DNA from: Brevundimonas goettingensis
GTDB lineage: Bacteria; Pseudomonadota; Alphaproteobacteria; Caulobacterales; Caulobacteraceae
Direction of reading: 5' to 3'
Length of the DNA: 64,000 nucleotides
Assembly (NCBI RefSeq): GCF_017487405.1
Contig: NZ_CP062222.1
Coordinates: 62,001 to 126,000 of the forward strand
Below are positions 1-64,000 of the stretch, one piece after another (the first letter of the stretch is position 1; the number at the start of each line of letters is the position of its first letter). The position numbers and the translations under genes were made by a program. The notes beneath the pieces are model-generated. The model ran no database searches. It was given only the letters and a program-made list of their open reading frames with translations, and was not told the origin of the DNA.

Positions 1-293
1 TCGGCGCGGGCGGCGAGGGCCGCGGCGCCGATGGTCAGGCCGGCCCGGGCGGAGGCGATCCGACCGTCCATCCGCGCGGCGAACAGTTCGGCGTCCTGCT
101 GCTGGCCGGCGATGCGCAGGGCGTCGGCCTCGCGCTCGGGCCGCGCGGTCTGGCGCGCGATCAGCAGGACATAGGCGGCGATGACGAGGGTGAGGCCCAG
201 AAGCAGGACCCGGGTGCGGCTGGCCGCACGTCCGCCGCCCTGATCCGATGATCGGCGGCCCGGTCCCTGAATGCGGCGCTCATTGCCCCGCAA
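1..293 (-). CDS. Membrane-anchored protein, N-terminal part (possible sensor kinase); cut by window edge
   Basis: The reading frame stays open from 293 to the left edge (97 codons). An in-frame TAA lies just upstream, so the TTG at 293-291, preceded by a GGGAGAG ribosome site, is the only start before the hydrophobic segment. A basic Arg/Gly-rich stretch is followed by one transmembrane helix (around VLLLGLTLVIAAYVLLIA), then a charged helical region (ARPEREADALRIAGQQQDAE). Such a basic head, helix and coiled linker are common at the start of bacterial sensor kinases and PAS-domain proteins. No catalytic domain is inside the window, so the kinase idea is only a guess. Confidence 0.6.
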   Translation of the reverse strand, partial: MRGNERRIQGPGRRSSDQGGGRAASRTRVLLLGLTLVIAAYVLLIARQTARPEREADALRIAGQQQDAELFAARMDGRIASARAGLTIGAAALAARA

Positions 294-419
294 GGCGCTC
301 TCCCGGACTTAAAGGCTTGCGTCAGCGACCCCGGGTCTGCTTGGCGCGAAGCGATTCGACGAAGTCTGGAATCTAGGCTGCGTCGCGGAATCCTGTCGAG
401 CTATGGTTAATACGTAGTC

Positions 420-992
420 TCACGCCGCCTGTGCGCGAATCTTTGGCGCAACAGTTTCGGGCGGGGTGGCGAGCACGTCGGTGACGCTCTTGAGAATGTC
501 GCGGGCCTGACGCGCCAGGGCGATGCTCTCGGAGGGGGCGTCGTCGGGGCTTTCCGCCACGGCGTCGATCAGCGACTGGGCCAGGGACATAAGGCGCGGC
601 GCGGCGGCGATCAGCCGGGCCTGGAACTCGATCCGGTCGGGGTCGCGGTCGTATTCGGCCCCCGGCACGCGCCAGCCGCCCCAGTCGGCGGGATCGGTGA
701 CGACCACCGGATAGGTGCCCGGGAACGGGTGGTGCGGCGTGTCCTCGGCCAGCTGCCACTTGTTGCGGGCGCGCAGTAGACGCCAGTCGCCGAGCTCTTC
801 ACTGGCCTCGTCCTCGACGGGCAGCAGCAGTTCGTGCGCGAGGAACTCGCGGCCGAGGCCGATTTCATAGGTGACCCGGACGGGCTCGTCGAAGCCCTTG
901 GCCCAGACCGGCTGGACCTTTTCGATGTGGGCCCAGGCCCCCACGCATTCGACCCAGACCTTCTGGCCCTTCTGGAATTGTGCGCGCGCCAT
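420..992 (-). CDS. Conserved hypothetical protein, 190 aa
   Basis: A soluble protein beginning MARAQFQKGQKVWVEC, with a good GGAGGA ribosome site 5 bases before the ATG. I do not recognise a catalytic domain. The first ~60 residues are beta-rich and aromatic (VWVECVGAWAHIEKVQPVWAKG) and look like a small barrel. The second half is helical and acidic. There is no signal peptide or membrane segment. It stands alone, upstream on its strand from the partial gene at the window edge and downstream of the CBS-domain gene. Codon use is like the neighbours, so it looks like a real resident gene of unknown role. Confidence 0.75.
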   Translation of the reverse strand: MARAQFQKGQKVWVECVGAWAHIEKVQPVWAKGFDEPVRVTYEIGLGREFLAHELLLPVEDEASEELGDWRLLRARNKWQLAEDTPHHPFPGTYPVVVTDPADWGGWRVPGAEYDRDPDRIEFQARLIAAAPRLMSLAQSLIDAVAESPDDAPSESIALARQARDILKSVTDVLATPPETVAPKIRAQAA

Positions 993-1089
993 GGGAGTCC
1001 TCCGATATCCAGCGGACAGGATGAGGTCCCACCGCTTGACACGCGGTTTCCGAAAAGGGTGAAGGCGCCGTGAACCTTACCCGGCCCGC

Positions 1090-1503
1090 TCAGCCTGGCT
1101 GGGAGATCGTCTCCAGCGTCTCGCCCGCGTATTTCTCCTTCACCCGGGTCGAGAGATCGCCCAGCGACACCACTCCCACCAGCCGCTCATGCTTGTCGAC
1201 CACCGGCAGGCGGCGGATCTTGTCGCCGCCCATGGCGTCGAGTGCGGTCTTCAGGTCGGCGGTGTCCAGGGCCGTCACCACCTCGGTGGTCATGACTTCC
1301 GAGACCGGGGTCGCCGGGCCCAGCCCCTTGGCCACGGCGCGCACCGCGATGTCGCGATCGGTCACCGTCCCCACCAGTCGCTCGCCGTCGGCGACGGGAA
1401 TGAAGCCGAAATCGCCCGAGGTCATACGGGCGGCCACGTCCTGGATCGTATCGCCGGGGCGGGCGACCTGAACGTCCTTGCTCATCACATCGCGGATCTT
1501 CAT
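1090..1503 (-). CDS. CBS-domain pair protein
   Basis: A 137-residue stand-alone Bateman module. The first CBS repeat covers residues ~1-60 (MKIRDVMSKDVQVARPGDTI, then FIPVADGERLVGTVTDRDI) and the second ~70-125 (VMTTEVVTALDT, then IRRLPVVDKHERLVGVVSLGDL). The GTVTDRDI and GVVSLGDL endings are the usual nucleotide-contact positions. Such proteins sense AMP, ATP or SAM and usually act on partner proteins; no partner can be named here. The ATG is preceded by GAAGGAAG. No signal peptide, so cytoplasmic. Transcribed divergently from the aldehyde dehydrogenase next door. Confidence 0.9.
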   Translation of the reverse strand: MKIRDVMSKDVQVARPGDTIQDVAARMTSGDFGFIPVADGERLVGTVTDRDIAVRAVAKGLGPATPVSEVMTTEVVTALDTADLKTALDAMGGDKIRRLPVVDKHERLVGVVSLGDLSTRVKEKYAGETLETISQPG

Positions 1504-1625
1504 CGGGGACTTCCTTCTGCTGACCGCGACAGAACCCCGGGGATGAAGGCCGGTTCCGCTTTCCCCATTCCGCTTTCCTGGCCGCCGCGCGAAGGGTAAG
1601 GGCGTCGGCCTTACGGAGAGACCTC

Positions 1626-3125
1626 ATGACCGCCGCCGCAGACGCCAAAGCCATCCTGACCCGCCTCGGCGTTTCCGACGCCGTGTGGACCGGAGATCTG
1701 CCGACCCGTTCGCCGATCGACGGCTCGAGCGCCGGGTCTCTGGTTCAGGCGACGCCCGATCAGGTCGAGGCGGCCGTGGCGCGCTCGGTGGAGGCCTTCA
1801 AGGCCTGGCGCCGCGTGCCCGCGCCGCGCCGGGGCGAACTGGTCCGCCTGCTGGGCGAGGAGTTGCGCGCCGCCAAGACCGATCTGGCCATGCTGGTCAC
1901 GCTCGAGGCCGGCAAGATCGTGTCGGAGGGCCTCGGCGAGGCACAGGAGATGATCGACATCTGCGACTTCGCCGTCGGCCTGTCGCGCCAGCTCTACGGC
2001 CTGACCCTGCCAAGCGAACGGCCCGGCCACCATATGCGCGAGACCTGGCAGCCGCTGGGTCCGGTCGCCGTGGTCACCGCCTTCAACTTCCCCATCGCCG
2101 TCTGGGCCTGGAACGCGGCCCTCGCCCTGGTCTGCGGCGATCCCGTGATTTGGAAGCCGTCGGAGAAGACCCCCCTGACCGCGCTCGGCGTGCAGGCGGT
2201 GTTCGAACGGGCGGTCGCCCGCTTCGGCGACGCCCCCGAGGGCCTGAGCCAGCTCCTGATCGGCGGCCGCGAGATTGGCGAAGCCCTGTCGGCCGATCCG
2301 CGCGCGCCCCTCGTCTCCGCCACCGGTTCTACCCGGATGGGCAAGGCCGTGGCCCGGACCGTGGCGGGCCGTCTCGGCCGCTCCCTGCTGGAGCTGGGCG
2401 GCAACAATGCCATGATCGTCACCCCCAGCGCCGATCTGGAGATGGCCGTGCGCGCCATCGCCTTCTCCGCGGTCGGCACCGCGGGCCAGCGCTGCACCAG
2501 CCTGCGCCGGCTGATCGTGCATGAGAGCGTCGCCGAGGCCCTGACCGCCCGCCTTGTAAAGGCCTATGCGACCCTGCCGGTCGGCGATCCGCGCAAGGAC
2601 GGCGTGCTGGTCGGTCCGCTGATCGATGAAGCGGCGGTGACGGGCTTCGAGACGGCGCTGTCCGACGCCGTGACCCAAGGCGGGCAAGTCCTCGTCGGCG
2701 GGACCCGCGTTGAGGCTGAGGGAACCTATGTCACGCCCGCCATCGTCCGTATGCCGGCCCAGACGGCGGTGGTCGAGCACGAGACCTTCGCGCCGATCCT
2801 CTACGTCCTGACGTGGAGCGACTTCGATCAGGCGGTCGAGCTTCAGAACGCCGTGCCGCAGGGCCTGAGCTCCTGCGTCTTCACCGACAGCGTGCGCGAG
2901 GCGGAGGCCTTCCTCTCGGCCTGGGGGTCGGACTGCGGCATCGCCAACGTCAACATCGGCCCGTCGGGCGCCGAGATCGGCGGGGCCTTCGGCGGCGAGA
3001 AGGAAACCGGCGGCGGGCGGGAGAGCGGTTCGGACGCCTGGAAGGCCTATATGCGCCGCCAGACCCAGACGGTGAATTTCTCCGCCGACCTGCCTCTGGC
3101 CCAGGGCGTGAAGTTCGACGTCTGA
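1626..3125 (+). CDS. amaB: Aldehyde dehydrogenase, ALDH7 (antiquitin/AmaB-like) family
   Basis: A 499-residue NAD(P)+-dependent aldehyde dehydrogenase of full length. The general-base Glu lies in LLELGGNNA (~residue 257) and the nucleophilic Cys in GTAGQRCTSLRR (~residue 291). The cofactor-binding segment AFNFPIAVWAWNAALAL and the glycine-rich GSTRMGK are also present. The ELGGNNA and GQRCTSLRR forms are typical of ALDH7, which oxidises alpha-aminoadipate semialdehyde (piperideine-6-carboxylate) in lysine breakdown. No other lysine-catabolism gene is adjacent, so the substrate rests on family alone. The ATG follows a GGAGAG site. No signal peptide; cytoplasmic. Confidence 0.88.
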   Translation: MTAAADAKAILTRLGVSDAVWTGDLPTRSPIDGSSAGSLVQATPDQVEAAVARSVEAFKAWRRVPAPRRGELVRLLGEELRAAKTDLAMLVTLEAGKIVSEGLGEAQEMIDICDFAVGLSRQLYGLTLPSERPGHHMRETWQPLGPVAVVTAFNFPIAVWAWNAALALVCGDPVIWKPSEKTPLTALGVQAVFERAVARFGDAPEGLSQLLIGGREIGEALSADPRAPLVSATGSTRMGKAVARTVAGRLGRSLLELGGNNAMIVTPSADLEMAVRAIAFSAVGTAGQRCTSLRRLIVHESVAEALTARLVKAYATLPVGDPRKDGVLVGPLIDEAAVTGFETALSDAVTQGGQVLVGGTRVEAEGTYVTPAIVRMPAQTAVVEHETFAPILYVLTWSDFDQAVELQNAVPQGLSSCVFTDSVREAEAFLSAWGSDCGIANVNIGPSGAEIGGAFGGEKETGGGRESGSDAWKAYMRRQTQTVNFSADLPLAQGVKFDV

Positions 3126-3127
3126 GG

Positions 3128-3616
3128 CTAGGCTCCGTCGTAGGCGGCCTGGAGCTTGGCCAGATCCAGCTTGACCATCTTCAGCATGGCCACGGCCGTT
3201 CGCCCGGCGGCGGCGCGGTCGCTGGAGGACTGCATCTCATTGAGGGCGACCGGTACGATCTGCCAGCAGACGCCGAACCGGTCCTTCAGCCAGCCGCACT
3301 GCTCGGGCGAGCCGCCGCCGGCTTGAAGCGCGTCCCAGTAGTGGTCGATCTCGGCCTGATCCGCGCAGTTCACGGTGAAGGAGATTGCGTGGTTGAAGTC
3401 GTCCAGCTTGCCGGCGTCCATGGCCGTGAACGACTGACCGGCCAGGGTAAACTCGACCACCTTCACCGACCCCGGCGGGCCGCTGGGCGTCTCGACCTCC
3501 AGCGTCCAGACCCGGTCGATGCGCGAGTCCGGAAAGGCGGAGACATAGAGGTTTGCGGCCTCCTCGGCCTCTTTCACGAACCAGAAGGACGGGGCGATCT
3601 TGCTGAGCATGGGCAT
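3128..3616 (-). CDS. VOC-superfamily PhnB/glyoxalase-like protein
   Basis: A 162-residue protein of the PhnB-like (3-demethylubiquinone methyltransferase-like) branch of the vicinal oxygen chelate fold. It has the characteristic opening IAPSFWFVKEAEEAANLYVSAF, the middle strand FTLAGQSFTAMDAG, HAISFTVNCADQAEIDHYW, and the ending WLKDRFGVCWQIVPVAL, where a Gln usually sits in the metal or ligand site. The specific reaction is not known for this family. A GGGAGCC site precedes the ATG. It converges tail to tail with the aldehyde dehydrogenase two bases away. Confidence 0.82.
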   Translation of the reverse strand: MPMLSKIAPSFWFVKEAEEAANLYVSAFPDSRIDRVWTLEVETPSGPPGSVKVVEFTLAGQSFTAMDAGKLDDFNHAISFTVNCADQAEIDHYWDALQAGGGSPEQCGWLKDRFGVCWQIVPVALNEMQSSSDRAAAGRTAVAMLKMVKLDLAKLQAAYDGA

Positions 3617-3668
3617 TTCTGGGCTCCCTGATCTGATGCCGTATTGAAACCCCGACGACCGGTTCGGT

Positions 3669-4118
3669 TCAGAACCGGCGGACCATCACCACGCCGATGA
3701 ACACCAGCGCCACCCCCGCCAGACGACCGATGCCGATCGGATGGCGGGGCACGCCCAGGGCGCCAAAATGGTCAAGCACGAGGCTGAGCAGCAGCTGGCC
3801 GGCGACCATCAGGGTGATGGTCAGGGCGGCGCCCAGACGCGGCACGCCCCAGGCGGCGGTGATCACGAAGACGCAGCCGTACAGGCCGCCGAACCAAGCC
3901 CAGGCCGGCAGGGCCTTCGCCGCCGCAAGGTCCGCCTTGGTGTGGAGCACGGCCGCCAGAAGGCCCAGCGCCACGGTCCCGATCGCGAAGGACATGAAGG
4001 CGGCATTGACGGGCGAGGCGAGGGCCACGGCCAGCCGGGCGTTGGTCGGCGCCTGTAGCGCGGTCGCGCCCCCGGCGATGATGATGGCCAGCAGGATCAT
4101 GGCGGAGTTGAAACTCAT
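3669..4118 (-). CDS. DMT-superfamily membrane protein, YdcZ/DUF606 type
   Basis: A 149-residue inner-membrane protein with about five hydrophobic helices. It matches the half-size DUF606/YdcZ branch of the drug/metabolite transporter superfamily: an N-terminal GGATALQAPTNARL motif, an internal NAAFMSFAIGTVALGLLA helix, WAWFGGLYGCVFVITAAWGVPRLGAA, and a C-terminal helix ending VFIGVVMVRRF. Such short members are thought to work as dimers; substrates are unknown. It stands between the VOC protein and the lipase-like hydrolase on the same strand. Confidence 0.85.
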   Translation of the reverse strand: MSFNSAMILLAIIIAGGATALQAPTNARLAVALASPVNAAFMSFAIGTVALGLLAAVLHTKADLAAAKALPAWAWFGGLYGCVFVITAAWGVPRLGAALTITLMVAGQLLLSLVLDHFGALGVPRHPIGIGRLAGVALVFIGVVMVRRF

Positions 4119-4162
4119 GCCCTTGAGCTAACACGCCGTTTCGCGAACGGGCAGGGGGCTCT

Positions 4163-5005
4163 TCAGGAATGTTCGGCGATAAACCGGGCGCCGCGTTCAC
4201 CCTCGGGATCGTCGGCGACGCCGAAGCTGCGGTTGATGGTCATATGGGTCTCGCCCGGGGCGGCGATGACCTCGGCCCGGCCCCCGGCCCGGATCAGGAC
4301 GGTGGCGAGCGCCTGGCTCTGGGCCGCAGAATCGGCGCGGCTGGCGACGTGGAAGATCAGGAAGGGCGGATACGTCTGCCCCGACCGCACGCGCAGGGTC
4401 GGGGACAGTTCGGCGCGGCCGGGGCTGCCCTCGGGACCAAAGGCGTTGTCGTACATCTCGTCCAGGGCCCTACCGACGATGCCGCGTCCTCGCGGGCCGG
4501 TGGCGTCGTATCCGGCGCCGTCCAGAAGGATCACGCCACCGAGATCGGACGGCTTCAGGCCATGGGCGCCCAGATAGACCGGGTCGACGCCGACCAGGGC
4601 CGCCAGATGGGCGCCCGCCGAATGGCCCAGTACGAAGATCGCACGGCCGGGCAGGCGGCGGTGCAGGTCGGCGATGGCGGCGGCGACATCCTGCGCCTCT
4701 TCCCGCGCGCCGACGTCGGGCACGAGCCGGTAGCTGGTCGAGGCCAGGGTCAGGCCGTGACGCCGGGCATAGTCGGGCAGGGCGTTGACCATGGAGTTCT
4801 CGCCCCGCTTCCAGCCCCCGCCGTGCACGAACATCAGGACGGGCCCGGTCGCCGGTCCCGGATAGAGGTCATAGCTCTGCAGCGGATCGGCCCCGTAGGA
4901 CTGGGCCCTGGGCGCGCTCTGGCGGGTCAGGCCCGGCGTGGCGGCGACCAAGGCGGCCCCGGCCAGCGAAAAGGCGATCAGGCGGCGGCGGTCGAATATC
5001 GGCAT
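4163..5005 (-). CDS. Exported alpha/beta-hydrolase (carboxylesterase/BD-FAE-like)
   Basis: A secreted esterase-like enzyme of 280 residues from the chosen start. The HGGG oxyanion motif (MFVHGGGWKRGENS), the nucleophile elbow GHSAGAH, and a late His in GETHMTINRSFG give a complete Ser-His catalytic set. The N-terminus reads MPIFDRRRLIAFSLAGAALV, a Tat-like signal peptide (RRRLIAF followed by a hydrophobic core). Two further in-frame ATGs lie upstream (5017 and 5035), but only the ATG at 5005 has a well-placed GGAG site and puts the twin-arginine near the N-terminus. The substrate is unknown; family members cleave acyl esters of sugars or small alcohols. Confidence 0.85.
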   Translation of the reverse strand: MPIFDRRRLIAFSLAGAALVAATPGLTRQSAPRAQSYGADPLQSYDLYPGPATGPVLMFVHGGGWKRGENSMVNALPDYARRHGLTLASTSYRLVPDVGAREEAQDVAAAIADLHRRLPGRAIFVLGHSAGAHLAALVGVDPVYLGAHGLKPSDLGGVILLDGAGYDATGPRGRGIVGRALDEMYDNAFGPEGSPGRAELSPTLRVRSGQTYPPFLIFHVASRADSAAQSQALATVLIRAGGRAEVIAAPGETHMTINRSFGVADDPEGERGARFIAEHS

Positions 5006-5057
5006 GGTCGTCTCCATGAGCCCCTGCGGGTTCAACGTGACCAGGCGCAGGATTCCG

Positions 5058-5537
5058 TCACCAGCTCTCGGTCGGGCTCACGCCGCCGAAGATTTCCGCC
5101 AGCCGCGCCTTGGTCGAACGGTGCGCGTCCTCGGGCAGGGCGTCGGGGGTGAACCAGCCGATCTCGGCGATCTCTCCGTGGCTGGTGCGATCCTCCAGGG
5201 TGAAGGCGTCGATGGCGAAGACCGCGACATGGTCGCCGGGGAAGTAGGCCTCGTTTGAATGGAGCGACAGCAGGCGCGGCGGGACTGTGGCGATCAATCC
5301 GGCCTCCTCGCGCATCTCGCGCACCACGGCCTGTTGCGTCGTCTCGCCCTTGTCGACCCCGCCGCCGGGCAGCCACCAGCCCATGACATAGGTGTGCTTG
5401 ACCAGCAGGACCCGCCCCTCGCCGTCGATGGCGACGCCGCGCACCCCCAGGGTCATGCCGCGCGTCAGGCGCGAAAAGGCGAAGAACAGCGGGCGGGTAT
5501 AAGGCTCGACGACAGCGCGCCACGGCTTTCTGGACAT
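5058..5537 (-). CDS. NUDIX hydrolase
   Basis: A 159-residue NUDIX protein with a complete Nudix box (GGGVDKGETTQQAVVREMREEAGL, residues ~65-88) that binds Mg2+ and hydrolyses a nucleoside diphosphate linked to X. The N-terminal strand region GVRGVAIDGEGRVLLVKHTYVMGWWLPGG is typical. The frame can be extended upstream to 5741, but that extension overlaps the neighbouring sulfotransferase and is Pro/Arg-rich non-coding-like sequence, so I start at MSRKPW. Substrate cannot be told from sequence. No signal peptide. Confidence 0.87.
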   Translation of the reverse strand: MSRKPWRAVVEPYTRPLFFAFSRLTRGMTLGVRGVAIDGEGRVLLVKHTYVMGWWLPGGGVDKGETTQQAVVREMREEAGLIATVPPRLLSLHSNEAYFPGDHVAVFAIDAFTLEDRTSHGEIAEIGWFTPDALPEDAHRSTKARLAEIFGGVSPTESW

Positions 5538-5569
5538 GGGGCGACCATGGCACGGCCGACTTGTGTCTC

Positions 5570-6403
5570 CTAGCGGGCGGCCGCCATCGGCAGGGCGTTG
5601 CGGGTCAGATAGAGGACAGCGTCGCGGACCCGGGGCAGGCGTTCGCTGATCGTCCGGCGCAGGCCCAGACGCTCCGGATGGATGCTGGGCGTCAGATCGG
5701 CCTCGACCGGTCTGAGAGCCGTCAGCCAGTGACGGTCGCACTCATAGCCCAGGGCGATCAGCTCCCCGGTCATGTCGCCGTGCCGCGCGATCTGGCCCTT
5801 GATCCGCTCGGGCTTCAGCCGCCAGGCGCCCAGGCTCTCGGGCGTCACCGGCCGGATCGACCGCATCGCCGGCGCCCATTCCGCGCTCGGGTCGCTGACC
5901 ACCTCGTGATAGCGCGAGAAGGGATGCGTCAGCGTCAGGAAGGGCATGGCCGCCATCAGCCCGGCCTGGACCGCGTCCGGCTCGGTGACCAGGCGGTGAT
6001 AGTCGACGATGTGGAAACGCTCCTTGCCGCGCGCCTTCTCCGCCGCCCGGGCGCTGCGTCGCCAGACGCGCAGATTGGTGAAGTAACGCCCCGGCCAGCG
6101 GCCATGCTCACTGGTGATCACATCGCGCGGATCGCGGGCCACGTAGACGGCGTGCAGCCGGGGATCGAGGTTCAGCATGGCGGCGGTGAAGGCCACCTCG
6201 TCCGGACATTTGGTGCAGACGATCTTGCGATCGCGCGGCGCAGGCCGACGCAGACGCAGCTCCTCCTTCACCCCGCCGTCGATCTCGAAACAGGCGAGGA
6301 AAAGGACGTGCAGCAGGGTGGTCCCGCTGCGCGGCGCGCCGGTGATGTGGATGCGACGGGCCGCATCGAGAGGGACCTCATCGGGCGTGCGATTGATCGT
6401 CAT
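5570..6403 (-). CDS. Sulfotransferase-family protein
   Basis: A 277-residue protein with the PAPS 5'-phosphosulfate loop near the N-terminus (HITGAPRSGTTLLHVLF, residues ~20-36) and a downstream region resembling the 3'-phosphate-binding part (VYVARDPRDVITSEHGRW). These mark a sulfotransferase that moves sulfate from PAPS to an acceptor, often a saccharide or lipid. The acceptor is unknown. I start at the ATG at 6403 (MTINRTPDEV), which has a GGAGAG site six bases away, rather than the ATG four codons upstream. No transmembrane helix is evident. It is the last gene of a leftward run. Confidence 0.82.
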   Translation of the reverse strand: MTINRTPDEVPLDAARRIHITGAPRSGTTLLHVLFLACFEIDGGVKEELRLRRPAPRDRKIVCTKCPDEVAFTAAMLNLDPRLHAVYVARDPRDVITSEHGRWPGRYFTNLRVWRRSARAAEKARGKERFHIVDYHRLVTEPDAVQAGLMAAMPFLTLTHPFSRYHEVVSDPSAEWAPAMRSIRPVTPESLGAWRLKPERIKGQIARHGDMTGELIALGYECDRHWLTALRPVEADLTPSIHPERLGLRRTISERLPRVRDAVLYLTRNALPMAAAR

Positions 6404-6615
6404 GGGGCTCTCCACGGCGAGGCGCGGGGCCTCGGATGGAGCCTTCCTGCACGGTCAGTTCGGCCTGAGTTCGATCTTCAGATAACGCCGTTGTAACACG
6501 CCGAAGCCCAGAAGCGGCCGGAGGGCGGTCGGTGCATGTCTTCATCGGGCGCCGGTCTGCGGCTTGAACCCTCGCGTCCGGCCCGGTATCACCCGATCTG
6601 AACAGGAGCATTTCC

Positions 6616-6696
6616 ATGCTGGCTCTCGGCATCATTCTCGGCTTCGTCGTCCTTCTGGGCGTCATCAACTTCATCGAGTTCGGTCGGGTTGACTAA
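6616..6696 (+). CDS. 26-residue single-helix membrane peptide
   Basis: A tiny open frame, MLALGIILGFVVLLGVINFI followed by EFGRVD, made almost entirely of one transmembrane helix with a charged tail. It has an excellent AGGAG site eight bases before the ATG (AACAGGAGCATTTCC). Its stop codon overlaps the TTG start of the following SDR gene, so the two are likely translationally coupled. A strong ribosome site, a perfect hydrophobic helix and coupling make it a believable gene. Its role is unknown. It could be a small membrane regulator or simply a coupling leader for the SDR. Confidence 0.62.
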   Translation: MLALGIILGFVVLLGVINFIEFGRVD

Positions 6697-7450
6697 GGCC
6701 CGCGCCGCCCTCGTCACGGGTGGCGGCAAGCGTATCGGCCGGGCCATCTGCCTGGCGCTGGCCGAGGCCGGCCATGACGTCGCCGTCCATTATCGCAGCG
6801 ATCCCGAAGAGGCCGAGGCTGTCGCCGAGGCGGTGCGCGCCGTGGGCCGCCACGCCGTCATCCTGAAGGCCGATCTGACCGACGAGGATCAGGTGCGCGG
6901 ACTGATCCCCGCCGCCGCAGCCGAACTCGGCGCCCTCTCCGTTCTGGTCAACAACGCCTCCGTGTTCGAGAACGACGCCGTCGGCGGCCTGTCGCGCGAG
7001 ACCTGGGACCGGCACCTCGACACCAATCTGCGCGCCCCCGTGGTGTTGGCCGAAGCCTTCGCCGAACAGGCCCCGGACGGGGCGGTCATCGTCAATCTGC
7101 TGGACCAGCGGGTGCTCAAGCCGGACCCCCGCTTCTTCTCCTACGCCCTGTCGCGCAACGGCCTGTGGTGGGCGACGCGGACCCTGGCCCAGGCCCTGGC
7201 GCCGCGCATCCGGGTCAACGGCGTCGGCCCCGGCCCGACCCTGCCCTCGATCCATCAGTCCGAAGCCGACTTCGCCGCCGAGGCCGCCGGCACCCTGCTG
7301 CAGAAGCCCGGCAGCCCCGAGGCCGTCGCCGCCGCCGTGGTCTGGCTGGTTCAGGCCGAGATGGTCACCGGCCAGATGATCGCCGTCGACGGCGGCCAGC
7401 ACCTGGCCTGGCAGACCCCCGACATCCTCGAATCCGAGTACCCCCAATGA
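6689..7450 (+). CDS. SDR-family oxidoreductase, pteridine reductase/FolM-like
   Basis: A 253-residue Rossmann-fold reductase: cofactor loop TGGGKRIGRAI (residues ~10-20), HYRSDPEE (NADP preference suggested by Arg after strand 2), NNASVFEND, and a C-terminal VDGGQHLAW. The pattern LDQRVLKPDPRFFSYALSRNGLW resembles FolM/pteridine reductases, and the next gene is folB, which supports a role in folate or monapterin metabolism. Odd: the usual YxxxK catalytic pair reads YALSR, with Arg replacing Lys. The start is TTG, chosen because ALVTGGG must lie near the N-terminus. It overlaps the small membrane ORF by 8 bases and folB by 4. Confidence 0.85.
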   Translation: MTKARAALVTGGGKRIGRAICLALAEAGHDVAVHYRSDPEEAEAVAEAVRAVGRHAVILKADLTDEDQVRGLIPAAAAELGALSVLVNNASVFENDAVGGLSRETWDRHLDTNLRAPVVLAEAFAEQAPDGAVIVNLLDQRVLKPDPRFFSYALSRNGLWWATRTLAQALAPRIRVNGVGPGPTLPSIHQSEADFAAEAAGTLLQKPGSPEAVAAAVVWLVQAEMVTGQMIAVDGGQHLAWQTPDILESEYPQ

Positions 7451-7848
7451 GCGCTGAGCTGTCTGGCGTCGCCGCCTTCCCCTCGACCGATTCGATCCGG
7501 CGCGAGGGCCTGACCGTCTTCGTGCGCGGCCTGACCATCGAGGCGGGCATCGGGGTCTATGACCACGAGCAGGGGCGTCTGCAGACCCTGGTCATCGACG
7601 TGACCCTGGAGATGGGGCCGCATGCGGTCGAACGTCTGTCGGACACCATCAACTATGAGACCATCGCCCAGGCCGCGCGCGACATCGCCGCCGAAGGCCA
7701 TATAGGTCTGGTCGAGAGCTTCGCCGAACGTCTGGCCTTGGCCTGTCTGCAGGATGGGCGCGTGCGGCGGGCCACGGTGCGGGTCGAGAAGCCGGGCGCC
7801 CTGCAGGGTGCGGTCGCGCCCGGCTGCGAACTGACCTGGATCCGCTGA
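7447..7848 (+). CDS. folB: Dihydroneopterin aldolase
   Basis: A 133-residue FolB-type enzyme that cleaves 7,8-dihydroneopterin to 6-hydroxymethyl-dihydropterin and glycolaldehyde in folate synthesis. Diagnostic parts are VFVRGLTIEAGIGVYDHEQGR (with the pterin-binding Glu), TINYETIAQAA, LVESFAERLA and the catalytic Lys in VRVEKPGAL. About 15 extra residues precede the domain. The ATG overlaps the SDR stop codon (ATGA), so the two genes form one transcription and translation unit. Cytoplasmic. Confidence 0.93.
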   Translation: MSAELSGVAAFPSTDSIRREGLTVFVRGLTIEAGIGVYDHEQGRLQTLVIDVTLEMGPHAVERLSDTINYETIAQAARDIAAEGHIGLVESFAERLALACLQDGRVRRATVRVEKPGALQGAVAPGCELTWIR

Positions 7849-7973
7849 GGCCTCACTCCCTCGCGGCCAACCCCTTGAAGCGGTTGCGCTGACGCTCGGC
7901 GAGCGCCATTGTCCGGCTCATGAGGACCGGGCCTACCGGCCAATGGGCGCCGACGCCTGAACGGAGATTCTTG

Positions 7974-8858
7974 ATGGCCGAACCCGGCGATCCGCATTCG
8001 CCCCAGGACGGCGCGCCGCAAGACGGAGCGTCGCAGGGCCCCGAGGACGCCGACCTGTTCCGCGACGAGCCTGCCCCCGCGCCCATCTCGAGCCAGCGCC
8101 CGACCTGGGCCGCGCCGGTCCGCCCCGCGCCCGAGCCGGAGGAAGACCCACACGCCCACGATGACCTGATCGGCTTCACCAGCCCGGCTTCGCTTGTCGG
8201 AACCGAGCGTCCGGCTCGGAAACCCGAGCCAGAGCCTGAACCGGAGATGATTGCGGAACCCGAGCCCGCGCCGGAGCCCGAGGTCACGCCCGTCCCGGAT
8301 CCGGAATCCCCGATCCTGGCCCCGGCCTTCACCGCGCCGAAGGCCGAGCCCAAGGCGCACGACACCATCCTGGAGCCGACCTCGTCCTGGGCGGTCGAGA
8401 CCCCTCTGGCGGCCGAGACCGTTTCGCCTGCTGCCTACAGCCCGGTGTTCAACCGTGCCACGCCTGCCGCAGGCGGCAGGCCGACGTTCGGACGCGCGGA
8501 CTCCAAAGGCGGCGCCGGCGGCGAGCCGCTTGAGGGCGCCACGGGCCTCTATACGATCTACGCCCTGATCCTGTTCGCGGTGCCGACCTTCGGTGTGGCG
8601 GCGGTGATTGGCCTGCTGATGGTCTGGATGCGGCCCAAGCCCGAACAGCCGCTGGCGCGCAGCCATTTCGAGTTCCAGACCCGGACCCTTTGGATCGCCG
8701 CCATCGCCGCCGCCGTCGGCGTCGTGCTGATCGCGGTGAACCTTGGGGTGTTCGTACTCGTTGCCATGGCCATGTGGGTGATTGTGCGCGGCGCCTGGGG
8801 GATCATGACCCTCGCGGCGGGCAAGCCGGTCGCCAATCCCCGCACCTGGATGATCTGA
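7974..8858 (+). CDS. Membrane protein with long Pro/Glu-rich N-terminus and DUF4870-like tail
   Basis: 294 residues. The first ~180 are low-complexity, rich in Pro, Glu and Ala (for example PEPEPEPEMIAEPEPAPEPE), and probably disordered. The last ~110 hold three hydrophobic helices (YTIYALILFAVPTFGVAAVI; LWIAAIAAAVGVVLIAVNLG; VFVLVAMAMWVIVRGAWGI), resembling the DUF4870 membrane fold found alone in the next gene. GGAG stands eight bases before the ATG. Function is unknown. The adjacent DUF4870 gene suggests the two work together, perhaps as a membrane assembly with a disordered cytoplasmic arm. Confidence 0.82.
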   Translation: MAEPGDPHSPQDGAPQDGASQGPEDADLFRDEPAPAPISSQRPTWAAPVRPAPEPEEDPHAHDDLIGFTSPASLVGTERPARKPEPEPEPEMIAEPEPAPEPEVTPVPDPESPILAPAFTAPKAEPKAHDTILEPTSSWAVETPLAAETVSPAAYSPVFNRATPAAGGRPTFGRADSKGGAGGEPLEGATGLYTIYALILFAVPTFGVAAVIGLLMVWMRPKPEQPLARSHFEFQTRTLWIAAIAAAVGVVLIAVNLGVFVLVAMAMWVIVRGAWGIMTLAAGKPVANPRTWMI

Positions 8859-8876
8859 CGCAAGGAGCGCCACAGG

Positions 8877-9263
8877 ATGACCGACGCCCAACCCCGCCTC
8901 GACAGCGGCCATGAGTCCGAAGGCAAGCCCGCGGCGATCATCGCCTGGGCCCTCTACATCCTGTCGATCCCCAGCGCGAACCTGCTGGTCATCGTCGGTC
9001 TGATCGTCGCCTATGCCGGGCGAGGCACGGCGACCGGACTGGCGCGCGCGCATATCGAGGCCCAGATCGTCCTGTTCTGGTCGGTCTTCTGGTGGACCTT
9101 GGGGCTGTGGATCGTGGTCGCGATCAGCACCCTGCTGTCGACGATCCTGATCGGGATTCCCTTCCTGCTCCTGGCCTTGCTGCTGCTGTTCATCCTGCAC
9201 ATCTGGTTCACGGTGAAGGCGGTCCTCGGCCTGATCAACCTGCTGTCCGACAAGGCTCCGTAG
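8877..9263 (+). CDS. DUF4870-type small membrane protein
   Basis: A 128-residue protein with a short polar N-terminus (GHESEGKPAAIIAWALYILS) and three or four hydrophobic helices, including NLLVIVGLIVAYAGRG and the strongly hydrophobic SWLI-like segment FLLLALLLLFILHIWFTVKA. The arrangement, with RAHIEAQIVLFW between helices, is that of DUF4870/TM-helper proteins of unknown function. CAAGGAGCG precedes the ATG. It lies 18 bases after its longer paralogue, so both are probably in one operon. Confidence 0.83.
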   Translation: MTDAQPRLDSGHESEGKPAAIIAWALYILSIPSANLLVIVGLIVAYAGRGTATGLARAHIEAQIVLFWSVFWWTLGLWIVVAISTLLSTILIGIPFLLLALLLLFILHIWFTVKAVLGLINLLSDKAP

Positions 9264-9403
9264 CCGGGCGCCGTAACCGGATACCGCCCTGTTGCCAGCG
9301 CCGTTGCAGGCGCGCATCAATTGCAAAAGATTGGTCGCGCCGCCGGAACACCCTCTCATCCCGGCGGTTGGCCCACCAAAGCACAGCGCCGGGAAACGCC
9401 TTC

Positions 9404-9691
9404 ATGACCGACTTTCGTGATGTGCCCGCCGAGCAGAGGTTCGAGCAGGGCTTCACCGATCCCGACGGCGCCCTGCGCGTCGTTTGGGCGGACTATTCGA
9501 TCCAGGGCGACCGGCGGCCGATCCTGCACGTCGAGGCCGAACCCGAACTGCGCGGCTCAGGCGCGGCGGGCCAGTTCATGCAGAGCCTGGCCGATCACGC
9601 CCGCGCCGAGGGTCTGAAACTGGCGCCGCGCTGCAGCTATGCGGTGATCTGGTTCAAGCGCCACCCCGACTATGACGACGTGCTGGCCTGA
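9404..9691 (+). CDS. Small GNAT-like acetyltransferase (YjdJ/YidJ type)
   Basis: A 95-residue protein of the minimal N-acetyltransferase group (PF14542-like). Its core is ILHVEAEPELRGSGAAGQFMQSLADHARAEGLKLAPRCSYAVIWFKRHPDY. The acetyl-CoA loop appears as RGSGAAG, and the ending with Cys-Ser-Tyr and HPDY is characteristic. Substrates of this group are not established. It is followed two bases later by the DUF4126 membrane protein, so probably co-transcribed. The ribosome site before this ATG is weak (GGGAAACG). Confidence 0.83.
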   Translation: MTDFRDVPAEQRFEQGFTDPDGALRVVWADYSIQGDRRPILHVEAEPELRGSGAAGQFMQSLADHARAEGLKLAPRCSYAVIWFKRHPDYDDVLA

Positions 9692-9693
9692 CC

Positions 9694-10332
9694 ATGCCGC
9701 ATCTTGATCCCGCCGCGCTCGGCCCCGCGGCACTGGGCCCGGCTGCGGACGTGCTGCAGACCTGGGTGCTGCCGGTCCTTCTGGGACTGGGTCTCGCCTC
9801 GGCGACGGGGCTCAGGACCTTTCTGCCCTTGCTGATGCTGGCCGTGGCGGCGCGGTTCGGCCTGTTCGGCGTCACCCTGAACGAGCACCTGGCCTGGATC
9901 GGCTCGCTCCCGGCCATCGCCGCCCTGAGCGTCGCGGCGGTGGTCGAGTTCGCTGGCGACAAGATCCCCGCCGTCGATTACGCCCTGACCGTCGTGGGCG
10001 CCTTCACCCGGCCGATCGCCGGCGCCATCGCTGCGGCGAGCGTCTTTGCGGGGCTCGATCCCACCACGGCGGCGATAGCGGGGATCATCGTCGGCGCGCC
10101 GACGGCCTTCGCCTTCAACGCGGTCCAGGGCGGAACCCGGCTGACCTCGACGGCGACGACCGGCGGTCTGGGCAATCCGGTGCTGTCCGTCATCGAGGAC
10201 GTCCTGAGCTTCGGCATGGTGCTGATCGCCTTCCTGGCGCCGCTGATCGTCCCGGTCGTTCTGATCGTCTTCGCCGTCCTGCTGTTTCGACTGGCCAATC
10301 GCCTGCGAGAGCGACCGGCCAGGGCAGGCTGA
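9694..10332 (+). CDS. DUF4126 membrane protein
   Basis: A 212-residue integral membrane protein with about five helices. The central ATGLRTFLPLLMLAVAARFGL, DKIPAVDYALTVVGAFTRPIAGAIAAASVF and the late NPVLSVIEDVLSFGMVLIAFLAPLIVPVVLI segments match the DUF4126 family, whose function is unknown. No enzyme motif is visible. Starts two bases after the acetyltransferase stop, with its ribosome site inside that gene. Confidence 0.85.
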   Translation: MPHLDPAALGPAALGPAADVLQTWVLPVLLGLGLASATGLRTFLPLLMLAVAARFGLFGVTLNEHLAWIGSLPAIAALSVAAVVEFAGDKIPAVDYALTVVGAFTRPIAGAIAAASVFAGLDPTTAAIAGIIVGAPTAFAFNAVQGGTRLTSTATTGGLGNPVLSVIEDVLSFGMVLIAFLAPLIVPVVLIVFAVLLFRLANRLRERPARAG

Positions 10333-10340
10333 CCTGAACC

Positions 10341-10661
10341 CTAGAGGGTGCGGGCGACGATGGTCCGGATGGTCTCGGCCTTGACCGGAAGATCGCTGTG
10401 CAGGCGCGAGGCGATCTCGCGCGCGCCGACCGGATAGGCGTCGCCGCCGTCCGCGATCTCCTTGGCCATTTCGGCCGCCTGGATCAGGATTTTCTCGAAC
10501 GCCTCGACCTGTTCGAGCGCCAGGGCGCGGGCCTCGGTCTGGAGGCGCTTGACCCGTTCGGCGGTCGTCTCCGGCGTTCGCATCATTTCGTAGATGGCGC
10601 TTTCGGCCTCGACGAGACGCAGATTGGGCGTGGCGGGCGGTTTGGACTTGGCGGTCGGCAT
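10341..10661 (-). CDS. Conserved hypothetical helical protein, 106 aa
   Basis: A small soluble, highly helical protein (NLRLVEAESAIYEMMRTPETTAERVKRLQTEARALALEQVEAFEKILIQAAEMAKEIADGG) ending with a second helical segment. I start at MPTAKSKPPATP (10661), which has a GAGGGAAC ribosome site, instead of the ATG 21 codons upstream, whose extra residues do not look like conserved protein. No family recognised. The regular heptad-like spacing suggests a coiled-coil or helical-bundle protein. Confidence 0.65.
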   Translation of the reverse strand: MPTAKSKPPATPNLRLVEAESAIYEMMRTPETTAERVKRLQTEARALALEQVEAFEKILIQAAEMAKEIADGGDAYPVGAREIASRLHSDLPVKAETIRTIVARTL

Positions 10662-10783
10662 GGATTTGGTTCCCTCAGCTGAAGGAAAAATCCCGCACAG
10701 GGCCTGTCGTTCCCGGAATTTCATCCGTGCGCGAAGAACCCGAATCCACTGTGTCGGTGACGCATCATGAGGGATCGCACGGA

Positions 10784-12634
10784 TTAAACCCGCTCGCGAT
10801 CGCCGTCATGCTCGTCGTCCAGCACCTCGGCGGCTTCTTCGTTGAGGGCCTGACTCTCGCGGCGCGGCTTCACGTAGGGCGCCGGCTGCGGCGTCGTCGT
10901 GTTGTTGCGCCACAGCGACCGGCCGGCCTGGAGCCCGCCCGCCACCTGCAGGGTCAGCCGCTCGTCGTCGCGGCGACGGACATCCTCGATGGTCTCGTGC
11001 GCCTCGTCTTCGGAGAAGCCCAGATCCTTGAGCACATGTTCGCCGAAGACCAGGGCGGATTCGAAGGTCTCGCGGATGTGGAACTCGACCCCGGCCTTGA
11101 TCAGCCGGATCGAATGGCCGCGGTCATAGGCGCGCACGAACAGCTTGGTCAGGGGGAACTCGGCCTTGACCAGTTCGACGATGCGGTCGGCCGTCTCGGG
11201 CTTGTCGACGCAGACCAGGATGGTCTCGGCCGAGCCCGCGCCAGAGGCCCTCAGCACGTCCAGCCGGGCGCCGTCGCCGTAATAGACCTTGAAGCCGAAA
11301 TTGCCTGCCGCCTGGATCATCTCGACATCGATGTCGACGATGGAGACGTCCACGTCGCGCGCCAGCAGCGGCTGGGCCACCACCTGGGCGAAACGGCCGA
11401 AGCCGATGATCAGGACCCGCTCGCGCAGGCCCACGGCCTTGTCGATGCCCTCCAGCGACACGACGTCCTTCGGCTTGAACCGGTCGGCCAGCAGCATGCG
11501 CACCGGGGTCAGGGCCATGGACAGGATGACGACGGCCGACAGGATGGCGGCGGTGCGGGCGTCGAACAGGCCGGCGGCCAGGGCCGCGCCATAGAGGACG
11601 AAGGCGAACTCTCCGCCCTCTCCCATCAGGGCCGCGCGCTTCAGGGCCTCGCCATGACCCGACTTGATGCGGGCGATCGCATAGACCCCGGCCATCTTGG
11701 CGAACATGAAGGCGGCGACCCCGCCCAGGATCATCGGCCAGTCGCGGACCACGACGCCGAGGTCCAGCGACATGCCGACGCTGAGGAAGAACAGACCCAG
11801 CAGGATGCCGCGGAACGGTTCGACGTCGGCCTCCAGCTGGTGGCGGAAGGTCGATTCCGACAGCAGCACGCCCGCGAGGAAGGCGCCCATGGCCATCGAC
11901 AGCCCGCCGAGGTCCATGGCCCAGGCGGCGCCCAGGACGACCAGAAGCGCGCCCGCCGTCATCACCTCGCGGCCGCCGTAGCGGGCCAGCAGGCGGAAGG
12001 CCGGATTGAGCAGCCAGCGCCCGATGACATAGACGGCGGCGACGGCGGCGACGGCGAAGCCGATGGTCAGCCAGATCGGCTGCGGGTTCTCGATGGCCGT
12101 GCCGAACATGCCGCCGAACACCGCGACCAGGGCCAGCAGCGGCACGATGGACAGGTCCTCGAACAACAGGATGGACACGACCCGCTGGCCGGGCGCGTCC
12201 GACTGCTCGTTCCGCTCTTCCAGCAGCTGCATGACGATGGCAGTCGAGGACAGGGCGAAGCCGGCCCCGGCGATGATGGCGGCGGGTGCGGCCAGACCGG
12301 CCAGCAGGGCCGCGCCGGTCAGAAGGGCGCCGCAGGTCATCACCTGCAGGAAGCCCAGGCCGAAGATCTCCTTCCTCAGGCTCCACAGCCGGGCCGGGCG
12401 CATCTCCAGCCCGATGATGAACAGGAACATCACCACGCCCAGTTCGGCGACGTGCAGCACCGCCTCGGCGTCCTGGATCAGCCGGAAGCCGAACGGGCCG
12501 ATGATCAGGCCGGCGGCGAGATAGCCCAGCACCGCCCCCAGACCGAACCGTTTGAACAGGGGCACGGCGACCACGGCGGCGGCCAGCAGCGCGACCGCAT
12601 GGCCCAGTCCCATTCCGCCCGTCGGATCCGCCAT
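10784..12634 (-). CDS. CPA2-type potassium/proton antiporter with TrkA-N domain (KefB/KefC-like)
   Basis: A 616-residue glutathione-regulated K+ efflux-like transporter. Residues ~1-385 hold 12-13 transmembrane helices, with the CPA2 exchanger signature (LGYLAAGLIIGPFGF, GLEMRP, STAIVMQLLEE). Residues ~400-520 form a Rossmann TrkA-N domain (VLIIGFGRFAQVVAQPLL, then VYYGDGARLDVLRASG). A ~90-residue polar tail follows. It would export K+ in exchange for H+, acidifying the cytoplasm under electrophile stress. The frame runs open far upstream, but MADPTGGMGLGHAV at 12634 is the sensible start, right before the first helix. No KefF/KefG ancillary subunit is adjacent. Confidence 0.9.
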   Translation of the reverse strand: MADPTGGMGLGHAVALLAAAVVAVPLFKRFGLGAVLGYLAAGLIIGPFGFRLIQDAEAVLHVAELGVVMFLFIIGLEMRPARLWSLRKEIFGLGFLQVMTCGALLTGAALLAGLAAPAAIIAGAGFALSSTAIVMQLLEERNEQSDAPGQRVVSILLFEDLSIVPLLALVAVFGGMFGTAIENPQPIWLTIGFAVAAVAAVYVIGRWLLNPAFRLLARYGGREVMTAGALLVVLGAAWAMDLGGLSMAMGAFLAGVLLSESTFRHQLEADVEPFRGILLGLFFLSVGMSLDLGVVVRDWPMILGGVAAFMFAKMAGVYAIARIKSGHGEALKRAALMGEGGEFAFVLYGAALAAGLFDARTAAILSAVVILSMALTPVRMLLADRFKPKDVVSLEGIDKAVGLRERVLIIGFGRFAQVVAQPLLARDVDVSIVDIDVEMIQAAGNFGFKVYYGDGARLDVLRASGAGSAETILVCVDKPETADRIVELVKAEFPLTKLFVRAYDRGHSIRLIKAGVEFHIRETFESALVFGEHVLKDLGFSEDEAHETIEDVRRRDDERLTLQVAGGLQAGRSLWRNNTTTPQPAPYVKPRRESQALNEEAAEVLDDEHDGDRERV

Positions 12635-12796
12635 ATCGTCTGCCCTGTCTGCTGAAGCTTCATAGTGGGGGCTGGGGCGAAAGATTGCCATCAGGACACA
12701 GTCGCTACCCGCCTTTTTTGGTTCGCAGCCCGGCCACAGTTTCGACGAACGCCAGTCGGCCTCATGCAACCAACGATATAACCGGAGGAAGATGCC

Positions 12797-14834
12797 ATGC
12801 TCTCGACCATGCTCAAACAGGGGGTGGCCGCCGTCGTCGGCCTGTCTCTGGCCGCGCCCGTCGGTACGGGGGGAGGGGCAGGGGGATCGCCGTCGCCCCG
12901 GCCCGTCGGCGGCGATGGAGAGGCGACGCCCGCCGCCTGCGCCCCGCTCGGCTTCAACCTGAATCCGGCTCCCGAACGTTTCGGCTATGTCAGCCGCACG
13001 CCGACGACGGCGCAGCCGCATCTGCAGATCCGTCCAGCGGGTCCGCCGCCGGTCACGATCCCGATCGCGCCGACAAAGAAGCAGGATCGGGTCGAGTATC
13101 AGGGGCCGCCGGTGATCGTGCCCGGACCGCCCCCTCCGCCCGCGCCCCCTCCGCCCGCGCCCCTCTCCGCCCGCGCCCCCTCCGCCCGCGCCCCCTCCGC
13201 CAGCGCCCGCTCCGTCCGCGCCTCCGCCACCACCGGCTCCGCCGGCCCCGGCCCGTCCGCCGGTGATCACCACCGACGCCACAGGCCGCGTGAATTCGGT
13301 GGACGGAGTCGCGGTGACCGGAGGCCGGGTCCCGGCCTCGTCAGCGGTCCACGGGAACATCGCTCCCCCGCCGCCATCGCAGCCGGCGAACACGGAACAC
13401 TATCCGGACGCCACGCCCAATCCGGTTCACCGGGTCGCCGATGAGCCTGTCTCGACATTCTCCATCGATGTGGACACCGCCGCCTATTCTAACGTCCGCC
13501 GCTTCATCGCCGACGGCGCCCGTCCGCCGAAGGACGCCGTGCGGGTCGAGGAGCTGATCAACTATTTCGACTACGGCTACGCCCGTCCGACCAACCGGGC
13601 CGAGCCCTTCGCGGTGACCACGGCGGTCGCCGCCTCGCCCTGGTCACCGGGCCGTCAGATCGTCCATATCGGCCTGCAGGGCTATGAGCTGCCGGCGGGC
13701 GAGCGCAGGCCGCTGAACCTGACCTTCATGGTCGATGTCTCGGGTTCGATGAACTCGCCCGACAAACTGGCCCTGGCCCAGCAGGCGATGAATCTGATCA
13801 TCGACCGGCTGCGGCCCGAAGACCGGGTGGCGGTGACCTATTACGCCTCGGCCGTCGGCACGGCGGTCGGGCCGACCTCGGGCGCCGAGAAGCTGACACT
13901 GCGCTGCGCCGTCGCGTCGCTCTCCAGCGGCGGGGGCACGGCCGGGGCGCAGGGGCTGGTCAATGCCTATGACCAGGCCCAGGCCGCCTTCGGCGCCGAC
14001 AAGGTCAACCGCATCCTGATGTTCACCGACGGCGACTTCAACGTCGGGGTCACGGACAACAAGCGTCTGGAGGACTATGTCGCCGACAAGCGGGAAACCG
14101 GCATCTATCTGTCGGTCTATGGCTTCGGGCGCGGCAACTATCAGGACGCCCGGATGCAGACCATCGCCCAGGCCGGCAACGGGACAGCCGCCTATGTCGA
14201 CGACCTGGACGAGGCGCGCCGCCTGTTCGGGCCCCAGTTCGACAAGGGCGCCTTCCCGATCGCCGACGATGTGAAGATCCAGGTCGAGTTCAATCCGGGC
14301 CGCGTCTCCGAGTATCGCCTCATTGGCTATGAGACCCGGCTCCTGAACGAGGAGGACTTCAGCAACGACCGCATCGATGCGGGCGAAGTCGGCTCCGGCG
14401 CCTCGGTCACGGCCCTTTATGAAATCACCCCCGTCGGCGGGCCGTCGCAAATCCCGGAGCGGCGCTACGACGACAACCGCCGGACACCGGCCCTGCAGTG
14501 GGGCGCGGGCGATCCGGACGGGGAGGTCGGCTTCGTTCAGGTCCGCTACAAGCTGCCGGGCCAGCCGACATCGCGGTTGATCCAGCATGTGGTCTCCAAC
14601 GCCGGCGGAGACAGGGTCTCGGCCCAGCCGCCGGAAAGCACCCGTTGGGCCATGGCCGTCGCCGCCTTCGGCCAGCGCCTGCGCGGCGACCCCTGGATGG
14701 CCGCCAACTACGACTGGGCCTCGATCCTCGACCAGGCCCAGGGGGCGCGTGGCGACGACCCTTACGGCGACCGGGCGGAGGTCGTGCAACTGATCCGCGC
14801 GGCGGACAGTCTGTCCGCGAGAGGCCAGCCTTAG
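12797..14834 (+). pseudogene. vWA-domain (YfbK-like) lipoprotein/secreted protein, interrupted by a +1 insertion
   Basis: Starts at the ATG at 12797 after a strong GGAGGAAG site. The N-terminus has a signal-like segment (MLKQGVAAVVGLSLAAPVG), then a Pro-rich linker. The frame shifts at ~13163 inside a 15-base repeat encoding Ala-Pro-Pro-Pro-Pro. In the shifted frame the protein continues without a stop: Pro/Ala linker, vWF_A N-terminal domain (STFSIDVDTAAYSNVRRFI), a vWA domain with MIDAS residues DVSGSMNS (~13733) and a later FTDGDF, then a DUF3520-type C-terminus ending at 14834. Such proteins are metal-binding surface or periplasmic adhesion-like proteins of unclear role. The break may be real decay, slippage-based switching or a sequencing error. 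Confidence 0.8.
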
Positions 14835-14909
14835 GGGGCCATCTGTCCTCCAAAAGGCGAGTGTCGGGGTCGATCTGTTTCGATCCCGACACAGTCGTGT
14901 CCGCATAAA

Positions 14910-14924
14910 TGCGATTTATTCGCA
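14910..14924. promoter_or_regulatory. Fur-like palindromic box 1 upstream of TonB receptor
   Basis: TGCGATTTATTCGCA is an inverted repeat with arms TGCGA and TCGCA five bases apart. It lies 82-96 bases before the receptor start. The same TGCGA-N5-TYGCA core recurs 46 bases downstream and before the PepSY gene, so it is probably the binding site of an iron regulator, most likely Fur. The regulator assignment is inference from the neighbouring genes. Confidence 0.6.
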
Positions 14925-14955
14925 ATTGAGGTTGAACCTTGGCCGGAAGTTGATA

Positions 14956-14972
14956 TTGCGAGCGCATCGCAA
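14956..14972. promoter_or_regulatory. Fur-like palindromic box 2 upstream of TonB receptor
   Basis: TTGCGAGCGCATCGCAA is a perfect 17-base interrupted palindrome (arms TTGCGA and TCGCAA). It is 34 bases before the receptor ATG, a position from which a repressor would block RNA polymerase. Together with box 1 it forms a tandem operator. Confidence 0.62.
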
Positions 14973-15005
14973 AATCAGCTTAACCGTCCTGGATCTCCTC
15001 CCCCG

Positions 15006-17249
15006 ATGACCGATTCCCGCGCCGCGACGCTTCGCGCTCTTCTGTTCGCCTCCAGCGCCGCCGGCATGCTCTGCGCCGCGCCCGCCCTCGCCGCCGACGT
15101 GGCCCCGGAAGGCCCGATCGCGGCCGCCCCTGACGCCCAGCAATCGACCGCCGTCGGCGACGTCGACGTCAACGGCCAGCGCCGTCGCGCCGAACCGGAA
15201 TCGTCCAAATACGTCGCCCCCTTGGTCGATACGCCGCGCAACGTCACCGTCATCCCGCAGCAGGTGATCGAGCAGATCGGCGCCACCTCGCTTCAGGACC
15301 TGCTGCGCACCTCGCCCGGGATCACCATGGGCGCCGGTGAGGGCGGCCAGCCGCTCGCCGACCGTCCGTTCATCCGCGGCCAGTCCTCGGGCAACAACAT
15401 CTTCGTCGACGGCATCCGAGACTCGGGCGGTCAGCAACGCGAGGTCTTCAACCTGGAACAGGTCGAGGTCATCAAGGGTCCGGACTCGGCCTATTCGGGC
15501 CGCGGCTCGGGCGGCGGCTCGATCAATCTGTCGTCCAAGACGCCCAAGCTGGTGGACTTCACCAACGTCTCGCTGGGCGGCGGCACCGACAGCTACTGGC
15601 GCGGCACGATCGACCAGAACTGGCGCATCAACGACTCGACCGGCTTCCGGATCAACATCCTGTCGGCCTCGGGCGACGTGGCGAACCGCAACGCGGTGGA
15701 CTACGACAAGCTCGGCGTCGCGGCCTCCTTCGCGGTGGGCATCGACACCGCGACGACCGCGACCCTGAGCTTCAACTATCTCGACAGCAACCAGATGCCC
15801 GACTACGGCATCCCCCTCTATACAAAGAAGGGCTCCGCCACGACGGCGCCGCGTCCCAACGCCAGCGGCGTTCTGGATGTGCCCTATGACACCTTCTACG
15901 GCCTGACGGCGCGTGACTATCTGACCAACACCGTCAAGAGCGCGACGCTGCGGCTGGAGCATCAGCTCACGCCCAATCTGACGATCCGCAACATCACCCG
16001 CTACGCCGAGACCCTGAACGACTATGTCGTGACCAATCCGGGCGACGGCGGTACGGCCGTTCTGGTCAACGGCGTCTGGTGGATGAAGCGCGGTCTGAAG
16101 TCGCGCTGGAACCCGGTCGACACCACCGCCAACGTCACCGAACTGTTCGGCACGTTCAACACCGGCTCGATCAAGCACAGCTTCAGCCTCGGCGCCGAGT
16201 TCACCCATGAGGTCAACGACAACGCGTCGTGGACGGTCACGTCCCTGACGGGCACGGCCTGTCCGGCGCCTCTGACCGGCGTGGACTGCACCCCGCTCTA
16301 CAACCCCAATCCCAGCGATCCCTGGACCGGCACCAAGGTGTTGGGCGCCATCACTTCGAACACCACCGACACCAAGGCCGTCTACGCCTTCGACTCGATC
16401 GAGCTCGGAGACAAGTGGTTGCTGAACCTCGGCCTGCGCTGGGACGACTATTCGGTGGACGGCGTGGCCTCGACCGGTCTGCCGGTCGCTGAAGCATCGT
16501 GGGACTTCACCAACTATCAGGTCGGCCTGGTCTACAAGCCGACGCAGAACACCAGCATCTACGGCTCGGTTTCGACCTCCTCGACCCCGCCCCCGGTCAA
16601 TGGCGGCGACGGCAACTCCAGCGCCACGCCTGCCCAGTCGATTTTGCCTCCGGAAGACACCCTCAGCTACGAGATCGGCGCCAAGGCCAGCCTGTTCCGT
16701 CAACAGCTCCAGCTCAGCATCGCCGCCTTCAGCCTGACGCGTGAAAACGCTTCGGTCGTGGTCGACGGACTGGCCCAGCCGGTCGGCGAAGTCGAGGTTC
16801 AGGGGATCGAGATCGGCTTCTCCGGCAACATCACCCCGCAATGGCAGGTGTTCGGCGGCTACACCTATCAGAGCAGCGAACTGGTTCAGGCCGCCGACAG
16901 CAGCGTCAATGAAGGTGATCCGCTGGCCAATACGCCCGAGAACAACTTCAGCCTCTTCACCACCTACCGCCTGCTGCCGAAGCTGGTTCTGGGTGGCGGC
17001 GTCTACTACGTCTCGGACTCCAACGGCGGCAACCAGGGCGGCGCCGGCGGCGGCGCCAACGGCATCTACGCCCCGGCCTACACCCGCGTCGACGCCTTCG
17101 CCTCCTACGACCTGACCGAGCGCGCCACCCTGCAGCTGAACGTGCAGAACGCGACGGACGAAGAGTACATCCTGCGCACCAACGGCGTGCACCATGCCGA
17201 CCCGGCGCCGGGTCGTTCGGCCACCCTGGCGCTGAACGTTCGCTTCTAG
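15006..17249 (+). CDS. TonB-dependent catecholate siderophore receptor (Fiu/PiuA-like)
   Basis: A 747-residue outer-membrane receptor. A signal peptide (to about ALAADVAP) is followed by the plug domain (residues ~50-170; TPRNVTVIPQQVIEQIG, RPFIRGQSSGNNIFVDGIRD, VEVIKGPDSAYSGRGSGGG) and a 22-strand barrel that ends LALNVRF, with the terminal Phe needed for assembly. Sequence style and the adjacent piuC point to the Fiu/PiuA group that imports ferric catechol compounds, powered by TonB-ExbB-ExbD. Two Fur-like palindromes lie just upstream, so it should be induced by iron shortage. Confidence 0.92.
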   Translation: MTDSRAATLRALLFASSAAGMLCAAPALAADVAPEGPIAAAPDAQQSTAVGDVDVNGQRRRAEPESSKYVAPLVDTPRNVTVIPQQVIEQIGATSLQDLLRTSPGITMGAGEGGQPLADRPFIRGQSSGNNIFVDGIRDSGGQQREVFNLEQVEVIKGPDSAYSGRGSGGGSINLSSKTPKLVDFTNVSLGGGTDSYWRGTIDQNWRINDSTGFRINILSASGDVANRNAVDYDKLGVAASFAVGIDTATTATLSFNYLDSNQMPDYGIPLYTKKGSATTAPRPNASGVLDVPYDTFYGLTARDYLTNTVKSATLRLEHQLTPNLTIRNITRYAETLNDYVVTNPGDGGTAVLVNGVWWMKRGLKSRWNPVDTTANVTELFGTFNTGSIKHSFSLGAEFTHEVNDNASWTVTSLTGTACPAPLTGVDCTPLYNPNPSDPWTGTKVLGAITSNTTDTKAVYAFDSIELGDKWLLNLGLRWDDYSVDGVASTGLPVAEASWDFTNYQVGLVYKPTQNTSIYGSVSTSSTPPPVNGGDGNSSATPAQSILPPEDTLSYEIGAKASLFRQQLQLSIAAFSLTRENASVVVDGLAQPVGEVEVQGIEIGFSGNITPQWQVFGGYTYQSSELVQAADSSVNEGDPLANTPENNFSLFTTYRLLPKLVLGGGVYYVSDSNGGNQGGAGGGANGIYAPAYTRVDAFASYDLTERATLQLNVQNATDEEYILRTNGVHHADPAPGRSATLALNVRF

Positions 17250-17271
17250 GACCGTTCTGCGGTTAGTTGAG

Positions 17272-17297
17272 GGGCCCTGTCGTTCGCGGCGGGGCCC
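17272..17297 (+). terminator. Intercistronic hairpin with UUCG tetraloop between receptor and piuC
   Basis: GGGCCCTGTCG-TTCG-CGGCGGGGCCC can fold into an 11-pair stem (two G-U pairs) closed by TTCG, 22 bases after the receptor stop and 24 before piuC. There is no clean T-run after it, so it may be a weak terminator or an RNA-processing barrier that lowers piuC relative to the receptor. Confidence 0.5.
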
Positions 17298-17321
17298 TTC
17301 GTCGTTTCGGAGACTTTCGAC

Positions 17322-18005
17322 GTGCTGCTTCATATTCCCGAGGTCTTCACCAAGGACGAGGTCGCCGTGCTGCGCCAGCGGCTGGACGCCGGTCCGTGGA
17401 GCGACGGCAACGCCACCTCGGGCCACCAGTCGGCCCTGGCCAAACGCAACATGCAGCTGCCGGAGACCTCCGAGGTCGCCATCGAGGTCGGGCTGATCGT
17501 CCGACAGGCGCTGGAGGCCAATCCGATGTTTGTCTCGGCCGCCCTGCCGCACACGATCTATCCGCCGCTGTTCAACCGCTATGAGGGCGGTCAGGCTTTC
17601 GGCGTCCATGTCGACAACGCCATCCGCCAGCAGGGCCGGGCCGGGGTGCGGATCCGCAGCGACCTGTCGGCGACCCTCTTCCTGTCCGAGCCCGAGGACT
17701 ATGACGGGGGCGAGCTGATGATCGAGGAGAACTACGGCGCCCAGTCGGTCAAGCTGCCGGCGGGCGATCTGGTTCTCTATCCATCCAAGAGCCTGCATCG
17801 GGTCACACCGGTGACGCGCGGCGCCCGGGTGTCGAGCTTCATGTGGCTGCAGTCGCTGGTGCGCGACGACGCCGCCCGCGAGACCCTGTTCCAGCTCGAC
17901 ATCGCCACCCAGCGCGTGAACATAGACAAGGGGCCGCAGGATCAGGCCGTCATCGAGCTGACCGGCGTATACCACAATCTGCTGAGGCGCTGGGCGGAGG
18001 TTTAG
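17322..18005 (+). CDS. piuC: Fe(II)/2-oxoglutarate PKHD-type hydroxylase
   Basis: A 227-residue PiuC/YbiX-type dioxygenase. The iron ligands are visible as HVDN (~residue 94) and the distal His in SLHRVTPV (~158), with the 2-oxoglutarate Arg in [10 protein letters not shown]. The N-terminus [18 protein letters not shown] and the middle [18 protein letters not shown] are typical. piuC regularly accompanies piuA/fiu-type receptors and is thought to help use catechol siderophores; the precise substrate is not established. The GTG start follows GGAG. It lies 72 bases after the receptor gene, separated by a stable hairpin. Confidence 0.9.
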
Positions 18006-18011
18006 CGAGCC

Positions 18012-18032
18012 CCTTCTACTTGCGGGAGAAGG
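18012..18032. terminator. Hairpin between convergent genes (degenerate CCTTCT-AGAAGG repeat)
   Basis: CCTTCTACTTGCGGGAGAAGG forms a six-pair stem with a nine-base loop in the 58-base gap between convergently transcribed piuC and the flavoprotein reductase gene. It resembles short intergenic palindromes scattered in alphaproteobacterial genomes and could serve as a bidirectional terminator. Confidence 0.4.
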
Positions 18033-18063
18033 TGGCAACCGCAGCATGACGGATGAGCGGTGA

Positions 18064-19437
18064 TTAGTACACGTCGCGGCGATACCGGCCAGTCTCGGCC
18101 AGGGTGATCAGACGGTCGGGGCCGAGGGCCTCTTCCAGCGCGGCGTGGACGCCCGAGGCCATGCCTTCGAGGGAGCCGCAGACGTAGATGGCCGCGCCGC
18201 GGTCGATCCAGCGGCGCAGTTCCTCGGCCTGTTCGGCGATGACGGCCTGGACATAGCGGCCGTCGCCGGGGTCGCGCGAGAAGGTGCGGTCCAGCCGGGT
18301 CAGGACGCCCGAGGCGAGCCAGGTCTGGAGCTCGACGTCGTGGAAGGCGTCATGGGCCGAGGTGCGCTCGCCGAACATCAGCCAGGCCTCCCCGACCTTG
18401 GCGTTTCCCGAGGCGCGGGCCTTCAGGTGGCCGCGCAAGCCCGCCAGACCCGTGCCGTTGCCGATCAGGATCATCGAGGTCGTAGCGGCCGGGCCGTGGA
18501 AGCCGCGGTTGACGCGGACCCGCATGGCGACCTCGTCGCCGAGGTTCGCCTGACCGGTCAGCCAGCCGGAGGCGAGACCCGGAGTTCCGTCGGGATGGCG
18601 CATCAGCCTCACCAGCAGTTCCAGCCGGCCGTCGGCGGGCAGGGAGGCGATGGAGTATTCGCGCGCAGCCGGGCGGTCGCCCTCGGGCGCCGGGACGCCG
18701 ATCTCGACGATGTCGCCGGCGGACCAGTCGGGCGTGTGCTCGACGGGGGCGAAGGCCAGGTGGAAGGCCTCGCCGCCGGGGCTGCCGGGATTGAGCAGGC
18801 GGCGCTCGACCAAGGTCCAGCGATCGTAGGACGGCGGGGTCCAATCGGGCTCGGCATTGGAGCCGGTGATCGCGTTGAGCTGATGCTGCCAGTGGCGGAT
18901 GGCTTCGGGATCGGCGTCGTCGACCTCGACCAGATCGAACAGGGGCGTGGCGCCCGAACGCCTTAGCCAACCGTCCACCACATGGGCGAAGCCGCAGTAG
19001 TCCTTGTAGCTCCGGTCCCCGAGCGCCAGCATTCCGTAGGTCAGGTCGGGCAGGGCGGCGTCGCGATCCAGCATGCGGCGCAGGACACGGCCGGCGCTGT
19101 CGGGGGCGTCGCCCTCGCCGGTGGTGGCGACCACGAACAGGGCGCGCTTCGTCGCCGTCAGCATGTCGCGTTCGAGGTCGGCGAAGGAGACGACACGCGC
19201 GGATTGTCCGGCCTCGGTCAGGGCGCGGGCAGTCATCAGGGCCAGTTCCTCGGCGAAGCCCGTCTGGCTGGCGTAGGCGATCAGGGTCGCATCGGACCCG
19301 CCGCCACCGAAGGCCTCGGTGCGGGCGCGGTCGGCGCGCCGTGCGCGGGCGCTCGCGACGGCGACCGCAGCACAGACGATCAGCCATAGACCCGTCGCGA
19401 CGGCCGCCGCGATCCAGTGGACGGGATCGGTCGTCAC
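18064..19437 (-). CDS. Membrane-anchored flavodoxin-FNR reductase (CysJ-like)
   Basis: A 457-residue diflavin reductase. An N-terminal helix (WIAAAVATGLWLIVCAAVAVAS) anchors it. A flavodoxin domain follows (residues ~50-190; LIAYASQTGFAEELA for the FMN phosphate, TTGEGDAPDSA, LGDRSYKDYC). Then comes a ferredoxin-NADP reductase module (~205-457; REYSIASLP for FAD, LIGNGTGLAGLRGHL for NADPH, and the ending GRYRRDVY as in CysJ). It should pass electrons from NADPH through FAD and FMN to a membrane partner. No hemoprotein sulfite reductase is nearby; the PepSY gene in the same operon is the likely acceptor. It is the last gene, with one base between it and apbE. Confidence 0.88.
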   Translation of the reverse strand: MTTDPVHWIAAAVATGLWLIVCAAVAVASARARRADRARTEAFGGGGSDATLIAYASQTGFAEELALMTARALTEAGQSARVVSFADLERDMLTATKRALFVVATTGEGDAPDSAGRVLRRMLDRDAALPDLTYGMLALGDRSYKDYCGFAHVVDGWLRRSGATPLFDLVEVDDADPEAIRHWQHQLNAITGSNAEPDWTPPSYDRWTLVERRLLNPGSPGGEAFHLAFAPVEHTPDWSAGDIVEIGVPAPEGDRPAAREYSIASLPADGRLELLVRLMRHPDGTPGLASGWLTGQANLGDEVAMRVRVNRGFHGPAATTSMILIGNGTGLAGLRGHLKARASGNAKVGEAWLMFGERTSAHDAFHDVELQTWLASGVLTRLDRTFSRDPGDGRYVQAVIAEQAEELRRWIDRGAAIYVCGSLEGMASGVHAALEEALGPDRLITLAETGRYRRDVY

Positions 19438-19438
19438 G

Positions 19439-20431
19439 TCAGTCTTCCTTCGACTCGTCTTCGAGCATGGCGGCGTAGAGCGGGGTCATCCGCTCGATCG
19501 GCCCGCGCGGGGTGCGTTCGACGAAATGGGCGGCCAGGCCATAGGCCTCTGCGAACTCGGGGCCGTCATAGGGGCCCATGACGGTCAGGGCGGTGGCGAA
19601 GGCGTCGGCCTTCATCGCGGAAGGATGGACCACGGTCACCGAGGCCAGGCCGTTGTCGATGGGGCGGCCCGTGCGGCCGTCCAGGGTGTGGGAATAGCGG
19701 CGGCCCTCATGGCTGAAGGCCTTGCGGTAGTCGCCGGAGGTGGCCAGGGCGATGTCGACTAGGGCGATCAGGGTGCGGGGCGCGGGGCTGCCCGGCGGCT
19801 GTTCGATCTCGACCCACCAGGGCTGGCCGTCGGGCTTGACCCCCGCGCCGCGCAGCTCGCCGCCGATCTCAATCAGGTGGGAGGTTGCGCCCATGGCGGT
19901 CAGGCGTTCGGAGACGCGGTCGACGGCGTGGCCCTTGGCGATGCCGGAGAAGTCGAGCTTCACTCCGCCGGGCTGGACGGCGGCGCGGGCCTCGCGGTTG
20001 AGGCGCAGCGACTGCCAGCCGCCGAGGGCCTGGGCCGCGTCGATCTCTTCGTCGGAGGGCAGGGGGGCGTCGGCGGGACGCGGTCCGGGCGGGCCGAAAC
20101 CCCACAGATCCACGAGAGCGCCCAGCGTCGGATCGACCGCGCCATTGGTGTCGTCGGCGATGTCCATGGCCGCGTCGAGCAGGGTCCAGAAGGGCTGCGA
20201 CAGGGCCCAGGTCCCGGCGGGGGCGCCGTTGAAACGGCTGATCTCGCTGGCGGCCTCCCAGGGACTGAAGACGGCGACGACGGCGTCCAGCTCCTGACGA
20301 ATGGCGGCGTCGAGCGCCTCCTTGTCGACGCCCGGAGGCGCGACGATCCGGGCCGACCAGCCGGTGCCCATGGTCTCGCCGCCCAGGCTCCAGACGATGT
20401 CGCTGGGGGGGCGGGACGGCGGGGCGCTCAT
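19439..20431 (-). CDS. apbE: FAD:protein FMN transferase (ApbE family)
   Basis: A 330-residue ApbE enzyme, which attaches FMN by a phosphoester bond to a Thr or Ser of a target protein, using FAD and Mg2+. Seen are GETMGTGWSARI, NGAVDPTLGALVDLWGFG, LDFSGIAKGHAVDRVSERL, IEIGGELRGAG, YSHTLDGRTGRPI and the metal-binding MKADAFATAL. The likely target is encoded two genes upstream (DUF2271 with a DGVSGAT motif). Odd: no Sec, Tat or lipoprotein signal is present at the ATG at 20431, although most ApbE proteins act in the periplasm. A good AGGAGG lies ~31 bases upstream with no normal start near it, so the true N-terminus is uncertain. Confidence 0.9.
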   Translation of the reverse strand: MSAPPSRPPSDIVWSLGGETMGTGWSARIVAPPGVDKEALDAAIRQELDAVVAVFSPWEAASEISRFNGAPAGTWALSQPFWTLLDAAMDIADDTNGAVDPTLGALVDLWGFGPPGPRPADAPLPSDEEIDAAQALGGWQSLRLNREARAAVQPGGVKLDFSGIAKGHAVDRVSERLTAMGATSHLIEIGGELRGAGVKPDGQPWWVEIEQPPGSPAPRTLIALVDIALATSGDYRKAFSHEGRRYSHTLDGRTGRPIDNGLASVTVVHPSAMKADAFATALTVMGPYDGPEFAEAYGLAAHFVERTPRGPIERMTPLYAAMLEDESKED

Positions 20432-20480
20432 CGGCGGGATCAGGACGCGGTTGTCCTGACCGTCCTCCTCAGACGGCGAA

Positions 20481-20506
20481 CCGCCGCCGATCAGGATCGG
20501 CGGCGG
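20481..20506. other. Strong GC-rich inverted repeat between DUF4198 and apbE genes
   Basis: CCGCCGCCGATC-AG-GATCGGCGGCGG is a perfect 12-base inverted repeat. On the operon (minus) strand it would fold between the DUF4198 stop and the apbE ribosome site without a T-run, suggesting RNA processing or partial attenuation. In the plus direction a short CTTTT follows. Confidence 0.5.
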
Positions 20507-20529
20507 CGCGGCTTTTGACCCTTTGAAGG

Positions 20530-21465
20530 TCAGGGGAAGACTTCCACGACGGCGGTATAGGCGGCCGAGGGGGTCGGCGGGCCGGCCATGCGACCGCCGC
20601 CGGGACCGCCGGGGCCGCGACCTTCGCCGCCGGCGGCGGGTGCGCCTTCGGGGCGCGGCCCTTCAGGACGGGGGCCTTCCGGACGCGGGCCTTCGCCGCC
20701 CTCACGCTGGGGGGCGCCGCCCGGGCGGTTGACGGTGTTGATCCAGTACATGCCGGCCTCGGGCCAGGTGACCGAGAATTTGCCGTCGGCGCCGGTCTTG
20801 GCGGTGATCTCTTCCGGGGCGTCGCGATATTTCAGCCCACCGCGCGCGATGGTGACGTCGGCGCCGGCCAGGGGTGCGCCGTCCTTGAGCAGTTGGAAGG
20901 TCGCGGCCTCGCCCACGGCCAGTTCGGACGGGTGGGTGGTCGGGACCAATTCGATGCCCTGGCCGGTCGGCTGGAAGACGGTGGTGGTCGGTTCGCCCAG
21001 GGTGACGAAGGTCTCCAGACGGTTGGAATTGACCGCCGAGACCACATCGGTCGCGCCCGAGGGGATGTTGGCGGCCAGGTCGGCGGCCGGACCGCGCCAG
21101 CGGCCGGGAGTTCCGTTCAGGGTCCAGGTGGCGTTGGCGGTCTGGGACACGCTGCCGACGCGATAGGTGCCGGGCTGGGTCAGGTGGACGTCGAAGGTCG
21201 AGCGCCACTGGCCCTGCATGGTGTGCTCGAGCGGCACATTGGAGCCATCCGGCGCCGTGGCGCGCAGGTTGTCGAGGCGCATGGCCGCATGGTCGGCGTC
21301 GAACACCCCGTTGGAGATGCCGGCGTCGAAGCCGACCCAGCCTTCCGTGCCCGACAGGCTGGTCGTCGAGGGCAGGATCCAGGCGCGGTGGGCCTGGGCC
21401 GACAGGGGGGCGGCGAAGGCGGCGATCAGGGCGACGAGGGCGGCGCCAGTCTTGAGACGGTTCAT
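20530..21465 (-). CDS. Periplasmic DUF4198 protein
   Basis: A 311-residue exported protein. Its signal peptide (MNRLKTGAALVALIAAFAAPLSAQA) is followed by HRAWILPSTTSLSGTEGWVGFD, the His-bearing opening of DUF4198, which resembles the NikK/CbiK-type metal-binding periplasmic fold. A second beta-domain carries ATFQLLKDGAPLAGADVTIARGG and GADGKFSVTWPEAGMYWI. Near the C-terminus is a low-complexity repeat of GPRPE units and a Gly-rich stretch, unusual within this family. In this operon it may bind or hand over the metal at the cell surface or periplasm, but that is inference. Confidence 0.85.
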   Translation of the reverse strand: MNRLKTGAALVALIAAFAAPLSAQAHRAWILPSTTSLSGTEGWVGFDAGISNGVFDADHAAMRLDNLRATAPDGSNVPLEHTMQGQWRSTFDVHLTQPGTYRVGSVSQTANATWTLNGTPGRWRGPAADLAANIPSGATDVVSAVNSNRLETFVTLGEPTTTVFQPTGQGIELVPTTHPSELAVGEAATFQLLKDGAPLAGADVTIARGGLKYRDAPEEITAKTGADGKFSVTWPEAGMYWINTVNRPGGAPQREGGEGPRPEGPRPEGPRPEGAPAAGGEGRGPGGPGGGRMAGPPTPSAAYTAVVEVFP

Positions 21466-21479
21466 GTCTGTGGCTTCCT

Positions 21480-21995
21480 TTAGCGGCTGACGGCGACGGA
21501 AACGGCGCCCAGTTCAGAGGTTCCGGCGACGCGGCCGGTGTTCGGAGCGCCCCAGCGGAAGGGCACGCGCACGACCTCGCGGCCGCCCTGTTCGCGGGCG
21601 GCTTCCACGACGAGATTGTACTGGCCGGCGGCGACGCCGGAGAGGCGGGCGGCGGGAATGGTGATGGTCTGACGGCCCGGGGCGCGGGTGGCGCCGGAGA
21701 CGCCGTCGGCCGGCATGCGCATGGCGCGGCCGCCCTTGCGCCACCAGGTGCGCAGGTCCTTCAGCCAGGTCTGGCCCTCGTTGTCCGGCTTCACCTGCTC
21801 GTACCAGACGGCGAGGGTGCGCACGGCGGCCTGGTCGGCCGGGTTCTCGATCCAGACGGCGACATAGGGGCGGTGATAGGCGGCGACCGGCAGGCGGGGG
21901 ACCTCGATCGTCACGGTCAGGTCGGCGGCCATGGCCGGGGCGGCGACGGCGGAGGCCGCAGTGACGGCGAGGGCGGCGGCGGGCAGGAGGCGCAT
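21480..21995 (-). CDS. DUF2271 periplasmic protein with ApbE flavinylation motif
   Basis: A 171-residue exported protein: signal peptide ending AMA-A (residue ~23), then a beta-sandwich-like DUF2271 domain (VTIEVPRLPVAAYHRPYVAVWIEN, TLAVWYEQVKP, WLKDLRTWWRKGG). Residues 97-103 read DGVSGAT. This fits the ApbE target consensus D-x-x-(S/T)-G-A-T, in which the last Thr (Thr103, codon at 21687-21689) receives FMN. With apbE in the same operon, this protein is very probably a covalent flavoprotein in the periplasm that relays electrons from the PepSY protein to ferric iron. The modification is not visible in DNA and remains a prediction. Confidence 0.87.
   Translation of the reverse strand: MRLLPAAALAVTAASAVAAPAMAADLTVTIEVPRLPVAAYHRPYVAVWIENPADQAAVRTLAVWYEQVKPDNEGQTWLKDLRTWWRKGGRAMRMPADGVSGATRAPGRQTITIPAARLSGVAAGQYNLVVEAAREQGGREVVRVPFRWGAPNTGRVAGTSELGAVSVAVSR
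21687..21707 (-). other. Predicted FMN attachment site (DGVSGAT) in DUF2271 protein
   Basis: Codons 97-103 of the DUF2271 gene encode Asp-Gly-Val-Ser-Gly-Ala-Thr, matching the known flavinylation consensus in which FMN is linked to the final Thr. No equally good site is present in the PepSY, DUF4198 or flavodoxin-reductase proteins of the operon. Confidence 0.75.
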
Positions 21996-22034
21996 CGGTT
22001 CTACTCGGTCAGTGAAGGGAGGGGCGGGGAGGGA

Positions 22035-22712
22035 TCAGTGGACGAAGATCAGGGCGATGATGACGGGGATCAGCAGACCCAGACCGACCAGGGGCCAAGT
22101 CATGGGACGGCTGCGAGAATGCAGCCAGAGAAGCGTCAGGCCGGTCAATGCGAAGACGATGCAGGCGGCGGCGAAGACGTCGATGAACCAGTACCAGACC
22201 GGTCCGGTGTTCCGGCCCTTGTGCAGATCGTTGATGTAGGCGACCCAGCCCTGGGAGGTGACTTCGTACTGGGTCTCACCCGTTGCACGGTCGATGGTCA
22301 GCCATCCGTCGCCGCCGGGCATGGCCAGGGCGACATAGACCTCGTCGGCGGTGGTTTCGGTCGGCTTGCCGCCGATATTGGCCTTGAAGGTCTGCCCGGC
22401 CCAGCGGGCCACGGCGTCCGGAACCGGCGCGGTCGCCTCCTCCGGCATCTCGGCCAGACGGGTCAGAAGCGGGGCGGGCAGGGTTCCGGTCTGGTCCGAG
22501 ACCACGGGCGTCGCCTTGATCTGGGCGGCGTGGTTCAGGGTGATGCCGGTCGCGGCGAACAGGATCATCCCGGCGAGGGCCAGGCCCGCCGAAATCCAGT
22601 GCCAGCTGTGCAGTTGCTTGAGCCAGAAGGCGCGCGCCTTGTTGATCGCCGGCGGCTTGGCCTTGGCGGTCTCGGCAGTTTTGGAACGCGGGTTTGCAGC
22701 GGTTTCGGTCAC
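22035..22712 (-). CDS. PepSY-associated transmembrane protein
   Basis: An inner-membrane protein of ~225 residues. A first helix (LALAGMILFAATGITLNHAAQ) is followed by a periplasmic PepSY-like domain (YVALAMPGGDGWLTIDRATGETQYEV), then two C-terminal helices (VWYWFIDVFAAACIVFALTGLTLLWLH and PLVGLGLLIPVIIALIFVH). Four His sit near helix ends (LHSWHW, LNHAA, LHKGR, WLHSR) and could hold heme or flavin, as in PepSY ferric reductases. The frame opens at a TTG at 22748, but a Fur-like box covers that codon, so I prefer the GTG at 22712 (VTETAANP). It probably carries electrons across the membrane to the DUF2271 flavoprotein. Confidence 0.82.
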   Translation of the reverse strand: MTETAANPRSKTAETAKAKPPAINKARAFWLKQLHSWHWISAGLALAGMILFAATGITLNHAAQIKATPVVSDQTGTLPAPLLTRLAEMPEEATAPVPDAVARWAGQTFKANIGGKPTETTADEVYVALAMPGGDGWLTIDRATGETQYEVTSQGWVAYINDLHKGRNTGPVWYWFIDVFAAACIVFALTGLTLLWLHSRSRPMTWPLVGLGLLIPVIIALIFVH

Positions 22713-22731
22713 GGCGTGGCTGTGCCATATC

Positions 22732-22748
22732 TTGCGAACGATTTGCAA
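22732..22748. promoter_or_regulatory. Fur-like palindromic box upstream of PepSY operon
   Basis: TTGCGAACGATTTGCAA has arms TTGCGAA and TTTGCAA (one mismatch from a perfect palindrome). It shares the TGCGA-N5-TYGCA core with the two boxes before the receptor at 15006. It lies in the gap after the TonB receptor gene and 20 bases before the preferred PepSY start, so the reductase genes probably have their own iron-controlled promoter. Confidence 0.58.
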
Positions 22749-22802
22749 TAGATGCGGATGCGAAACCGATCCCCTGCGACCCTTTTCCTTGCCGGCCCAA
22801 CT

Positions 22803-24851
22803 CTACCAGCTGAGGGTGAGGCCCGCGCGCAGGGTACGGGGCGGGCCGAAGCCGGCGATGCCGTCGGCCGTCTGCGACACCTCCACATCCTCATCGAACA
22901 GATTGTCGGCGACGGCGTAGAGGCTGACGCCATCCCGGAGAGCGAAGTCGGCGCGGGCGTCGAGCGTCAGGGCGGCGTCCAAGGTGCGGCTGTTCAGATC
23001 GTCGTCGAAGCGGGCGCTCTCGTAGCGGGCGCGGCTGGACAGGGTCAGGCGGTCGGTGGCGCGCCAGTCGATCCCGGCGGTGGCGCTCCACTCCGGCGCC
23101 TGGGCGGGCCTCAGGCCGGTCAGCTGCGGGGCCGAGGTCCCGCCGTCGAGCTCGGCGTCGGTCCAGGAGACGGCCGCGGTCAGGGTGATGCGGTCGAGAC
23201 GCTGTTCGGCGTTCAGCTCGACACCGGTCGCCTCGATGGTCCCGGCGTTCTGGCGCTGGCGCAGGACGCCGCCGGCGGGGACGAAGCCGCCGCGGGGCAG
23301 GGCGGCGATGACGCCCGGCCCGGTCCCGATGGTGACATTGACGATGGCGTCCTCGATCCGGTTCCAGAACAGGGTCGCGCCGAGGGTGGTGGTCTCGCGG
23401 TCCCACGACAGTCCGGTCTCGACGCCCTGCAGCCGCTCGGGCTCCAGATCGGGGTTGGATTCGGTGATGTCGTTGCCGACCCGGAAGGGGCGGTGCAGCT
23501 CATTGATGGTGGCGGGGCGGAAGCCGGAATAGGCGGCGGCGCGGGCGGCCCAGCCGGCGCCCAGATCGCGTCGCACGGCCAGACGGGCCGAGGTGACCTC
23601 GCCGGAGCGGTCGGCATAGGTTTCGTCCAGCAGGGCGGCGCCGGTGGCGCGGTCGAGTTCCAGCCGGTGGCCGTCGGCGTTCTTCCACTGGTCCAGGCGC
23701 AGGCCGCCCGCGACCAGCCAGGGACCGCCGGTCCAGGAGCCTTCGGCATAAGCGCCGATGACGGAGGTCTCGCCCCCTGCATAACGGTCGCGGGTGAAGC
23801 GGTTCAGCGGCGCGGACCAGCTGAACCGCTCCTGGGTCTCGCCCTCGGCGTAGCGGGCGTCGGCGCCCAGCTCCCACTCCAGCCGCCCGCCGAATAGGTC
23901 GAGGGCGCTCTGGCGCAGGGCGAGATTGGCGCCCCAGCCGGTCGCGGGGGTGGCGTACTGGTCGTTGGCCGGGGTGGTGGTCGATCGGTCCGCCGCGACC
24001 GAGGCCGAAGAGTTGGAGAAATCGCTCTGTCGCCGCCAGACCTGGGCCCGCCAGCCGAGAGCACCCTTCGACGGCGTGCGGCTCAGCGTCGCCGAATAGA
24101 CGTGACCGATGGCCGATGAGCGGGTGTTGAGAAGGCCCGAGCCGCGATCCTCGTCATAGGCTGAGGCGCGCAGGGACAGGGCGGTCAGGGCGTCCAGGCC
24201 GACGTCGGCGCGCAGGGCGGCGCTCTTCGTATCCAGGTCCAGCGGGGTGTCGGCGGCGCCGGCGGCAGGGCCGCGCACGGGGATATAGCCGTCCGAATGG
24301 TCGAGCAGGACCGAACCGGTGATCGCCACCCGCCCGCTCGTCAGCGTGGTCGCCGCAGCCAGCCGACGCCCGCCGTCCTCACCAACCGAGGCGTCCAGCA
24401 TCCCGCCCTCGCCGTCGCGTTCGCGAAGCGCAATGACCCCGGTCAGGGCGCCGGCGCCATAGGGACCCGCCCCCGCGCCGCGCACGATGTCGAGGCTCTC
24501 AAGGCTTTCCGGCGCGACCTGGGACCAGATCACCCAGCCGCCGAACGGGTCGTTGAGGGGCACGCCGTCCAGCGTCACCAGCGTCCGCCCCGCGCCGGAG
24601 GGGGCGATGGCCCGCAGGCTGATGCCTTGCGTCGTCGGATTGGCGCCGAGACTGGAGGTGCGCCGGAACAGGGAGACGGCCGGAACCGTCGCCAGGGCCT
24701 CGTCCAGACGGGTCGATCGGTCCAGTGTCGTCTGGTCCAGACGGATCACCGAAAAGGCGGCCTCGCCCGCGGCGGGGGGCAGGCGGGCGGCGGTGACCAC
24801 CACCTCGGGAAGCAGGGTGGGCTCGGGCGGCGGGGGAGGGATTTGGAACAT
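22803..24851 (-). CDS. TonB-dependent receptor without visible signal peptide
   Basis: A 682-residue outer-membrane receptor: plug domain (residues ~15-130; EVVVTAARLPPA as a TonB box, GISLRAIAPSGAGRTLVTLDGVPLNDP, LESLDIVRGAGAGPYGAGALTGVI), then a barrel with LFWNRIEDAIVNV and the ending RAGLTLSW (aromatic C-terminus). Position before the PepSY/DUF2271/apbE genes suggests an iron-chelate or heme-type substrate. Odd: the first ATG gives MFQIPPPPPEPTLLPEVVV with no hydrophobic signal. An in-frame TAA lies nine bases upstream, and only 46 bases separate it from the kinase gene, so no alternative start can supply one. Confidence 0.85.
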   Translation of the reverse strand: MFQIPPPPPEPTLLPEVVVTAARLPPAAGEAAFSVIRLDQTTLDRSTRLDEALATVPAVSLFRRTSSLGANPTTQGISLRAIAPSGAGRTLVTLDGVPLNDPFGGWVIWSQVAPESLESLDIVRGAGAGPYGAGALTGVIALRERDGEGGMLDASVGEDGGRRLAAATTLTSGRVAITGSVLLDHSDGYIPVRGPAAGAADTPLDLDTKSAALRADVGLDALTALSLRASAYDEDRGSGLLNTRSSAIGHVYSATLSRTPSKGALGWRAQVWRRQSDFSNSSASVAADRSTTTPANDQYATPATGWGANLALRQSALDLFGGRLEWELGADARYAEGETQERFSWSAPLNRFTRDRYAGGETSVIGAYAEGSWTGGPWLVAGGLRLDQWKNADGHRLELDRATGAALLDETYADRSGEVTSARLAVRRDLGAGWAARAAAYSGFRPATINELHRPFRVGNDITESNPDLEPERLQGVETGLSWDRETTTLGATLFWNRIEDAIVNVTIGTGPGVIAALPRGGFVPAGGVLRQRQNAGTIEATGVELNAEQRLDRITLTAAVSWTDAELDGGTSAPQLTGLRPAQAPEWSATAGIDWRATDRLTLSSRARYESARFDDDLNSRTLDAALTLDARADFALRDGVSLYAVADNLFDEDVEVSQTADGIAGFGPPRTLRAGLTLSW

Positions 24852-24897
24852 CGAGCGTTACAATACCCGACTTCGGTCGCGGTTGCGCGGCCTCAGC

Positions 24898-26505
24898 TCA
24901 AGCGGCTTCAACCTGTATTTCAGGTTCGTCGGAGAGGGCCAGTCGGATGGCGTTCAGCAGGGCGTCGGCCTGGATCGGCTTCTGGGCCACGCCGTTCATG
25001 CCTGCCGTCAGATAGAGACGCTCGTCCTTCGGATCGGCGTTGGCGGTCAGGGCCAGGATGGGCAGTGTCGCTTCCGGACCGGCCAGCGACCGGATCGCCC
25101 GCGTCGCCTCGACCCCGTCCATGACCGGCATCTTGATGTCCATCAGGACCAGATCGAAGGGTTCGGCCCTGATCCGTTCGACGGCCTCCTGACCATTCTC
25201 GGCCGTGGCGGTGGTGCAGCCGAACAGCTCCAGCATCTTGCCCGCCACGAAGCGGTTGGTGGCGTTGTCGTCGACGATGAGGACGTGGAGAGTCTCGTGC
25301 GGCGTCGGCTCGGCGATCTTCTCCCGGGTGTCGCGCATCTCCGGCCCGGCCTCGGGCAGCGGGACAGTGAAGCGGAAGCGGGCCCCGCCCTGCGGCGACC
25401 GGTCGACGGCGATGGCGCCGCCCAGCCGCTCGACGATCTGGCGGCAGATGGCCAGACCCAGACCGGCGCCGGCGCCCTCACGCCCGGCCTGACCGGTGTT
25501 GAAGGGATCGAAGATGGTGGTGGCGGCGGCCTCGGACACGCCCGGGCCGCTGTCGTCGACCATCCCGGTCACGACCAGATCGCCGTCGCGCGCGGCGCTC
25601 TCGATCCGCACCTCGACCCCGCCGGCCAGGGTGAATTTCAGGGCGTTGCCGATCAGATTGTTGAACAGCTGTTTCAGCCGCATCTCGTCGCCGACAGCCC
25701 AGTCGCCTTCAGCCGTCTTGCACACGACGGACAGGGTCAGCCCCTTCTCGTCGGCGCGGGGGCTCCACAAGGCCTTCAGGTCCTCGCCGAGCCGGTTCAG
25801 ATCGATCGGCGCGGTCTCGAAGCTCATCAGCCCGGCGTCAGCGCGGGACATGTCCAGGGCGTCGGTCAACAGCCGCAGCAGGTTCTGGCCGGAATCGAGG
25901 ATGGTGCGGACATAGGGGCGCATCTTCGCCTGGGTCAGCTCGCGCTCCATCAGGGCGGCGACGCCCAGCACTCCGTTCAGCGGCGTGCGGATCTCATGGC
26001 TCATCACCGCCAGGAACTCGGACTTGGCGCGGCTGGAGGCGCGAGCCTCCTGCTCGGCCCGGCCCAGATCGCGAACGAGCGTGCTCATCTCTTCGGCGCG
26101 CTTGCGATGGATGACCGCGCCGGCCTGCAGCACATGGACGCCGGCGCCGACGCCGACATAGCGGCCGCCCGAGGTGACGATGAAGCCGTTCAGCAGCCCG
26201 CCGAGATCACTCGCGTCCAGGCTCTGGAACAGGACGGCGGCGTCGGTGTCGGCGTCGAGAATCCGGGGGCTTTCGTTCATCAGGCTGGAGGCCGGACGAC
26301 GGGCATAGAGGGCGCGGCCGAACTCGGCGGCCATCTTCAGGGTGAAGGCGTTGCGTTCAATCAGGCCGACGGGACGGTCGTCCGCATCGACGACGGCGAT
26401 GACCAGGGTATTGGGCTCTGACTGGAACCGGTCGAAGATCTGCGCGCCCGGCGTGTCCGGAGACACCGCAGCCACCGCGCTGATGAAATCCCCGATCCGG
26501 GCCAT
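24898..26505 (-). CDS. Hybrid histidine kinase with N-terminal CBS-like sensor and receiver
   Basis: A 535-residue soluble hybrid kinase. Residues ~1-125 resemble a CBS pair (FQSEPNTLVIAVVDADDRPVGLIERNAF; VTSGGRYVGVG). A coiled linker precedes HisKA, with the phospho-acceptor His in FLAVMSHEIRTPLNG (~residue 173). HATPase motifs are NNLIGNALKF, VDDSGPGV and GAGLGLAICRQIVERLGG. The receiver domain (~410-525) has VLIVDDNATNR, the phospho-acceptor Asp in LVLMDIKMPVMDG and the Lys in VAQKPI. There are no membrane helices. The CBS-like input suggests sensing of a nucleotide or energy state. A CCCCT/AGGGG hairpin sequesters its GGGGGAG ribosome site. Target unknown. Confidence 0.85.
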   Translation of the reverse strand: MARIGDFISAVAAVSPDTPGAQIFDRFQSEPNTLVIAVVDADDRPVGLIERNAFTLKMAAEFGRALYARRPASSLMNESPRILDADTDAAVLFQSLDASDLGGLLNGFIVTSGGRYVGVGAGVHVLQAGAVIHRKRAEEMSTLVRDLGRAEQEARASSRAKSEFLAVMSHEIRTPLNGVLGVAALMERELTQAKMRPYVRTILDSGQNLLRLLTDALDMSRADAGLMSFETAPIDLNRLGEDLKALWSPRADEKGLTLSVVCKTAEGDWAVGDEMRLKQLFNNLIGNALKFTLAGGVEVRIESAARDGDLVVTGMVDDSGPGVSEAAATTIFDPFNTGQAGREGAGAGLGLAICRQIVERLGGAIAVDRSPQGGARFRFTVPLPEAGPEMRDTREKIAEPTPHETLHVLIVDDNATNRFVAGKMLELFGCTTATAENGQEAVERIRAEPFDLVLMDIKMPVMDGVEATRAIRSLAGPEATLPILALTANADPKDERLYLTAGMNGVAQKPIQADALLNAIRLALSDEPEIQVEAA

Positions 26506-26511
26506 ACAAAA

Positions 26512-26530
26512 CTCCCCCTGTTCGAAGGGG
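26512..26530 (-). promoter_or_regulatory. Ribosome-site-sequestering hairpin before the hybrid kinase
   Basis: Read on the minus strand, CCCCT (26530-26526) and AGGGG (26519-26515) pair around a six-base loop. The AGGGG arm is part of GGGGGAG, the ribosome site of the kinase gene that starts at 26505. The fold could limit translation. Only five base pairs, so modest. Confidence 0.4.
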
Positions 26531-26614
26531 CGTTTAGGGGCAGGAATTTAACGTCAGCTTTGCCGGAAATGACGGTTTTTAGATCATGTCGTGACAGGTG
26601 TTCCGGGTCCGGAA

Positions 26615-28024
26615 TTAAAGTCGGGCCAGAAGCTCCGCCGCGAACTCCGACAGGGTGTCGTCGCGTGCGCCCATGACGATGATCCGGTCGCCGGGCTGCG
26701 CCAGTTCGACGATGCGGTCGCCGCAGGCGGCGCGGTCGTGCAGGGCCTCGGCATTGCGGCCGAGTGCGCGCACGCCGGCGGCGATGTCTTCCGATCCCAC
26801 GCTGCGGTCGGTGGTGCCGCCGTAATAAACGGGCTCGGGCATGACCAGCACGTCGTCCGGACGCATCAGGCCGGCGAAGCCCTCGATGAACTCGCGCTTC
26901 ATCAGCTTCAGCGGCCCAAAACCGTGCGGCTGGAACAGGATCAGCAGCCGTCCGTCGAAGGCGTGCAGGGTCTTCAGCGTCGCGGCGATCTTGTCGGGGT
27001 TGTGGGCGAAGTCGTCGATGACGGTGACGCCGTTCTTCGTGCCGACGACCTCCATGCGGCGGCGGATGCCGGCGAAGCTCTCCAGCGCCTTGACCGCCTC
27101 GTCCAGCCGCACGCCGAGCGCCCGGACAGCGCCGAGAGCCGCCAGGGCATTGGCGACATTATGGGCGCCGGGGACGTTGAGGGTCGCCTTCAGCCGCTCG
27201 CCGCTCGACCGCTCGGCCAGATCGAAGGTCATGCCGGTCGGCAGGGGCTTGAGGTCGTGAGCCGAGAGGTCGGCGTCGTCATTGCCGAGGGCGAAGGTGA
27301 CGACGGCGTCGGCGCGACCCTGATCGACCAGGGTCTGGGCCAGGGCGGCGGTTTCGAGATTGTCGAGGTTGAGCACGGCCGTCTTCGCCCGGCCGGTGAA
27401 GCCGCCGAACAGGTCGCGCAACTCCTCCATCGACTTGTGATCCAGAGAGATGTTGGAGACCACGGCGACGGTCGGATCGTAGCGGGCGATGGAGCCGTCC
27501 GACTCGTCCACCTCGGCGACGAAGAGATCGGCTCCGCCGATCAGGGCGCTGGCGAAGGGATGGTCCGGGTCGGCGAAATTCTTCATCACCGCGCCGTTCA
27601 TGACGGTGGGGGCGCGGCCCGCTGAATGCAGGATCCAGGCGACCATGCCGGTGATAGTCGACTTGCCGCTGGTGCCCGCGACGCCGACCGAGGTCGGGGC
27701 GGCGTTGAACAACTGGCTCAGGAGTTGCGGGCGGGTGACGATGGTCGCGCCAGCGCGTTTGGCCGCGCCGATGTCAGGGACGGTGTCCTCAATGGCGCCG
27801 GTGGCGACGACGATCTGTTCGGCCCGGGTCACGCCCGATCCGTCCTGCGGGTGCAGGGTCACGCCGTGGGCGCGCAGCCAGTCGAACTTGGCGGGGGTGC
27901 GGCCCTGATCCAGCGCCCGGTCGGAGCCTTCGATGGCGTTCCCCTGCGCCTGAACGATCATGGCCAGCGGCAGCATGCCGGAGCCGCCGATTCCGCAGAA
28001 GAAGTAGGAGACGTCGTGGGTCAT
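26615..28024 (-). CDS. Mur ligase-family protein (MurC/Mpl-like)
   Basis: A 469-residue three-domain Mur ligase. The Rossmann-like N-terminus ([15 protein letters not shown], then EGSDRAL) binds a UDP-MurNAc-type substrate. The ATP loop is [20 protein letters not shown] (~residue 113), followed by [26 protein letters not shown]. The C-terminal domain has [10 protein letters not shown] and [12 protein letters not shown]. The layout is closest to MurC and Mpl, but the loop reads TSGKST where true MurC/Mpl usually have THGKTT. It may be Mpl-like recycling of cell-wall peptides, which suits the nearby LD-carboxypeptidase, or an uncharacterised paralogue. It stands outside any mur/fts cluster in this window. 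Confidence 0.8.
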
Positions 28025-28096
28025 CAGGTCTTAGAACAGGACTTGGCCGCAAACCGCCAGCGGGTTCGCGGCCGGAAATGAGTTTTCGGAGGCTTC

Positions 28097-28669
28097 GTGA
28101 CGCTTGAAATCGATCCGGGCAAGACCGCCCTCGTCCTGATCGACCTTCAGGCCGGAATCCTCGCCAATACGCTCTCGCCCTACGACAGCGAGACGGTGGT
28201 CGAAAACGGCCTGACGCTCGCCCGGGCGGTCAAGGCCGCGGGCGGGACGGTGGTCGCCGTCAACGTCAGTTTCGGCCCGGGACGGATCAACGGACCGCAG
28301 GGGCTGATCGACAATCCGGTCTCCACCGATCCGGTCCCGGCCAACTATACGGAGATCGTCCCCGAGCTTCTGGCCCTCGCCGACATCACGGTCACCAAGC
28401 GGCAGTGGGGCGCGCTGCACGGCACCGAACTCGACACCCTGTTGCGTCGGCGCGGGATAGACACGGTCATCGTCGGCGGGATCGCCACCAATTTCGGCGT
28501 CGAGACCACGGTGCGCGAGGGCTGGTCGCACGGCTATTCGATGATCGTCGCCGAGGACGCATCGACCACCTTTTCGCAGGCCATGCAGGACTTTCCGATG
28601 AAGCTGGTCTTCCCCCGCATCGCCCGGGTGCGGTCGGTGACCGAGATCGTCGGGGCGCTGGGAGGATGA
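28097..28669 (+). CDS. Isochorismatase-fold protein, YecD-like, lacking the catalytic Cys
   Basis: A 190-residue cysteine-hydrolase-fold protein. The Asp (ALVLIDLQAGIL) and Lys (DITVTKRQWGALHGTEL) of the catalytic triad are present. The nucleophile position reads GGIATNFGVETTVREGW, with Gly where active family members have Cys (NFCVE). Escherichia coli YecD has the same change and a very similar PRIARVRSV ending, so this is a YecD-type member of unknown activity, not a simple loss. GTG start after GGAGG. It begins a plus-strand run with the small membrane protein and LD-carboxypeptidase. Confidence 0.85.
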   Translation: MTLEIDPGKTALVLIDLQAGILANTLSPYDSETVVENGLTLARAVKAAGGTVVAVNVSFGPGRINGPQGLIDNPVSTDPVPANYTEIVPELLALADITVTKRQWGALHGTELDTLLRRRGIDTVIVGGIATNFGVETTVREGWSHGYSMIVAEDASTTFSQAMQDFPMKLVFPRIARVRSVTEIVGALGG

Positions 28670-28671
28670 CC

Positions 28672-28998
28672 ATGCCGTCGTTCAAGACCTTCGGCGCGCG
28701 GGTGATGGAGATTCTGTTCGGCAGCCGTTTGACGCCGGCCGAGCAAGCGCTCGCTCGCGAAGCTGCGCCGCCGCAATGGATGAACAGGATCTACGGAGCC
28801 TCGTTGCTGGCTGCGTGCGCAGTCATCCTCTTCTGCATCGTCGCCGAACGGGGGTGGCTGCCGATCCCGGCTTCGCCGCTTATCGGAACAGTTCATGGTT
28901 TTGCGACGCTTGCCGCGCTCCTGCTGATGATGGTCTGGCAATTGCTCCTTGGACATTATCGACGTCGCGCCAAAGCCCGGATGACCCCCAAACCATGA
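28672..28998 (+). CDS. Small two-helix membrane protein
   Basis: A 108-residue protein with two hydrophobic helices (YGASLLAACAVILFCIVAERG and LIGTVHGFATLAALLLMMVWQLLLGHY), a helical N-terminus (LTPAEQALAREAAPPQWMNR) and a basic tail (RRRAKARMTPKP). No family recognised. GGGAGG sits six bases before the ATG at 28672; another in-frame ATG at 28666 overlaps the upstream stop. Its stop overlaps the start of the LD-carboxypeptidase gene, so the three genes look like one operon. Confidence 0.68.
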   Translation: MPSFKTFGARVMEILFGSRLTPAEQALAREAAPPQWMNRIYGASLLAACAVILFCIVAERGWLPIPASPLIGTVHGFATLAALLLMMVWQLLLGHYRRRAKARMTPKP

Positions 28999-29825
28999 TG
29001 GCCAATACCTTCAAGATCGGCGTCGTCTGCGTCAGCTCCCGTTTCGCGAAGGAGCGGGCCGAGGCGGTCGAGGCCTGGATGGCCGAGCACCATCCGGAGG
29101 GCGACATCGCCGTCACCTTCCATCCCGCCTGCTTCATGAAGCACGGCCATTTCGCCGGCGACGACCGGGCCCGGGCCGACGCCTTTGTCGAATACGCCAA
29201 CGACCCGCGCTTCGACGCCATCTGGTTCGCGCGCGGCGGTTATGGCTCCTGCCGCATCGTCGAGGACGTGATTTCGCGCCTGAACGATGTCGCCCGGACC
29301 AAGCGCTATATGGGCTATTCCGACGTCGGCACCCTGCTGGCCGGGATGTACAAGGCGGGGTTCAAACATCTGGCCCACGGGCCGATGGCCTCGGATTCGG
29401 TGCGTCATGACGAGACGGCCGAACGGGCCCTGGCCTGGCTGGTCAAGGGCGACGAGCAGGGGCTGGAGCCGTCGCTGGCCATCGATAGGAAGAAGGCCGT
29501 CGCCTTCAACCTGACCATCATCGACCAGCTGGTGGGCACGCCGCTGGAGCCCGACCTGACCGACCACGTCCTGATGATCGAGGAGGTGTCCGAGGCCCTG
29601 TATCGCGTCGACCGGATGATGTTCCACCTCACGAGCCAGCCGTCGATCCGCAAGGTCGCGGGCATCCGTCTGGGCAGGGTCTCAGACGTCACCCCCAACG
29701 ATCCCGATTTCGGCCTGACCGCCCAGGAGATCGTCCGCTACTGGTGTCACCGCTCCGGCATCCCCTTCCTCGGCAAGGCGGACATCGGTCACGACGCCGA
29801 CAACAAGGTTGTGCCGTTCGGTTAG
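28995..29825 (+). CDS. Murein LD-carboxypeptidase (peptidase family S66)
   Basis: A 276-residue S66 peptidase that removes the terminal D-alanine from tetrapeptide stems in cell-wall recycling. Seen are IWFARGGYGSCRIVEDV, the nucleophile Ser in MGYSDVGTLL, LMIEEVSEALYRVDRM with the Glu, and the late His in LGKADIGHDADNKVVPFG. There is no signal peptide, so a cytoplasmic LdcA-like role is likely. Two adjacent ATGs (28995, 28998) overlap the end of the preceding gene. A 7-pair hairpin directly follows the stop. Confidence 0.9.
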   Translation: MMANTFKIGVVCVSSRFAKERAEAVEAWMAEHHPEGDIAVTFHPACFMKHGHFAGDDRARADAFVEYANDPRFDAIWFARGGYGSCRIVEDVISRLNDVARTKRYMGYSDVGTLLAGMYKAGFKHLAHGPMASDSVRHDETAERALAWLVKGDEQGLEPSLAIDRKKAVAFNLTIIDQLVGTPLEPDLTDHVLMIEEVSEALYRVDRMMFHLTSQPSIRKVAGIRLGRVSDVTPNDPDFGLTAQEIVRYWCHRSGIPFLGKADIGHDADNKVVPFG

Positions 29826-29846
29826 TTCTCGCCCGGCAAGCGAGAA
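29826..29846 (+). terminator. Hairpin directly after the LD-carboxypeptidase stop
   Basis: TTCTCGC-CCGGCAA-GCGAGAA is a perfect seven-pair stem with a seven-base loop that begins at the base after the TAG. No T-run follows, so termination would be weak or Rho-assisted. Confidence 0.45.
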
Positions 29847-29929
29847 TGATGCGCGGCGGACACGCCCGTGCGACGTCGTTAATCGCTGTTAAGAAACATC
29901 TATCGACACCGGCGAATTGTCAGGGCCAG

Positions 29930-30913
29930 ATGCGGGCGATGGAGCCCTTTGGCGCACCACTGCTGACGGCCTGGACGCGTGCGGCCGCCGCCGGCGCGGT
30001 GTGGCTGGTCGTCTCGGGTTTTACGGCAGGTCCGGTTACGGCGTCGGGGGGCGCCCAACCGGTCCCGGGGATAAGGGCTGTCGAGAGCCGGAGCTTCATC
30101 ACCAGCGACGGGGCCCGCCTTCATTATCTGGAGGCGGGCCCCCGACCTGACGCTATCGCTGGCGGACCACCCACCGTCGTCTTCGTGCCGGGGTGGACCA
30201 TGCCGGGGTGGATTTTCGAACATCAGATCGACGCCCTGAAAGGCCGTTTCCACGTGCTGGCTCTCGACCCGCGCGGCCAGGGCGAGAGCGAGGTCACGGC
30301 CTTCGGCTACAGCTACGAACGGCGCGGGCGCGACATCGGCGAACTGATGGATCATGCGGCGCCGGGCCCGGTGGTCCTCGTCGGCTGGTCGCTGGGTGTG
30401 CTCGACAGTCTGGCCTATGTGGCGGGGCAGGGCGACGGTCGGATCGCGGGGCTCGTCCTGATCGACAACTCCGTGGGCGAGGAGCCGGCCCCGGTGGCAA
30501 GGCCGGGGACAGGCAGTCCGGCGGATCGCGCCGACCTTCCCGAGGACGAACGCCGTCGCCGCCGCGCCGCCTTCGTCGCCTCCATGTTCGCCCATGATCC
30601 GGGGGCGGACTATCGCGCCCGGCTCACCGATCAGGCCCTGAGAATGAGCCAGTCCGACGAGCGCCGCCTGCTGGCCTATGACGTTCCGCGCAGTTCCTGG
30701 CGCCAGGCCCTGCATTCGACCGGCAAGCCCGTCCTCTATGTCGTTCGGCCCCGGCTGAGGCCTCAGGGCGAGAACCTGGTCCGTACCCATGCCGACGCCC
30801 GGATGGAGGTGTTCGAGGACGCGGGCCACGCCCTGTTCGTCGATGACGCCGACCGGTTCAACGCCCTCCTGATCGGCTTTCTCGACCATCGCGTCACGGG
30901 GTCCGTGCATTGA
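29930..30913 (+). CDS. Exported alpha/beta-hydrolase, first gene of a three-gene operon
   Basis: A 327-residue alpha/beta-hydrolase. The N-terminus has a hydrophobic segment (AAAAGAVWLVVSGFTAGPVTASGG) that reads as a signal peptide or anchor. The catalytic set is visible: PGWTMPGW oxyanion region, LALDPRGQGES, nucleophile Ser in VLVGWSLGVLDSL, and the His in FEDAGHALFVDD. The substrate is unknown. I use the ATG at 29930; a second at 29939 is possible. Its stop overlaps the TTG start of the large membrane protein (TTGA), so translation is coupled. This places a periplasmic hydrolase in one unit with an exported methyltransferase. Confidence 0.8.
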   Translation: MRAMEPFGAPLLTAWTRAAAAGAVWLVVSGFTAGPVTASGGAQPVPGIRAVESRSFITSDGARLHYLEAGPRPDAIAGGPPTVVFVPGWTMPGWIFEHQIDALKGRFHVLALDPRGQGESEVTAFGYSYERRGRDIGELMDHAAPGPVVLVGWSLGVLDSLAYVAGQGDGRIAGLVLIDNSVGEEPAPVARPGTGSPADRADLPEDERRRRRAAFVASMFAHDPGADYRARLTDQALRMSQSDERRLLAYDVPRSSWRQALHSTGKPVLYVVRPRLRPQGENLVRTHADARMEVFEDAGHALFVDDADRFNALLIGFLDHRVTGSVH

Positions 30914-33429
30914 GCGGGGTCGCGGCCAGAAGCCGGGCGGCGCTGATGCCGTTGTTCCTGATCGCGCTCGGCGTGATCGGGATCGAGAACGCCCTGACCC
31001 GCTACTTCGCCGTCGCGAAATGGTCGGAGTACGGTTACTGGATCATCTCCATCGTCATGGCGGGCTTCGCCTTGTCCGGTGTCTTCGTCGCCCTGTTCCG
31101 CGACACGGTGGCGAGGTCGGGGGTGGCGCTGAGGGCGATCCTTCCCGCGGCCATGATCCTGGCCGCCGCCTTCGGCTTCCAGATGATGACAGCCAATCCG
31201 TTCAATCCGCTGCAGCTGCAGAACCCGACCACCTGGCCGGATCAGGTCAGGAATATCGGCCTTTATTATGCGGCCCTGCTGCCCTTCTTCTTCCTCGCCG
31301 GCCTCTACATCTCCCTGATCTTCGTGCTCAATCACCGGGAGATCGGGCGGGTCTACGGCTATGATCTGATCGGCGCGGGGCTGGGATCGGCGGTGGCTCT
31401 GGGCCTGATGTTCGTCATCCATCCCTTCCTGCTGGCGCCGGTGCTCTTGATCCCGCTGGCGCTCGGGCCGTGGTTTCAGCCGGGACGCAGCCGCTGGGTC
31501 GGCGGCCTGCTGGCGCTCGCCGCGCTCGTGGGCGGGGAATATGTGCTGTTCACCGGCACGGCCCCGGCCTTCAGCGAGTTCAAGGCCATCTATGCGCCGA
31601 TGAACACGCCGGGGGCCAAGGTGGTGGCGGAAATCCGCGCGCCGCGCGGCCACTATCTGCTGCTCGACGACTTCACCGAGCGGGTCGACGCTGATGTCTC
31701 GAACAACGCCGGACTGATGGGGATCGCCGGACCGCCGGCGACCTATGGCCTGTATCGCGACGGCAATCGCATCGCCTCCCTGCCCAAGGCCTTCAGCCGC
31801 GACGCCGCCTATGCCCCCAGCGCCCTCAGCGCCGCCCCCTATGTGCTCAGGCCCCATGCCGAGACACTCCTTGTCGGGCTGTCGGGTGGCTTCCGCATCG
31901 CCGAGGCCAAGGCGCTGGGCGCGACCAATATCGACGGGGTCGAGGGCGAGCCGGTGCTCAAGGACGCCCTGATCCACGGTCTCGGCCCGTCGCCGGCGAT
32001 GGTCACCGATCCGAGCGTGCGGCTGCTGGACGGCGGACCGATCGCGGCGGCCTGGCGGGCAGGGCCGAACCGCTATGACGTCATCGACGTCTCGGCCGAC
32101 TTCGTCGATGCGGCGCCGGCCAATGTCACCGGGGTCACGGTCGAGGCGATGCAGGCCTATCTGGCGTCGTTGCGGCCCGGGGGGATGGTGTCGATCTCGG
32201 TCTCTATTCGCGACTTCCCCGTCTATGCCCTGCGGGTGGTTTCGACGGCGCGCTCGGCCCTGCTCAGCACCGGCGTCGCCGATCCGTCCGCCCATGTGAT
32301 GATCTATCGCTCGGCGTGGAATGCGCGGATCCTGATCAGTTCGACGCCTTGGGCGGCGGCCGACATCGCGGCGCTGAAGGCCTTCTGCGAAGCGCGCTCC
32401 TTCGATGTGTCCTGGGCGCCCGGGATGAATGTCGCCGCCGCCCGCGCGTCCCTGTTCAACGACCTGCCCGGCGTCTCCTTCGAGACCGGCCAGATGACCT
32501 CGACCGGCCCCGACGACGCCATCGCCAATGAGGTCGGGGCGGTGCTGGCCGGTCGCCCTTCGGCGTCGAGCGGCGCCTTCCACATCCGCCCCGCGACCCT
32601 GGATCGTCCGGCATTCTATTCCTCGCTGCGGATCGAGCACCCGCAGACCCTGATCAAGCGTCTGGAGGTCCTGCCCCAGGCCGAGATCGGGGCGCTGGTG
32701 AACGTCGCCGTGCTCGGCCAGGCCATTCTGATCGCGCTTCTGGTGCTGGCCGCGCCGGCCCTGTTCGTGCGCCGAAAGGGCATGGCCAAGGAGCCGCGCC
32801 GCCTCTGGCCGGTGATCTATTTCCCGGCGCTCGGCCTCGGCTTCCTGTTCATCGAGATCCTGCTGATCGACCGGGCCGCCTTCTATCTGAACGACTATTC
32901 CTCGGCCTTCGCCCTGGTCCTGACCTCAATGCTGATCTTCTCCGGCCTCGGCAGCATGATCGCGGGCAGGGTGGGGGCGATGCCCAAGGTGGCCTCGGCC
33001 ATCGGCCTGATCGTGGTCCTGGCCTGGATCGCGGCGATGCTGATCGGCGGTGAGGACTATCTGATGCGGACGCTGGACCAGCCGCTGTGGATGCGGGCCG
33101 GGACGGTGGTTCTGGCCGCCGCTCCGGTGTCGCTGGCGCTGGGCATGCCCTTCCCCCTTGGGCTGATTTCGGTGGGTGATGGCCGGGCCCTGCCCTGGGC
33201 CTGGGGGCTGAACGGCGCCTTCTCCGTGGTCGCCACGCCTCTGGCCAATCTGATGAGCCGCGACGTCGGCTTCTCCTCTTTGCTGATCGTCGCCGCCGGC
33301 CTCTACGCCGTCGCCTTCCTCGTCCTGCCGGTCGGGGTGAAGGCGGCGCGCCCGGTCCGCAGCGCCGCGACCGAACCCGTTCCCAACCCCTCGGGCGCCG
33401 CCCCGACGCCGCTGGAGTTTCCCGCATGA
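30910..33429 (+). CDS. Large membrane protein with spermidine-synthase-like domain
   Basis: An 839-residue polytopic protein. Residues ~1-230 carry about seven helices. Residues ~235-600 form a soluble region with a Rossmann-like methyltransferase/spermidine-synthase flavour (TLLVGLSGGFRIAEAKALGATNIDGVEGEPVL; NRYDVIDVSADFVD; YLASLRPGGMVSISVSIRDFP). Residues ~610-820 hold seven more helices (FPALGLGFLFIEILLIDRAAFYL; PVSLALGMPFPLGL). This is the layout of membrane-bound spermidine-synthase-like proteins of unknown reaction. TTG start, coupled to both neighbours by 4-base overlaps. It may supply or channel a substrate for the exported methyltransferase that follows; that is inference. Confidence 0.75.
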   Translation: MSGVAARSRAALMPLFLIALGVIGIENALTRYFAVAKWSEYGYWIISIVMAGFALSGVFVALFRDTVARSGVALRAILPAAMILAAAFGFQMMTANPFNPLQLQNPTTWPDQVRNIGLYYAALLPFFFLAGLYISLIFVLNHREIGRVYGYDLIGAGLGSAVALGLMFVIHPFLLAPVLLIPLALGPWFQPGRSRWVGGLLALAALVGGEYVLFTGTAPAFSEFKAIYAPMNTPGAKVVAEIRAPRGHYLLLDDFTERVDADVSNNAGLMGIAGPPATYGLYRDGNRIASLPKAFSRDAAYAPSALSAAPYVLRPHAETLLVGLSGGFRIAEAKALGATNIDGVEGEPVLKDALIHGLGPSPAMVTDPSVRLLDGGPIAAAWRAGPNRYDVIDVSADFVDAAPANVTGVTVEAMQAYLASLRPGGMVSISVSIRDFPVYALRVVSTARSALLSTGVADPSAHVMIYRSAWNARILISSTPWAAADIAALKAFCEARSFDVSWAPGMNVAAARASLFNDLPGVSFETGQMTSTGPDDAIANEVGAVLAGRPSASSGAFHIRPATLDRPAFYSSLRIEHPQTLIKRLEVLPQAEIGALVNVAVLGQAILIALLVLAAPALFVRRKGMAKEPRRLWPVIYFPALGLGFLFIEILLIDRAAFYLNDYSSAFALVLTSMLIFSGLGSMIAGRVGAMPKVASAIGLIVVLAWIAAMLIGGEDYLMRTLDQPLWMRAGTVVLAAAPVSLALGMPFPLGLISVGDGRALPWAWGLNGAFSVVATPLANLMSRDVGFSSLLIVAAGLYAVAFLVLPVGVKAARPVRSAATEPVPNPSGAAPTPLEFPA

Positions 33430-34436
33430 CCATCTCGACGACGATGGACCGTCGCGCCCTTCTGGCCGGGGCCGCCGGTCTCGCCGCCCTGCCTCTGGCC
33501 GCCTGCGACGACAAGGCGATGAAGGATGTGCAGGCGCGGCTGAACCCGACGCAGGGCAGCGCTGAAACCGCCCCGGCCCCGGCGCCGACCGCAGCCGCCC
33601 CCGCGCCCGGAACCGGCCCCGCGCCTTCCGCCGTGGTCAATGGCGTCAAGGCGGCGGCCAGCCCCTGGACCTTCGCCACCTTCCAGGCCGCCATGGAGGC
33701 CTCGGGCCGCCCAAGCGCGATCACCGAAGCCCAGTGGGCCGAAATCCAGACCCGCAAGCCGGCCGCCATCGCCCGGATCAAGACCTACCTCGAGGGCCGC
33801 TTCAACGGCGTCGCCGATCCCAATGTGCTGGCCGCCTTCGAGGCCGTGCCGCGCGAATATTTCCACTACGCCTACGCGCAGGCAGCTTCGACGGCGTACC
33901 AGGCCTATGAGGCCGATCCCAAGCCCTGGGCCATCGGCCATGGCTCGGTGCTCTCGGACTATCTAGGGCAGGCCTATATGACCCAGCTGGCGGCGCCGAA
34001 GCCGACGGATGTGACGCTGGAGATCGGCACTGGCTCGGGCTTCCAGTCCTCCCTGCTCAGCCGTGTCGTGCGCGACGCCTACACCATCGAGATTATCGAG
34101 CCGATCGGCCGGGCAGTGGACCGGATCTTCGCCCCGCTCGGCTATTCCAACGTCCACGGCAAGGTCGGCGACGGCTATTTCGGCTGGCCCGAAGTGACCG
34201 AGGGCTTCGACACCATCATGCTGACCTGCGTCGCTCAGTACGCCCCGCCCGAGCTGTTCCGCCAGCTCAAGCCCGGCGGCAAGTTGATCATCCCGATCGG
34301 CCAGCCCTTCCGCCGAGGCCAGGTCCTGTATGTCTACACCAAGGACGCCGAAGGTCGGGTCCACAGCCGCCGCGACGTTGGCGTCTTCTTCATTCCCATG
34401 ACCGGGGCGATGCAGGCGCGGCCGAAGCCGGGGTGA
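33426..34436 (+). CDS. PCMT-like methyltransferase with Tat-like signal and lipobox
   Basis: A 336-residue protein whose last ~220 residues match protein-L-isoaspartate O-methyltransferase: SVLSDYLGQAYMTQLA, SAM motif I LEIGTGSGFQSSLLSRV, YTIEIIEPI, GDGYFGWPE, YAPPELFRQLKPGGKLIIPIG. The N-terminus is MTISTTMDRRALLAGAAGLAALPLAACDD: a twin-arginine, hydrophobic core and lipobox LAAC with Cys27. A Pro/Ala linker follows. It should thus be an exported, lipid-anchored protein, odd for a SAM-dependent enzyme because SAM is not known to be present in the periplasm. The ATG overlaps the stop of the membrane-protein gene. It could repair isoaspartate in envelope proteins or modify another target. Confidence 0.83.
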   Translation: MTISTTMDRRALLAGAAGLAALPLAACDDKAMKDVQARLNPTQGSAETAPAPAPTAAAPAPGTGPAPSAVVNGVKAAASPWTFATFQAAMEASGRPSAITEAQWAEIQTRKPAAIARIKTYLEGRFNGVADPNVLAAFEAVPREYFHYAYAQAASTAYQAYEADPKPWAIGHGSVLSDYLGQAYMTQLAAPKPTDVTLEIGTGSGFQSSLLSRVVRDAYTIEIIEPIGRAVDRIFAPLGYSNVHGKVGDGYFGWPEVTEGFDTIMLTCVAQYAPPELFRQLKPGGKLIIPIGQPFRRGQVLYVYTKDAEGRVHSRRDVGVFFIPMTGAMQARPKPG

Positions 34437-34493
34437 AGACTACGCCAGCGGGTTTCAATAGCCAGTGGCGACGGATGACGGCACCCTGCTGGC

Positions 34494-35024
34494 ATGACCC
34501 TCGACGACCTCGGTCCGCGCATCCTCATTCTCGGACCATCGAACAGCGGCAAGTCGACGCTGGCGGAGGCCATCGCCCGGGCGCGGGGGCTTGAGGCTGT
34601 GCATCTGGATCAGCTTCACCATCTGCCGGGGACCGACTGGGTTCAGCGTCCGCCGGAAGAGTTTGCGCGTCTGCACGAAGAGGCCGTCGCGGGCGAGCGC
34701 TGGGTGATGGACGGCAACTATTCGCGCCTGCTGCCGTCGCGGCTGGCGCGGGCGACGGGGGCGATCCGGATCGAGCTGCCGACGGCCGTCAGCCTGTATC
34801 GCTATGCGCGGCGCAGCTGGTTCGAGCGGGGTCGGGTGGGCGGACTGGACGGCGGGCGCGACAGCGTGAAGTGGGTGATGATCCACCACATCGCCGTCAC
34901 CACCCGCCTGAACCGCAAGCGCAATCGCCTCGCCTTCGAGGGCTTCGACCTGCCGAAGATCCGGCTGGCGACGCCCGCCGCGCTGGACGCCTTCTACCGC
35001 GCCAACGGGCTCACCCGCGTTTAG
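34494..35024 (+). CDS. P-loop kinase-like protein (adenylate kinase/FlaR-like)
   Basis: A 176-residue P-loop NTPase: Walker A ILILGPSNSGKSTLAEAIA (residues ~9-27), then AVHLDQLHHLPGTDW and WVMDGNYSRLLPSRLARATGAIRIELP, the LDxLHxxPGW and DGNY pattern of the FlaR/topology-modulation group. These small proteins look like nucleotide or shikimate kinases; their substrates are unknown. Its last four bases overlap the end of the convergent metZ-like gene. Confidence 0.82.
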   Translation: MTLDDLGPRILILGPSNSGKSTLAEAIARARGLEAVHLDQLHHLPGTDWVQRPPEEFARLHEEAVAGERWVMDGNYSRLLPSRLARATGAIRIELPTAVSLYRYARRSWFERGRVGGLDGGRDSVKWVMIHHIAVTTRLNRKRNRLAFEGFDLPKIRLATPAALDAFYRANGLTRV

Positions 35025-36211
35025 GCGGCTTCGGCCTGTTCGACCGAGACGGCGTCCAGCGCCTGGACCAGATCAGCGATCAGATCGTCCTGATGCTCCA
35101 GACCCACTGACAGGCGCAGCAGGCCCTCGGTGATGCCGGCGACGACGCGGGCTTCCGGCGTCATGGCGGCATGGGTCATGGTCGCGGGGTGGGCGATCAG
35201 GCTTTCGACGCCGCCGAGGCTTTCGGCCAGGGTGAAGGTCTCCAGCGTCTCGACAAGAGTGCGGACGGCCTCAACGCCGCCGACCAGTTCGAAGCTGAGC
35301 ATGGCGCCCGGGCCCTGCTGCTGGCGGGCGGCCAGGGCATGGTTCGGGTGCGACTTCAGACCCGGATAGTGGACGGCCTGCACCGCCGGATGAGCTTCCA
35401 GCAGTGCGGCGACGTGGCCGGCGGTTTCCTGCTGCCGCTCGATGCGGGTGAACAGGGTGCGGATGCCGCGCATCGTCAGATAGGCGTCGAAGGCGCCGCC
35501 GGTCACGCCGCGGCAGTTGGCCCACCAGGCCAGTTCGGTGTGATCGGCCGGATCGGCCGAGATCACGGCGCCGCCGACCACGTCGGAATGGCCGTTGATG
35601 TATTTTGTCGTCGAATGGACCACGATGTCGGCGCCCAGTTCGATCGGGCGCTGCAGGGCCGGCGACAGGAAGGTGTTGTCGGCGACCACCTTGGCGCCCA
35701 CGGCATGGGCGCGCACGCAGATGTCGGCGATGTCGACGACGCGCAGCAGGGGGTTCGACGGGGTCTCGACCAGCACCAGTTTCGGGTTCAGGGCGAAGGC
35801 GGCGGCCAGGGCTTCCGGATCGCCCTGGTCGACCCACAGGACCTCGAAATGACCCTTGCGGGCGTGGGCGCAGAGCAGGCGATGGGTGCCGCCATAGCAA
35901 TCATGCGGAGCGATCAGCAGGTCGCCCGGCGAGAGCAGCGACAGGGGCAGATCGACCGCGGCCATGCCGGTGGCGGTGACCACGCAGCCGGCGCCGCCTT
36001 CCAGCTCGGCCAGGGTTTCGGCCAGGACGTCGCGGGTCGGATTGCCCGAGCGGGCGTAGTCGTATTTCCGCTTCTGGTCGAAGCCGGCGAAGGAATAGTT
36101 GGATGACAGATAGAGCGGCGGCATGACCGCGCCGTGCGCCGAATCCTGATCCACGCCCGAGCGGGCGCAGATGGTGCGGATGTCTTTTGCGGTGCGGGCG
36201 GTACGGGTCAC
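35021..36211 (-). CDS. Cystathionine gamma-synthase / O-acylhomoserine sulfhydrylase family PLP enzyme
   Basis: A 396-residue Cys/Met-metabolism PLP enzyme. The PLP Lys is in VVHSTTKYINGHSDVVGGA, with YARSGNPTRDVLAETLAELEGG, VTATGMAAVDLPLSLL, PSNPLLRVVDI and ADNTFLSPALQRP. The sequence suits either cystathionine gamma-synthase (MetB) or O-acylhomoserine sulfhydrylase (MetZ); which one depends on the sulfur donor and cannot be told by eye. It takes acyl-homoserine from the metX-like gene just upstream. The GTG start at 36211 overlaps that gene's stop (GTGA), and the SAM-I riboswitch upstream should control both. Confidence 0.9.
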   Translation of the reverse strand: MTRTARTAKDIRTICARSGVDQDSAHGAVMPPLYLSSNYSFAGFDQKRKYDYARSGNPTRDVLAETLAELEGGAGCVVTATGMAAVDLPLSLLSPGDLLIAPHDCYGGTHRLLCAHARKGHFEVLWVDQGDPEALAAAFALNPKLVLVETPSNPLLRVVDIADICVRAHAVGAKVVADNTFLSPALQRPIELGADIVVHSTTKYINGHSDVVGGAVISADPADHTELAWWANCRGVTGGAFDAYLTMRGIRTLFTRIERQQETAGHVAALLEAHPAVQAVHYPGLKSHPNHALAARQQQGPGAMLSFELVGGVEAVRTLVETLETFTLAESLGGVESLIAHPATMTHAAMTPEARVVAGITEGLLRLSVGLEHQDDLIADLVQALDAVSVEQAEAA

Positions 36212-37293
36212 TGGTCGATATCCTTGAGGGCGGAGCGGAGGATGTCGCCGACGAGGGCGTCCTCCTTCAGGAAGGCGTCGTGGCCGTACAGGGACGGAGC
36301 CTCGACCAGACGCCACAGGGTGGGCAGGCGGGCCGCGAGTTCGCGGATGTCGTCGATCGGCACCAGTCGGTCGGAGGTGAAGCCGACCAGGGTGACGGGG
36401 GTGGTGATGGCCTCGGGCGTGACCGAATGGCGGTCCAGCGAGTCGGACATCGACAACCAGCGCGAGGGGGTGGTGTGGGTGCGGTAGGCCACGCCGCGCG
36501 CGGTCAGATATTCGCAGACCGGATAGGCCTGACCGGCGGCCAGGGGGGCGGTGGCAGCGAATCGTTCCGAGAATTCCTCGGCGGTGCGATAGGTGGTCAT
36601 GGCCAGTTCGCGGGCCAGGGCGACGCCGTCCTCGGGCCGGCCGGCCTCGACTGCCAGCTTCAGGATGCGGCGCTGGATGCCGCGCCAGGCGGTGGCCTGC
36701 GGATGGGCGCGGTGGGCGGCGGAGACGACGATCAGCTGCTCGGCCCAGCGCGGGAACAGCTCGCCGAAGGCCAAGGCGATCATGCCGCCGTAGGAGCAGC
36801 CGACCACGGCGGCCACGGTCTCGGCGCCGAGGTGATCCAGCAGCAGGGCCAACAGGCGGGCCTGGTCGTGGGTGGTGATGGTGACGGCTTCGGCGCCCTC
36901 GGCGTCAGCGCCGGGGGCGTAGTCGAAGGCCAGGACCTGACAGCGGCGCAGGTCGATCGGGCCGCCGGCGGTGACGGCGTCCGACCACCAGCCCAGGCCG
37001 TTGGTCTCGGTGCGGTGGACGAAACGGCCCGCCGAGATGCCGCCGGCGACGACGACCAGGGGCGCCCCTTCGCGGCCATGGAGCCGGCCGGTGACCGTGG
37101 TCTGGTTCAGGCTCTGGCCCGACTGCAGGCGGAAATCGGCGGGGATTTCGACGCTGATGTCGACGGCGTTGCCCTGTCGGATGCGACGCAGATCCGGCAC
37201 GAAGGTGCGCGGCTTGAGCTCCAGACGCGCGACATCGCCGTCCAGGGTACATTCGGGTTCGGTGGTTTCGGTATCGAAGGCCATCGTCTGCAT
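36208..37293 (-). CDS. metX: Homoserine O-acyltransferase, MetX-like
   Basis: A 361-residue alpha/beta-hydrolase-fold acyltransferase that activates homoserine for methionine synthesis. The nucleophile elbow is AAVVGCSYGGMIALAFG, the Asp lies in VTLVGFTSDRLVPIDDI and the His in SLYGHDAFLKEDALVGDIL. True acetyltransferase MetX usually has GGSMGGM; the CSYGGM form is shared with succinyl-transferring relatives, so the acyl donor is open. I start at MQTMAFDTETTEP (37293). It is followed by a coupled metZ/metB-like gene and preceded by a SAM-I riboswitch, so S-adenosylmethionine should switch both off. Confidence 0.88.
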   Translation of the reverse strand: MQTMAFDTETTEPECTLDGDVARLELKPRTFVPDLRRIRQGNAVDISVEIPADFRLQSGQSLNQTTVTGRLHGREGAPLVVVAGGISAGRFVHRTETNGLGWWSDAVTAGGPIDLRRCQVLAFDYAPGADAEGAEAVTITTHDQARLLALLLDHLGAETVAAVVGCSYGGMIALAFGELFPRWAEQLIVVSAAHRAHPQATAWRGIQRRILKLAVEAGRPEDGVALARELAMTTYRTAEEFSERFAATAPLAAGQAYPVCEYLTARGVAYRTHTTPSRWLSMSDSLDRHSVTPEAITTPVTLVGFTSDRLVPIDDIRELAARLPTLWRLVEAPSLYGHDAFLKEDALVGDILRSALKDIDQ

Positions 37294-37361
37294 CAGTCCC
37301 GCCCAGCAAGGACCCGATGCGGTGACAGATGGGTGGATGCGCCGCCGTTTACCGACGCTCC

Positions 37362-37471
37362 ACTCATCTCTCGCGACCCCGAAAGGTCTCGCAGGAGTTG
37401 GCACCGTTCGGACGGAATCCGATGGTTGCCCCGACGTCAAAGGGCCTATCCCTCGGTCGGTCTTGATGAGT
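37362..37471 (-). promoter_or_regulatory. SAM-I (S-box) riboswitch
   Basis: Read on the minus strand, P1 is a perfect 7-base helix ACTCATC (37471-37465) with GATGAGT (37368-37362). Between them lie the conserved S-box blocks in order: ATCAAGACCGACCGAGGGA (kink-turn side), TAGGCCCTTTGACGTCGGGG with CAACC, then GGTGCCAACTCCTGC, and finally GAGAGATGAGT. All match the SAM-I consensus. It ends 69 bases before the metX-like start. Downstream, TCCACCCATC is nearly complementary to the P1 3' strand, and could in turn pair with GGGCGGGA near the start codon, suggesting SAM-dependent hiding of the ribosome site. The expression-platform model is inference. Confidence 0.92.
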
Positions 37472-37663
37472 AATCCAACCGTGAGGCAAAACGGGGGTTC
37501 AGGTCAAGCGGAAAAATCCACCGCATACCCGCGTAACAGCTCTGCCGGTCTGCTGCCCTATACTCGCCGAAACGCGATAACGCGCAAAAAACTTCCACGA
37601 TGGGGTTGACGGCGACGCAGAGGCCCGACACCCTTAGGCAACTATTTTCGCAAGGTTCACCCC

Positions 37664-37795
37664 GTGTCCCGTTCTGGCCTTCTCGCCATTTCGATTAGCA
37701 CCGCCGCCGCAGTGACGGCGCGGACGGGCTCGCCTGCGCTCACCACCACCGGCGGTATGACCATCACCGGCCCCTCGCGGGCGGGGACAGGTTAG
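37664..37795 (+). CDS. Thr/Ile-rich leader peptide of the hom-thrB operon
   Basis: A 43-codon open frame from the GTG at 37664 (after an AAGGT site) to the TAG at 37793. It encodes MSRSGLLAISIST..., then VTARTGSPALTTTGGMTIT and GPSRAGTG. Nine of 43 residues are Thr, with a cluster LTTTGGMTIT, and three are Ile, like the thrL leader of enteric bacteria. The last codons contain CGGGCGGG, which can pair with the 5' arm of the following terminator. Stalling of ribosomes on Thr or Ile codons when charged tRNA is scarce should therefore change the fold and let transcription enter hom. Leader peptides of this sort are usually missed in annotation. Confidence 0.8.
   Translation: MSRSGLLAISISTAAAVTARTGSPALTTTGGMTITGPSRAGTG
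37778..37785 (+). promoter_or_regulatory. Antiterminator arm inside the Thr leader peptide
   Basis: CGGGCGGG lies in the last codons of the leader ORF and is an exact complement of CCCGCCCG (37828-37835), the 5' arm of the attenuator terminator. Pairing of the two would block the terminator, with ribosome position on the leader deciding which fold wins. Confidence 0.65.
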
Positions 37796-37827
37796 CGCGC
37801 GTCGGAACCGACAAGCACCAACCCAGA

Positions 37828-37855
37828 CCCGCCCGGACCCCCGGGCGGGTTTTTT
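37828..37855 (+). terminator. Attenuator terminator before hom
   Basis: CCCGCCCGG-ACCC-CCGGGCGGG followed by TTTTTT is a perfect nine-pair Rho-independent terminator, 32 bases after the leader peptide stop and 56 bases before the hom start codon. It is the best intrinsic terminator in the window and sits in front of a gene, as expected for attenuation. Confidence 0.93.
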
Positions 37856-37911
37856 CTTGCCCCGCCGCATCACCCGATTTTCCGCACCACCACCCTGCTC
37901 CGAGATCGAAA

Positions 37912-39657
37912 ATGTCCCACCTCTCCGTCGTTCAGAAATCCGACCCTCTCAAACCCGCCGCCGAACAGGGGGCCGCGCTCGACGTCGTGGTGCTCAAGTT
38001 CGGCTCCTCGATCCTGCGCTCACAGGCCGATGCGCCGGCGGTGGCGTCGGAGGTCTATGGCCACGTCCGCGCGGGGCGGAAGGTGGTGGCGGTGGTCTCG
38101 GCCTTCGGCGGCCAGACCGACCGGCTTCTGGCCGACGCCCGCCTGCTGGGCCTCGACCACGAGAACGATCTGCTGCCCGGCTATGTGGCGCTCGGCGAGG
38201 AACAGGCCGCCGCCCTGACGGCCATCGCCTGCGACCGGATCGGCCTGGACGCCGTTGCATTGTCCGTCCGCGAACTGGGCATCGTCGCCGAGGGATCGGC
38301 CGAACACGCCCACCCTTGCGACCTCAAGAGCGGCGCGCTTCTGAAGGCGCTGGCCGAGCATCAGGTGGTGGTGGCGCCGGGCTTCGGTGCGGTGCGGCCG
38401 GACGGCAAGGTGGCGCTGCTGGGACGCGGCGGTTCGGACATGACGGCGGTCTTCCTCGCGGCCGAGCTGGGGTTGAAGCGGGTCCGCCTGGTGAAGGATG
38501 TGGACGGTCTCTACGACCGGGACCCTGCCGCCGCCTCAGGCAAGCCGCTGCGCTATCGTCGGGCCTCGTGGGACGATGCGCGCCGTCACGGCGGCGCCCT
38601 GGTCCAGCATGACGCCATCGATCTGGGCCAGCAGCGCGGCGTGGAGATCGAGGTCGCCGGTCTGGCGCGCGCCGGCGGCACGGTGGTCGGCGACCACTCG
38701 GCGCCCCCCGGACCCTCGGTCCCCGACGCCCCGATCCGCGTCGCCATCGCCGGCTGCGGCGTGGTCGGCGGCGGGCTTCTGGCCCGGTTGCTCGGCGATC
38801 CCCGCTATCAGGTCACGGGCGTTCTGGTGCGCGATCCGAAGAAGGTGCGCGACGTGGCGGCGCCGTCGGACCTCTACACCTCGGACCGCGCGGCATTCCT
38901 CGCCGAGAAGCCCGATCTGCTGGTCGAGGCCCTGTCCGAGGGCGAGGCCGGTCACGACCTGATCCGCGAGGCCCTTCAGGCCGGGATCGACGTGGCCAGC
39001 GCCAACAAACAGGCCATCAGCCGTGATCCCGCCGGGCTTCAGGCCCTTGCCGATCAGCACAAGGCCCTGCTGGTCTATTCGGCGGCGGTCGGCGGCGGCG
39101 CCCCCATGATCGAGACCCTGCGCGCCGCGCGTCAGGCCGGTCCGGTCACCCGCTTCGAGGCCGTGCTCAACGGCACGGTCAACTTCATGCTGGACAGGCT
39201 CAGCGCCGGCGCCGATTTCGCCGACGCCCTGGCCGACGCCCGGGTGGCGGGCTTTGCGGAAGAAGATCCGTCCTCGGATCTGGAAGGCCGCGACGCCGCA
39301 GCAAAGGTGCGGCTGCTGTCCTACGAAGCCTTCGGCGAGACGCCGGGCGAGGGCACGATCACCTGCGACGTCCTGTCGGACGCCTTCAAGCCCAACGGCG
39401 CGCCCGTGCGCCAGATCGGCGCCTGCGTGAAGTCCGAGGCCGGTCTCGACGCCACGGTCCTGCTCGACCGCGAGCTTGAGGATCCGCTGTTCCTGGCCCT
39501 GCGCGGCGAACGCAATGCGCTCAAGGTCTATGGCGAGGACGGCCGGGTCTGGTCGTGCAAGGGCCGCGGCGCCGGGCGCTGGCCGACGACGGAGAGCGTG
39601 CTGGCCGACGTCGCCGATATCGTGCGCGCGCGCCACGCCGCGCTCGGGTATCATTAG
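37912..39657 (+). CDS. hom: Fused aspartokinase-like domain and homoserine dehydrogenase, no ACT domain
   Basis: A 581-residue fusion. Residues ~24-262 are an amino-acid-kinase domain: LKFGSSILRS (K29), VSAFGGQTDRL, LLGRGGSDMTAVFLA (~170-184) and VRLVKDVDGLYDRDP. Residues ~273-581 are homoserine dehydrogenase: VAIAGCGVVGGGLL (NAD(P) loop), VASANKQAIS with the catalytic Lys, EAVLNGTVNFMLDRL and DLEGRDAAAKVRLLS. The kinase goes straight into the dehydrogenase with no room for the ACT regulatory domains of ThrA/LysC, nor is there a C-terminal ACT domain. The kinase loop reads KFGSS, where aspartokinases have KFGGTS, so its activity is uncertain. A Thr-type attenuator precedes it and thrB follows three bases later. 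Confidence 0.9.
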   Translation: MSHLSVVQKSDPLKPAAEQGAALDVVVLKFGSSILRSQADAPAVASEVYGHVRAGRKVVAVVSAFGGQTDRLLADARLLGLDHENDLLPGYVALGEEQAAALTAIACDRIGLDAVALSVRELGIVAEGSAEHAHPCDLKSGALLKALAEHQVVVAPGFGAVRPDGKVALLGRGGSDMTAVFLAAELGLKRVRLVKDVDGLYDRDPAAASGKPLRYRRASWDDARRHGGALVQHDAIDLGQQRGVEIEVAGLARAGGTVVGDHSAPPGPSVPDAPIRVAIAGCGVVGGGLLARLLGDPRYQVTGVLVRDPKKVRDVAAPSDLYTSDRAAFLAEKPDLLVEALSEGEAGHDLIREALQAGIDVASANKQAISRDPAGLQALADQHKALLVYSAAVGGGAPMIETLRAARQAGPVTRFEAVLNGTVNFMLDRLSAGADFADALADARVAGFAEEDPSSDLEGRDAAAKVRLLSYEAFGETPGEGTITCDVLSDAFKPNGAPVRQIGACVKSEAGLDATVLLDRELEDPLFLALRGERNALKVYGEDGRVWSCKGRGAGRWPTTESVLADVADIVRARHAALGYH

Positions 39658-39660
39658 GTC

Positions 39661-40611
39661 ATGGCGGTCTTCACCCCGGTTTCGGACGATCAGGCGCGGG
39701 CCTTCGTCGGCGGCTATCCGGCCGCGGGCGAGTTCGTGTCGCTGCACGCCATCGCCGAGGGGGTGGAGAACACCAACTACCGGCTGGAGACCACCTCGGG
39801 CCGGTTCGTCCTGACCCTGTTCGAGGGACGGACCGACGCCGCCTCCCTGCCGTTCTGCCTGGGTCTGACCGACCATCTGGGCGCGGCCGGCTATCCGGCG
39901 GCGCGGCCCCTGCGTGATCGCAACGGCCAGTGGATCGGCGAGCTGAACGGTCGTCCGGCGGCGGTGGTCGAATGGCTGTCCGGCGCCTGGCTGCGGGAAC
40001 CGTCGCCAGACGAGGTCGCCCGCGCCGGGGCGGCCCTGGCCCGTTTTCATCTGTCGGCCCGCCGTTTCGCCGGTCGCCGCGCCAATCCGGTCGGGCCGCT
40101 GGTCTGGAAGGTTCTGCTCGACCGGTCGGCCTCGGGCGCGGCGACGGCCGAGGACCGCCAGCTCGTCGCCGACTGCCGTCAGGCGCTGGAGCGGATCGGC
40201 GATCCGTTCACGGACGACCTGCCGTCGGGCGCGATCCACGCCGACTATTTTCCCGACAATGTCCTGTTCGAAGGCGGGCAGGTGTCGGGCGTGATCGATG
40301 TCTATTTTGGCTGCGACGGCCCCTTCGCCTATGACCTGGCGATCGCCCTGACGGCCTGGGGCTTCGACGGGGAGGGGCATGAGATCCCGGGCGCGGTCGA
40401 GGCCTTTCGGCGCGGCTATGAATCGGTGCGGCTGCTGACCTGGACCGAGGAAAAGGCCCTGCCGCTGCTCGGCGAGGCGGCGGCCCTGCGCTTCACCCTG
40501 ACCCGGCTGCACGACCGGATCTTCCACGACCCGACCAAACTGGTCACGCCCAAGGACCCGGCCGCCTTCTTCCGCCGCACGGCCTACTGGCGGGTGACCG
40601 AGGCCGCCTAG
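39661..40611 (+). CDS. thrB: Homoserine kinase (APH-fold, ThrB type II)
   Basis: A 316-residue homoserine kinase of the aminoglycoside-phosphotransferase fold. Features are FVSLHAIAEGVENTNYRLET (nucleotide loop), FVLTLFEGRT with the Lys-equivalent region, AIHADYFPDNVLFEGGQVSGVIDVYFGCDGPFAYDLAIAL (catalytic Asp in HADYFPDN and metal Asp in IDVYFG) and a conserved ending TKLVTPKDPAAFFRRTAYW. It makes O-phosphohomoserine for threonine synthase (thrC at 43.9-45.3 kb). It starts three bases after hom, so it shares the Thr attenuator. Confidence 0.94.
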   Translation: MAVFTPVSDDQARAFVGGYPAAGEFVSLHAIAEGVENTNYRLETTSGRFVLTLFEGRTDAASLPFCLGLTDHLGAAGYPAARPLRDRNGQWIGELNGRPAAVVEWLSGAWLREPSPDEVARAGAALARFHLSARRFAGRRANPVGPLVWKVLLDRSASGAATAEDRQLVADCRQALERIGDPFTDDLPSGAIHADYFPDNVLFEGGQVSGVIDVYFGCDGPFAYDLAIALTAWGFDGEGHEIPGAVEAFRRGYESVRLLTWTEEKALPLLGEAAALRFTLTRLHDRIFHDPTKLVTPKDPAAFFRRTAYWRVTEAA

Positions 40612-40734
40612 GTTCCAGGCGAAATCGGACAGGGGCTCCGCAGTTCTGTGGGCTGCAATCCCACATGGCCTGTCGCGGTGCAGCCCTCTTTGCGATACTG
40701 ACGTCCAAGGATGAACTGTGGTGCGGACGAGACG

Positions 40735-40851
40735 ATGAGAAACGACTATGTCCGTGCGGCCCTCGAGACCGCCGCCGCTCTGCTGGTCATCGCTGCCTTT
40801 TCCGCACTTGTCTGGCTGTTCGCCCGCTTCCTCGGACCGATCGGAGCCTAG
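40735..40851 (+). CDS. 38-residue single-helix membrane peptide
   Basis: A short frame MRNDYVRAALETAAALLVIA followed by AFSALVWLFARFLGPIGA: a charged N-terminus and one clear transmembrane helix. The ribosome site is only fair (GGACGAG). It lies between thrB and the convergent AraC-type gene, ~120 bases after thrB. Good helix and codon bias argue for a gene; length and weak ribosome site argue caution. Confidence 0.45.
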   Translation: MRNDYVRAALETAAALLVIAAFSALVWLFARFLGPIGA

Positions 40852-40883
40852 CGGCCCGGCCGATTCCGGATCGCAGGAGGATT

Positions 40884-41972
40884 CTAGGCCGCTTCCCCCC
40901 GACGCAGCCAGTCGACGACGACGTCGTGGGCCGCGCCGTCCAGATAGCCTTCCTCATTGGCGGCCAGGGGCGCGCCGCGTCCGACGAATCCGACCGGCGC
41001 CACCTCCGTGGGCGGGAAGCCGAAGCGGTCGCGGAAGGCGCGATCGAACCTGGGCCGCGAGCCGAAGCCGTAGCGCCGCCCGATGTCCTCGATATTGGCC
41101 AGGCGGCCGCCGCCGTTGATGCGCAGGTCGGCATAGGCCCGGTCCAGCCGTCGGTTCAGCACATAGGTCTGAACCCCACCCATGTCGCCGAAGGCGCGAT
41201 ACAGGGCGCTGCGCGACACGCCGATCGACAGGGCCACCTCATTGACGTTCAGGGTCGGGTCGGCGGCGCGGGCGTCGAACACCTGCATGGCGCGCTGGCG
41301 GATGGTGCGATGAATGCTCTCCAGATGGACCGGCGAGACCGGGCCGGAGCGACCGAGGAAGCGTTCGGCGATGACGAAAGTGGCCTCGATGGCCGCCCCG
41401 CCTTCCTCCTCGGTCAGGTCTCCAGCGACATCGACCAGGGTCTTCAGGTGAGAGGCCACCAGCCGCCCGCCGGGGCTGTTGGGGGGCAGGACCAGGCCGT
41501 GGATCTTGCGCCCCAGAAGCCAGGACGGCACCGAGGTTCGGGGTGTGACCAGGTTGATCGTGTCGATGGTGTCCGCCCTGGAGGCTGACGGGCGGGACAG
41601 ATCGCGGAACTGCACGGAACCGGCCGGGGCGATGGTCTCGCGCCCGTCGCAGTCGCCCCGGGTATCGGTCAGGTTGACGATGATGCTGATGTGGTCGAGG
41701 CCCGAGCGGCGGATCTCGCTGGCGTTGCGCGTCAGGGTCTGGGGGACCGAGCGTCCGCGCGCGAAGGTCGCCGCTCCGAACCGCCAGGCCGTGGTCTGGC
41801 TGCGAAAGCCGACGCGGCCGTTATCGGCGACGCCTGAGACGTCGTAGAGCTCCGATATCGTAGCGCGATAGCTCTCATAGGCGTCCGGCTGCTTCTCGGA
41901 CGAGATGGCCCAGGCGACGCTCAGCGCCTTGTCTGGCCTGGACTGATCCGGCTTGACTGAACTCTCTGACAC
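40884..41972 (-). CDS. AraC-family transcriptional regulator
   Basis: A 362-residue regulator. The N-terminal ~200 residues look like a cupin-type AraC_binding_2 sensor (SIIVNLTDTRGDCDGRETIAPAGSVQFRDLSRPS). The C-terminal ~100 residues contain two helix-turn-helix units (LNVNEVALSIGVSRSALYRAF and NIEDIGRRYGFGSRPRFDRAFRDRFGFPPTE). The effector and targets are unknown; it is divergent from nothing obvious and may act on its own promoter or on the pgm gene upstream. No signal peptide. Confidence 0.88.
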   Translation of the reverse strand: MSESSVKPDQSRPDKALSVAWAISSEKQPDAYESYRATISELYDVSGVADNGRVGFRSQTTAWRFGAATFARGRSVPQTLTRNASEIRRSGLDHISIIVNLTDTRGDCDGRETIAPAGSVQFRDLSRPSASRADTIDTINLVTPRTSVPSWLLGRKIHGLVLPPNSPGGRLVASHLKTLVDVAGDLTEEEGGAAIEATFVIAERFLGRSGPVSPVHLESIHRTIRQRAMQVFDARAADPTLNVNEVALSIGVSRSALYRAFGDMGGVQTYVLNRRLDRAYADLRINGGGRLANIEDIGRRYGFGSRPRFDRAFRDRFGFPPTEVAPVGFVGRGAPLAANEEGYLDGAAHDVVVDWLRRGEAA

Positions 41973-42109
41973 TGTCGCTTACCGCCGATACGCCCCACAC
42001 GCGATTCACCATCGGTATCCGACCTTGTTCGATTTGTCGAAAGAATCCCGTGGAGGCAGTCGGTTAGTGCCCGGCGGAGGGAAACTCCGGCTCATATCGG
42101 CGACGTCCG

Positions 42110-43747
42110 TCAGGCGGACAGAGCCGCATCGACGACATCCTTTGCCGCGGCCTGAACCTCGGCGAGGTGCAGAGGACCCAGGAAAGATTCCGCATAGATT
42201 TTGTAGACGTCCTCGGTGCCCGAAGGCCGTGCTGCGAACCAGGCGTTTTTCGTGACGACCTTGATGCCCCCGATGGCTTCGCCGTTTCCGGGAGCCTTGT
42301 CCAGGACATCGATGATCGGTTCACCCGCGAGCTCACGCGTGGCGATATCGTTCGGTCCGAGGGCTGTCAGGCGGGCCTTCTCCGTACGGTTCGCAGGCGC
42401 GTCCACGCGAGCGTACGCGGGAGCGCCGTACCGTTCCGTCAGCGCTTCGTAGAGCTGGCTGGGGCTCTTGCCGGTCCGAGCCTGGCTTTCGGCCGCCAGA
42501 AGTCCGAGCAGCAGGCCGTCCTTGTCGGTGGACCACACGGAGCCGTCGCGTTGCAAGAAGGAAGCGCCTGCGGACTCTTCTCCGCCGAAGCCCACGGAGC
42601 CATCAAGCAGGCCCGACACGAAATATTTGAACCCGACGGGGACCTCCAGCAAAGGCCGATCAAGCCCCTGGGCGACGCGATCCAGCATCGACGAAGAGAC
42701 GAGCGTCTTGCCCAGGGCCGCGCCCGGGCTCCAGTGAGGGCGGTGAGCGAAGAGGTAGGACGCGGCCACCGACAGGAAATGGTTGGGGTTCATCAAGCCC
42801 CCGTCCGCCGTCACAATCCCGTGGCGATCGGCATCCGCGTCATTCCCGATGGCGAGATCGAAACCGGATTCGGTCGCCATCATCCGCACCACGTTCGCCA
42901 TGGCGGCCGATGAGGAGCAGTCCATCCGGATCTTGCCGTCATTGTCCAACGGCATGAAGGCCCATTTCGGGTCAATGAGCGGATTGACCACCGTGAGATC
43001 CAGGCCATATCGCTCGGCGATCGCCCCCCAATAGTCGATCGCAGCCCCGCCGAGGGGATCCACGGCGATGCGGATGCCGGAAGCGCGGATCGATTCGAGA
43101 TCAATCGCGCCCGGAAGATCGTCGAGGTACTGCGCGAGAAAATCGTGACGCGCGGCGTGTTGCAGCGCCTTCGAAAAGGGAACCCTGCGAACCTCGGACA
43201 GGCCACCCGCGATCAAGGCGTTGGCGCGGGCCGCGATAGCGGATGTGGCGGTGGAATCGGCCGGCCCACCAGAGGGCGGATTGTACTTGATCCCTCCGTC
43301 CCGAGGCGGATTGTGGGACGGCGTCAGAAGCACGCCGTCCGCCAGCGAACCGCCGCGACTGTTGTGGTTCAGGATCGCCCGCGACACGGCAGGCGTCGGC
43401 GTGAAGCCGTCGCGGGCGTCAATCTGCACAATGACGTCGTTTGCGACGAAGACCTCCAGAGCGCTGCGCCAGGCCGGTTCCGAAAGGCCGTGAGGGTCTC
43501 GAGCCAGATAAAGAGGACCCGTTACGCCGTGATCCTTTCTGTATTCCGCAATGGCCTGGCAGACGGCGAGGATATGATCTTCGTTGAACGCGCCATCCAG
43601 GCTGGATCCTCGATGCCCGGAGGTTCCGAAGGCGACCCGCTGTCCCGGATTATCGGCGTCAGGTTTGGTGGCGTAATAGGTTTCGACCAATGCCTCCAGA
43701 TCGACCAGGTCGGAGTCTTCGGCGGGGCGTCCGGCGCGCGCGTGCAT
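42110..43747 (-). CDS. pgm: Phosphoglucomutase, alpha-D-glucose specific
   Basis: A 545-residue enzyme of the same length and order as Escherichia coli Pgm. Parts are [19 protein letters not shown], the phospho-Ser loop [25 protein letters not shown] (Ser ~residue 143), the metal loop [12 protein letters not shown], the sugar-binding [12 protein letters not shown] and the phosphate-binding [16 protein letters not shown]. It interconverts glucose-1-phosphate and glucose-6-phosphate, which can feed the dTDP-rhamnose genes at 60-64 kb. Base composition looks slightly lower in GC than its neighbours, perhaps a sign of transfer. No partner gene is adjacent. Confidence 0.94.
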
Positions 43748-43899
43748 GATTTGCTATCTCGATCGATGTTCAATCTGGCGTAACGACCGTCACCGAATGT
43801 GCAAGGCGCCATCGCCCAAAGCCGTCTCCAACGTGTCGGAAGCGGCCGAATTATCTCAGTTTCTCGTTGCCGGGCGCTCGCCCGGAGCGGTTCGGGGCC

Positions 43900-45303
43900 T
43901 CAGCTGCGGAAACCTCTCACCGCATCCAGCGCCGCCTCGGGGGTGGCTTCGATGACGGTCAGGCGTTCGGGGCGGTCGCCCAGTGCGCGGATGACGTGGG
44001 GCGGGTCGGGATCGAAGCCGACCACAGGAACGACGTCCTTGCCGAACTTGGCGGCGTGGGCGGTCGACAGGGCGACGACGGGGCCGGATCCGTTCAGCTG
44101 ACGCCGCGCCGCCGACAGGGCCACGGCGGTGTGGGGGCAGACGACCTTGCCCCAGGTTTCATAGGCATGGCCGATCTCGGCGCGGGTCGTCGCCTCGTCG
44201 ACCGAGACGGCCGAAACCTCAGCGCGCAGGGCGACCAGGAGGTCGGCGGGCAGGCTGGTCTGGCCGTCGCGGGCAAAGGCTTCGAATACGGCGCGGGTGG
44301 CGGCGGGGTCGCGGCCCGAGGCCTCGAACACCAGCCGTTCGAAGTTCGACGGAGCCTGGACGTCCATGGACACCGAAGCCGTCTCCACGGCCGCGCGCCT
44401 GGCGTAGAGGCCGTCGTTGATGGCGCGGGCCAGGGCGTCGTTCTGGTTCACCGCCGCAACGAAACCCGCGACCGGCAGACCCATCTTGCGCGCCGCGATG
44501 CCGGCGAAGGCGTCGCCGAAATTGCCGGTCGGGACGACGAAGGTCGGGGCCCGGCTCTCGCCCGCCGCCTGAAGCTGCATGGCCGCGGAGACATAGTAGG
44601 GAATCTGTCCCGCCAGACGGGCCCAGTTGATCGAATTGACCGAGGAGAAGCGGCCGCGCTCGCGCAGGGATTCCTCGGACAGCAGCCCCTTCACCAGTCG
44701 CTGGCAGTCGTCGAAGTCGCCGCGGATGGCCAGGTTCAGGACGTTGTCGGCCTCGACCGTCGTCATCTGGCGGCGCTGGACGGCGGAGACACGGTCCAGC
44801 GGATGCAGGACGATCAGATCGATTCCGGCGGTGTTGGCGAAGGCGTTGACGGCGGCGGCGCCGGTGTCGCCGCTGGTCGCCGTGACCAGGGTCAGCCGCT
44901 CGCCCGAGGCGGCCAAGGCCTCCTCCGACAGGGCGGCGGCCAGTTGCATGGCCAGGTCCTTGAAGGCCGCCGTCGGGCCATGCCACAGCTCCAGCATCCA
45001 CAGGTCGTCGGCCAGTTGGACGAGAGGCGTCACCGCCGGATCGTCGAAGCCGGCGACCAGTTTCTGGAGCGCCCGATCCAGCGCGCCTTCGGGCAGGGCG
45101 TCGCCGATATAGGGCGCCATCGCCGCCTTCGCGATCTCGACATAGGACTGGCCAGGCGTCGTCGCCCCGGCCGGCAGGGTCGGCCAGGCCGAGGGCATGT
45201 AGAGGCCGCCGTCGGGGGCCATGCCGCGTAGCAGGGCGTCGGCGAAATCGGTCGGGGTCGTGTCCCCACGGGTCGAGATGTAGCGGGCGGCGGCGTCGGT
45301 CAT
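43900..45303 (-). CDS. thrC: Threonine synthase
   Basis: A 467-residue PLP enzyme that turns O-phosphohomoserine into threonine. It opens with YISTRGDTTPTDFADALLRGMAPDGGLYMP, the typical bacterial/yeast long-type start. The PLP Lys is in HGPTAAFKDLAMQ, with TATSGDTGAAAVNAF, NSINWARLAGQIPYYVSA and VPTGNFGDAFAG. The ATG at 45303 (MTDAAARYIST) is chosen over one 26 codons upstream. It is not in the hom-thrB operon and no Thr leader is seen before it. Cytoplasmic. Confidence 0.95.
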   Translation of the reverse strand: MTDAAARYISTRGDTTPTDFADALLRGMAPDGGLYMPSAWPTLPAGATTPGQSYVEIAKAAMAPYIGDALPEGALDRALQKLVAGFDDPAVTPLVQLADDLWMLELWHGPTAAFKDLAMQLAAALSEEALAASGERLTLVTATSGDTGAAAVNAFANTAGIDLIVLHPLDRVSAVQRRQMTTVEADNVLNLAIRGDFDDCQRLVKGLLSEESLRERGRFSSVNSINWARLAGQIPYYVSAAMQLQAAGESRAPTFVVPTGNFGDAFAGIAARKMGLPVAGFVAAVNQNDALARAINDGLYARRAAVETASVSMDVQAPSNFERLVFEASGRDPAATRAVFEAFARDGQTSLPADLLVALRAEVSAVSVDEATTRAEIGHAYETWGKVVCPHTAVALSAARRQLNGSGPVVALSTAHAAKFGKDVVPVVGFDPDPPHVIRALGDRPERLTVIEATPEAALDAVRGFRS

Positions 45304-45455
45304 GATGGATTGGTCGTACCCAGCCCAAGCGCCGCCGTCACCCGCATTTCGCCTGAAAGCGGCGACCATATTTGCTCCCATACGGGCGCGATGCGTTTTG
45401 CGGGCTGGCGCGGGCCTCGTGAACCCGCCATGTCATGGGTCATGAGGTCGGCTGA

Positions 45456-46397
45456 ATGAACCGAAGGGATCTTCTGATCCGGCTGGGCGCCGTGGGGGCC
45501 ACGGTCGGCGCCGCCTGGTGGTTCCGCGACCATGTCCTGTGGCGTCGGCCCGACATCGTCCTGCCGCCCGAACCGGAATGGCTGCCCTTCGCCGATGATC
45601 GCGCCAATGTGCCGACCGTGGATGATGTCCGGCTGAACGGCCGGCCCGTCCGCGCCCTGATCGACAGCGGGGCCCAGTATTCGGTGATCGACCGCGACTG
45701 GGTGAAGGCGCTCGGCGCGGTCAAGACCTTCGACATGCCGGTCCTGGCTTACGGCGTCGGCGGTCAGGCCCAGATCGGCAAGGGTGTGACGCTGGATGTC
45801 GCCGTCGGCGGGACGCGCATCGACAGGCTTCGGACCGCCATCCTCGATCTCGGCCAACTGGCCTCCGACGATGGTCTAGGGACGGCGCTGATCCTGGGGC
45901 AGGACGTGCTGGGCGAGATCATCGTGGACCTCGATCCCGCCCACCGACGGGTCCGCTTCCTGCCGCGCGAGGCCTCGCCCCCGACCGAGGTCCGGCCCGT
46001 GAACGTGCATCGTGCGGGCAAGGCGCTCCGGACGACGGTGGTGGTGGAGGGAACCCGGGTCGAGGCGGTGATCGACACCGGCTCCTCCTCGCTGCTGGCG
46101 CTCAGCCGGTCGGCCGCGGCCTCGGCCGGCCTGCTGGATGGACGCGAGCGGCGTCGCGGGTCCAGCCTGGTGCTGGGCGGGTCGATGGAGTCCACTCTCG
46201 TCGAGGTCCGCAGCCTGACCTTCGCCGATCAGATCTATGAGAGCGCCGAGATCGCCATCTTCGGCGATGTCGCCCTGCCGGGCTTCCCGGACGCCCTGAT
46301 CGGAATGGAGGCGTTCGTCGGCCGACGCGTCCTGCTCGACCTCGGCGGCGGGCGGATGTGGGCCTCGCGCGAGCTGGACCTGACGATCGGCGACTAG
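45456..46397 (+). CDS. Exported tandem retropepsin-like aspartic protease
   Basis: A 313-residue protein with a Tat-like signal (MNRRDLLIRLGAVGATVGAAWW). Two related halves each carry an Asp-(Ser/Thr)-Gly motif: RALIDSGAQYSVID (~residue 70) and EAVIDTGSSSLLALSR (~residue 208), each followed by a strand-rich segment with LILGQDVLG or LIGMEAF. Single-repeat retropepsins act as dimers; here both halves lie in one chain, as in pepsin. Both Asp are intact, so peptidase activity is likely, though the target is unknown. GAGG precedes the ATG. Its end overlaps convergent gluQRS by four bases. Confidence 0.83.
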   Translation: MNRRDLLIRLGAVGATVGAAWWFRDHVLWRRPDIVLPPEPEWLPFADDRANVPTVDDVRLNGRPVRALIDSGAQYSVIDRDWVKALGAVKTFDMPVLAYGVGGQAQIGKGVTLDVAVGGTRIDRLRTAILDLGQLASDDGLGTALILGQDVLGEIIVDLDPAHRRVRFLPREASPPTEVRPVNVHRAGKALRTTVVVEGTRVEAVIDTGSSSLLALSRSAAASAGLLDGRERRRGSSLVLGGSMESTLVEVRSLTFADQIYESAEIAIFGDVALPGFPDALIGMEAFVGRRVLLDLGGGRMWASRELDLTIGD

Positions 46398-47239
46398 AAG
46401 CCCAGCTCGGCGCGCAGGGCGTCGGGCGTGACGCCGGAGGCGCGGATCTCACCCAGGGTCACCGACTTGTCCCGCTTGGCGTAGCGCTTGCCGTCGGGCC
46501 CCAGCAGCAGCGGGTGGTGCCGATAGACCGGGGTCGGCAGGTCGAGCAGGGCCTGCAGCACCCGCTGCACCGAAGTGACCTCGATCAGGTCCTCGCCGCG
46601 GATGACATGGGTCACCCCCTGCAGGGCGTCGTCCAGGACTGCGGCGATGATATAGCCCGCGCCGATATCCTTTCGCCCCACCACCATGTCGCCCAGCCGC
46701 TCGGGTTCGGCATGATGGATGCCCGGCCTGACCCGTTCCTCGATCCAGGTCAGGGCATGGAGATCGCCCAGCCGGTCGCGCGCCGCGCCGAGCGACAGCC
46801 GCCAAGCGAAGGCCTCGCCGTGCGCCAGCCGTTCGGCTTCCTCGGCCGCGGAGTGGGGCCCGTAGCTGAAGGCGTGGGGGTCGTTCGGATCGTCGGCATG
46901 GGGCGCAACGCCCGCCAGGGCCATCAGCTCTTTCCGCGTCCGGAAGCAGCGATAGAGGACGCCCATGTCCCGCAGCCGCTGAAGGGCTTCGTCATACTCG
47001 GCCCGGTGTTCGGATTGACGGCGCACCGGTTGCTCCCAGTCGAGCCCGAGCCAGGCCAGATCCTCCATCACGGCGGCCTCATACTCCGGGCGGCAGCGGG
47101 TGAAGTCGGTGTCCTCTATGCGCAGCAGGAACCGACCGCCGACCGCTTGCGCCGCCGACCAGGCCGTCAGGGCCGAGAAGGCATGGCCCTTGTGCAGATA
47201 GCCTGTGGGCGAGGGGGCGAAACGGGTGACGAAGACCAT
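46394..47239 (-). CDS. gluQ: Glutamyl-Q tRNA(Asp) synthetase
   Basis: A 281-residue truncated glutamyl-tRNA synthetase paralogue that attaches glutamate to queuosine in tRNA(Asp). Class I motifs are FAPSPTGYLHKGHAFSALTAW (HIGH-like HKGH) and KRYAKRDKSVTLGEI (KMSKS-like KRDKS). The anticodon-binding domain is missing, which fits GluQ-RS and not GltX. The zinc-type cysteine cluster after the acceptor region is reduced (LYRCFRTRKEL has one Cys). Follows the JmjC cupin gene on the same strand with a 9-base gap. Confidence 0.92.
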   Translation of the reverse strand: MVFVTRFAPSPTGYLHKGHAFSALTAWSAAQAVGGRFLLRIEDTDFTRCRPEYEAAVMEDLAWLGLDWEQPVRRQSEHRAEYDEALQRLRDMGVLYRCFRTRKELMALAGVAPHADDPNDPHAFSYGPHSAAEEAERLAHGEAFAWRLSLGAARDRLGDLHALTWIEERVRPGIHHAEPERLGDMVVGRKDIGAGYIIAAVLDDALQGVTHVIRGEDLIEVTSVQRVLQALLDLPTPVYRHHPLLLGPDGKRYAKRDKSVTLGEIRASGVTPDALRAELGF

Positions 47240-47248
47240 GGTCGGGCG

Positions 47249-48382
47249 TCAGGCCCGGGTCAGGGCGCCGGCCTTGAGCGCCGTCTCGACCGCCGCGTCG
47301 ATGGCCTCGGTGGCGACGAAGGTGAACTGGGCGCGCAGGTCTTCGATGGCGAAATCCGGCTGGCCGAAGGCCCACTGCATGGCGACGGCGACCGGTCCGG
47401 TGAACGGCGGCGGCGGGACGGTCGTGCGCCGATAGCCCGTCAGGGGTTTGCGATGCGGCAGGCCGTAGGCCGGCGGGCGGTCGATGAGCTTCTGCTGCGC
47501 GATGGCGACCGCGCTCGCCAGACGCGGGTCCTGGGCGAGGGCGGTGAGCTTGCCTCCCAGGTCGGCCAGCTGGCGCGCAAGGGCCTCGCCGGCGTCCGCC
47601 TCCGCCGGCTCCAGCCAGGCGCGGAACGCCGGGTCCTCCAGCGCCAGCGTCTCGAGCAGGCCGAACAGGGCGCCGCCATGCAGCGGGGTTACCGAGAAGG
47701 TCACATGCAGCGAGGCGCCCGGCTGGGCCATGGCGTCGTGATACCAGCCGCGCGGCACATAGAGGACGTCGCCCGGCCTCATATGGACTTCGACCATCGG
47801 CCGCCCGCGCGTGCGCTCGAACCAGCCGATCAGCTCCTTGTCCGGCACGGGGAAGCCGACCGGGTTCTCGGCCCGGTTCTCATAGAGCCGCCACCGCTTC
47901 TCGCCCTCCACCTGGACGGCGAAGACCTCATGCAGGTCGAAATGGGTGGTGAAGGCCCTCATCCCTCCGAAGGACAGATAGGCGTTGGCGCCCACCTTGC
48001 CCGAGAAGGCGTGGCCCAGACCCTCGGACAGCGCCCTCAGTTTCGGGGTCAGGCCCTGGATGTCGTTGGCCACCAGGCTGGCGCCGCTCGACAGGAAAAC
48101 CTCGACCTTGGCCGGCGCGGGCCTCAGCCGCTTTCCGGCCGGGCCGTCGGTGTCCTCGCAATAGAACTCGGGCGGAATGCCTGCGCCGTTCATGACCAGC
48201 TTCAGGGTCTCGGGCGTCCAGTTCGGGGTCTGGGACAACAGGGCGTTGAACTCGGTCCAGTCGGTCAGGGCCGCTCTCGAAGTCCCTGCCTCCGCCGGAA
48301 TATGTAGCGGCTTTCGGCCATAGTAGTCGGCCAGGAACCGATCGGGGGTGATCGGATGCAGAAGTTCGTCCAGACTGTTCAT
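47249..48382 (-). CDS. JmjC/cupin-domain oxygenase (RoxA/MINA-like)
   Basis: A 377-residue protein of the ribosomal-oxygenase-like cupin family. Iron ligands are seen in FTTHFDLHEVFAVQVEG (HxD) and the distal His in GASLHVTFSVTPLHGG, with RPGDVLYVPRGWYHDAMA. The N-terminus ITPDRFLADYYGRKPLHIP is the usual start. The C-terminal part is a winged-helix-like region. Members hydroxylate ribosomal proteins using Fe(II) and 2-oxoglutarate; the target here is unproved. Likely co-transcribed with gluQRS. Confidence 0.85.
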   Translation of the reverse strand: MNSLDELLHPITPDRFLADYYGRKPLHIPAEAGTSRAALTDWTEFNALLSQTPNWTPETLKLVMNGAGIPPEFYCEDTDGPAGKRLRPAPAKVEVFLSSGASLVANDIQGLTPKLRALSEGLGHAFSGKVGANAYLSFGGMRAFTTHFDLHEVFAVQVEGEKRWRLYENRAENPVGFPVPDKELIGWFERTRGRPMVEVHMRPGDVLYVPRGWYHDAMAQPGASLHVTFSVTPLHGGALFGLLETLALEDPAFRAWLEPAEADAGEALARQLADLGGKLTALAQDPRLASAVAIAQQKLIDRPPAYGLPHRKPLTGYRRTTVPPPPFTGPVAVAMQWAFGQPDFAIEDLRAQFTFVATEAIDAAVETALKAGALTRA

Positions 48383-48450
48383 CGCGCCGAACGCTAGAGC
48401 GGCCGGCGCTTCCTGTCGACCTGGCCCTGGCCCTTGATGGCTCGCCCTGC

Positions 48451-49110
48451 ATGACCACCCCCGAAGCCATTGCCGCCGCCCGTCTCGCCCTGATCGCGGC
48501 GGATCCGACGCTCACCCGCGCCCATGCCGACGTGCCCATCTTCGACTGGCGCACCCGGATCGGCGGCTTCGAAGGCCTGTTCCGGATGATCGTCGAACAG
48601 CAGGTGTCGCTCGCCTCGGCCGCCGCCATCTGGAAACGGACCGTGGACGGGCTGGAGGGCGTCGTCACGCCCCAGGCCGTGCTGGCGCGCGACATCGAGA
48701 CACTGAGGTCCTTCGGCCTGTCGGGACAGAAGGCCCGCTACGCCCATGAGATCGCCCGCGCCCAGACCGAAGGGCGGATCGACTTCGATCATCTGGGCCG
48801 GCTGTCCGACGCCGAGGCGACCGCGGCCCTGGTGGCGATCAAGGGCGTCGGCCGCTGGACCGCCGAGACCTTCCTGATGTTCTGCGAGGGCCGCACCGAC
48901 GTCTTCCCGGCCGGGGACATCGCCCTGCAGGAGGCAATGCGCTGGGCAGACGGGGCCGCGCTTCGGCCCAATGAGAAACAGGCCTATATCCGGGCCGAAC
49001 GCTGGGCCCCGCACCGCAGCGTGGCGGCGCATCTGCTATGGGGCTGGTATGGCGCGGTGAAGCGTGGCGAGATCGCGCTGGAAGAACTGAAGACAGGGGA
49101 GGGCGCATGA
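48451..49110 (+). CDS. DNA-3-methyladenine glycosylase (AlkA-type, HhH-GPD)
   Basis: A 219-residue base-excision glycosylase. The helix-hairpin-helix is LVAIKGVGRWTAETFLMFC and the catalytic Asp is in FPAGDIALQEAMRW (~residue 154). MIVEQQVSLASAAAIWKR is the conserved N-terminal helix. It removes alkylated bases such as 3-methyladenine. The stop overlaps the start of the TRIC channel gene. Divergent from the JmjC cupin. Confidence 0.9.
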   Translation: MTTPEAIAAARLALIAADPTLTRAHADVPIFDWRTRIGGFEGLFRMIVEQQVSLASAAAIWKRTVDGLEGVVTPQAVLARDIETLRSFGLSGQKARYAHEIARAQTEGRIDFDHLGRLSDAEATAALVAIKGVGRWTAETFLMFCEGRTDVFPAGDIALQEAMRWADGAALRPNEKQAYIRAERWAPHRSVAAHLLWGWYGAVKRGEIALEELKTGEGA

Positions 49111-49787
49111 CGCCGCTGGTCGACGCCGAGACCGCCAGGGTCCTCGCCGATCCGCAACGGCTCCTGTCGGTGCTGGATTTCGCGGGGGTGGCGGTGTTCG
49201 CCGCCACCGGCGCCCTGGCCGCCGCGCGCGAGAAGCACGACTTGGTCACCTTCGCCTTCTTCGCCGCCATCACCGGGGTCGGGGGCGGGACGATGCGTGA
49301 CCTGCTGCTCGGCCTGCCGGTCTTCTGGGTTCAGGACTGGCGCTATGTGGGGGTCTGTATCGCGGCCTCCGTGGCCATCTGGATGATCGGTCGGCGCGAC
49401 TGGCGATTCCGCGCCCTGCTGTGGCTGGATGCGATCGGCCTGGGCGCCTATGGGGTGCTGGGCGCCGCCAAGGCCGAGGCGGTCGGGGCCGCGCCCCTGA
49501 TCTGTATCGTCATGGGGGCGCTGACGGCCTGTTTCGGCGGGGTGGTGCGCGACCTGCTGGCTGGCCAGCCCTCGATCCTGCTGCGGCGCGAGATCACCGT
49601 CTCGGCGGCGCTGCTGGCGGCGACGGTTTATGTGGTGCTGCGCGCCGAGGCGCTGGGGATGACGCATCTGTCGCCCTGGCCCGCGGCGATCGTCGCCGCC
49701 GTCTGCGGTTTCGGCCTGCGCGCGGGCGCCCTGCAATGGGGCTGGAGCCTGCCGGGCTTTCCGGACCGGCCCCGAAAAGCCGGGTGA
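49107..49787 (+). CDS. TRIC-type (YicG/UPF0126) cation channel-like membrane protein
   Basis: A 226-residue protein with two related halves of three helices plus one. Each half has a Gly-rich kink and Arg-Asp: AAITGVGGGTMRDLLLGLPVFW and GALTACFGGVVRDLLAGQPSILLRREI. This repeat is the signature of bacterial TRIC-family K+/cation channels (PF03458). ATGA overlap with the glycosylase gene points to co-transcription, without an obvious functional link. Confidence 0.9.
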   Translation: MTPLVDAETARVLADPQRLLSVLDFAGVAVFAATGALAAAREKHDLVTFAFFAAITGVGGGTMRDLLLGLPVFWVQDWRYVGVCIAASVAIWMIGRRDWRFRALLWLDAIGLGAYGVLGAAKAEAVGAAPLICIVMGALTACFGGVVRDLLAGQPSILLRREITVSAALLAATVYVVLRAEALGMTHLSPWPAAIVAAVCGFGLRAGALQWGWSLPGFPDRPRKAG

Positions 49788-49956
49788 GACGCGCGGCGTC
49801 ATACGGATCGACCGTACGGAAATCGTGATCATTCCGCCGTCGGAACGTCATGGCGGCGTCGTCGAATCGGGCCTAGGGTGTGATCACAGATAAGGAAGGA
49901 GATCACGTCTTCAGTCCTGTCGCCTCATACCCCCCTCAGCACAGCGGGAGGGCCTG

Positions 49957-50517
49957 ATGCAGGTCCTGACCCGACCGCCGTCCGGTTTCCCGGCTCTGGT
50001 GCTGAACGCCGATTTCCGCCCCCTGTCCTACTACCCTTTGTCGCTGTGGCCTTGGGAAGAGGCGGTGAAGGCCGTCTATCAGGACCGCGTGGACGTGGTC
50101 TCCCTCTATGACAAGGTGGTGCGCAGCCCCTCCATGGAGATGCAGCTGCCCAGCGTCATCGCTCTGAAGAGCTATGTCGATCAGGACCGCAGCCCGGCCT
50201 TCACCCGCTTCAACGTCTTCCTGCGCGACGGCTTCACCTGCCAGTATTGCAGCCAGACCACCGAGCTGACCTTCGACCATGTCATCCCCCGCTCGCAGGG
50301 CGGCCGTACGACCTGGGAGAACATCGTCGCCGCCTGCTCGCCCTGTAATCTGCGCAAGGGCGGCCGCACTCCGCGTCAGGCCCAGATGCCGATCCGCCGC
50401 GAGCCGGTGCGACCCAACGCCTGGCAGCTCCAGGACGCCGGCCGCCGCTTCCCGCCCCACTACCTCCACCAGAGCTGGCTCGACTATCTCTACTGGGACA
50501 TCGAGCTGGAGCCCTAG
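49957..50517 (+). CDS. HNH endonuclease
   Basis: A 186-residue HNH protein: zinc-finger-type cysteines in GFTCQYCSQTTELTFDHVIPRSQGGRTTWENIVAACSPCNLRKGGRTP, with CxxC pairs and the catalytic His in FDHVIP and Asn-His-like NI-AACSPCN. The long N-terminal domain (FPALVLNADFRPLSYYPLSLWPWEEAVKAVYQDRVDVV) is common to a widespread proteobacterial/actinobacterial group of stand-alone HNH proteins of unknown role. It is not next to any methylase or phage gene. No ribosome site stands out beyond CGGGAGGG. Confidence 0.9.
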   Translation: MQVLTRPPSGFPALVLNADFRPLSYYPLSLWPWEEAVKAVYQDRVDVVSLYDKVVRSPSMEMQLPSVIALKSYVDQDRSPAFTRFNVFLRDGFTCQYCSQTTELTFDHVIPRSQGGRTTWENIVAACSPCNLRKGGRTPRQAQMPIRREPVRPNAWQLQDAGRRFPPHYLHQSWLDYLYWDIELEP

Positions 50518-50553
50518 GCCCAAGGCGCATCCCCGTGGCCGTAGGCGGAAGTT

Positions 50554-51807
50554 CTATTGTCCGTTGACGAGGAAGAACACTGCGCCGAACAGGCCGATGA
50601 CGGCCGCCGCGACGGTCGCCCTGGACTTCAGCGCCTCTCCAAAGATCGCGAGGGTGATGAGCTGCGAGATCGTATTGACCGCGAAAAAGCCCGTCACGCT
50701 CGGGTGGTGGAGCAGGAAATACGCGCTTGCCAGAGAGCAGCAGGAGTCGATGGCCACCTTCAACGCCAGTGTCCAATGCCGCTTTTGGGAATTGATCTCA
50801 CTGGTGGCCACGGGCTGGGCCGCCAAGGCTGAAACCCATGCAATGAAGACCATGAAATAGATGATGAATTTGGGGGCGTGGGCGCTAATGGCGACTGCGG
50901 CGGACAGGGTGACCGCCGAGGTGATCGTGGGGAGGGGGATCAGGGAGCTCATCTTCCTGCCGACCCCCGACCAGCGGTAGTTCACCAGAATTACCGAGTT
51001 GATCAGCAAGCCAATGATGGCGTTTCCAATACGAGAAGCAATGAAGATAAACGTCGCCGTTCCGGTGACCAGATGGGACATGGCCGTAATATAGATCGTC
51101 GGAATAACGGTGCTGGAAAAGACTCCGGTCAGCAAAACCAGAGTGTGAATAATGGCTGCTTTGTATCGACTTATACTGAATTCGATTTTTCCGCGGGTCT
51201 CGGGGGCCACGTATCGCCAGTAAAGAACGGCTGCCGTGACGATCGTGGTGACGCACCAGATTACCGCAGGCGCGATGGGCAGTATGGGCCTGGCGACAGG
51301 CACAAGGGAGACCACGAGGACTGATACAATGAGGACCGCGTTGGAGGGCAGCGTGGCTGTCGCGAGAAAGATCGGCTGTCCGGCCAAGGCGCTTCGAACG
51401 GCATAGACCCCGATGGACGAGAGCGCCGCCCCCCCCAAACCGAAGGCGGCGAATATGGTGGCGACAGTGGCGGGGGCGAGTTCCGGCGGTCCCCCATGGT
51501 CGACGTATATCCAGTAGGAACCGATCGAAAAAACGATCTGGAACAATGATGTGGCTACGGCGATTGGACGCCACAGGTTCAGGTTAGGCCGACCCAAGGC
51601 GAGAGGGTAGATGACGCCCAGGACCACGCCCGTGAACGCTCCGTTGCCTGCCTGAAGGGCGACGATATAGATGTCCGAAATTCCAAGACCCAGAAGGGTC
51701 AGCGCCAGCAAGGACAGCGCGGTGAAGCCCTGCGACGCGACGGTCGCGATGACCACCGGGCCGTATTTGGCGACCCTCGGCTTAAGTCGGTCGACCAGAT
51801 TGCTCAC
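50554..51807 (-). CDS. Polytopic membrane protein, flippase-like (MOP/Wzx candidate), lower GC
   Basis: A 417-residue membrane protein with about 11-12 helices (for example VIATVASQGFTALSLLALTLLGLG; AAIIHTLVLLTGVFSSTVIPTIYITAM; RIGNAIIGLLINSVILVNY). The spacing and NAIIGLLINSVILVNY helix recall MurJ/Wzx-type lipid-linked sugar flippases, and it lies next to the polysaccharide locus, but no motif decides. Its DNA has visibly more A and T than the neighbours, suggesting recent transfer, as is common for Wzx genes. An in-frame ATG at 51807 follows a weak ribosome site. Confidence 0.6.
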   Translation of the reverse strand: MSNLVDRLKPRVAKYGPVVIATVASQGFTALSLLALTLLGLGISDIYIVALQAGNGAFTGVVLGVIYPLALGRPNLNLWRPIAVATSLFQIVFSIGSYWIYVDHGGPPELAPATVATIFAAFGLGGAALSSIGVYAVRSALAGQPIFLATATLPSNAVLIVSVLVVSLVPVARPILPIAPAVIWCVTTIVTAAVLYWRYVAPETRGKIEFSISRYKAAIIHTLVLLTGVFSSTVIPTIYITAMSHLVTGTATFIFIASRIGNAIIGLLINSVILVNYRWSGVGRKMSSLIPLPTITSAVTLSAAVAISAHAPKFIIYFMVFIAWVSALAAQPVATSEINSQKRHWTLALKVAIDSCCSLASAYFLLHHPSVTGFFAVNTISQLITLAIFGEALKSRATVAAAVIGLFGAVFFLVNGQ

Positions 51808-52110
51808 GTATCGACGCGAGAAATACAGCAGCGGGTGGGACCTTCAGCGGCCTGCCCGGCCCGATTTCCAATGGCGACGCGTGTGAGAGCCCCAGAAAAG
51901 ACGGGGCGCCTTGAGCAACTCACGAGGGTATTCTTCCGCTGGAGCAAGCAAGTCGCGTGTGGGAACAGGCTTTCCATGACGGGCCGATCTGAGAGTCTGC
52001 GTTGTGTCTTGGCATTTGGCCCGTTGCGCCACAAGGCAAACTGTAGGCGTTATGGCGAAGGTTATAAAACGAAGACGTCGCGACAGGCGGCGCACCTCAA
52101 AACGCACTGC
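51808..52110. other. 303-base gap with no supported gene
   Basis: This stretch has lower GC like the flippase gene beside it. Short frames on the minus strand (up to 87 codons) are Arg-rich, overlap in two frames and have no ribosome site or known domain. It may hold the flippase promoter or decayed sequence. I see no hairpin terminator. Confidence 0.4.
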
Positions 52111-52920
52111 CTAGCTGATGGTGCGGCGCGTCGTTTCGACGGTCTTGCCCATGGTCCGCGTCTGGAGCAGCTGGCGGGTGTCGCCCTCCAGCCGCAGGCC
52201 CGTCAGCACCCCGGTCGCATAGGCGCCGGTGTCGATGCCGATCCGGCGGCTGTCCGCGTGAACCGCCTCTTCCGGCGTATGGCCGTGCACGACCACCTTC
52301 TCGAACGGCGTGCGCCCGCCCAGGAAGTCGCCGCGGATCCACATCAGATCCTGTTCGGACTGTTCGGCCAGGGCAATGCCCGGACGGGCGCCGGCGTGGG
52401 CGAAGAAATAGTCACCGATCTCGTAGGACGACAGCTGGCGCGCCAGGAAGCGGCGATGGCTGTCCGGCAGGGCCGCGTTCAGATTGGCCGAAGCCTCGAC
52501 CCAGCCCTCGCTATCGCCCTTCAGGGCAGGAATGGTCACGCCGTACGACAGCAGCGCCTCGCGCCCGCCGTACTCGCACCATGACGGGCCGAGTTCGGGC
52601 TCGGTCAGGAAGGCCTCAAACCGTTCCTCGTGATTGCCGCGCAGGAAATGGGTCTCGATGTCCTCGACGTCCGAAAGGCGGCACAGCAGGTCGATCACGC
52701 CCCTGGAGTCCGCGCCGCGATCGACATAGTCGCCCAGCATCACGATCATCGGCCGCGCCGGCTTCGTCGCGCGCAGGTCGTTGACGATCCCGGTCAGCAG
52801 CGGAAGCAGCAGGTCGGCGCGGCCATGCACATCGCCGACGGCCCAGACGACCGCGCCGTCCGGCACGCTCGCGGTGCGCCGGACGGCGGGTTTGGTCTTG
52901 CGGAAGAGGGAACCGATCAT
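52111..52920 (-). CDS. PPP-family metallophosphatase (serine/threonine phosphatase-like)
   Basis: A 269-residue metallophosphoesterase with all PPP signature motifs in order: AVGDVHGRADLL, MLGDYVDRGADS, FLRGNHEERFEAFL, FAHAGARPG and VVHGHTPEE. It should remove phosphate from proteins or diadenosine polyphosphates. The frame is open to a GTG at 52962; I start at the ATG at 52920 (MIGSLFRKTKPAVRR), where relatives usually begin, but ribosome sites are weak for both. It lies next to the export lipoprotein and a BY-kinase, so a role in reversing envelope phosphorylation is possible but unproved (tyrosine-kinase partners usually use other phosphatases). Confidence 0.88.
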   Translation of the reverse strand: MIGSLFRKTKPAVRRTASVPDGAVVWAVGDVHGRADLLLPLLTGIVNDLRATKPARPMIVMLGDYVDRGADSRGVIDLLCRLSDVEDIETHFLRGNHEERFEAFLTEPELGPSWCEYGGREALLSYGVTIPALKGDSEGWVEASANLNAALPDSHRRFLARQLSSYEIGDYFFAHAGARPGIALAEQSEQDLMWIRGDFLGGRTPFEKVVVHGHTPEEAVHADSRRIGIDTGAYATGVLTGLRLEGDTRQLLQTRTMGKTVETTRRTIS

Positions 52921-52984
52921 TGACGCCACATCGGAGCTTTCCGCCCCGTCGGCAAGTCCCACGTTCGGTGTCGCTCGCAGAGGA

Positions 52985-53584
52985 TCAGAAGAACCTCTCG
53001 CCGATCCGGATGGTGTCGCCCGGCGCGACCTGGGTCACTGCGTTCAGCGGATAGGCCTGCTCGGCCGCCGAGTCCGTCCGCTTGATATAGACGCGACGCG
53101 TATCGGCCCGGTAGGTGAAGCCCTCGGCCGTCGCCACGGCGTTCAGCACCGTCAGGTTGTTGGTGTACGGATACTCGCCGGGCTTGTTGACCTCGCCGAG
53201 AATATAGAACGGGCGATAGTTGAGCACTTCGGCGCTCACGCGCGGCTCATTGATATATCCTTGGCGCAGCGCTTGGGCGATTTCTTCCTGGAACTGGGCG
53301 ATGGTCAGGCCCGCGGCCTGGACTTCGCCGATCAGCGGCAGGGACACCTTCCCGGAACCGCCGACCAGAAACTCGCCGGTCAGGGCTTCTTCACCGAAAA
53401 CGTTGACGCGCAGCTTGTCCGCCGGACCCAGCTTGTATTCCGGCACGGTGCGGACACCGGCATCCTGCAGATCCGCGACCGTCACCGGTCCGGTCACGCC
53501 GGGCGCGGGTCCACCGCCGCCGCAGCCGGCCACGCCGAGCAGCAGAACGGCGCCCAAAAACAATCCCCGAAGCCACGTCATCAT
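52985..53584 (-). CDS. Polysaccharide export lipoprotein (Wza/HfsD-like)
   Basis: A 199-residue outer-membrane export protein. A lipoprotein signal ends LLLGVAGC. A Poly_export domain follows (YKLGPADKLRVNVFGEEALTGEFLVGGSGKVSLPLIGEVQAAG) and a SLBB-like segment (PFYILGEVNKPGEYPYTNNLTVLNAVATAEGFTYRADTRRVYIKR). It should form the exit channel for the polysaccharide made by the plus-strand locus at 54-64 kb. AAGGGG stands before the paired ATGs at 53584/53581. Holdfast loci in Caulobacter have a similar gene (hfsD), but the adjacent rhamnose genes make general exopolysaccharide equally likely. Confidence 0.9.
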   Translation of the reverse strand: MMTWLRGLFLGAVLLLGVAGCGGGGPAPGVTGPVTVADLQDAGVRTVPEYKLGPADKLRVNVFGEEALTGEFLVGGSGKVSLPLIGEVQAAGLTIAQFQEEIAQALRQGYINEPRVSAEVLNYRPFYILGEVNKPGEYPYTNNLTVLNAVATAEGFTYRADTRRVYIKRTDSAAEQAYPLNAVTQVAPGDTIRIGERFF

Positions 53585-54412
53585 CAAAACCCCTTGCTGC
53601 ACCGCAACACTAGCTGATCGGTCAGCCCAGTCCAACCGCTACAAGCCCCACGCGAAACTCCTCACTCTTTCACACAAATCCATCAAGAAGATATCAATGT
53701 AACGCTTCAACGAGCGTAAGGATGTGACGACGCGGATATCGCGGTGAAGGCTTCAGACGGCTACAGGATCAAGCTTGGCGTGACGTGTGCAGGGGGCGTA
53801 CTCGTCGCAGGCTTCGCCATGGCGGCTGGAGCGAGGTCTTCGTTTCAGGGCGTTCTCCGACTGTCGTTGTCCTTTTCTCGTCGACCGAAGTGTCGGAGCA
53901 GAGGCGAGGGCCGACCTGACGGCCGCCTCGCCTGACCTTCCGCTCTCCGTCGCCCTGGCCGGGAACCGGACTGCGACAGGCGCCGCGCCGATGTCGGCGG
54001 CGGCCTGGCTCTGCATCGCCTGAACGAGGTCTCGCAACAGCGCGCCGCTGGACGGTCCGGCGCTGACACAACCTACTGGAGATTGACCTTATTTTACAAG
54101 CATGGGGAGAGCTTCACTTACGAGCCCGTGCAGAAGTCTCCGAGGAGCCTTTCACGATGACTCCTGACCAGGGCAATCTCTGAACGATGGATGCAATCGA
54201 TGGTTCTGCCGGGAAAAAGGCTGCAACGGTTAATGGAGTCGAGGCGGGCTCAGGCTACAGGAAGAAAAATTCGCTTTAAAGCAGTAAGTAGTGTCCGGGC
54301 GGACACAGATATCCGAATGTTGCGATGCAAAACGTCGATATAACAAGGATCGGCTTTACGAAGATGCCGCTTTTCGGCATTGTGTTTCCAATAGTTTAAG
54401 AGGGACTCCAAC
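53585..54412. other. 828-base gap between divergent polysaccharide genes
   Basis: The left ~450 bases are GC-rich with only short, mutually overlapping frames that look like no protein I know. One plus frame (53744-53935) has a signal-like start but a nonsensical tail, so it may be decayed. The right ~350 bases are A/T-richer and should hold divergent promoters. They contain a perfect palindrome at 54291 and a hairpin ATGCCG-CTTTT-CGGCAT (54364-54380) in the leader of the next gene. No RNA gene is recognised. Confidence 0.5.
54291..54306. promoter_or_regulatory. 16-base palindrome upstream of the polysaccharide operon
   Basis: GTGTCCGGGCGGACAC is a perfect six-base inverted repeat around GGGC, 107 bases before the next gene's start and within A/T-rich promoter-like DNA. 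It could be the operator of an exopolysaccharide regulator. The regulator is unknown. Confidence 0.45.
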
Positions 54413-54901
54413 ATGATGAAATCCATGATCTTCGCGGTGGCGTCCCGGGCGCTCGCCTCGGTCGGCGCTCTTGCCGTCGTCGCGGCTCCGGCCGTCACTC
54501 TCGCTGCTACGGTTCAAGCCGACGTCGCTGCCCTCTCGGTCAGCATCCAGGCTGCCGTGACCCAGGCCCAGTCGGCCGCCGCCGCCGCCGGTCTCACCGG
54601 CGACGCCGCCGCCGCCCAGGTCGAAGCTGCCGTGCAACAAGCCATCGCCGCCAGCGGCGCGACGCCGCAACAGGCCTTGGCCGCGCTTTCGCAAGCTCGC
54701 GCCGCCATGTCCGCCAACGGCACCCTGTCGGCCTCGAGCTCTGCGGCTCTCGGCACCGTCAGCAGCCAGGTCGCCTCGATCGGCACCTCGGGCGGCGGCG
54801 CTCCGGCCTCGGGCGGTTCGTCCGGCGGCGGCGCTCCCGTTCCCCCGCCCGCCTCTTCGGGCGGCGGCGGCGGCGGCTCGGACTACCGTCCGACCACCTA
54901 A
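54413..54901 (+). CDS. Ala/Gly-rich exported protein, 162 aa
   Basis: An exported protein: signal peptide (to about VTLAA), an Ala/Gln-rich helical middle (residues ~32-125; VSIQAAVTQAQSAAAAAGLTG, VQQAIAASGATPQQALAALS), then a low-complexity tail of Gly/Ser/Pro (SGGGAPASGGSSGGGAPVPP) ending SDYRPTT. It has GAGGG before paired ATGs. Between the divergent export lipoprotein and the barrel protein, it is probably part of the polysaccharide machinery, perhaps a matrix or periplasmic spacer protein. I recognise no family. Confidence 0.75.
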   Translation: MMKSMIFAVASRALASVGALAVVAAPAVTLAATVQADVAALSVSIQAAVTQAQSAAAAAGLTGDAAAAQVEAAVQQAIAASGATPQQALAALSQARAAMSANGTLSASSSAALGTVSSQVASIGTSGGGAPASGGSSGGGAPVPPPASSGGGGGGSDYRPTT

Positions 54902-54910
54902 AGACTTGCA

Positions 54911-54934
54911 GGGGCCTGTGGAAACACAGGCCCC
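54911..54934 (+). terminator. GAAA-loop hairpin after the Ala/Gly-rich protein gene
   Basis: GGGGCCTGTG-GAAA-CACAGGCCCC is a perfect 10-pair stem with a stable GNRA tetraloop, nine bases after the stop codon. No T-run follows. It may stop part of transcription or protect the upstream mRNA end, giving more of the small protein than of the barrel downstream. Confidence 0.6.
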
Positions 54935-54999
54935 CGCCACGACTACAATAAACGTTCTAAAAACTTGGGGCTCGCCTGACTTGGCGGGATAGATGATTC

Positions 55000-56310
55000 A
55001 TGTCGATTGTTAGCAGAAGTCTGACTGTTTTGATCGCCATGGGCGCCGCCGCCCAGGCGGGCACGGCTCTCGCCCAGTCGGCGTCGTCGACCCTGGCCCA
55101 GGCCCAGGCCCAGTCCGGCGACATGTTCGCCCGCGACCGCAGCGTCGCCGTCCGCGACCGGCCCCACCCCGAGTATGAGGCCATGGGCCTGCCGATGGGC
55201 GGTTTCACCGTCTATCCGAAGCTCGACATCATCGGCGAGTACAACGACAACGTCTTCGCGACCGCCACCGGCGCCGTCGACGACGTCATCCTGCGCCTGC
55301 GCCCGGAAATCGCCGTCTCGACCGACTGGAATCGCAGCTCGATCACGGCTTACGCCCGCTCGACCATCTCGCAGTACGCCGAGTACGACTCCGAAAACAC
55401 CACCGACTACGACCTGGGCGGCGCCGCGCGCCTGGACGTGTCGCGCGCCATGAACATCGTCGGCGGCGCCAGCTTCGGCCACCAGTCCGAGCCTCGCACC
55501 ACGGCCAGCTCGGGCTCGCAGTCCGAAAAGCCGATCGAATACGACGTCGCCTCGGGCTACATCGCCGCCACCCGCACCTCGGGCCGCGTCAAGATGTCGG
55601 GCCGCGCCGACATCCGCGACTTCGACTATGAGGACGGCTACACCTCGGCCGGCGTCGTCGTCGACCAGGACGATCGCGACCGCACCAACACCAGCTTCAC
55701 GGGCCGCGTCGACGTCGCCCTCAGCCCGGCGACCGCCCTGTTTGTCCAGGCGACCGCCAACGACCGCGACTACGACCTGCCCTCGACCCTGACGACCGCC
55801 GCCCGCGACTCCTCGGGCTACGAAATCCTGGCCGGCGCCAACTTCGAACTGGGCGCCGTGGCCCGCGGTGAAATCGCCGCCGGCTATATCGAGCAGAATT
55901 TCGACGAGAGCGTCTACAAAGACCTCAGCGGTCTGGGCGCTCGCGCCTCGCTGGAATGGTTCCCGACCCAGCTGACCACGGTCACCTTCACCGGCGCCCG
56001 CACCATTGAGGACTCGGCGATCATCGGCTCGGGCGGTTATGTCTCGACCAACCTCGCCGTCCAGGTCGATCACGAACTGCAGCGCAACGTGATCCTCAGC
56101 GGTCAGGTGACCTACGGCAACGACGACTATGACGGCATCGATCGCACCGACAAGCGCTTCGGCGCCCAGGCCAGCGCGACCTATCTGATCAACCGTCACC
56201 TCGGCGCCAGCGTCGCGGTCAGCCACTACGAGCAGAGCTCGGACGGCGCCGACAACGGCGTGAGCTTCGACATGAACAAGCTGATGGTTTCGCTGGTCAC
56301 CCAGTTCTAA
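55000..56310 (+). CDS. Outer-membrane beta-barrel protein (BBP2_2-like) of polysaccharide locus
   Basis: A 436-residue exported protein. The signal peptide ends around ALAQS. The mature part has many alternating strands (FTVYPKLDIIGEYNDNVFATATGAVDDVILRLRPEIAVSTDW; YAEYDSENTTDYDLGG) and the C-terminus ends LMVSLVTQF, a barrel signature with terminal Phe. Such barrels sit just upstream of Wzc/GumC-type genes in many alphaproteobacteria and are thought to help export the polymer. Codon use is strongly biased to C-ending codons, suggesting high expression. The ribosome site is weak. Confidence 0.87.
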   Translation: MSIVSRSLTVLIAMGAAAQAGTALAQSASSTLAQAQAQSGDMFARDRSVAVRDRPHPEYEAMGLPMGGFTVYPKLDIIGEYNDNVFATATGAVDDVILRLRPEIAVSTDWNRSSITAYARSTISQYAEYDSENTTDYDLGGAARLDVSRAMNIVGGASFGHQSEPRTTASSGSQSEKPIEYDVASGYIAATRTSGRVKMSGRADIRDFDYEDGYTSAGVVVDQDDRDRTNTSFTGRVDVALSPATALFVQATANDRDYDLPSTLTTAARDSSGYEILAGANFELGAVARGEIAAGYIEQNFDESVYKDLSGLGARASLEWFPTQLTTVTFTGARTIEDSAIIGSGGYVSTNLAVQVDHELQRNVILSGQVTYGNDDYDGIDRTDKRFGAQASATYLINRHLGASVAVSHYEQSSDGADNGVSFDMNKLMVSLVTQF

Positions 56311-56345
56311 CGGCTTATCAAGAACTAGACTGTAAAACAGCGTCC

Positions 56346-58625
56346 ATGACTGTCAGCACCGATCCGCGCCCCGCGCCCGAGAACAACTCCTTTGGGCCCG
56401 CGGGATGGGGCGGAGGCGCGCGTGGCGCCCTGGGTCAGATCGCCCAAATCGTCGACATCCATCGGCTGATCGCGACGTTCCGTCGCCGTCTGAAGCTGTT
56501 TGCGGCGATCGCCGTCCTGGTGCTGGTCGTCACCGTCGTCGTCACGGCGCGGGCGACCCCGCTCTATACGGCGACCGCCAACCTGATGATCGACACCCGC
56601 AAGGAAAGCGTCGTCGACACCACGGCGGTTCTGTCCGGACTGAGCGCAGACACGGGCGTGGTCGACACTGAAGTCGAGGTTCTGAAATCCCGTCACCTGG
56701 CCGAGCGCGTCGTCGATGTGCTCAAGCTGCAGAACGACCCGGAATTCAATCCTGCGCTCGGAAAGCCCGGGCCGGTCAAGTCCGTGATGAACGGGGTCGC
56801 CAGCCTCTTCGGCGCCGCGGCGCCTGACGCGGCCCGCGCCCGTATGAGCCAGATCGACGCGCAGAAGGAAAAGGAAAAGGTCGTCGACATCGTCCTGGAC
56901 CGGCTGTCGATCCGTCGTGCCGGCCTGACCTATGTGATGAGCGTCAGCTTCACCTCGGAAGATCCGACCAAGGCCGCCCAGATCGCCAACACCTTCGCCG
57001 ACCGCTACCTGCTGGAACAGCTGGAAGCCAAGTTCGACGCGACGCGTCAGGCCAACACCTGGCTGAACGGCCGTCTGAGCGAGCTGCGCACCGAGGTTGA
57101 GCAGGCCGAGACGGCCGTCGCCCAGTACCGCGCCAGCAACAACCTGCTGAGCACGTCGGGCGCCTCCCTGACCGAACAGGAAATCTCGGCCTACAACCAG
57201 CAACTGGCCGGTGTCCGCACCCAACAGGCCGAGGCCGAGGCCCGTCTGCGCACAGCCCGCGCCCAGCTGGCCAGGGGTTCGACCGGCGAAGACGTCGGCG
57301 AGGCCCTGGGTTCGCTGGTGGTTCAGCAGCTCCGCGCCCAGCGCGCCACGGTCTCGGGCCGCGTCGCTGACCTGTCCAGCCGCTACGGCCCGCGCCACCC
57401 GGACATGCTCCGCGCCCAGCGCGAACTGGCCGACATCGACAGCCAGATCCAGGCTGAAATCCAGCGCATCATCTCCAACCTGGAAGCCCAGGCCCAGGTC
57501 TCTCGCGAGCGGACCCAGTCCATGGCCTCCAGCCTGGGCGGCGCCCGCGGCACCCTGGCCGCCAACAACGCCGCCGCCGTTCGCCTGAACGAGCTGGAGC
57601 GCAACGCCGAGTCCGTCCGGACCCTGTATCAAAGCTTCCTCGACCGCTTCAAGGAAACCAGCTCGCAGGAAGGCATCGAACAGTCCGACGCCCGTATCGT
57701 GTCGCGCGCCGCCATTCCGACCGGCCCCAGCTCGCCGAACATCGGCCTGAACCTGGCCATCGGCCTGATCCTGGCCATCGCGGCCGGCATGGCCGCCGTC
57801 GTGATCGCCGAAATGCTCGACTCGGGTGTCACCACCGGCGACGACATCGAGCGCAAGTTCCACCTGCCCCACCTGGGTTCGGTGCCGATGCTGTCCTCGG
57901 TCGCCGACGCCGTCGATCGCGACGAGACCCCGGTCGACTACATCCTCAAGCGGCCGCTCTCGAGCTTCGCCGAGGCTGTCCGCGCCCTGCGCGCCTCGAT
58001 CCTCTATTCGCGGATCGGCCAGGACATCCAGGTCATCACCATGACCTCCGCCCTGCCCGCTGAAGGCAAGACGACGACCTCGCTCAGCCTGGCGCGCGTC
58101 GCCGCCCAGTCCGGCGCCCGCGTCATCCTCGTCGACTGCGACCTTCGCCGCCGCAACGTCAACCGTCTGCTGGGCGTCGAGCCCGAGGTCGGCCTGCTGG
58201 AAGTGCTGAACCGCACGACCTCGCTCGAATCCGCCATGCACCTCGACGAGCCCTCGGGCTGTATGATCCTGCCTCTGGCCAAGAACAGCTTCACGCCCAA
58301 GGACGTGTTTGGCTCGCAGGCCATGACCCAGCTGCTGACGCATCTGCGCAGCCAGTTCGACCTGGTCATCCTCGATACCGCGCCCGTCCTGGCCGTCGCC
58401 GACACCCGTGTCCTGGCCGGTCAGTCCGACGCCGTCGTCTTCCTGACCCGCTGGCGCAAGACCCCCGAGAAGGCCATCGCCACGGCGATCAAGCTGCTCG
58501 AACAGTCGGGCGCCCATGTCGCCGGTATCGCCCTGACCCAGGTCGATATGATCGCCCAGTCGCGCTACGGATACGGTGACGCCGGCTACTACTATGCGGA
58601 CTACAAAAAGTACTACGCTTCCTGA
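56346..58625 (+). CDS. Polysaccharide co-polymerase with BY-kinase domain (Wzc/GumC-like)
   Basis: A 759-residue inner-membrane protein. A Wzz domain (first helix FAAIAVLVLVVTVVVTARATP ~residue 55) is followed by long periplasmic coiled coils (~220-430; RTEVEQAETAVAQYRASNN) and a second helix (GLNLAIGLILAIAAGMAAVVIAEM ~480). The C-terminal tyrosine kinase has Walker A SALPAEGKTTTSLSLAR, Walker A' VILVDCDLRRRN and Walker B LVILDTAPVLAVAD. The tail is a tyrosine cluster (SRYGYGDAGYYYADYKKYY) for autophosphorylation. It controls chain length and export of the polymer together with the Wzy protein and the Wza-like lipoprotein. Confidence 0.93.
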   Translation: MTVSTDPRPAPENNSFGPAGWGGGARGALGQIAQIVDIHRLIATFRRRLKLFAAIAVLVLVVTVVVTARATPLYTATANLMIDTRKESVVDTTAVLSGLSADTGVVDTEVEVLKSRHLAERVVDVLKLQNDPEFNPALGKPGPVKSVMNGVASLFGAAAPDAARARMSQIDAQKEKEKVVDIVLDRLSIRRAGLTYVMSVSFTSEDPTKAAQIANTFADRYLLEQLEAKFDATRQANTWLNGRLSELRTEVEQAETAVAQYRASNNLLSTSGASLTEQEISAYNQQLAGVRTQQAEAEARLRTARAQLARGSTGEDVGEALGSLVVQQLRAQRATVSGRVADLSSRYGPRHPDMLRAQRELADIDSQIQAEIQRIISNLEAQAQVSRERTQSMASSLGGARGTLAANNAAAVRLNELERNAESVRTLYQSFLDRFKETSSQEGIEQSDARIVSRAAIPTGPSSPNIGLNLAIGLILAIAAGMAAVVIAEMLDSGVTTGDDIERKFHLPHLGSVPMLSSVADAVDRDETPVDYILKRPLSSFAEAVRALRASILYSRIGQDIQVITMTSALPAEGKTTTSLSLARVAAQSGARVILVDCDLRRRNVNRLLGVEPEVGLLEVLNRTTSLESAMHLDEPSGCMILPLAKNSFTPKDVFGSQAMTQLLTHLRSQFDLVILDTAPVLAVADTRVLAGQSDAVVFLTRWRKTPEKAIATAIKLLEQSGAHVAGIALTQVDMIAQSRYGYGDAGYYYADYKKYYAS

Positions 58626-58653
58626 GGCCTAAGCGGCGCCGTATAGTCGGGTC

Positions 58654-60039
58654 ATGACCGACACCTCTTCCTCGCGCCGTCGCCGGCGATCCAGCACCAG
58701 CTTCGCGCCGGCGTCGACGTCGTCCGGGGGAGGCGCGGGCGGGGCGGTCGAGTGGCGGGTCTGGCTGGCCCTGGCCGGGGCTCCGGCGCTGCTGTACGGC
58801 GCGCACCTGGTGTTCGGAGCGAACCAGCCGCTGGCGGCCCTGATCCTTTCGACGCTTCTGGCCGTCAGCCTGTGCGTCGCCCTGGGCTTTCCGGCGGTCC
58901 GGCGCGGCCTGCACGACATCTCGCCCCTGACGCCGCCCGCCGTCCTGTTCGGTCTGACGGTCGCCGTCGCCCTGTGGAGCCTGACGGCTTTCGCGCCCGG
59001 CGGCCCCCACCCGATCTGGGCCTGGGCCGGGGCGCCGGGCGGCTCGATCACGGTCAACCGGCCGGCGACCCTGATCGAGATCGGCAAGCTTCTGGGCCTG
59101 GCCTGTATCTTCATGGTCGGCGCCCTGCAGTCCGCGCGTCAGAGCTGGGCCCGTTCGACCCTGCGCGTGGTCCTTGTGCTGGGCGCGATCTACGGCCTGA
59201 TCTCCCTGGCGATCTTCGGGTCCGGCTCCCAGATGGTGGCGCAGCATGGCCGGCTTTCGGGCGGATTCCTGAGCGCCAACAGCGCCGCGACAGTCTTCGG
59301 CATGCTGACCGTGATCGGTCTGGCCAGCCTGTTGCGCGACTGGCGCCAGACCCGGGGCCTGGACCCGGCCAGCATGCTCGGCCGCGTCGCCATTCCCCTG
59401 GCCTGCGTGCTGATGTCCACGACCTGTCTGCTGCTGACCGCATCCCGGATGGGCGTCGTAGCCACCCTGACCGGGGCGGTCGTGCTGATGTTGTGGGAGC
59501 TTCTCGACGGCAAGACCGGTCGGTTGCCGTTGCTCATCGGCGGCGGCGTTCTGCTGGTCGTCGCCGTCGTCCTGGGGCTGGGCGGCAATGACCTTCTGTG
59601 GAGCCGGGTCGGGGACATCGGTGTCGACAAGCTGACGCGCGCGGACATCCTGTCGTCGCACTGGCAGGCCTTCCTGGACTCGCCTCTGTTCGGCTACGGC
59701 CTCGGCTCGTTCTCCGACGTGAACAGCCAGATCATGACGGACCAGAATTTCGAGGTCCTGTGGCCGGTTCGGGCCGCGCACAATGTCTATCTGCAGTGGC
59801 TGGAAGAGGCGGGCATCGTGGGCGCGGCTCCGATGTTCCTGCTGATCGCGACGGTGACCGGCGTGGCCGTCTGGCGGACGTTCACCCTTCGCAAGGGTCA
59901 GACCCTGCTGCGCGGGTTGATCGCGGCCAGTGTGGTGATCCTGGTTCACGGCACCGTCGACTTCGCCCTGCAGGTGCCGTCGATCGCCGCCTTCTGGGCG
60001 TTCCTGCTGGGCTGTCAGTTCAGTTTCGGACGCCGCTGA
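58654..60039 (+). CDS. O-antigen polymerase/ligase family membrane protein (Wzy-like)
   Basis: A 461-residue membrane protein with 11-12 helices and the Wzy_C-type core: ALIYGLISLAIFGSGSQ-like region, GGFLSANSAATVFGMLTVIGL, LLLTASRMGVVATLTGAVVLML, and the long loop SHWQAFLDSPLFGYGLGSFSDV with RAAHNVYLQWLEEAGIVGA. The Arg and His in these loops are the usual polymerase/ligase residues. It should join polysaccharide repeat units in the periplasm. Follows the BY-kinase by 28 bases in one operon. Confidence 0.9.
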   Translation: MTDTSSSRRRRRSSTSFAPASTSSGGGAGGAVEWRVWLALAGAPALLYGAHLVFGANQPLAALILSTLLAVSLCVALGFPAVRRGLHDISPLTPPAVLFGLTVAVALWSLTAFAPGGPHPIWAWAGAPGGSITVNRPATLIEIGKLLGLACIFMVGALQSARQSWARSTLRVVLVLGAIYGLISLAIFGSGSQMVAQHGRLSGGFLSANSAATVFGMLTVIGLASLLRDWRQTRGLDPASMLGRVAIPLACVLMSTTCLLLTASRMGVVATLTGAVVLMLWELLDGKTGRLPLLIGGGVLLVVAVVLGLGGNDLLWSRVGDIGVDKLTRADILSSHWQAFLDSPLFGYGLGSFSDVNSQIMTDQNFEVLWPVRAAHNVYLQWLEEAGIVGAAPMFLLIATVTGVAVWRTFTLRKGQTLLRGLIAASVVILVHGTVDFALQVPSIAAFWAFLLGCQFSFGRR

Positions 60040-60227
60040 GGCCCGGCCGCGTCGACGAGCGGGTCAGCGTCCCAAGATAGGGACGCGCTGCGGGCGCCGG
60101 GAAACGCCACGATAAGACAATCGGCTACAAGAAAGGTCGCGGCTGTTGGGCCGGGTCCGGCGTTGCCGATCCGGCGCGACGGTCCAAGGCGGCGGGGCGC
60201 ATTTTCCGTCCGGTCGCGCGATCGCCG

Positions 60228-60250
60228 TTCGATGAGGTCAACTCATCGAA
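60228..60250. promoter_or_regulatory. Perfect 9-base inverted repeat upstream of rfbC
   Basis: TTCGATGAG-GTCAA-CTCATCGAA has perfect nine-base arms and a five-base spacer. It ends 14 bases before the sigma-54-like element. It could be an operator or an RNA hairpin ending the upstream polysaccharide operon (no T-run). Confidence 0.5.
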
Positions 60251-60264
60251 ACGAAACAGGTTTC

Positions 60265-60279
60265 TGGCACGAACCTTGA
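60265..60279 (+). promoter_or_regulatory. Candidate sigma-54 (-24/-12) promoter before rfbCBDA
   Basis: TGGCACGAACCTTGA matches the sigma-54 consensus TGGCACG-N4-TTGC at every fixed base except the last (A instead of C). Spacing is right. Transcription would start near 60291, about 100 bases before rfbC. The altered -12 base makes it uncertain. Confidence 0.38.
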
Positions 60280-60393
60280 ATGTCCCGGGGGAAAAGGCGG
60301 GATCACGATCAAATCATGCTGCGACGCAACATATGGCTCGCGCTCTTCGCGAGACGCTGTTACGGATTGTAAAATGCTGCAGGGCATCGGGGG

Positions 60394-61002
60394 TTGAAAT
60401 TGGCTGAGGTAAAGGGTGGATCCGCCGATGAGGCAGGTCCGGTCATATTGATGCGACCGCGCCGGTTCGGAGACGACCGGGGCTGGTTCATGGAAACCTA
60501 TTCCGAGGCCGCCGCCGCGGCCGCCGGGATCACGGACCGTTTCGTTCAGGACAACCAGTCGTTTTCCGCCTTCGAAGGCACGATCCGCGGCATCCATTTC
60601 CAGAAGGGGCCGCACGCCCAGGCCAAACTGGTCCGCTGCGTGCGCGGCGCCATCCTCGATTATGCCGTCGATCTGCGTCGCGGATCGCCGACCTACGGCC
60701 AGCACGTCGCGGCGAAGCTGACGGCCGAGGGCGGCGAACAGCTCTATGTGCCGGTCGGCTTCGGCCACGCCTTCGTCACCCTGGGGCCGGACGTGGAGGT
60801 CGCCTACAAGGTGACCGACGTCTATGCGCCCGACTGCGACGGCGGCATCCTGTGGTCGTGCCCGACCATCGGGATCGACTGGCCGCTGCCCGCTTCCGGC
60901 CCGACCCTGTCCGACAAGGACAAGTTTCTGCCGACCCTGGCCGAGTTCGACAGCCCGTTCGACTACGACGGCCGTCCGCTCACGCCCCTGCCCGTTCTCT
61001 GA
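60394..61002 (+). CDS. rfbC: dTDP-4-dehydrorhamnose 3,5-epimerase
   Basis: A 202-residue RmlC cupin. Motifs are [34 protein letters not shown] with the catalytic His, [23 protein letters not shown] with the Asp, [14 protein letters not shown] and a Tyr in [11 protein letters not shown]. It converts dTDP-4-keto-6-deoxyglucose to the rhamno form, third step... in order after RmlA and RmlB. TTG start, at 60394 or at 60400 (the latter is better spaced from GGGGG). It opens the rfbCBDA operon; rfbB follows after 11 bases. Confidence 0.93.
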
Positions 61003-61013
61003 GGAAAGCCGAC

Positions 61014-62072
61014 ATGCGTATTCTGGTCACCGGCGGCGCCGGCTTCATCGGGTCAGCCCTGGTCCGTCGCCTGATCGAACACACCGACCACGAGGTCCTG
61101 GTGTTCGACAAACTGACCTATGCCGGCGTGCTCAGCTCGCTGGAGCCGGTGGCGGCCAGCAACCGCTACAGCTTCGTCCAGGCCGACATCTGCGACGCCG
61201 AGGCGGTGTCGAAGGCTCTGTCCAGCTTCAAGCCCGACGTGGTCGCCCACCTGGCCGCCGAGAGCCACGTCGATCGTTCGATCGACGGCCCCGGGGCCTT
61301 CATCCAGACGAACATGGTCGGCACCTTCGTGATGCTGAACCAGACGCTGGGCTACTGGCGCGGCCTGCCCGAGGCGGAGAAGGCGGCGTTCCGCTTCCAC
61401 CATATCTCGACCGACGAGGTGTTCGGCTCACTGGGCGAGGACGGCTTCTTCACCGAGACGACGCCGTATGATCCGCGCTCGCCCTATTCGGCGTCCAAGG
61501 CCGGGTCCGACCACCTGGTCCGCGCCTGGGGTCACACCTATGGCCTGCCGGTTCTGGTGACCAACTGCTCGAACAACTACGGCCCCTATCATTTCCCCGA
61601 GAAGCTGATCCCGCTGATCATCATCCGTGCGCTGAACGGCGAGCCCCTGCCGGTCTATGGCGACGGCTCCAATGTGCGCGACTGGCTGTTCGTCGATGAT
61701 CACGCCCGCGCCCTGCAGGCGGTGTTCGAGACCGGCACGCCCGGCGAGACCTACAACGTCGGCGGCAATGCCGAGCGCAAGAACATCACGGTCGTGACCA
61801 CCATCTGCGGCATCCTCGACCGCCTGCGTCCGCGGGCGGACGGCAAGGCCTATGCCGACCAGATCACCTATGTTACCGATCGTCCGGGCCACGATCATCG
61901 CTACGCCATCGACGCCTCCAAGATCCGCTCGGATCTGGACTGGACCCCTTCGGTGACCTTCGAGCAGGGCATCGAAACGACGGTCGCCTGGTATCTGGAG
62001 AACCAGTCCTGGTGGCAGGACATTCTCGACGCCCGTTATTCGACCCAGCGTCTCGGCGTCGCAAATGGCTGA
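61014..62072 (+). CDS. rfbB: dTDP-glucose 4,6-dehydratase
   Basis: A 352-residue extended SDR. NAD loop [33 protein letters not shown], catalytic [12 protein letters not shown] and [15 protein letters not shown] (Tyr-Lys pair), with [20 protein letters not shown]. It makes dTDP-4-keto-6-deoxyglucose. The ATG at 61014 follows GAGGAAAG. Its end overlaps rfbD by eight bases, so translation is coupled. Confidence 0.96.
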
Positions 62073-62967
62073 TCCGGTCCATATCCTGATCACCGGCGGG
62101 GCCGGTCAGGTGGGGCTGGAGCTGCTGGCCGCCGACTGGCCCGCCGATGTCGTGCTGCACGCCCCGACGCGGGCGGAACTGGACTTGGGCGACATCGTCT
62201 CGGTGCGCGCGGCCTTCGACGCAACCCCCTTCGCGGCGGTGATCAACTCCGGCGCCTATACGGCCGTGGACAAGGCCGAGACCGACGTCGCGGCCGCCTT
62301 CGCCGCCAACGCCATGGGCCCGGCCATCCTGGCCGAGGTCACGCGCGCGGCCGGGGTTCCGCTGATCCAGGTCTCGACGGACTATGTCTTCGACGGCTCC
62401 AAAGCCGGCGCCTATGTCGAGGGCGATCCCGTCGCCCCCCTGGGCGTCTACGGCGCCTCGAAACTGGCGGGTGAACTGGCGGTGCGGACAGGTAATCCGC
62501 GCTCGGTCGTGCTGCGCACCGCCTGGGTGCTCAGCGTCCACCGCGCCAACTTCCTCAAGACCATGCTGCGGTTGGCGGCGGACCGGCCGCAGATGCGGGT
62601 CGTCGGCGACCAGACCGGCTGTCCGACCTCGGCGCGCGACATCGCCGCGACCCTGAAGACCATCGCCCTGAGGATGATCGCCGACGCCGAAGCGCCGACC
62701 GGCGTCTATCATTTCGTCAACGCCGGCGAGACCACCTGGGCCGGCCTGGCTGGCGAGATCTACGCCCTGAGCGCGGCCGCGGGCGGTCCGTCCGCCACGG
62801 TGGAGGCCATCACCACCGCCGACTATCCGACGCCCGCCAGACGCCCCGGCAACTCCGTGCTGTCGACGGCCGCCCTGACCCGCGACTACGGCATCGCGCC
62901 TCGCCCCTGGCAGGCCGCGGTCGCCGAAATCGTCACCCAGCTCCACGCCGAAAGGACCGCCGCATGA
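62065..62967 (+). CDS. rfbD: dTDP-4-dehydrorhamnose reductase
   Basis: A 300-residue RmlD. Seen are [16 protein letters not shown] (NADPH loop), [48 protein letters not shown] (Tyr-Lys pair in VYGASK) and [21 protein letters not shown]. It makes dTDP-L-rhamnose in the last step. It overlaps rfbB by 8 bases and rfbA by 4. Confidence 0.95.
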
Positions 62968-63845
62968 AGGGTATCATCCTGGCCGGAGGATCCGGCACCC
63001 GCCTGCATCCGATGACCCTGGTCACGTCCAAGCAGCTGATGCCGATCTACGACAAGCCGATGATCTATTATCCGCTGTCGACCCTGATGCTGGCCGGCAT
63101 CCGCGAGGTGCTGATCATCTCCACCCCGCGCGACGTGCCCAGCTTCCAGGCCCTGCTCGGCGACGGATCGCAATGGGGGATGGAAATCCAGTACGCCGTC
63201 CAGCCCAGCCCGGACGGCCTGGCCCAGGCCTATATCATCGGCGCGGACTTCGTCGGCGACAGCCCTTCGGCCCTGATCCTGGGCGACAACATCTACTACG
63301 GTCACGGCATCACGGACCTGTTCACCTCGGCCATGAGCCGGCCGGACGGCGCCACGGTCTTCGCCTATCACGTCACCGATCCGGAGCGTTACGGCGTGGT
63401 CGAGTTCGACAAGACCATGCGCGCCCTGTCGATCGAGGAGAAGCCCGCCGAGCCCAAGTCGAACTGGGCGGTCACGGGCCTGTATTTCTACGACTCGGAC
63501 GTGGTCGAGATCGCCCGCGACCTGAAGCCTTCGGCCCGCGGCGAGCTGGAGATCACCGATGTGAACCGCATCTATCTGGAACGCGGCAAGCTGTCGGTCG
63601 AGATCATGGGCCGGGGCTACGCCTGGCTCGACACCGGCACGCCCGACAGCCTGATCGACGCGGCGGAGTTCGTGCGCACGCTCGAGAAGCGCCAGGGGTT
63701 CAAGATCGCGGCCCCGGAAGAGGTCGCGTTCAACAAGGGCTTCATCGACGCCAACCAGCTCGAGGCCCTGGCCGCCAAGCTCGGCAAGTCCACCTACGGC
63801 GCCTATCTGCGCGACAATGTCCTGGCCGCCGCGGGGGCGAAATAG
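62964..63845 (+). CDS. rfbA: Glucose-1-phosphate thymidylyltransferase
   Basis: A 293-residue RmlA. The nucleotide loop [41 protein letters not shown] is nearly canonical, with [12 protein letters not shown] (metal Asp), [17 protein letters not shown] and [13 protein letters not shown]. It makes dTDP-glucose from dTTP and glucose-1-phosphate, the latter supplied by Pgm (gene at 42-44 kb). ATGA overlap with rfbD; its stop shares a base with the next gene's GTG. Confidence 0.96.
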
Positions 63846-64000
63846 TGCCTGTGGGGCGATCACTCTACATCCTGGGCACGCGCGGCGTTCCGGCCGCTCA
63901 CGGCGGGTTCGAAACCTTCGCGCAGCGCTTCGCCTTGCACATGCGCGACAACGGCTGGGCTGTAACCGTTTACTGCCAGGCGGATACCGGACCGGCGGGG
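63845..64000 (+). CDS. Glycosyltransferase, DUF1972/rhamnosyltransferase type; cut by window edge
   Basis: The first 52 codons are visible: GTG start at 63845 sharing a base with the rfbA stop, then SLYILGTRGVPAAHGGFETF, AQRFALHMRDNGWAVTVYCQ. This GTRG-PA-HGGFETF opening is the donor-side loop of DUF1972 glycosyltransferases, which often add rhamnose or glucose in polysaccharide synthesis. Being next in the dTDP-rhamnose operon supports rhamnosyl transfer. The C-terminal sugar-nucleotide domain lies beyond the window. Confidence 0.88.
   Translation, partial: MPVGRSLYILGTRGVPAAHGGFETFAQRFALHMRDNGWAVTVYCQADTGPAG

Follow-up and report, generated by a model that had tools for sequence, protein, structure and literature searches.

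The locus and its genes

The window analyzed here is a stretch of 64,000 nucleotides from Brevundimonas goettingensis, whose genome is a single contig of 3.98 Mb. Within it the genes for a homoserine dehydrogenase (hom) and a homoserine kinase (thrB) lie on the plus strand, divergent from metX and a metB-like gene on the minus strand. The features of the region are as follows.

35021-36316, minus strand: metB-like gene, cystathionine gamma-synthase, start codon not fixed (TIGR02080, 589.6 bits, above cut-off)
36208-37290, minus strand: metX, homoserine O-succinyltransferase-like, start codon not fixed (NF006449, 403.5 bits, above cut-off)
37361-37472, minus strand: SAM-I riboswitch preceding metX and the metB-like gene, both divergent from hom (RF00162, 88.1 bits)
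37606-37611, plus strand: -35-like element TTGACG (alignment consensus)
37652-37655, plus strand: putative Shine-Dalgarno sequence AAGG, 8 nt 5' of the GTG (read directly)
37664-37795, plus strand: threonine-rich leader peptide frame of 43 codons with GTG start (read from the sequence)
37742-37768, plus strand: regulatory codons ACC ACC ACC GGC GGT ATG ACC ATC ACC, threonine with methionine and isoleucine (read directly; enriched in relatives)
37778-37785, plus strand: segment 2, CGGGCGGG, leader codons Arg-Ala-Gly and 5' arm of the antiterminator (codon bias; recoding control)
37778-37835, plus strand: long antiterminator hairpin (predicted fold)
37825-37855, plus strand: intrinsic terminator, 12-pair stem, 4-base loop ACCC and six T at 37850-37855 (terminator scan and folding)
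37912-39657, plus strand: hom, fusion of AA_kinase and homoserine dehydrogenase, 581 amino acids (Pfam PF00696, PF03447, PF00742)
39661-40611, plus strand: thrB, homoserine kinase (thrB_alt; TIGR00938, 307.7 bits, above cut-off)

A preliminary description of this DNA had called the first gene downstream hom. The homoserine dehydrogenase is indeed there, fused to an aspartokinase-like domain, and the genome contains a single PF00742 match.

Conservation and distribution of the element

A scan of genome contigs gave 77 related named loci, of which 74 had enough upstream DNA to be tested. L063 and L074, where the contig starts inside the gene, and L016, with 70 nt upstream, were dropped before counting. 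A leader, its segment 2 tail and a terminator precede the same gene in 63 of the 74 loci. The terminators were judged by reading the sequences, since the initial hairpin scan misses bulged terminators. The 11 loci that lack the element are L061 and L062, eight loci from Planctomycetota (L069, L070, L072, L073 and L075-L078), and L071, which has an unlike leader. The closest named locus is that of Brevundimonas sp. UBA986 (L002), with 97% identity. The 63 loci and the window make a set of 64 sequences, 62 of them distinct over the aligned part; these are related, so that counts over the set are not independent events. The gene thrB comes next after hom in 60 of the 63 loci, and a divergent metX is seen in 53. 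In each of the other loci the gene concerned was not found in the DNA examined. A divergent SAM-I riboswitch is present in 13 of the 17 attenuator loci scanned, the exceptions being L043, L048, L050 and L067.

Of 299 Caulobacterales genomes, 16 gave a match to the covariance model R1, one per genome, under stricter filters that may have lost weak matches. All 16 belong to Brevundimonas (genus g1), that is 16 of the 27 Brevundimonas genomes as listed, compared with none of 272 other Caulobacterales, with 54 genera sampled. Leaving aside G376, G381 and G386, the match lies upstream of homoserine dehydrogenase on the same contig and strand in 12 of 13 genomes; in the thirteenth (G102) it lies at the end of a different contig from that gene. 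Five Brevundimonas genomes without a match (G002, G049, G058, G066 and G083) have homoserine dehydrogenase following metB. The other six (G024, G037, G073, G092, G143 and G147) gave no PF00742 match and are rated 99-100% complete; it is possible that they are auxotrophs or have replaced the enzyme.

In a tree built from 65 homoserine-dehydrogenase domains, a single branch separates all 30 sampled rows that carry the attenuator from the rest, with a support of 94/90 that is just below the program's own mark of 95/80; the tree has long branches, and L246 was left out. As judged from these sequences, this is consistent with a single gain of the attenuator. Leaders were also sought at three sets of other homoserine dehydrogenases: 30 loci of the standard type within the family (L079-L108), 22 fusion loci from genus g14, and 29 loci, 28 of which lie outside the family, taken from the 82 genomes with a match in a class search. 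None of the three sets yielded a convincing leader. An Rfam scan of seven of the g14 loci gave no match up to E 0.1.

How often would a threonine run and a terminator coincide by chance? The search required at least five threonine residues in 12 and a terminator within about 100 nt, and it covered 0.95 Mb of strand DNA in related genomes; a threshold of six in 12 misses the window's own leader. Two of 5669 small frames had the combination, a true copy (L171, at the locus of L043) and a chance occurrence (L231), giving a background of about one chance combination per 0.95 Mb of strand. Within the window the leader is the sole frame with a threonine run and a terminator among 590 small frames (288 + 302).

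The leader frame and its regulatory codons

The leader encodes a predicted peptide of 43 amino acids, VSRSGLLAISISTAAAVTARTGSPALTTTGGMTITGPSRAGTG, including nine threonine and three isoleucine residues, and ends with TAG at 37793-37795, 116 nt before the hom ATG. Nine of the 43 codons of this short frame, whose translation is predicted, thus specify threonine, several of them in a run. The GTG is the consensus at the leader start in the alignment of relatives. For each locus the start was taken as the shortest that keeps the threonine run, which makes the lengths of the leaders, and counts of residues close to the start, unreliable. Outside the threonine block and the tail the peptide diverges strongly between lineages.

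TTGAC is found upstream in all 64 sequences. In the window TTGACG is followed by CACCCTTAGG at 37629-37638, and the alignment shows a conserved block about 20 nt past TTGAC. To judge from sequence, these two elements may serve as a promoter; a generic scan of the region gave no sigma-70-type promoter.

The composition of the regulatory block was determined over the 64 sequences. The 16 residues before the five-residue tail contain 40.5% threonine, 9.7% isoleucine and 9.5% methionine, compared with 1.9%, 2.3% and 0.5% for the hom proteins that these loci encode, corresponding to enrichments of 21.7-, 4.2- and 17.6-fold, respectively. For a 21-residue block the values are 36.7% threonine, 8.3% isoleucine and 10.3% methionine; four window proteins, used for comparison, have 5.4%, 3.1% and 0.9%, giving enrichments of approximately 7-, 3- and 11-fold. 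At least one methionine is present in the block of 60 sequences, and threonine, methionine and isoleucine are all present in 56. The block of L064 has eight consecutive threonine codons, with neither methionine nor isoleucine within the run. The preliminary description had called the leader one for threonine and isoleucine. Threonine stands, while isoleucine is a minor part of the block, on a par with methionine.

The front edge of a stalled ribosome lies about 12 nt beyond the stalled codon. From the last clustered threonine codon to codon -5 the distance is 12 nt in 51 of the 64 sequences, 6 nt in nine, and 0-9 nt in the remaining four.

Terminator and antiterminator

Both sequence and predicted fold place an intrinsic terminator between the leader and the first structural gene. 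Its GC-rich stem spans 37825-37852 and begins 29 nt after the leader stop, and the fold of 37808-37856 has an energy of -24.8 kcal/mol (z -5.3). The 5' arm contains CCCGCCCG (37828-37835), an exact reverse complement of segment 2. Pairing of the two forms helix P1 of the predicted antiterminator, followed by P2, in which GGTT (37790-37793) pairs with AACC (37820-37823), and an apical stem of GTCG (37801-37804) with CGAC (37809-37812). The fold of 37774-37843 has an energy of -33.5 kcal/mol (z -3.6). The preliminary description had rested on a 43-codon frame with nine threonine codons, a terminator with six T, and exact complementarity between 37828-37835 and the last leader codons at 37778-37785; each of these was recovered by direct reading, the terminator with its stem of 12 pairs.

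These structures are predicted throughout the set. Segment 2 pairs with the terminator arm in all 64 predicted nascent folds, with 6-10 base pairs and z < -2 in 60, and the terminator has z < -2 in 63. The inner helices of the antiterminator vary in register between lineages. The tail is also strongly biased in its codons. GCG occupies position -4 in 63 of the 64 sequences (background 23%), GGG or GGA occupies position -3 in 62 (background 14%), and 28 of the 43 threonine codons at position -2 are ACA (background 1%), where each background is taken from four window genes only. When the last five codons were synonymously recoded, the mean probability of the antiterminator was 0.71, compared with 0.94 for the native sequences, and every one of the 64 native sequences exceeded the mean of its own 20 recodings. 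Sliding the partner by 1-3 columns lowered the proportion of paired cells from 84.3% to 32.8-61.6%.

The preliminary description would have been overturned by a lack of conservation of the frame or of the paired arms. That test has been passed, given the 63 of 74 loci and the 64 folds above. It had also hoped for covariation, and this is absent. There is one compensatory pair (L043), and the 84.3% of cells that are paired compares with 85.1% in column shuffles; covariation gives no support because the arms are nearly invariant. Folding the whole alignment with RNAalifold gave no covariation term in favor, and the MAFFT alignment used misplaces the 3' arm. A protector or pause hairpin (1:2) is unsupported: the fold of 37650-37790 has z 0.45, and segment 2 makes a mean of 4.8 pairs with upstream partners compared with 6.3 in a shuffled control (at least four pairs in 53 of 64).

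Predicted switching with ribosome position

We have modeled the effect of the ribosome by folding with masked RNA, which treats a kinetic process as if at equilibrium. In our preferred model the RNA downstream of the ribosome alone is folded, which is the usual picture of attenuation. It was adopted after the outcome of a model that keeps the upstream RNA was known. With the ribosome at the stop codon the preferred model gives the terminator a probability greater than 0.5 in all 64 sequences, and in 49 of them the antiterminator takes over when the ribosome is placed on the last threonine codon or the one before it. In these predicted folds the antiterminator excludes the terminator by means of the segment that the ribosome covers. 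The cruder model, keeping the upstream RNA, gave a switch in 38 of 64, and there the window remains in the terminator form at every ribosome position. In the preferred model the nascent RNA of 19 of the 64 sequences still favors the antiterminator when the ribosome has reached the stop codon, and consequently a strict nascent switch is found in only 43.

For the window itself the preferred model gives the terminator a probability of 1.00 with the ribosome at the stop codon. When the ribosome is on the last threonine codon, the antiterminator reaches 1.00 in the nascent RNA and 0.53 in the full-length RNA. One threonine codon earlier the nascent RNA again gives 1.00 for the antiterminator, but the full-length RNA gives 1.00 for the terminator. 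Folding of 37776-37856 gives the antiterminator as the minimum-energy structure and the terminator as the centroid.

A model for the regulation of hom-thrB

The presence of the parts, their conservation, their spacing and the mutually exclusive predicted folds all point to an attenuator, from which we infer translation of the leader, stalling, termination and a response to threonine. RNA polymerase would start near 37640 and be trailed by a ribosome through the 43-codon leader. With plentiful Thr-tRNA the ribosome would reach the stop codon and cover segment 2 (37778-37785), leaving the 5' arm of the terminator free, so that the terminator at 37825-37855 would form and transcription would end. 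If threonine were short, the ribosome would stall on the ACC codons of 37742-37768, with its front edge just before segment 2. Segment 2 would then be free to pair with the terminator 5' arm in the long antiterminator, and hom-thrB would be transcribed. We consider it highly likely that the element is a ribosome-mediated, threonine-sensing transcription attenuator of hom, a fusion lacking an ACT domain, and thrB. The two genes would very probably be read only when threonine is short.

Might threonine, methionine and isoleucine be read together, so that shortage of any homoserine end product relieves termination? Methionine and isoleucine are enriched over both comparison sets, most blocks contain all three residues, the unlike leader of L071 likewise mixes them, and the window's genome has a single match to homoserine dehydrogenase. 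The codons for isoleucine and methionine are each one transition away from threonine codons, and drift could therefore have placed them in the block of these related sequences. Drift would favor isoleucine over methionine because ACC is the commonest threonine codon, and the enrichment of both residues thus makes a sensor for all homoserine-derived amino acids possible. Against it stand the run of eight threonine codons in L064 and the reasoning that shortage of methionine should also reduce initiation of the leader. We regard this broader sensing as a tentative possibility. Somewhat more doubtful is an extension of it, in which a leader that senses all three products faces the SAM-I riboswitch within a single intergenic region and the two RNA switches divide homoserine between methionine and threonine.

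Threonine-sensing attenuation has further to be weighed against explanations that dispense with a switch. A fixed early terminator would yield a short RNA and a peptide that could act in trans, as has been described for peTrpL of Sinorhizobium meliloti (PMC7298713; PMC10117765, as far as those sources were covered). The strong divergence of the peptide outside the threonine block and tail makes this very improbable, and the tail is accounted for by RNA pairing; such action would be compatible with attenuation. The interval between the leader stop and the hom ATG has room for other structures that might control translation of hom, or the leader might act through polarity. Given that the terminator has z < -2 in 63 of the 64 sequences and that segment 2 matches its 5' arm, control of this kind seems very improbable. 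Stems form easily in GC-rich DNA, and a terminator scan alone expects 0.8 chance hits in the stretch. A chance arrangement is nevertheless excluded for practical purposes by conservation in 63 of 74 testable loci, together with 16 of 27 Brevundimonas genomes; a threonine run combined with a terminator is moreover rare in the background.

Other RNA switches and the ACT domain

In all six Brevundimonas loci examined that have homoserine dehydrogenase after metB (L165-L170), and in L061 and L062, a single strand carries metX, metB and homoserine dehydrogenase in this order, preceded on that strand by a SAM-I riboswitch. No aspartokinase-like domain was found in L165-L170. Brevundimonas sp. Root1279 (L043; G117 = G392) has two homoserine dehydrogenases, one in the SAM-I operon without the aspartokinase-like domain (L166) and one a fusion behind the threonine attenuator (L171). 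The pair parallels metL and thrA of E. coli.

In four further loci a SAM-II-like element (RF00521) precedes the fusion hom, opposite a divergent SAM-I riboswitch.

L172, 3475-3552, plus strand: SAM-II-like, upstream of hom
L173, 5293-5370, minus strand: SAM-II-like, upstream of hom
L235, 1852-1929, minus strand: SAM-II-like, upstream of hom
L236, 1731-1808, minus strand: SAM-II-like, upstream of hom

All four matches, at 27.3-32.0 bits, fall short of the Rfam gathering score of 36, but the element occupies the corresponding place in each locus. In the part of PMC4239095 covered, SAM_alpha is known before hom-metXC from Hyphomonadaceae.

The locus L071, from Proteobacteria bacterium B110T1L10, has a leader of threonine, isoleucine and methionine codons with an intrinsic terminator between metB and hom (at about 2610-2830). 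As in the Brevundimonas leader, a threonine run is followed by a segment of the last codons complementary to the 5' arm of the terminator, with which it pairs, and a fusion gene of the same kind lies downstream. Unlike that leader, it is represented by one sequence, dissimilar to the others, and is flanked by metB and hom on the same strand.

In the Planctomycetota loci L241-L249, relatives of L075, MetB ends in a threonine-rich tail before hom; L241, L242, L243 and L245 repeat L075, L076, L077 and L070. Such a tail, with 7-13 threonine residues, is found in all nine loci where 90-160 nt separate the MetB stop from the conserved point at which the hom domain begins. MetB ends with 0-4 threonine residues in all ten where it nearly reaches or overlaps that point. 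L251, L253, L257 and L262 could not be judged and were excluded from the count. No intrinsic terminator was seen by eye near the threonine-rich tails, which may serve as leader peptides for hom.

No ACT domain was found in the five fusion enzymes scanned (window, L071, L075, L115 and L236), nor in the enzyme of L165; the sole standard enzyme scanned (L102, 429 amino acids) has one. This suggests, without proving, that control by RNA replaces allosteric feedback in enzymes that lack the domain. The genus g14 has an ACT-less fusion (L115) yet no recognized leader, which counts against a strict rule of this kind.

Relation to known attenuators

In enteric bacteria thrL has a leader rich in threonine and isoleucine, a pairing segment in its last codons and a terminator before thrABC. 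The Brevundimonas element shares with it (RF00506) a leader of threonine and isoleucine codons, a pairing segment in the last leader codons, and a terminator before the first gene of homoserine and threonine synthesis. Unlike thrL, its block contains methionine codons, it precedes an ACT-less fusion hom and thrB rather than thrABC, and among the 54 Caulobacterales genera sampled it is found in Brevundimonas only. The Rfam model Thr_leader (RF00506) finds nothing in the window at its gathering score, and a search of 37300-38100 up to E 10 also gave no match. The preliminary description had proposed the logic of thrL, built from unrelated sequence in an alphaproteobacterium. The logic is supported, on the predictive models, by the conserved frame and arms and the predicted nascent pairing; unrelatedness holds as far as Rfam can show; and the nearest named loci are from Brevundimonas, in the Caulobacteraceae.

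A literature search, with subscription papers mostly outside its scope, found no report of the element. Those papers include Vitreschak et al. 2004 (FEMS Microbiol Lett 234:357), which may list threonine attenuators in alphaproteobacteria. In the same bacterial family and with the same logic, Caulobacter crescentus has an ilv leader attenuator and leader frames for trpS and ileS, there with other amino acids and genes (PMC4117421, in its main text). The words threonine and homoserine are absent from that main text. Another alphaproteobacterial example is SEP5 of Sinorhizobium meliloti, a small frame with six threonine codons in the 5' UTR of a gene linked to aspartate-family synthesis, which has been suggested to be a leader peptide (PMC10117765, in the part covered). 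Unlike the present leader it has threonine and lysine codons and a different gene, and according to its authors it is conserved only in Sinorhizobium; that part of PMC10117765 contains no attenuator fold for it.

The mechanism is classical and expected, and by model the element is separate from Rfam Thr_leader. It is very probably a threonine attenuator of classical design that is invisible to the enterobacterial family model, which suggests that such attenuators also arise anew and escape those models. One family of hom enzymes is found with a threonine attenuator, a SAM-I operon or a SAM-II-like element, providing a testable case of the exchange of RNA switches, and in Root1279 one homoserine dehydrogenase is under the threonine attenuator and one under SAM-I. 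If the tentative reading of all three products were true, the cell's only homoserine dehydrogenase would be switched on when any homoserine-derived amino acid was short.
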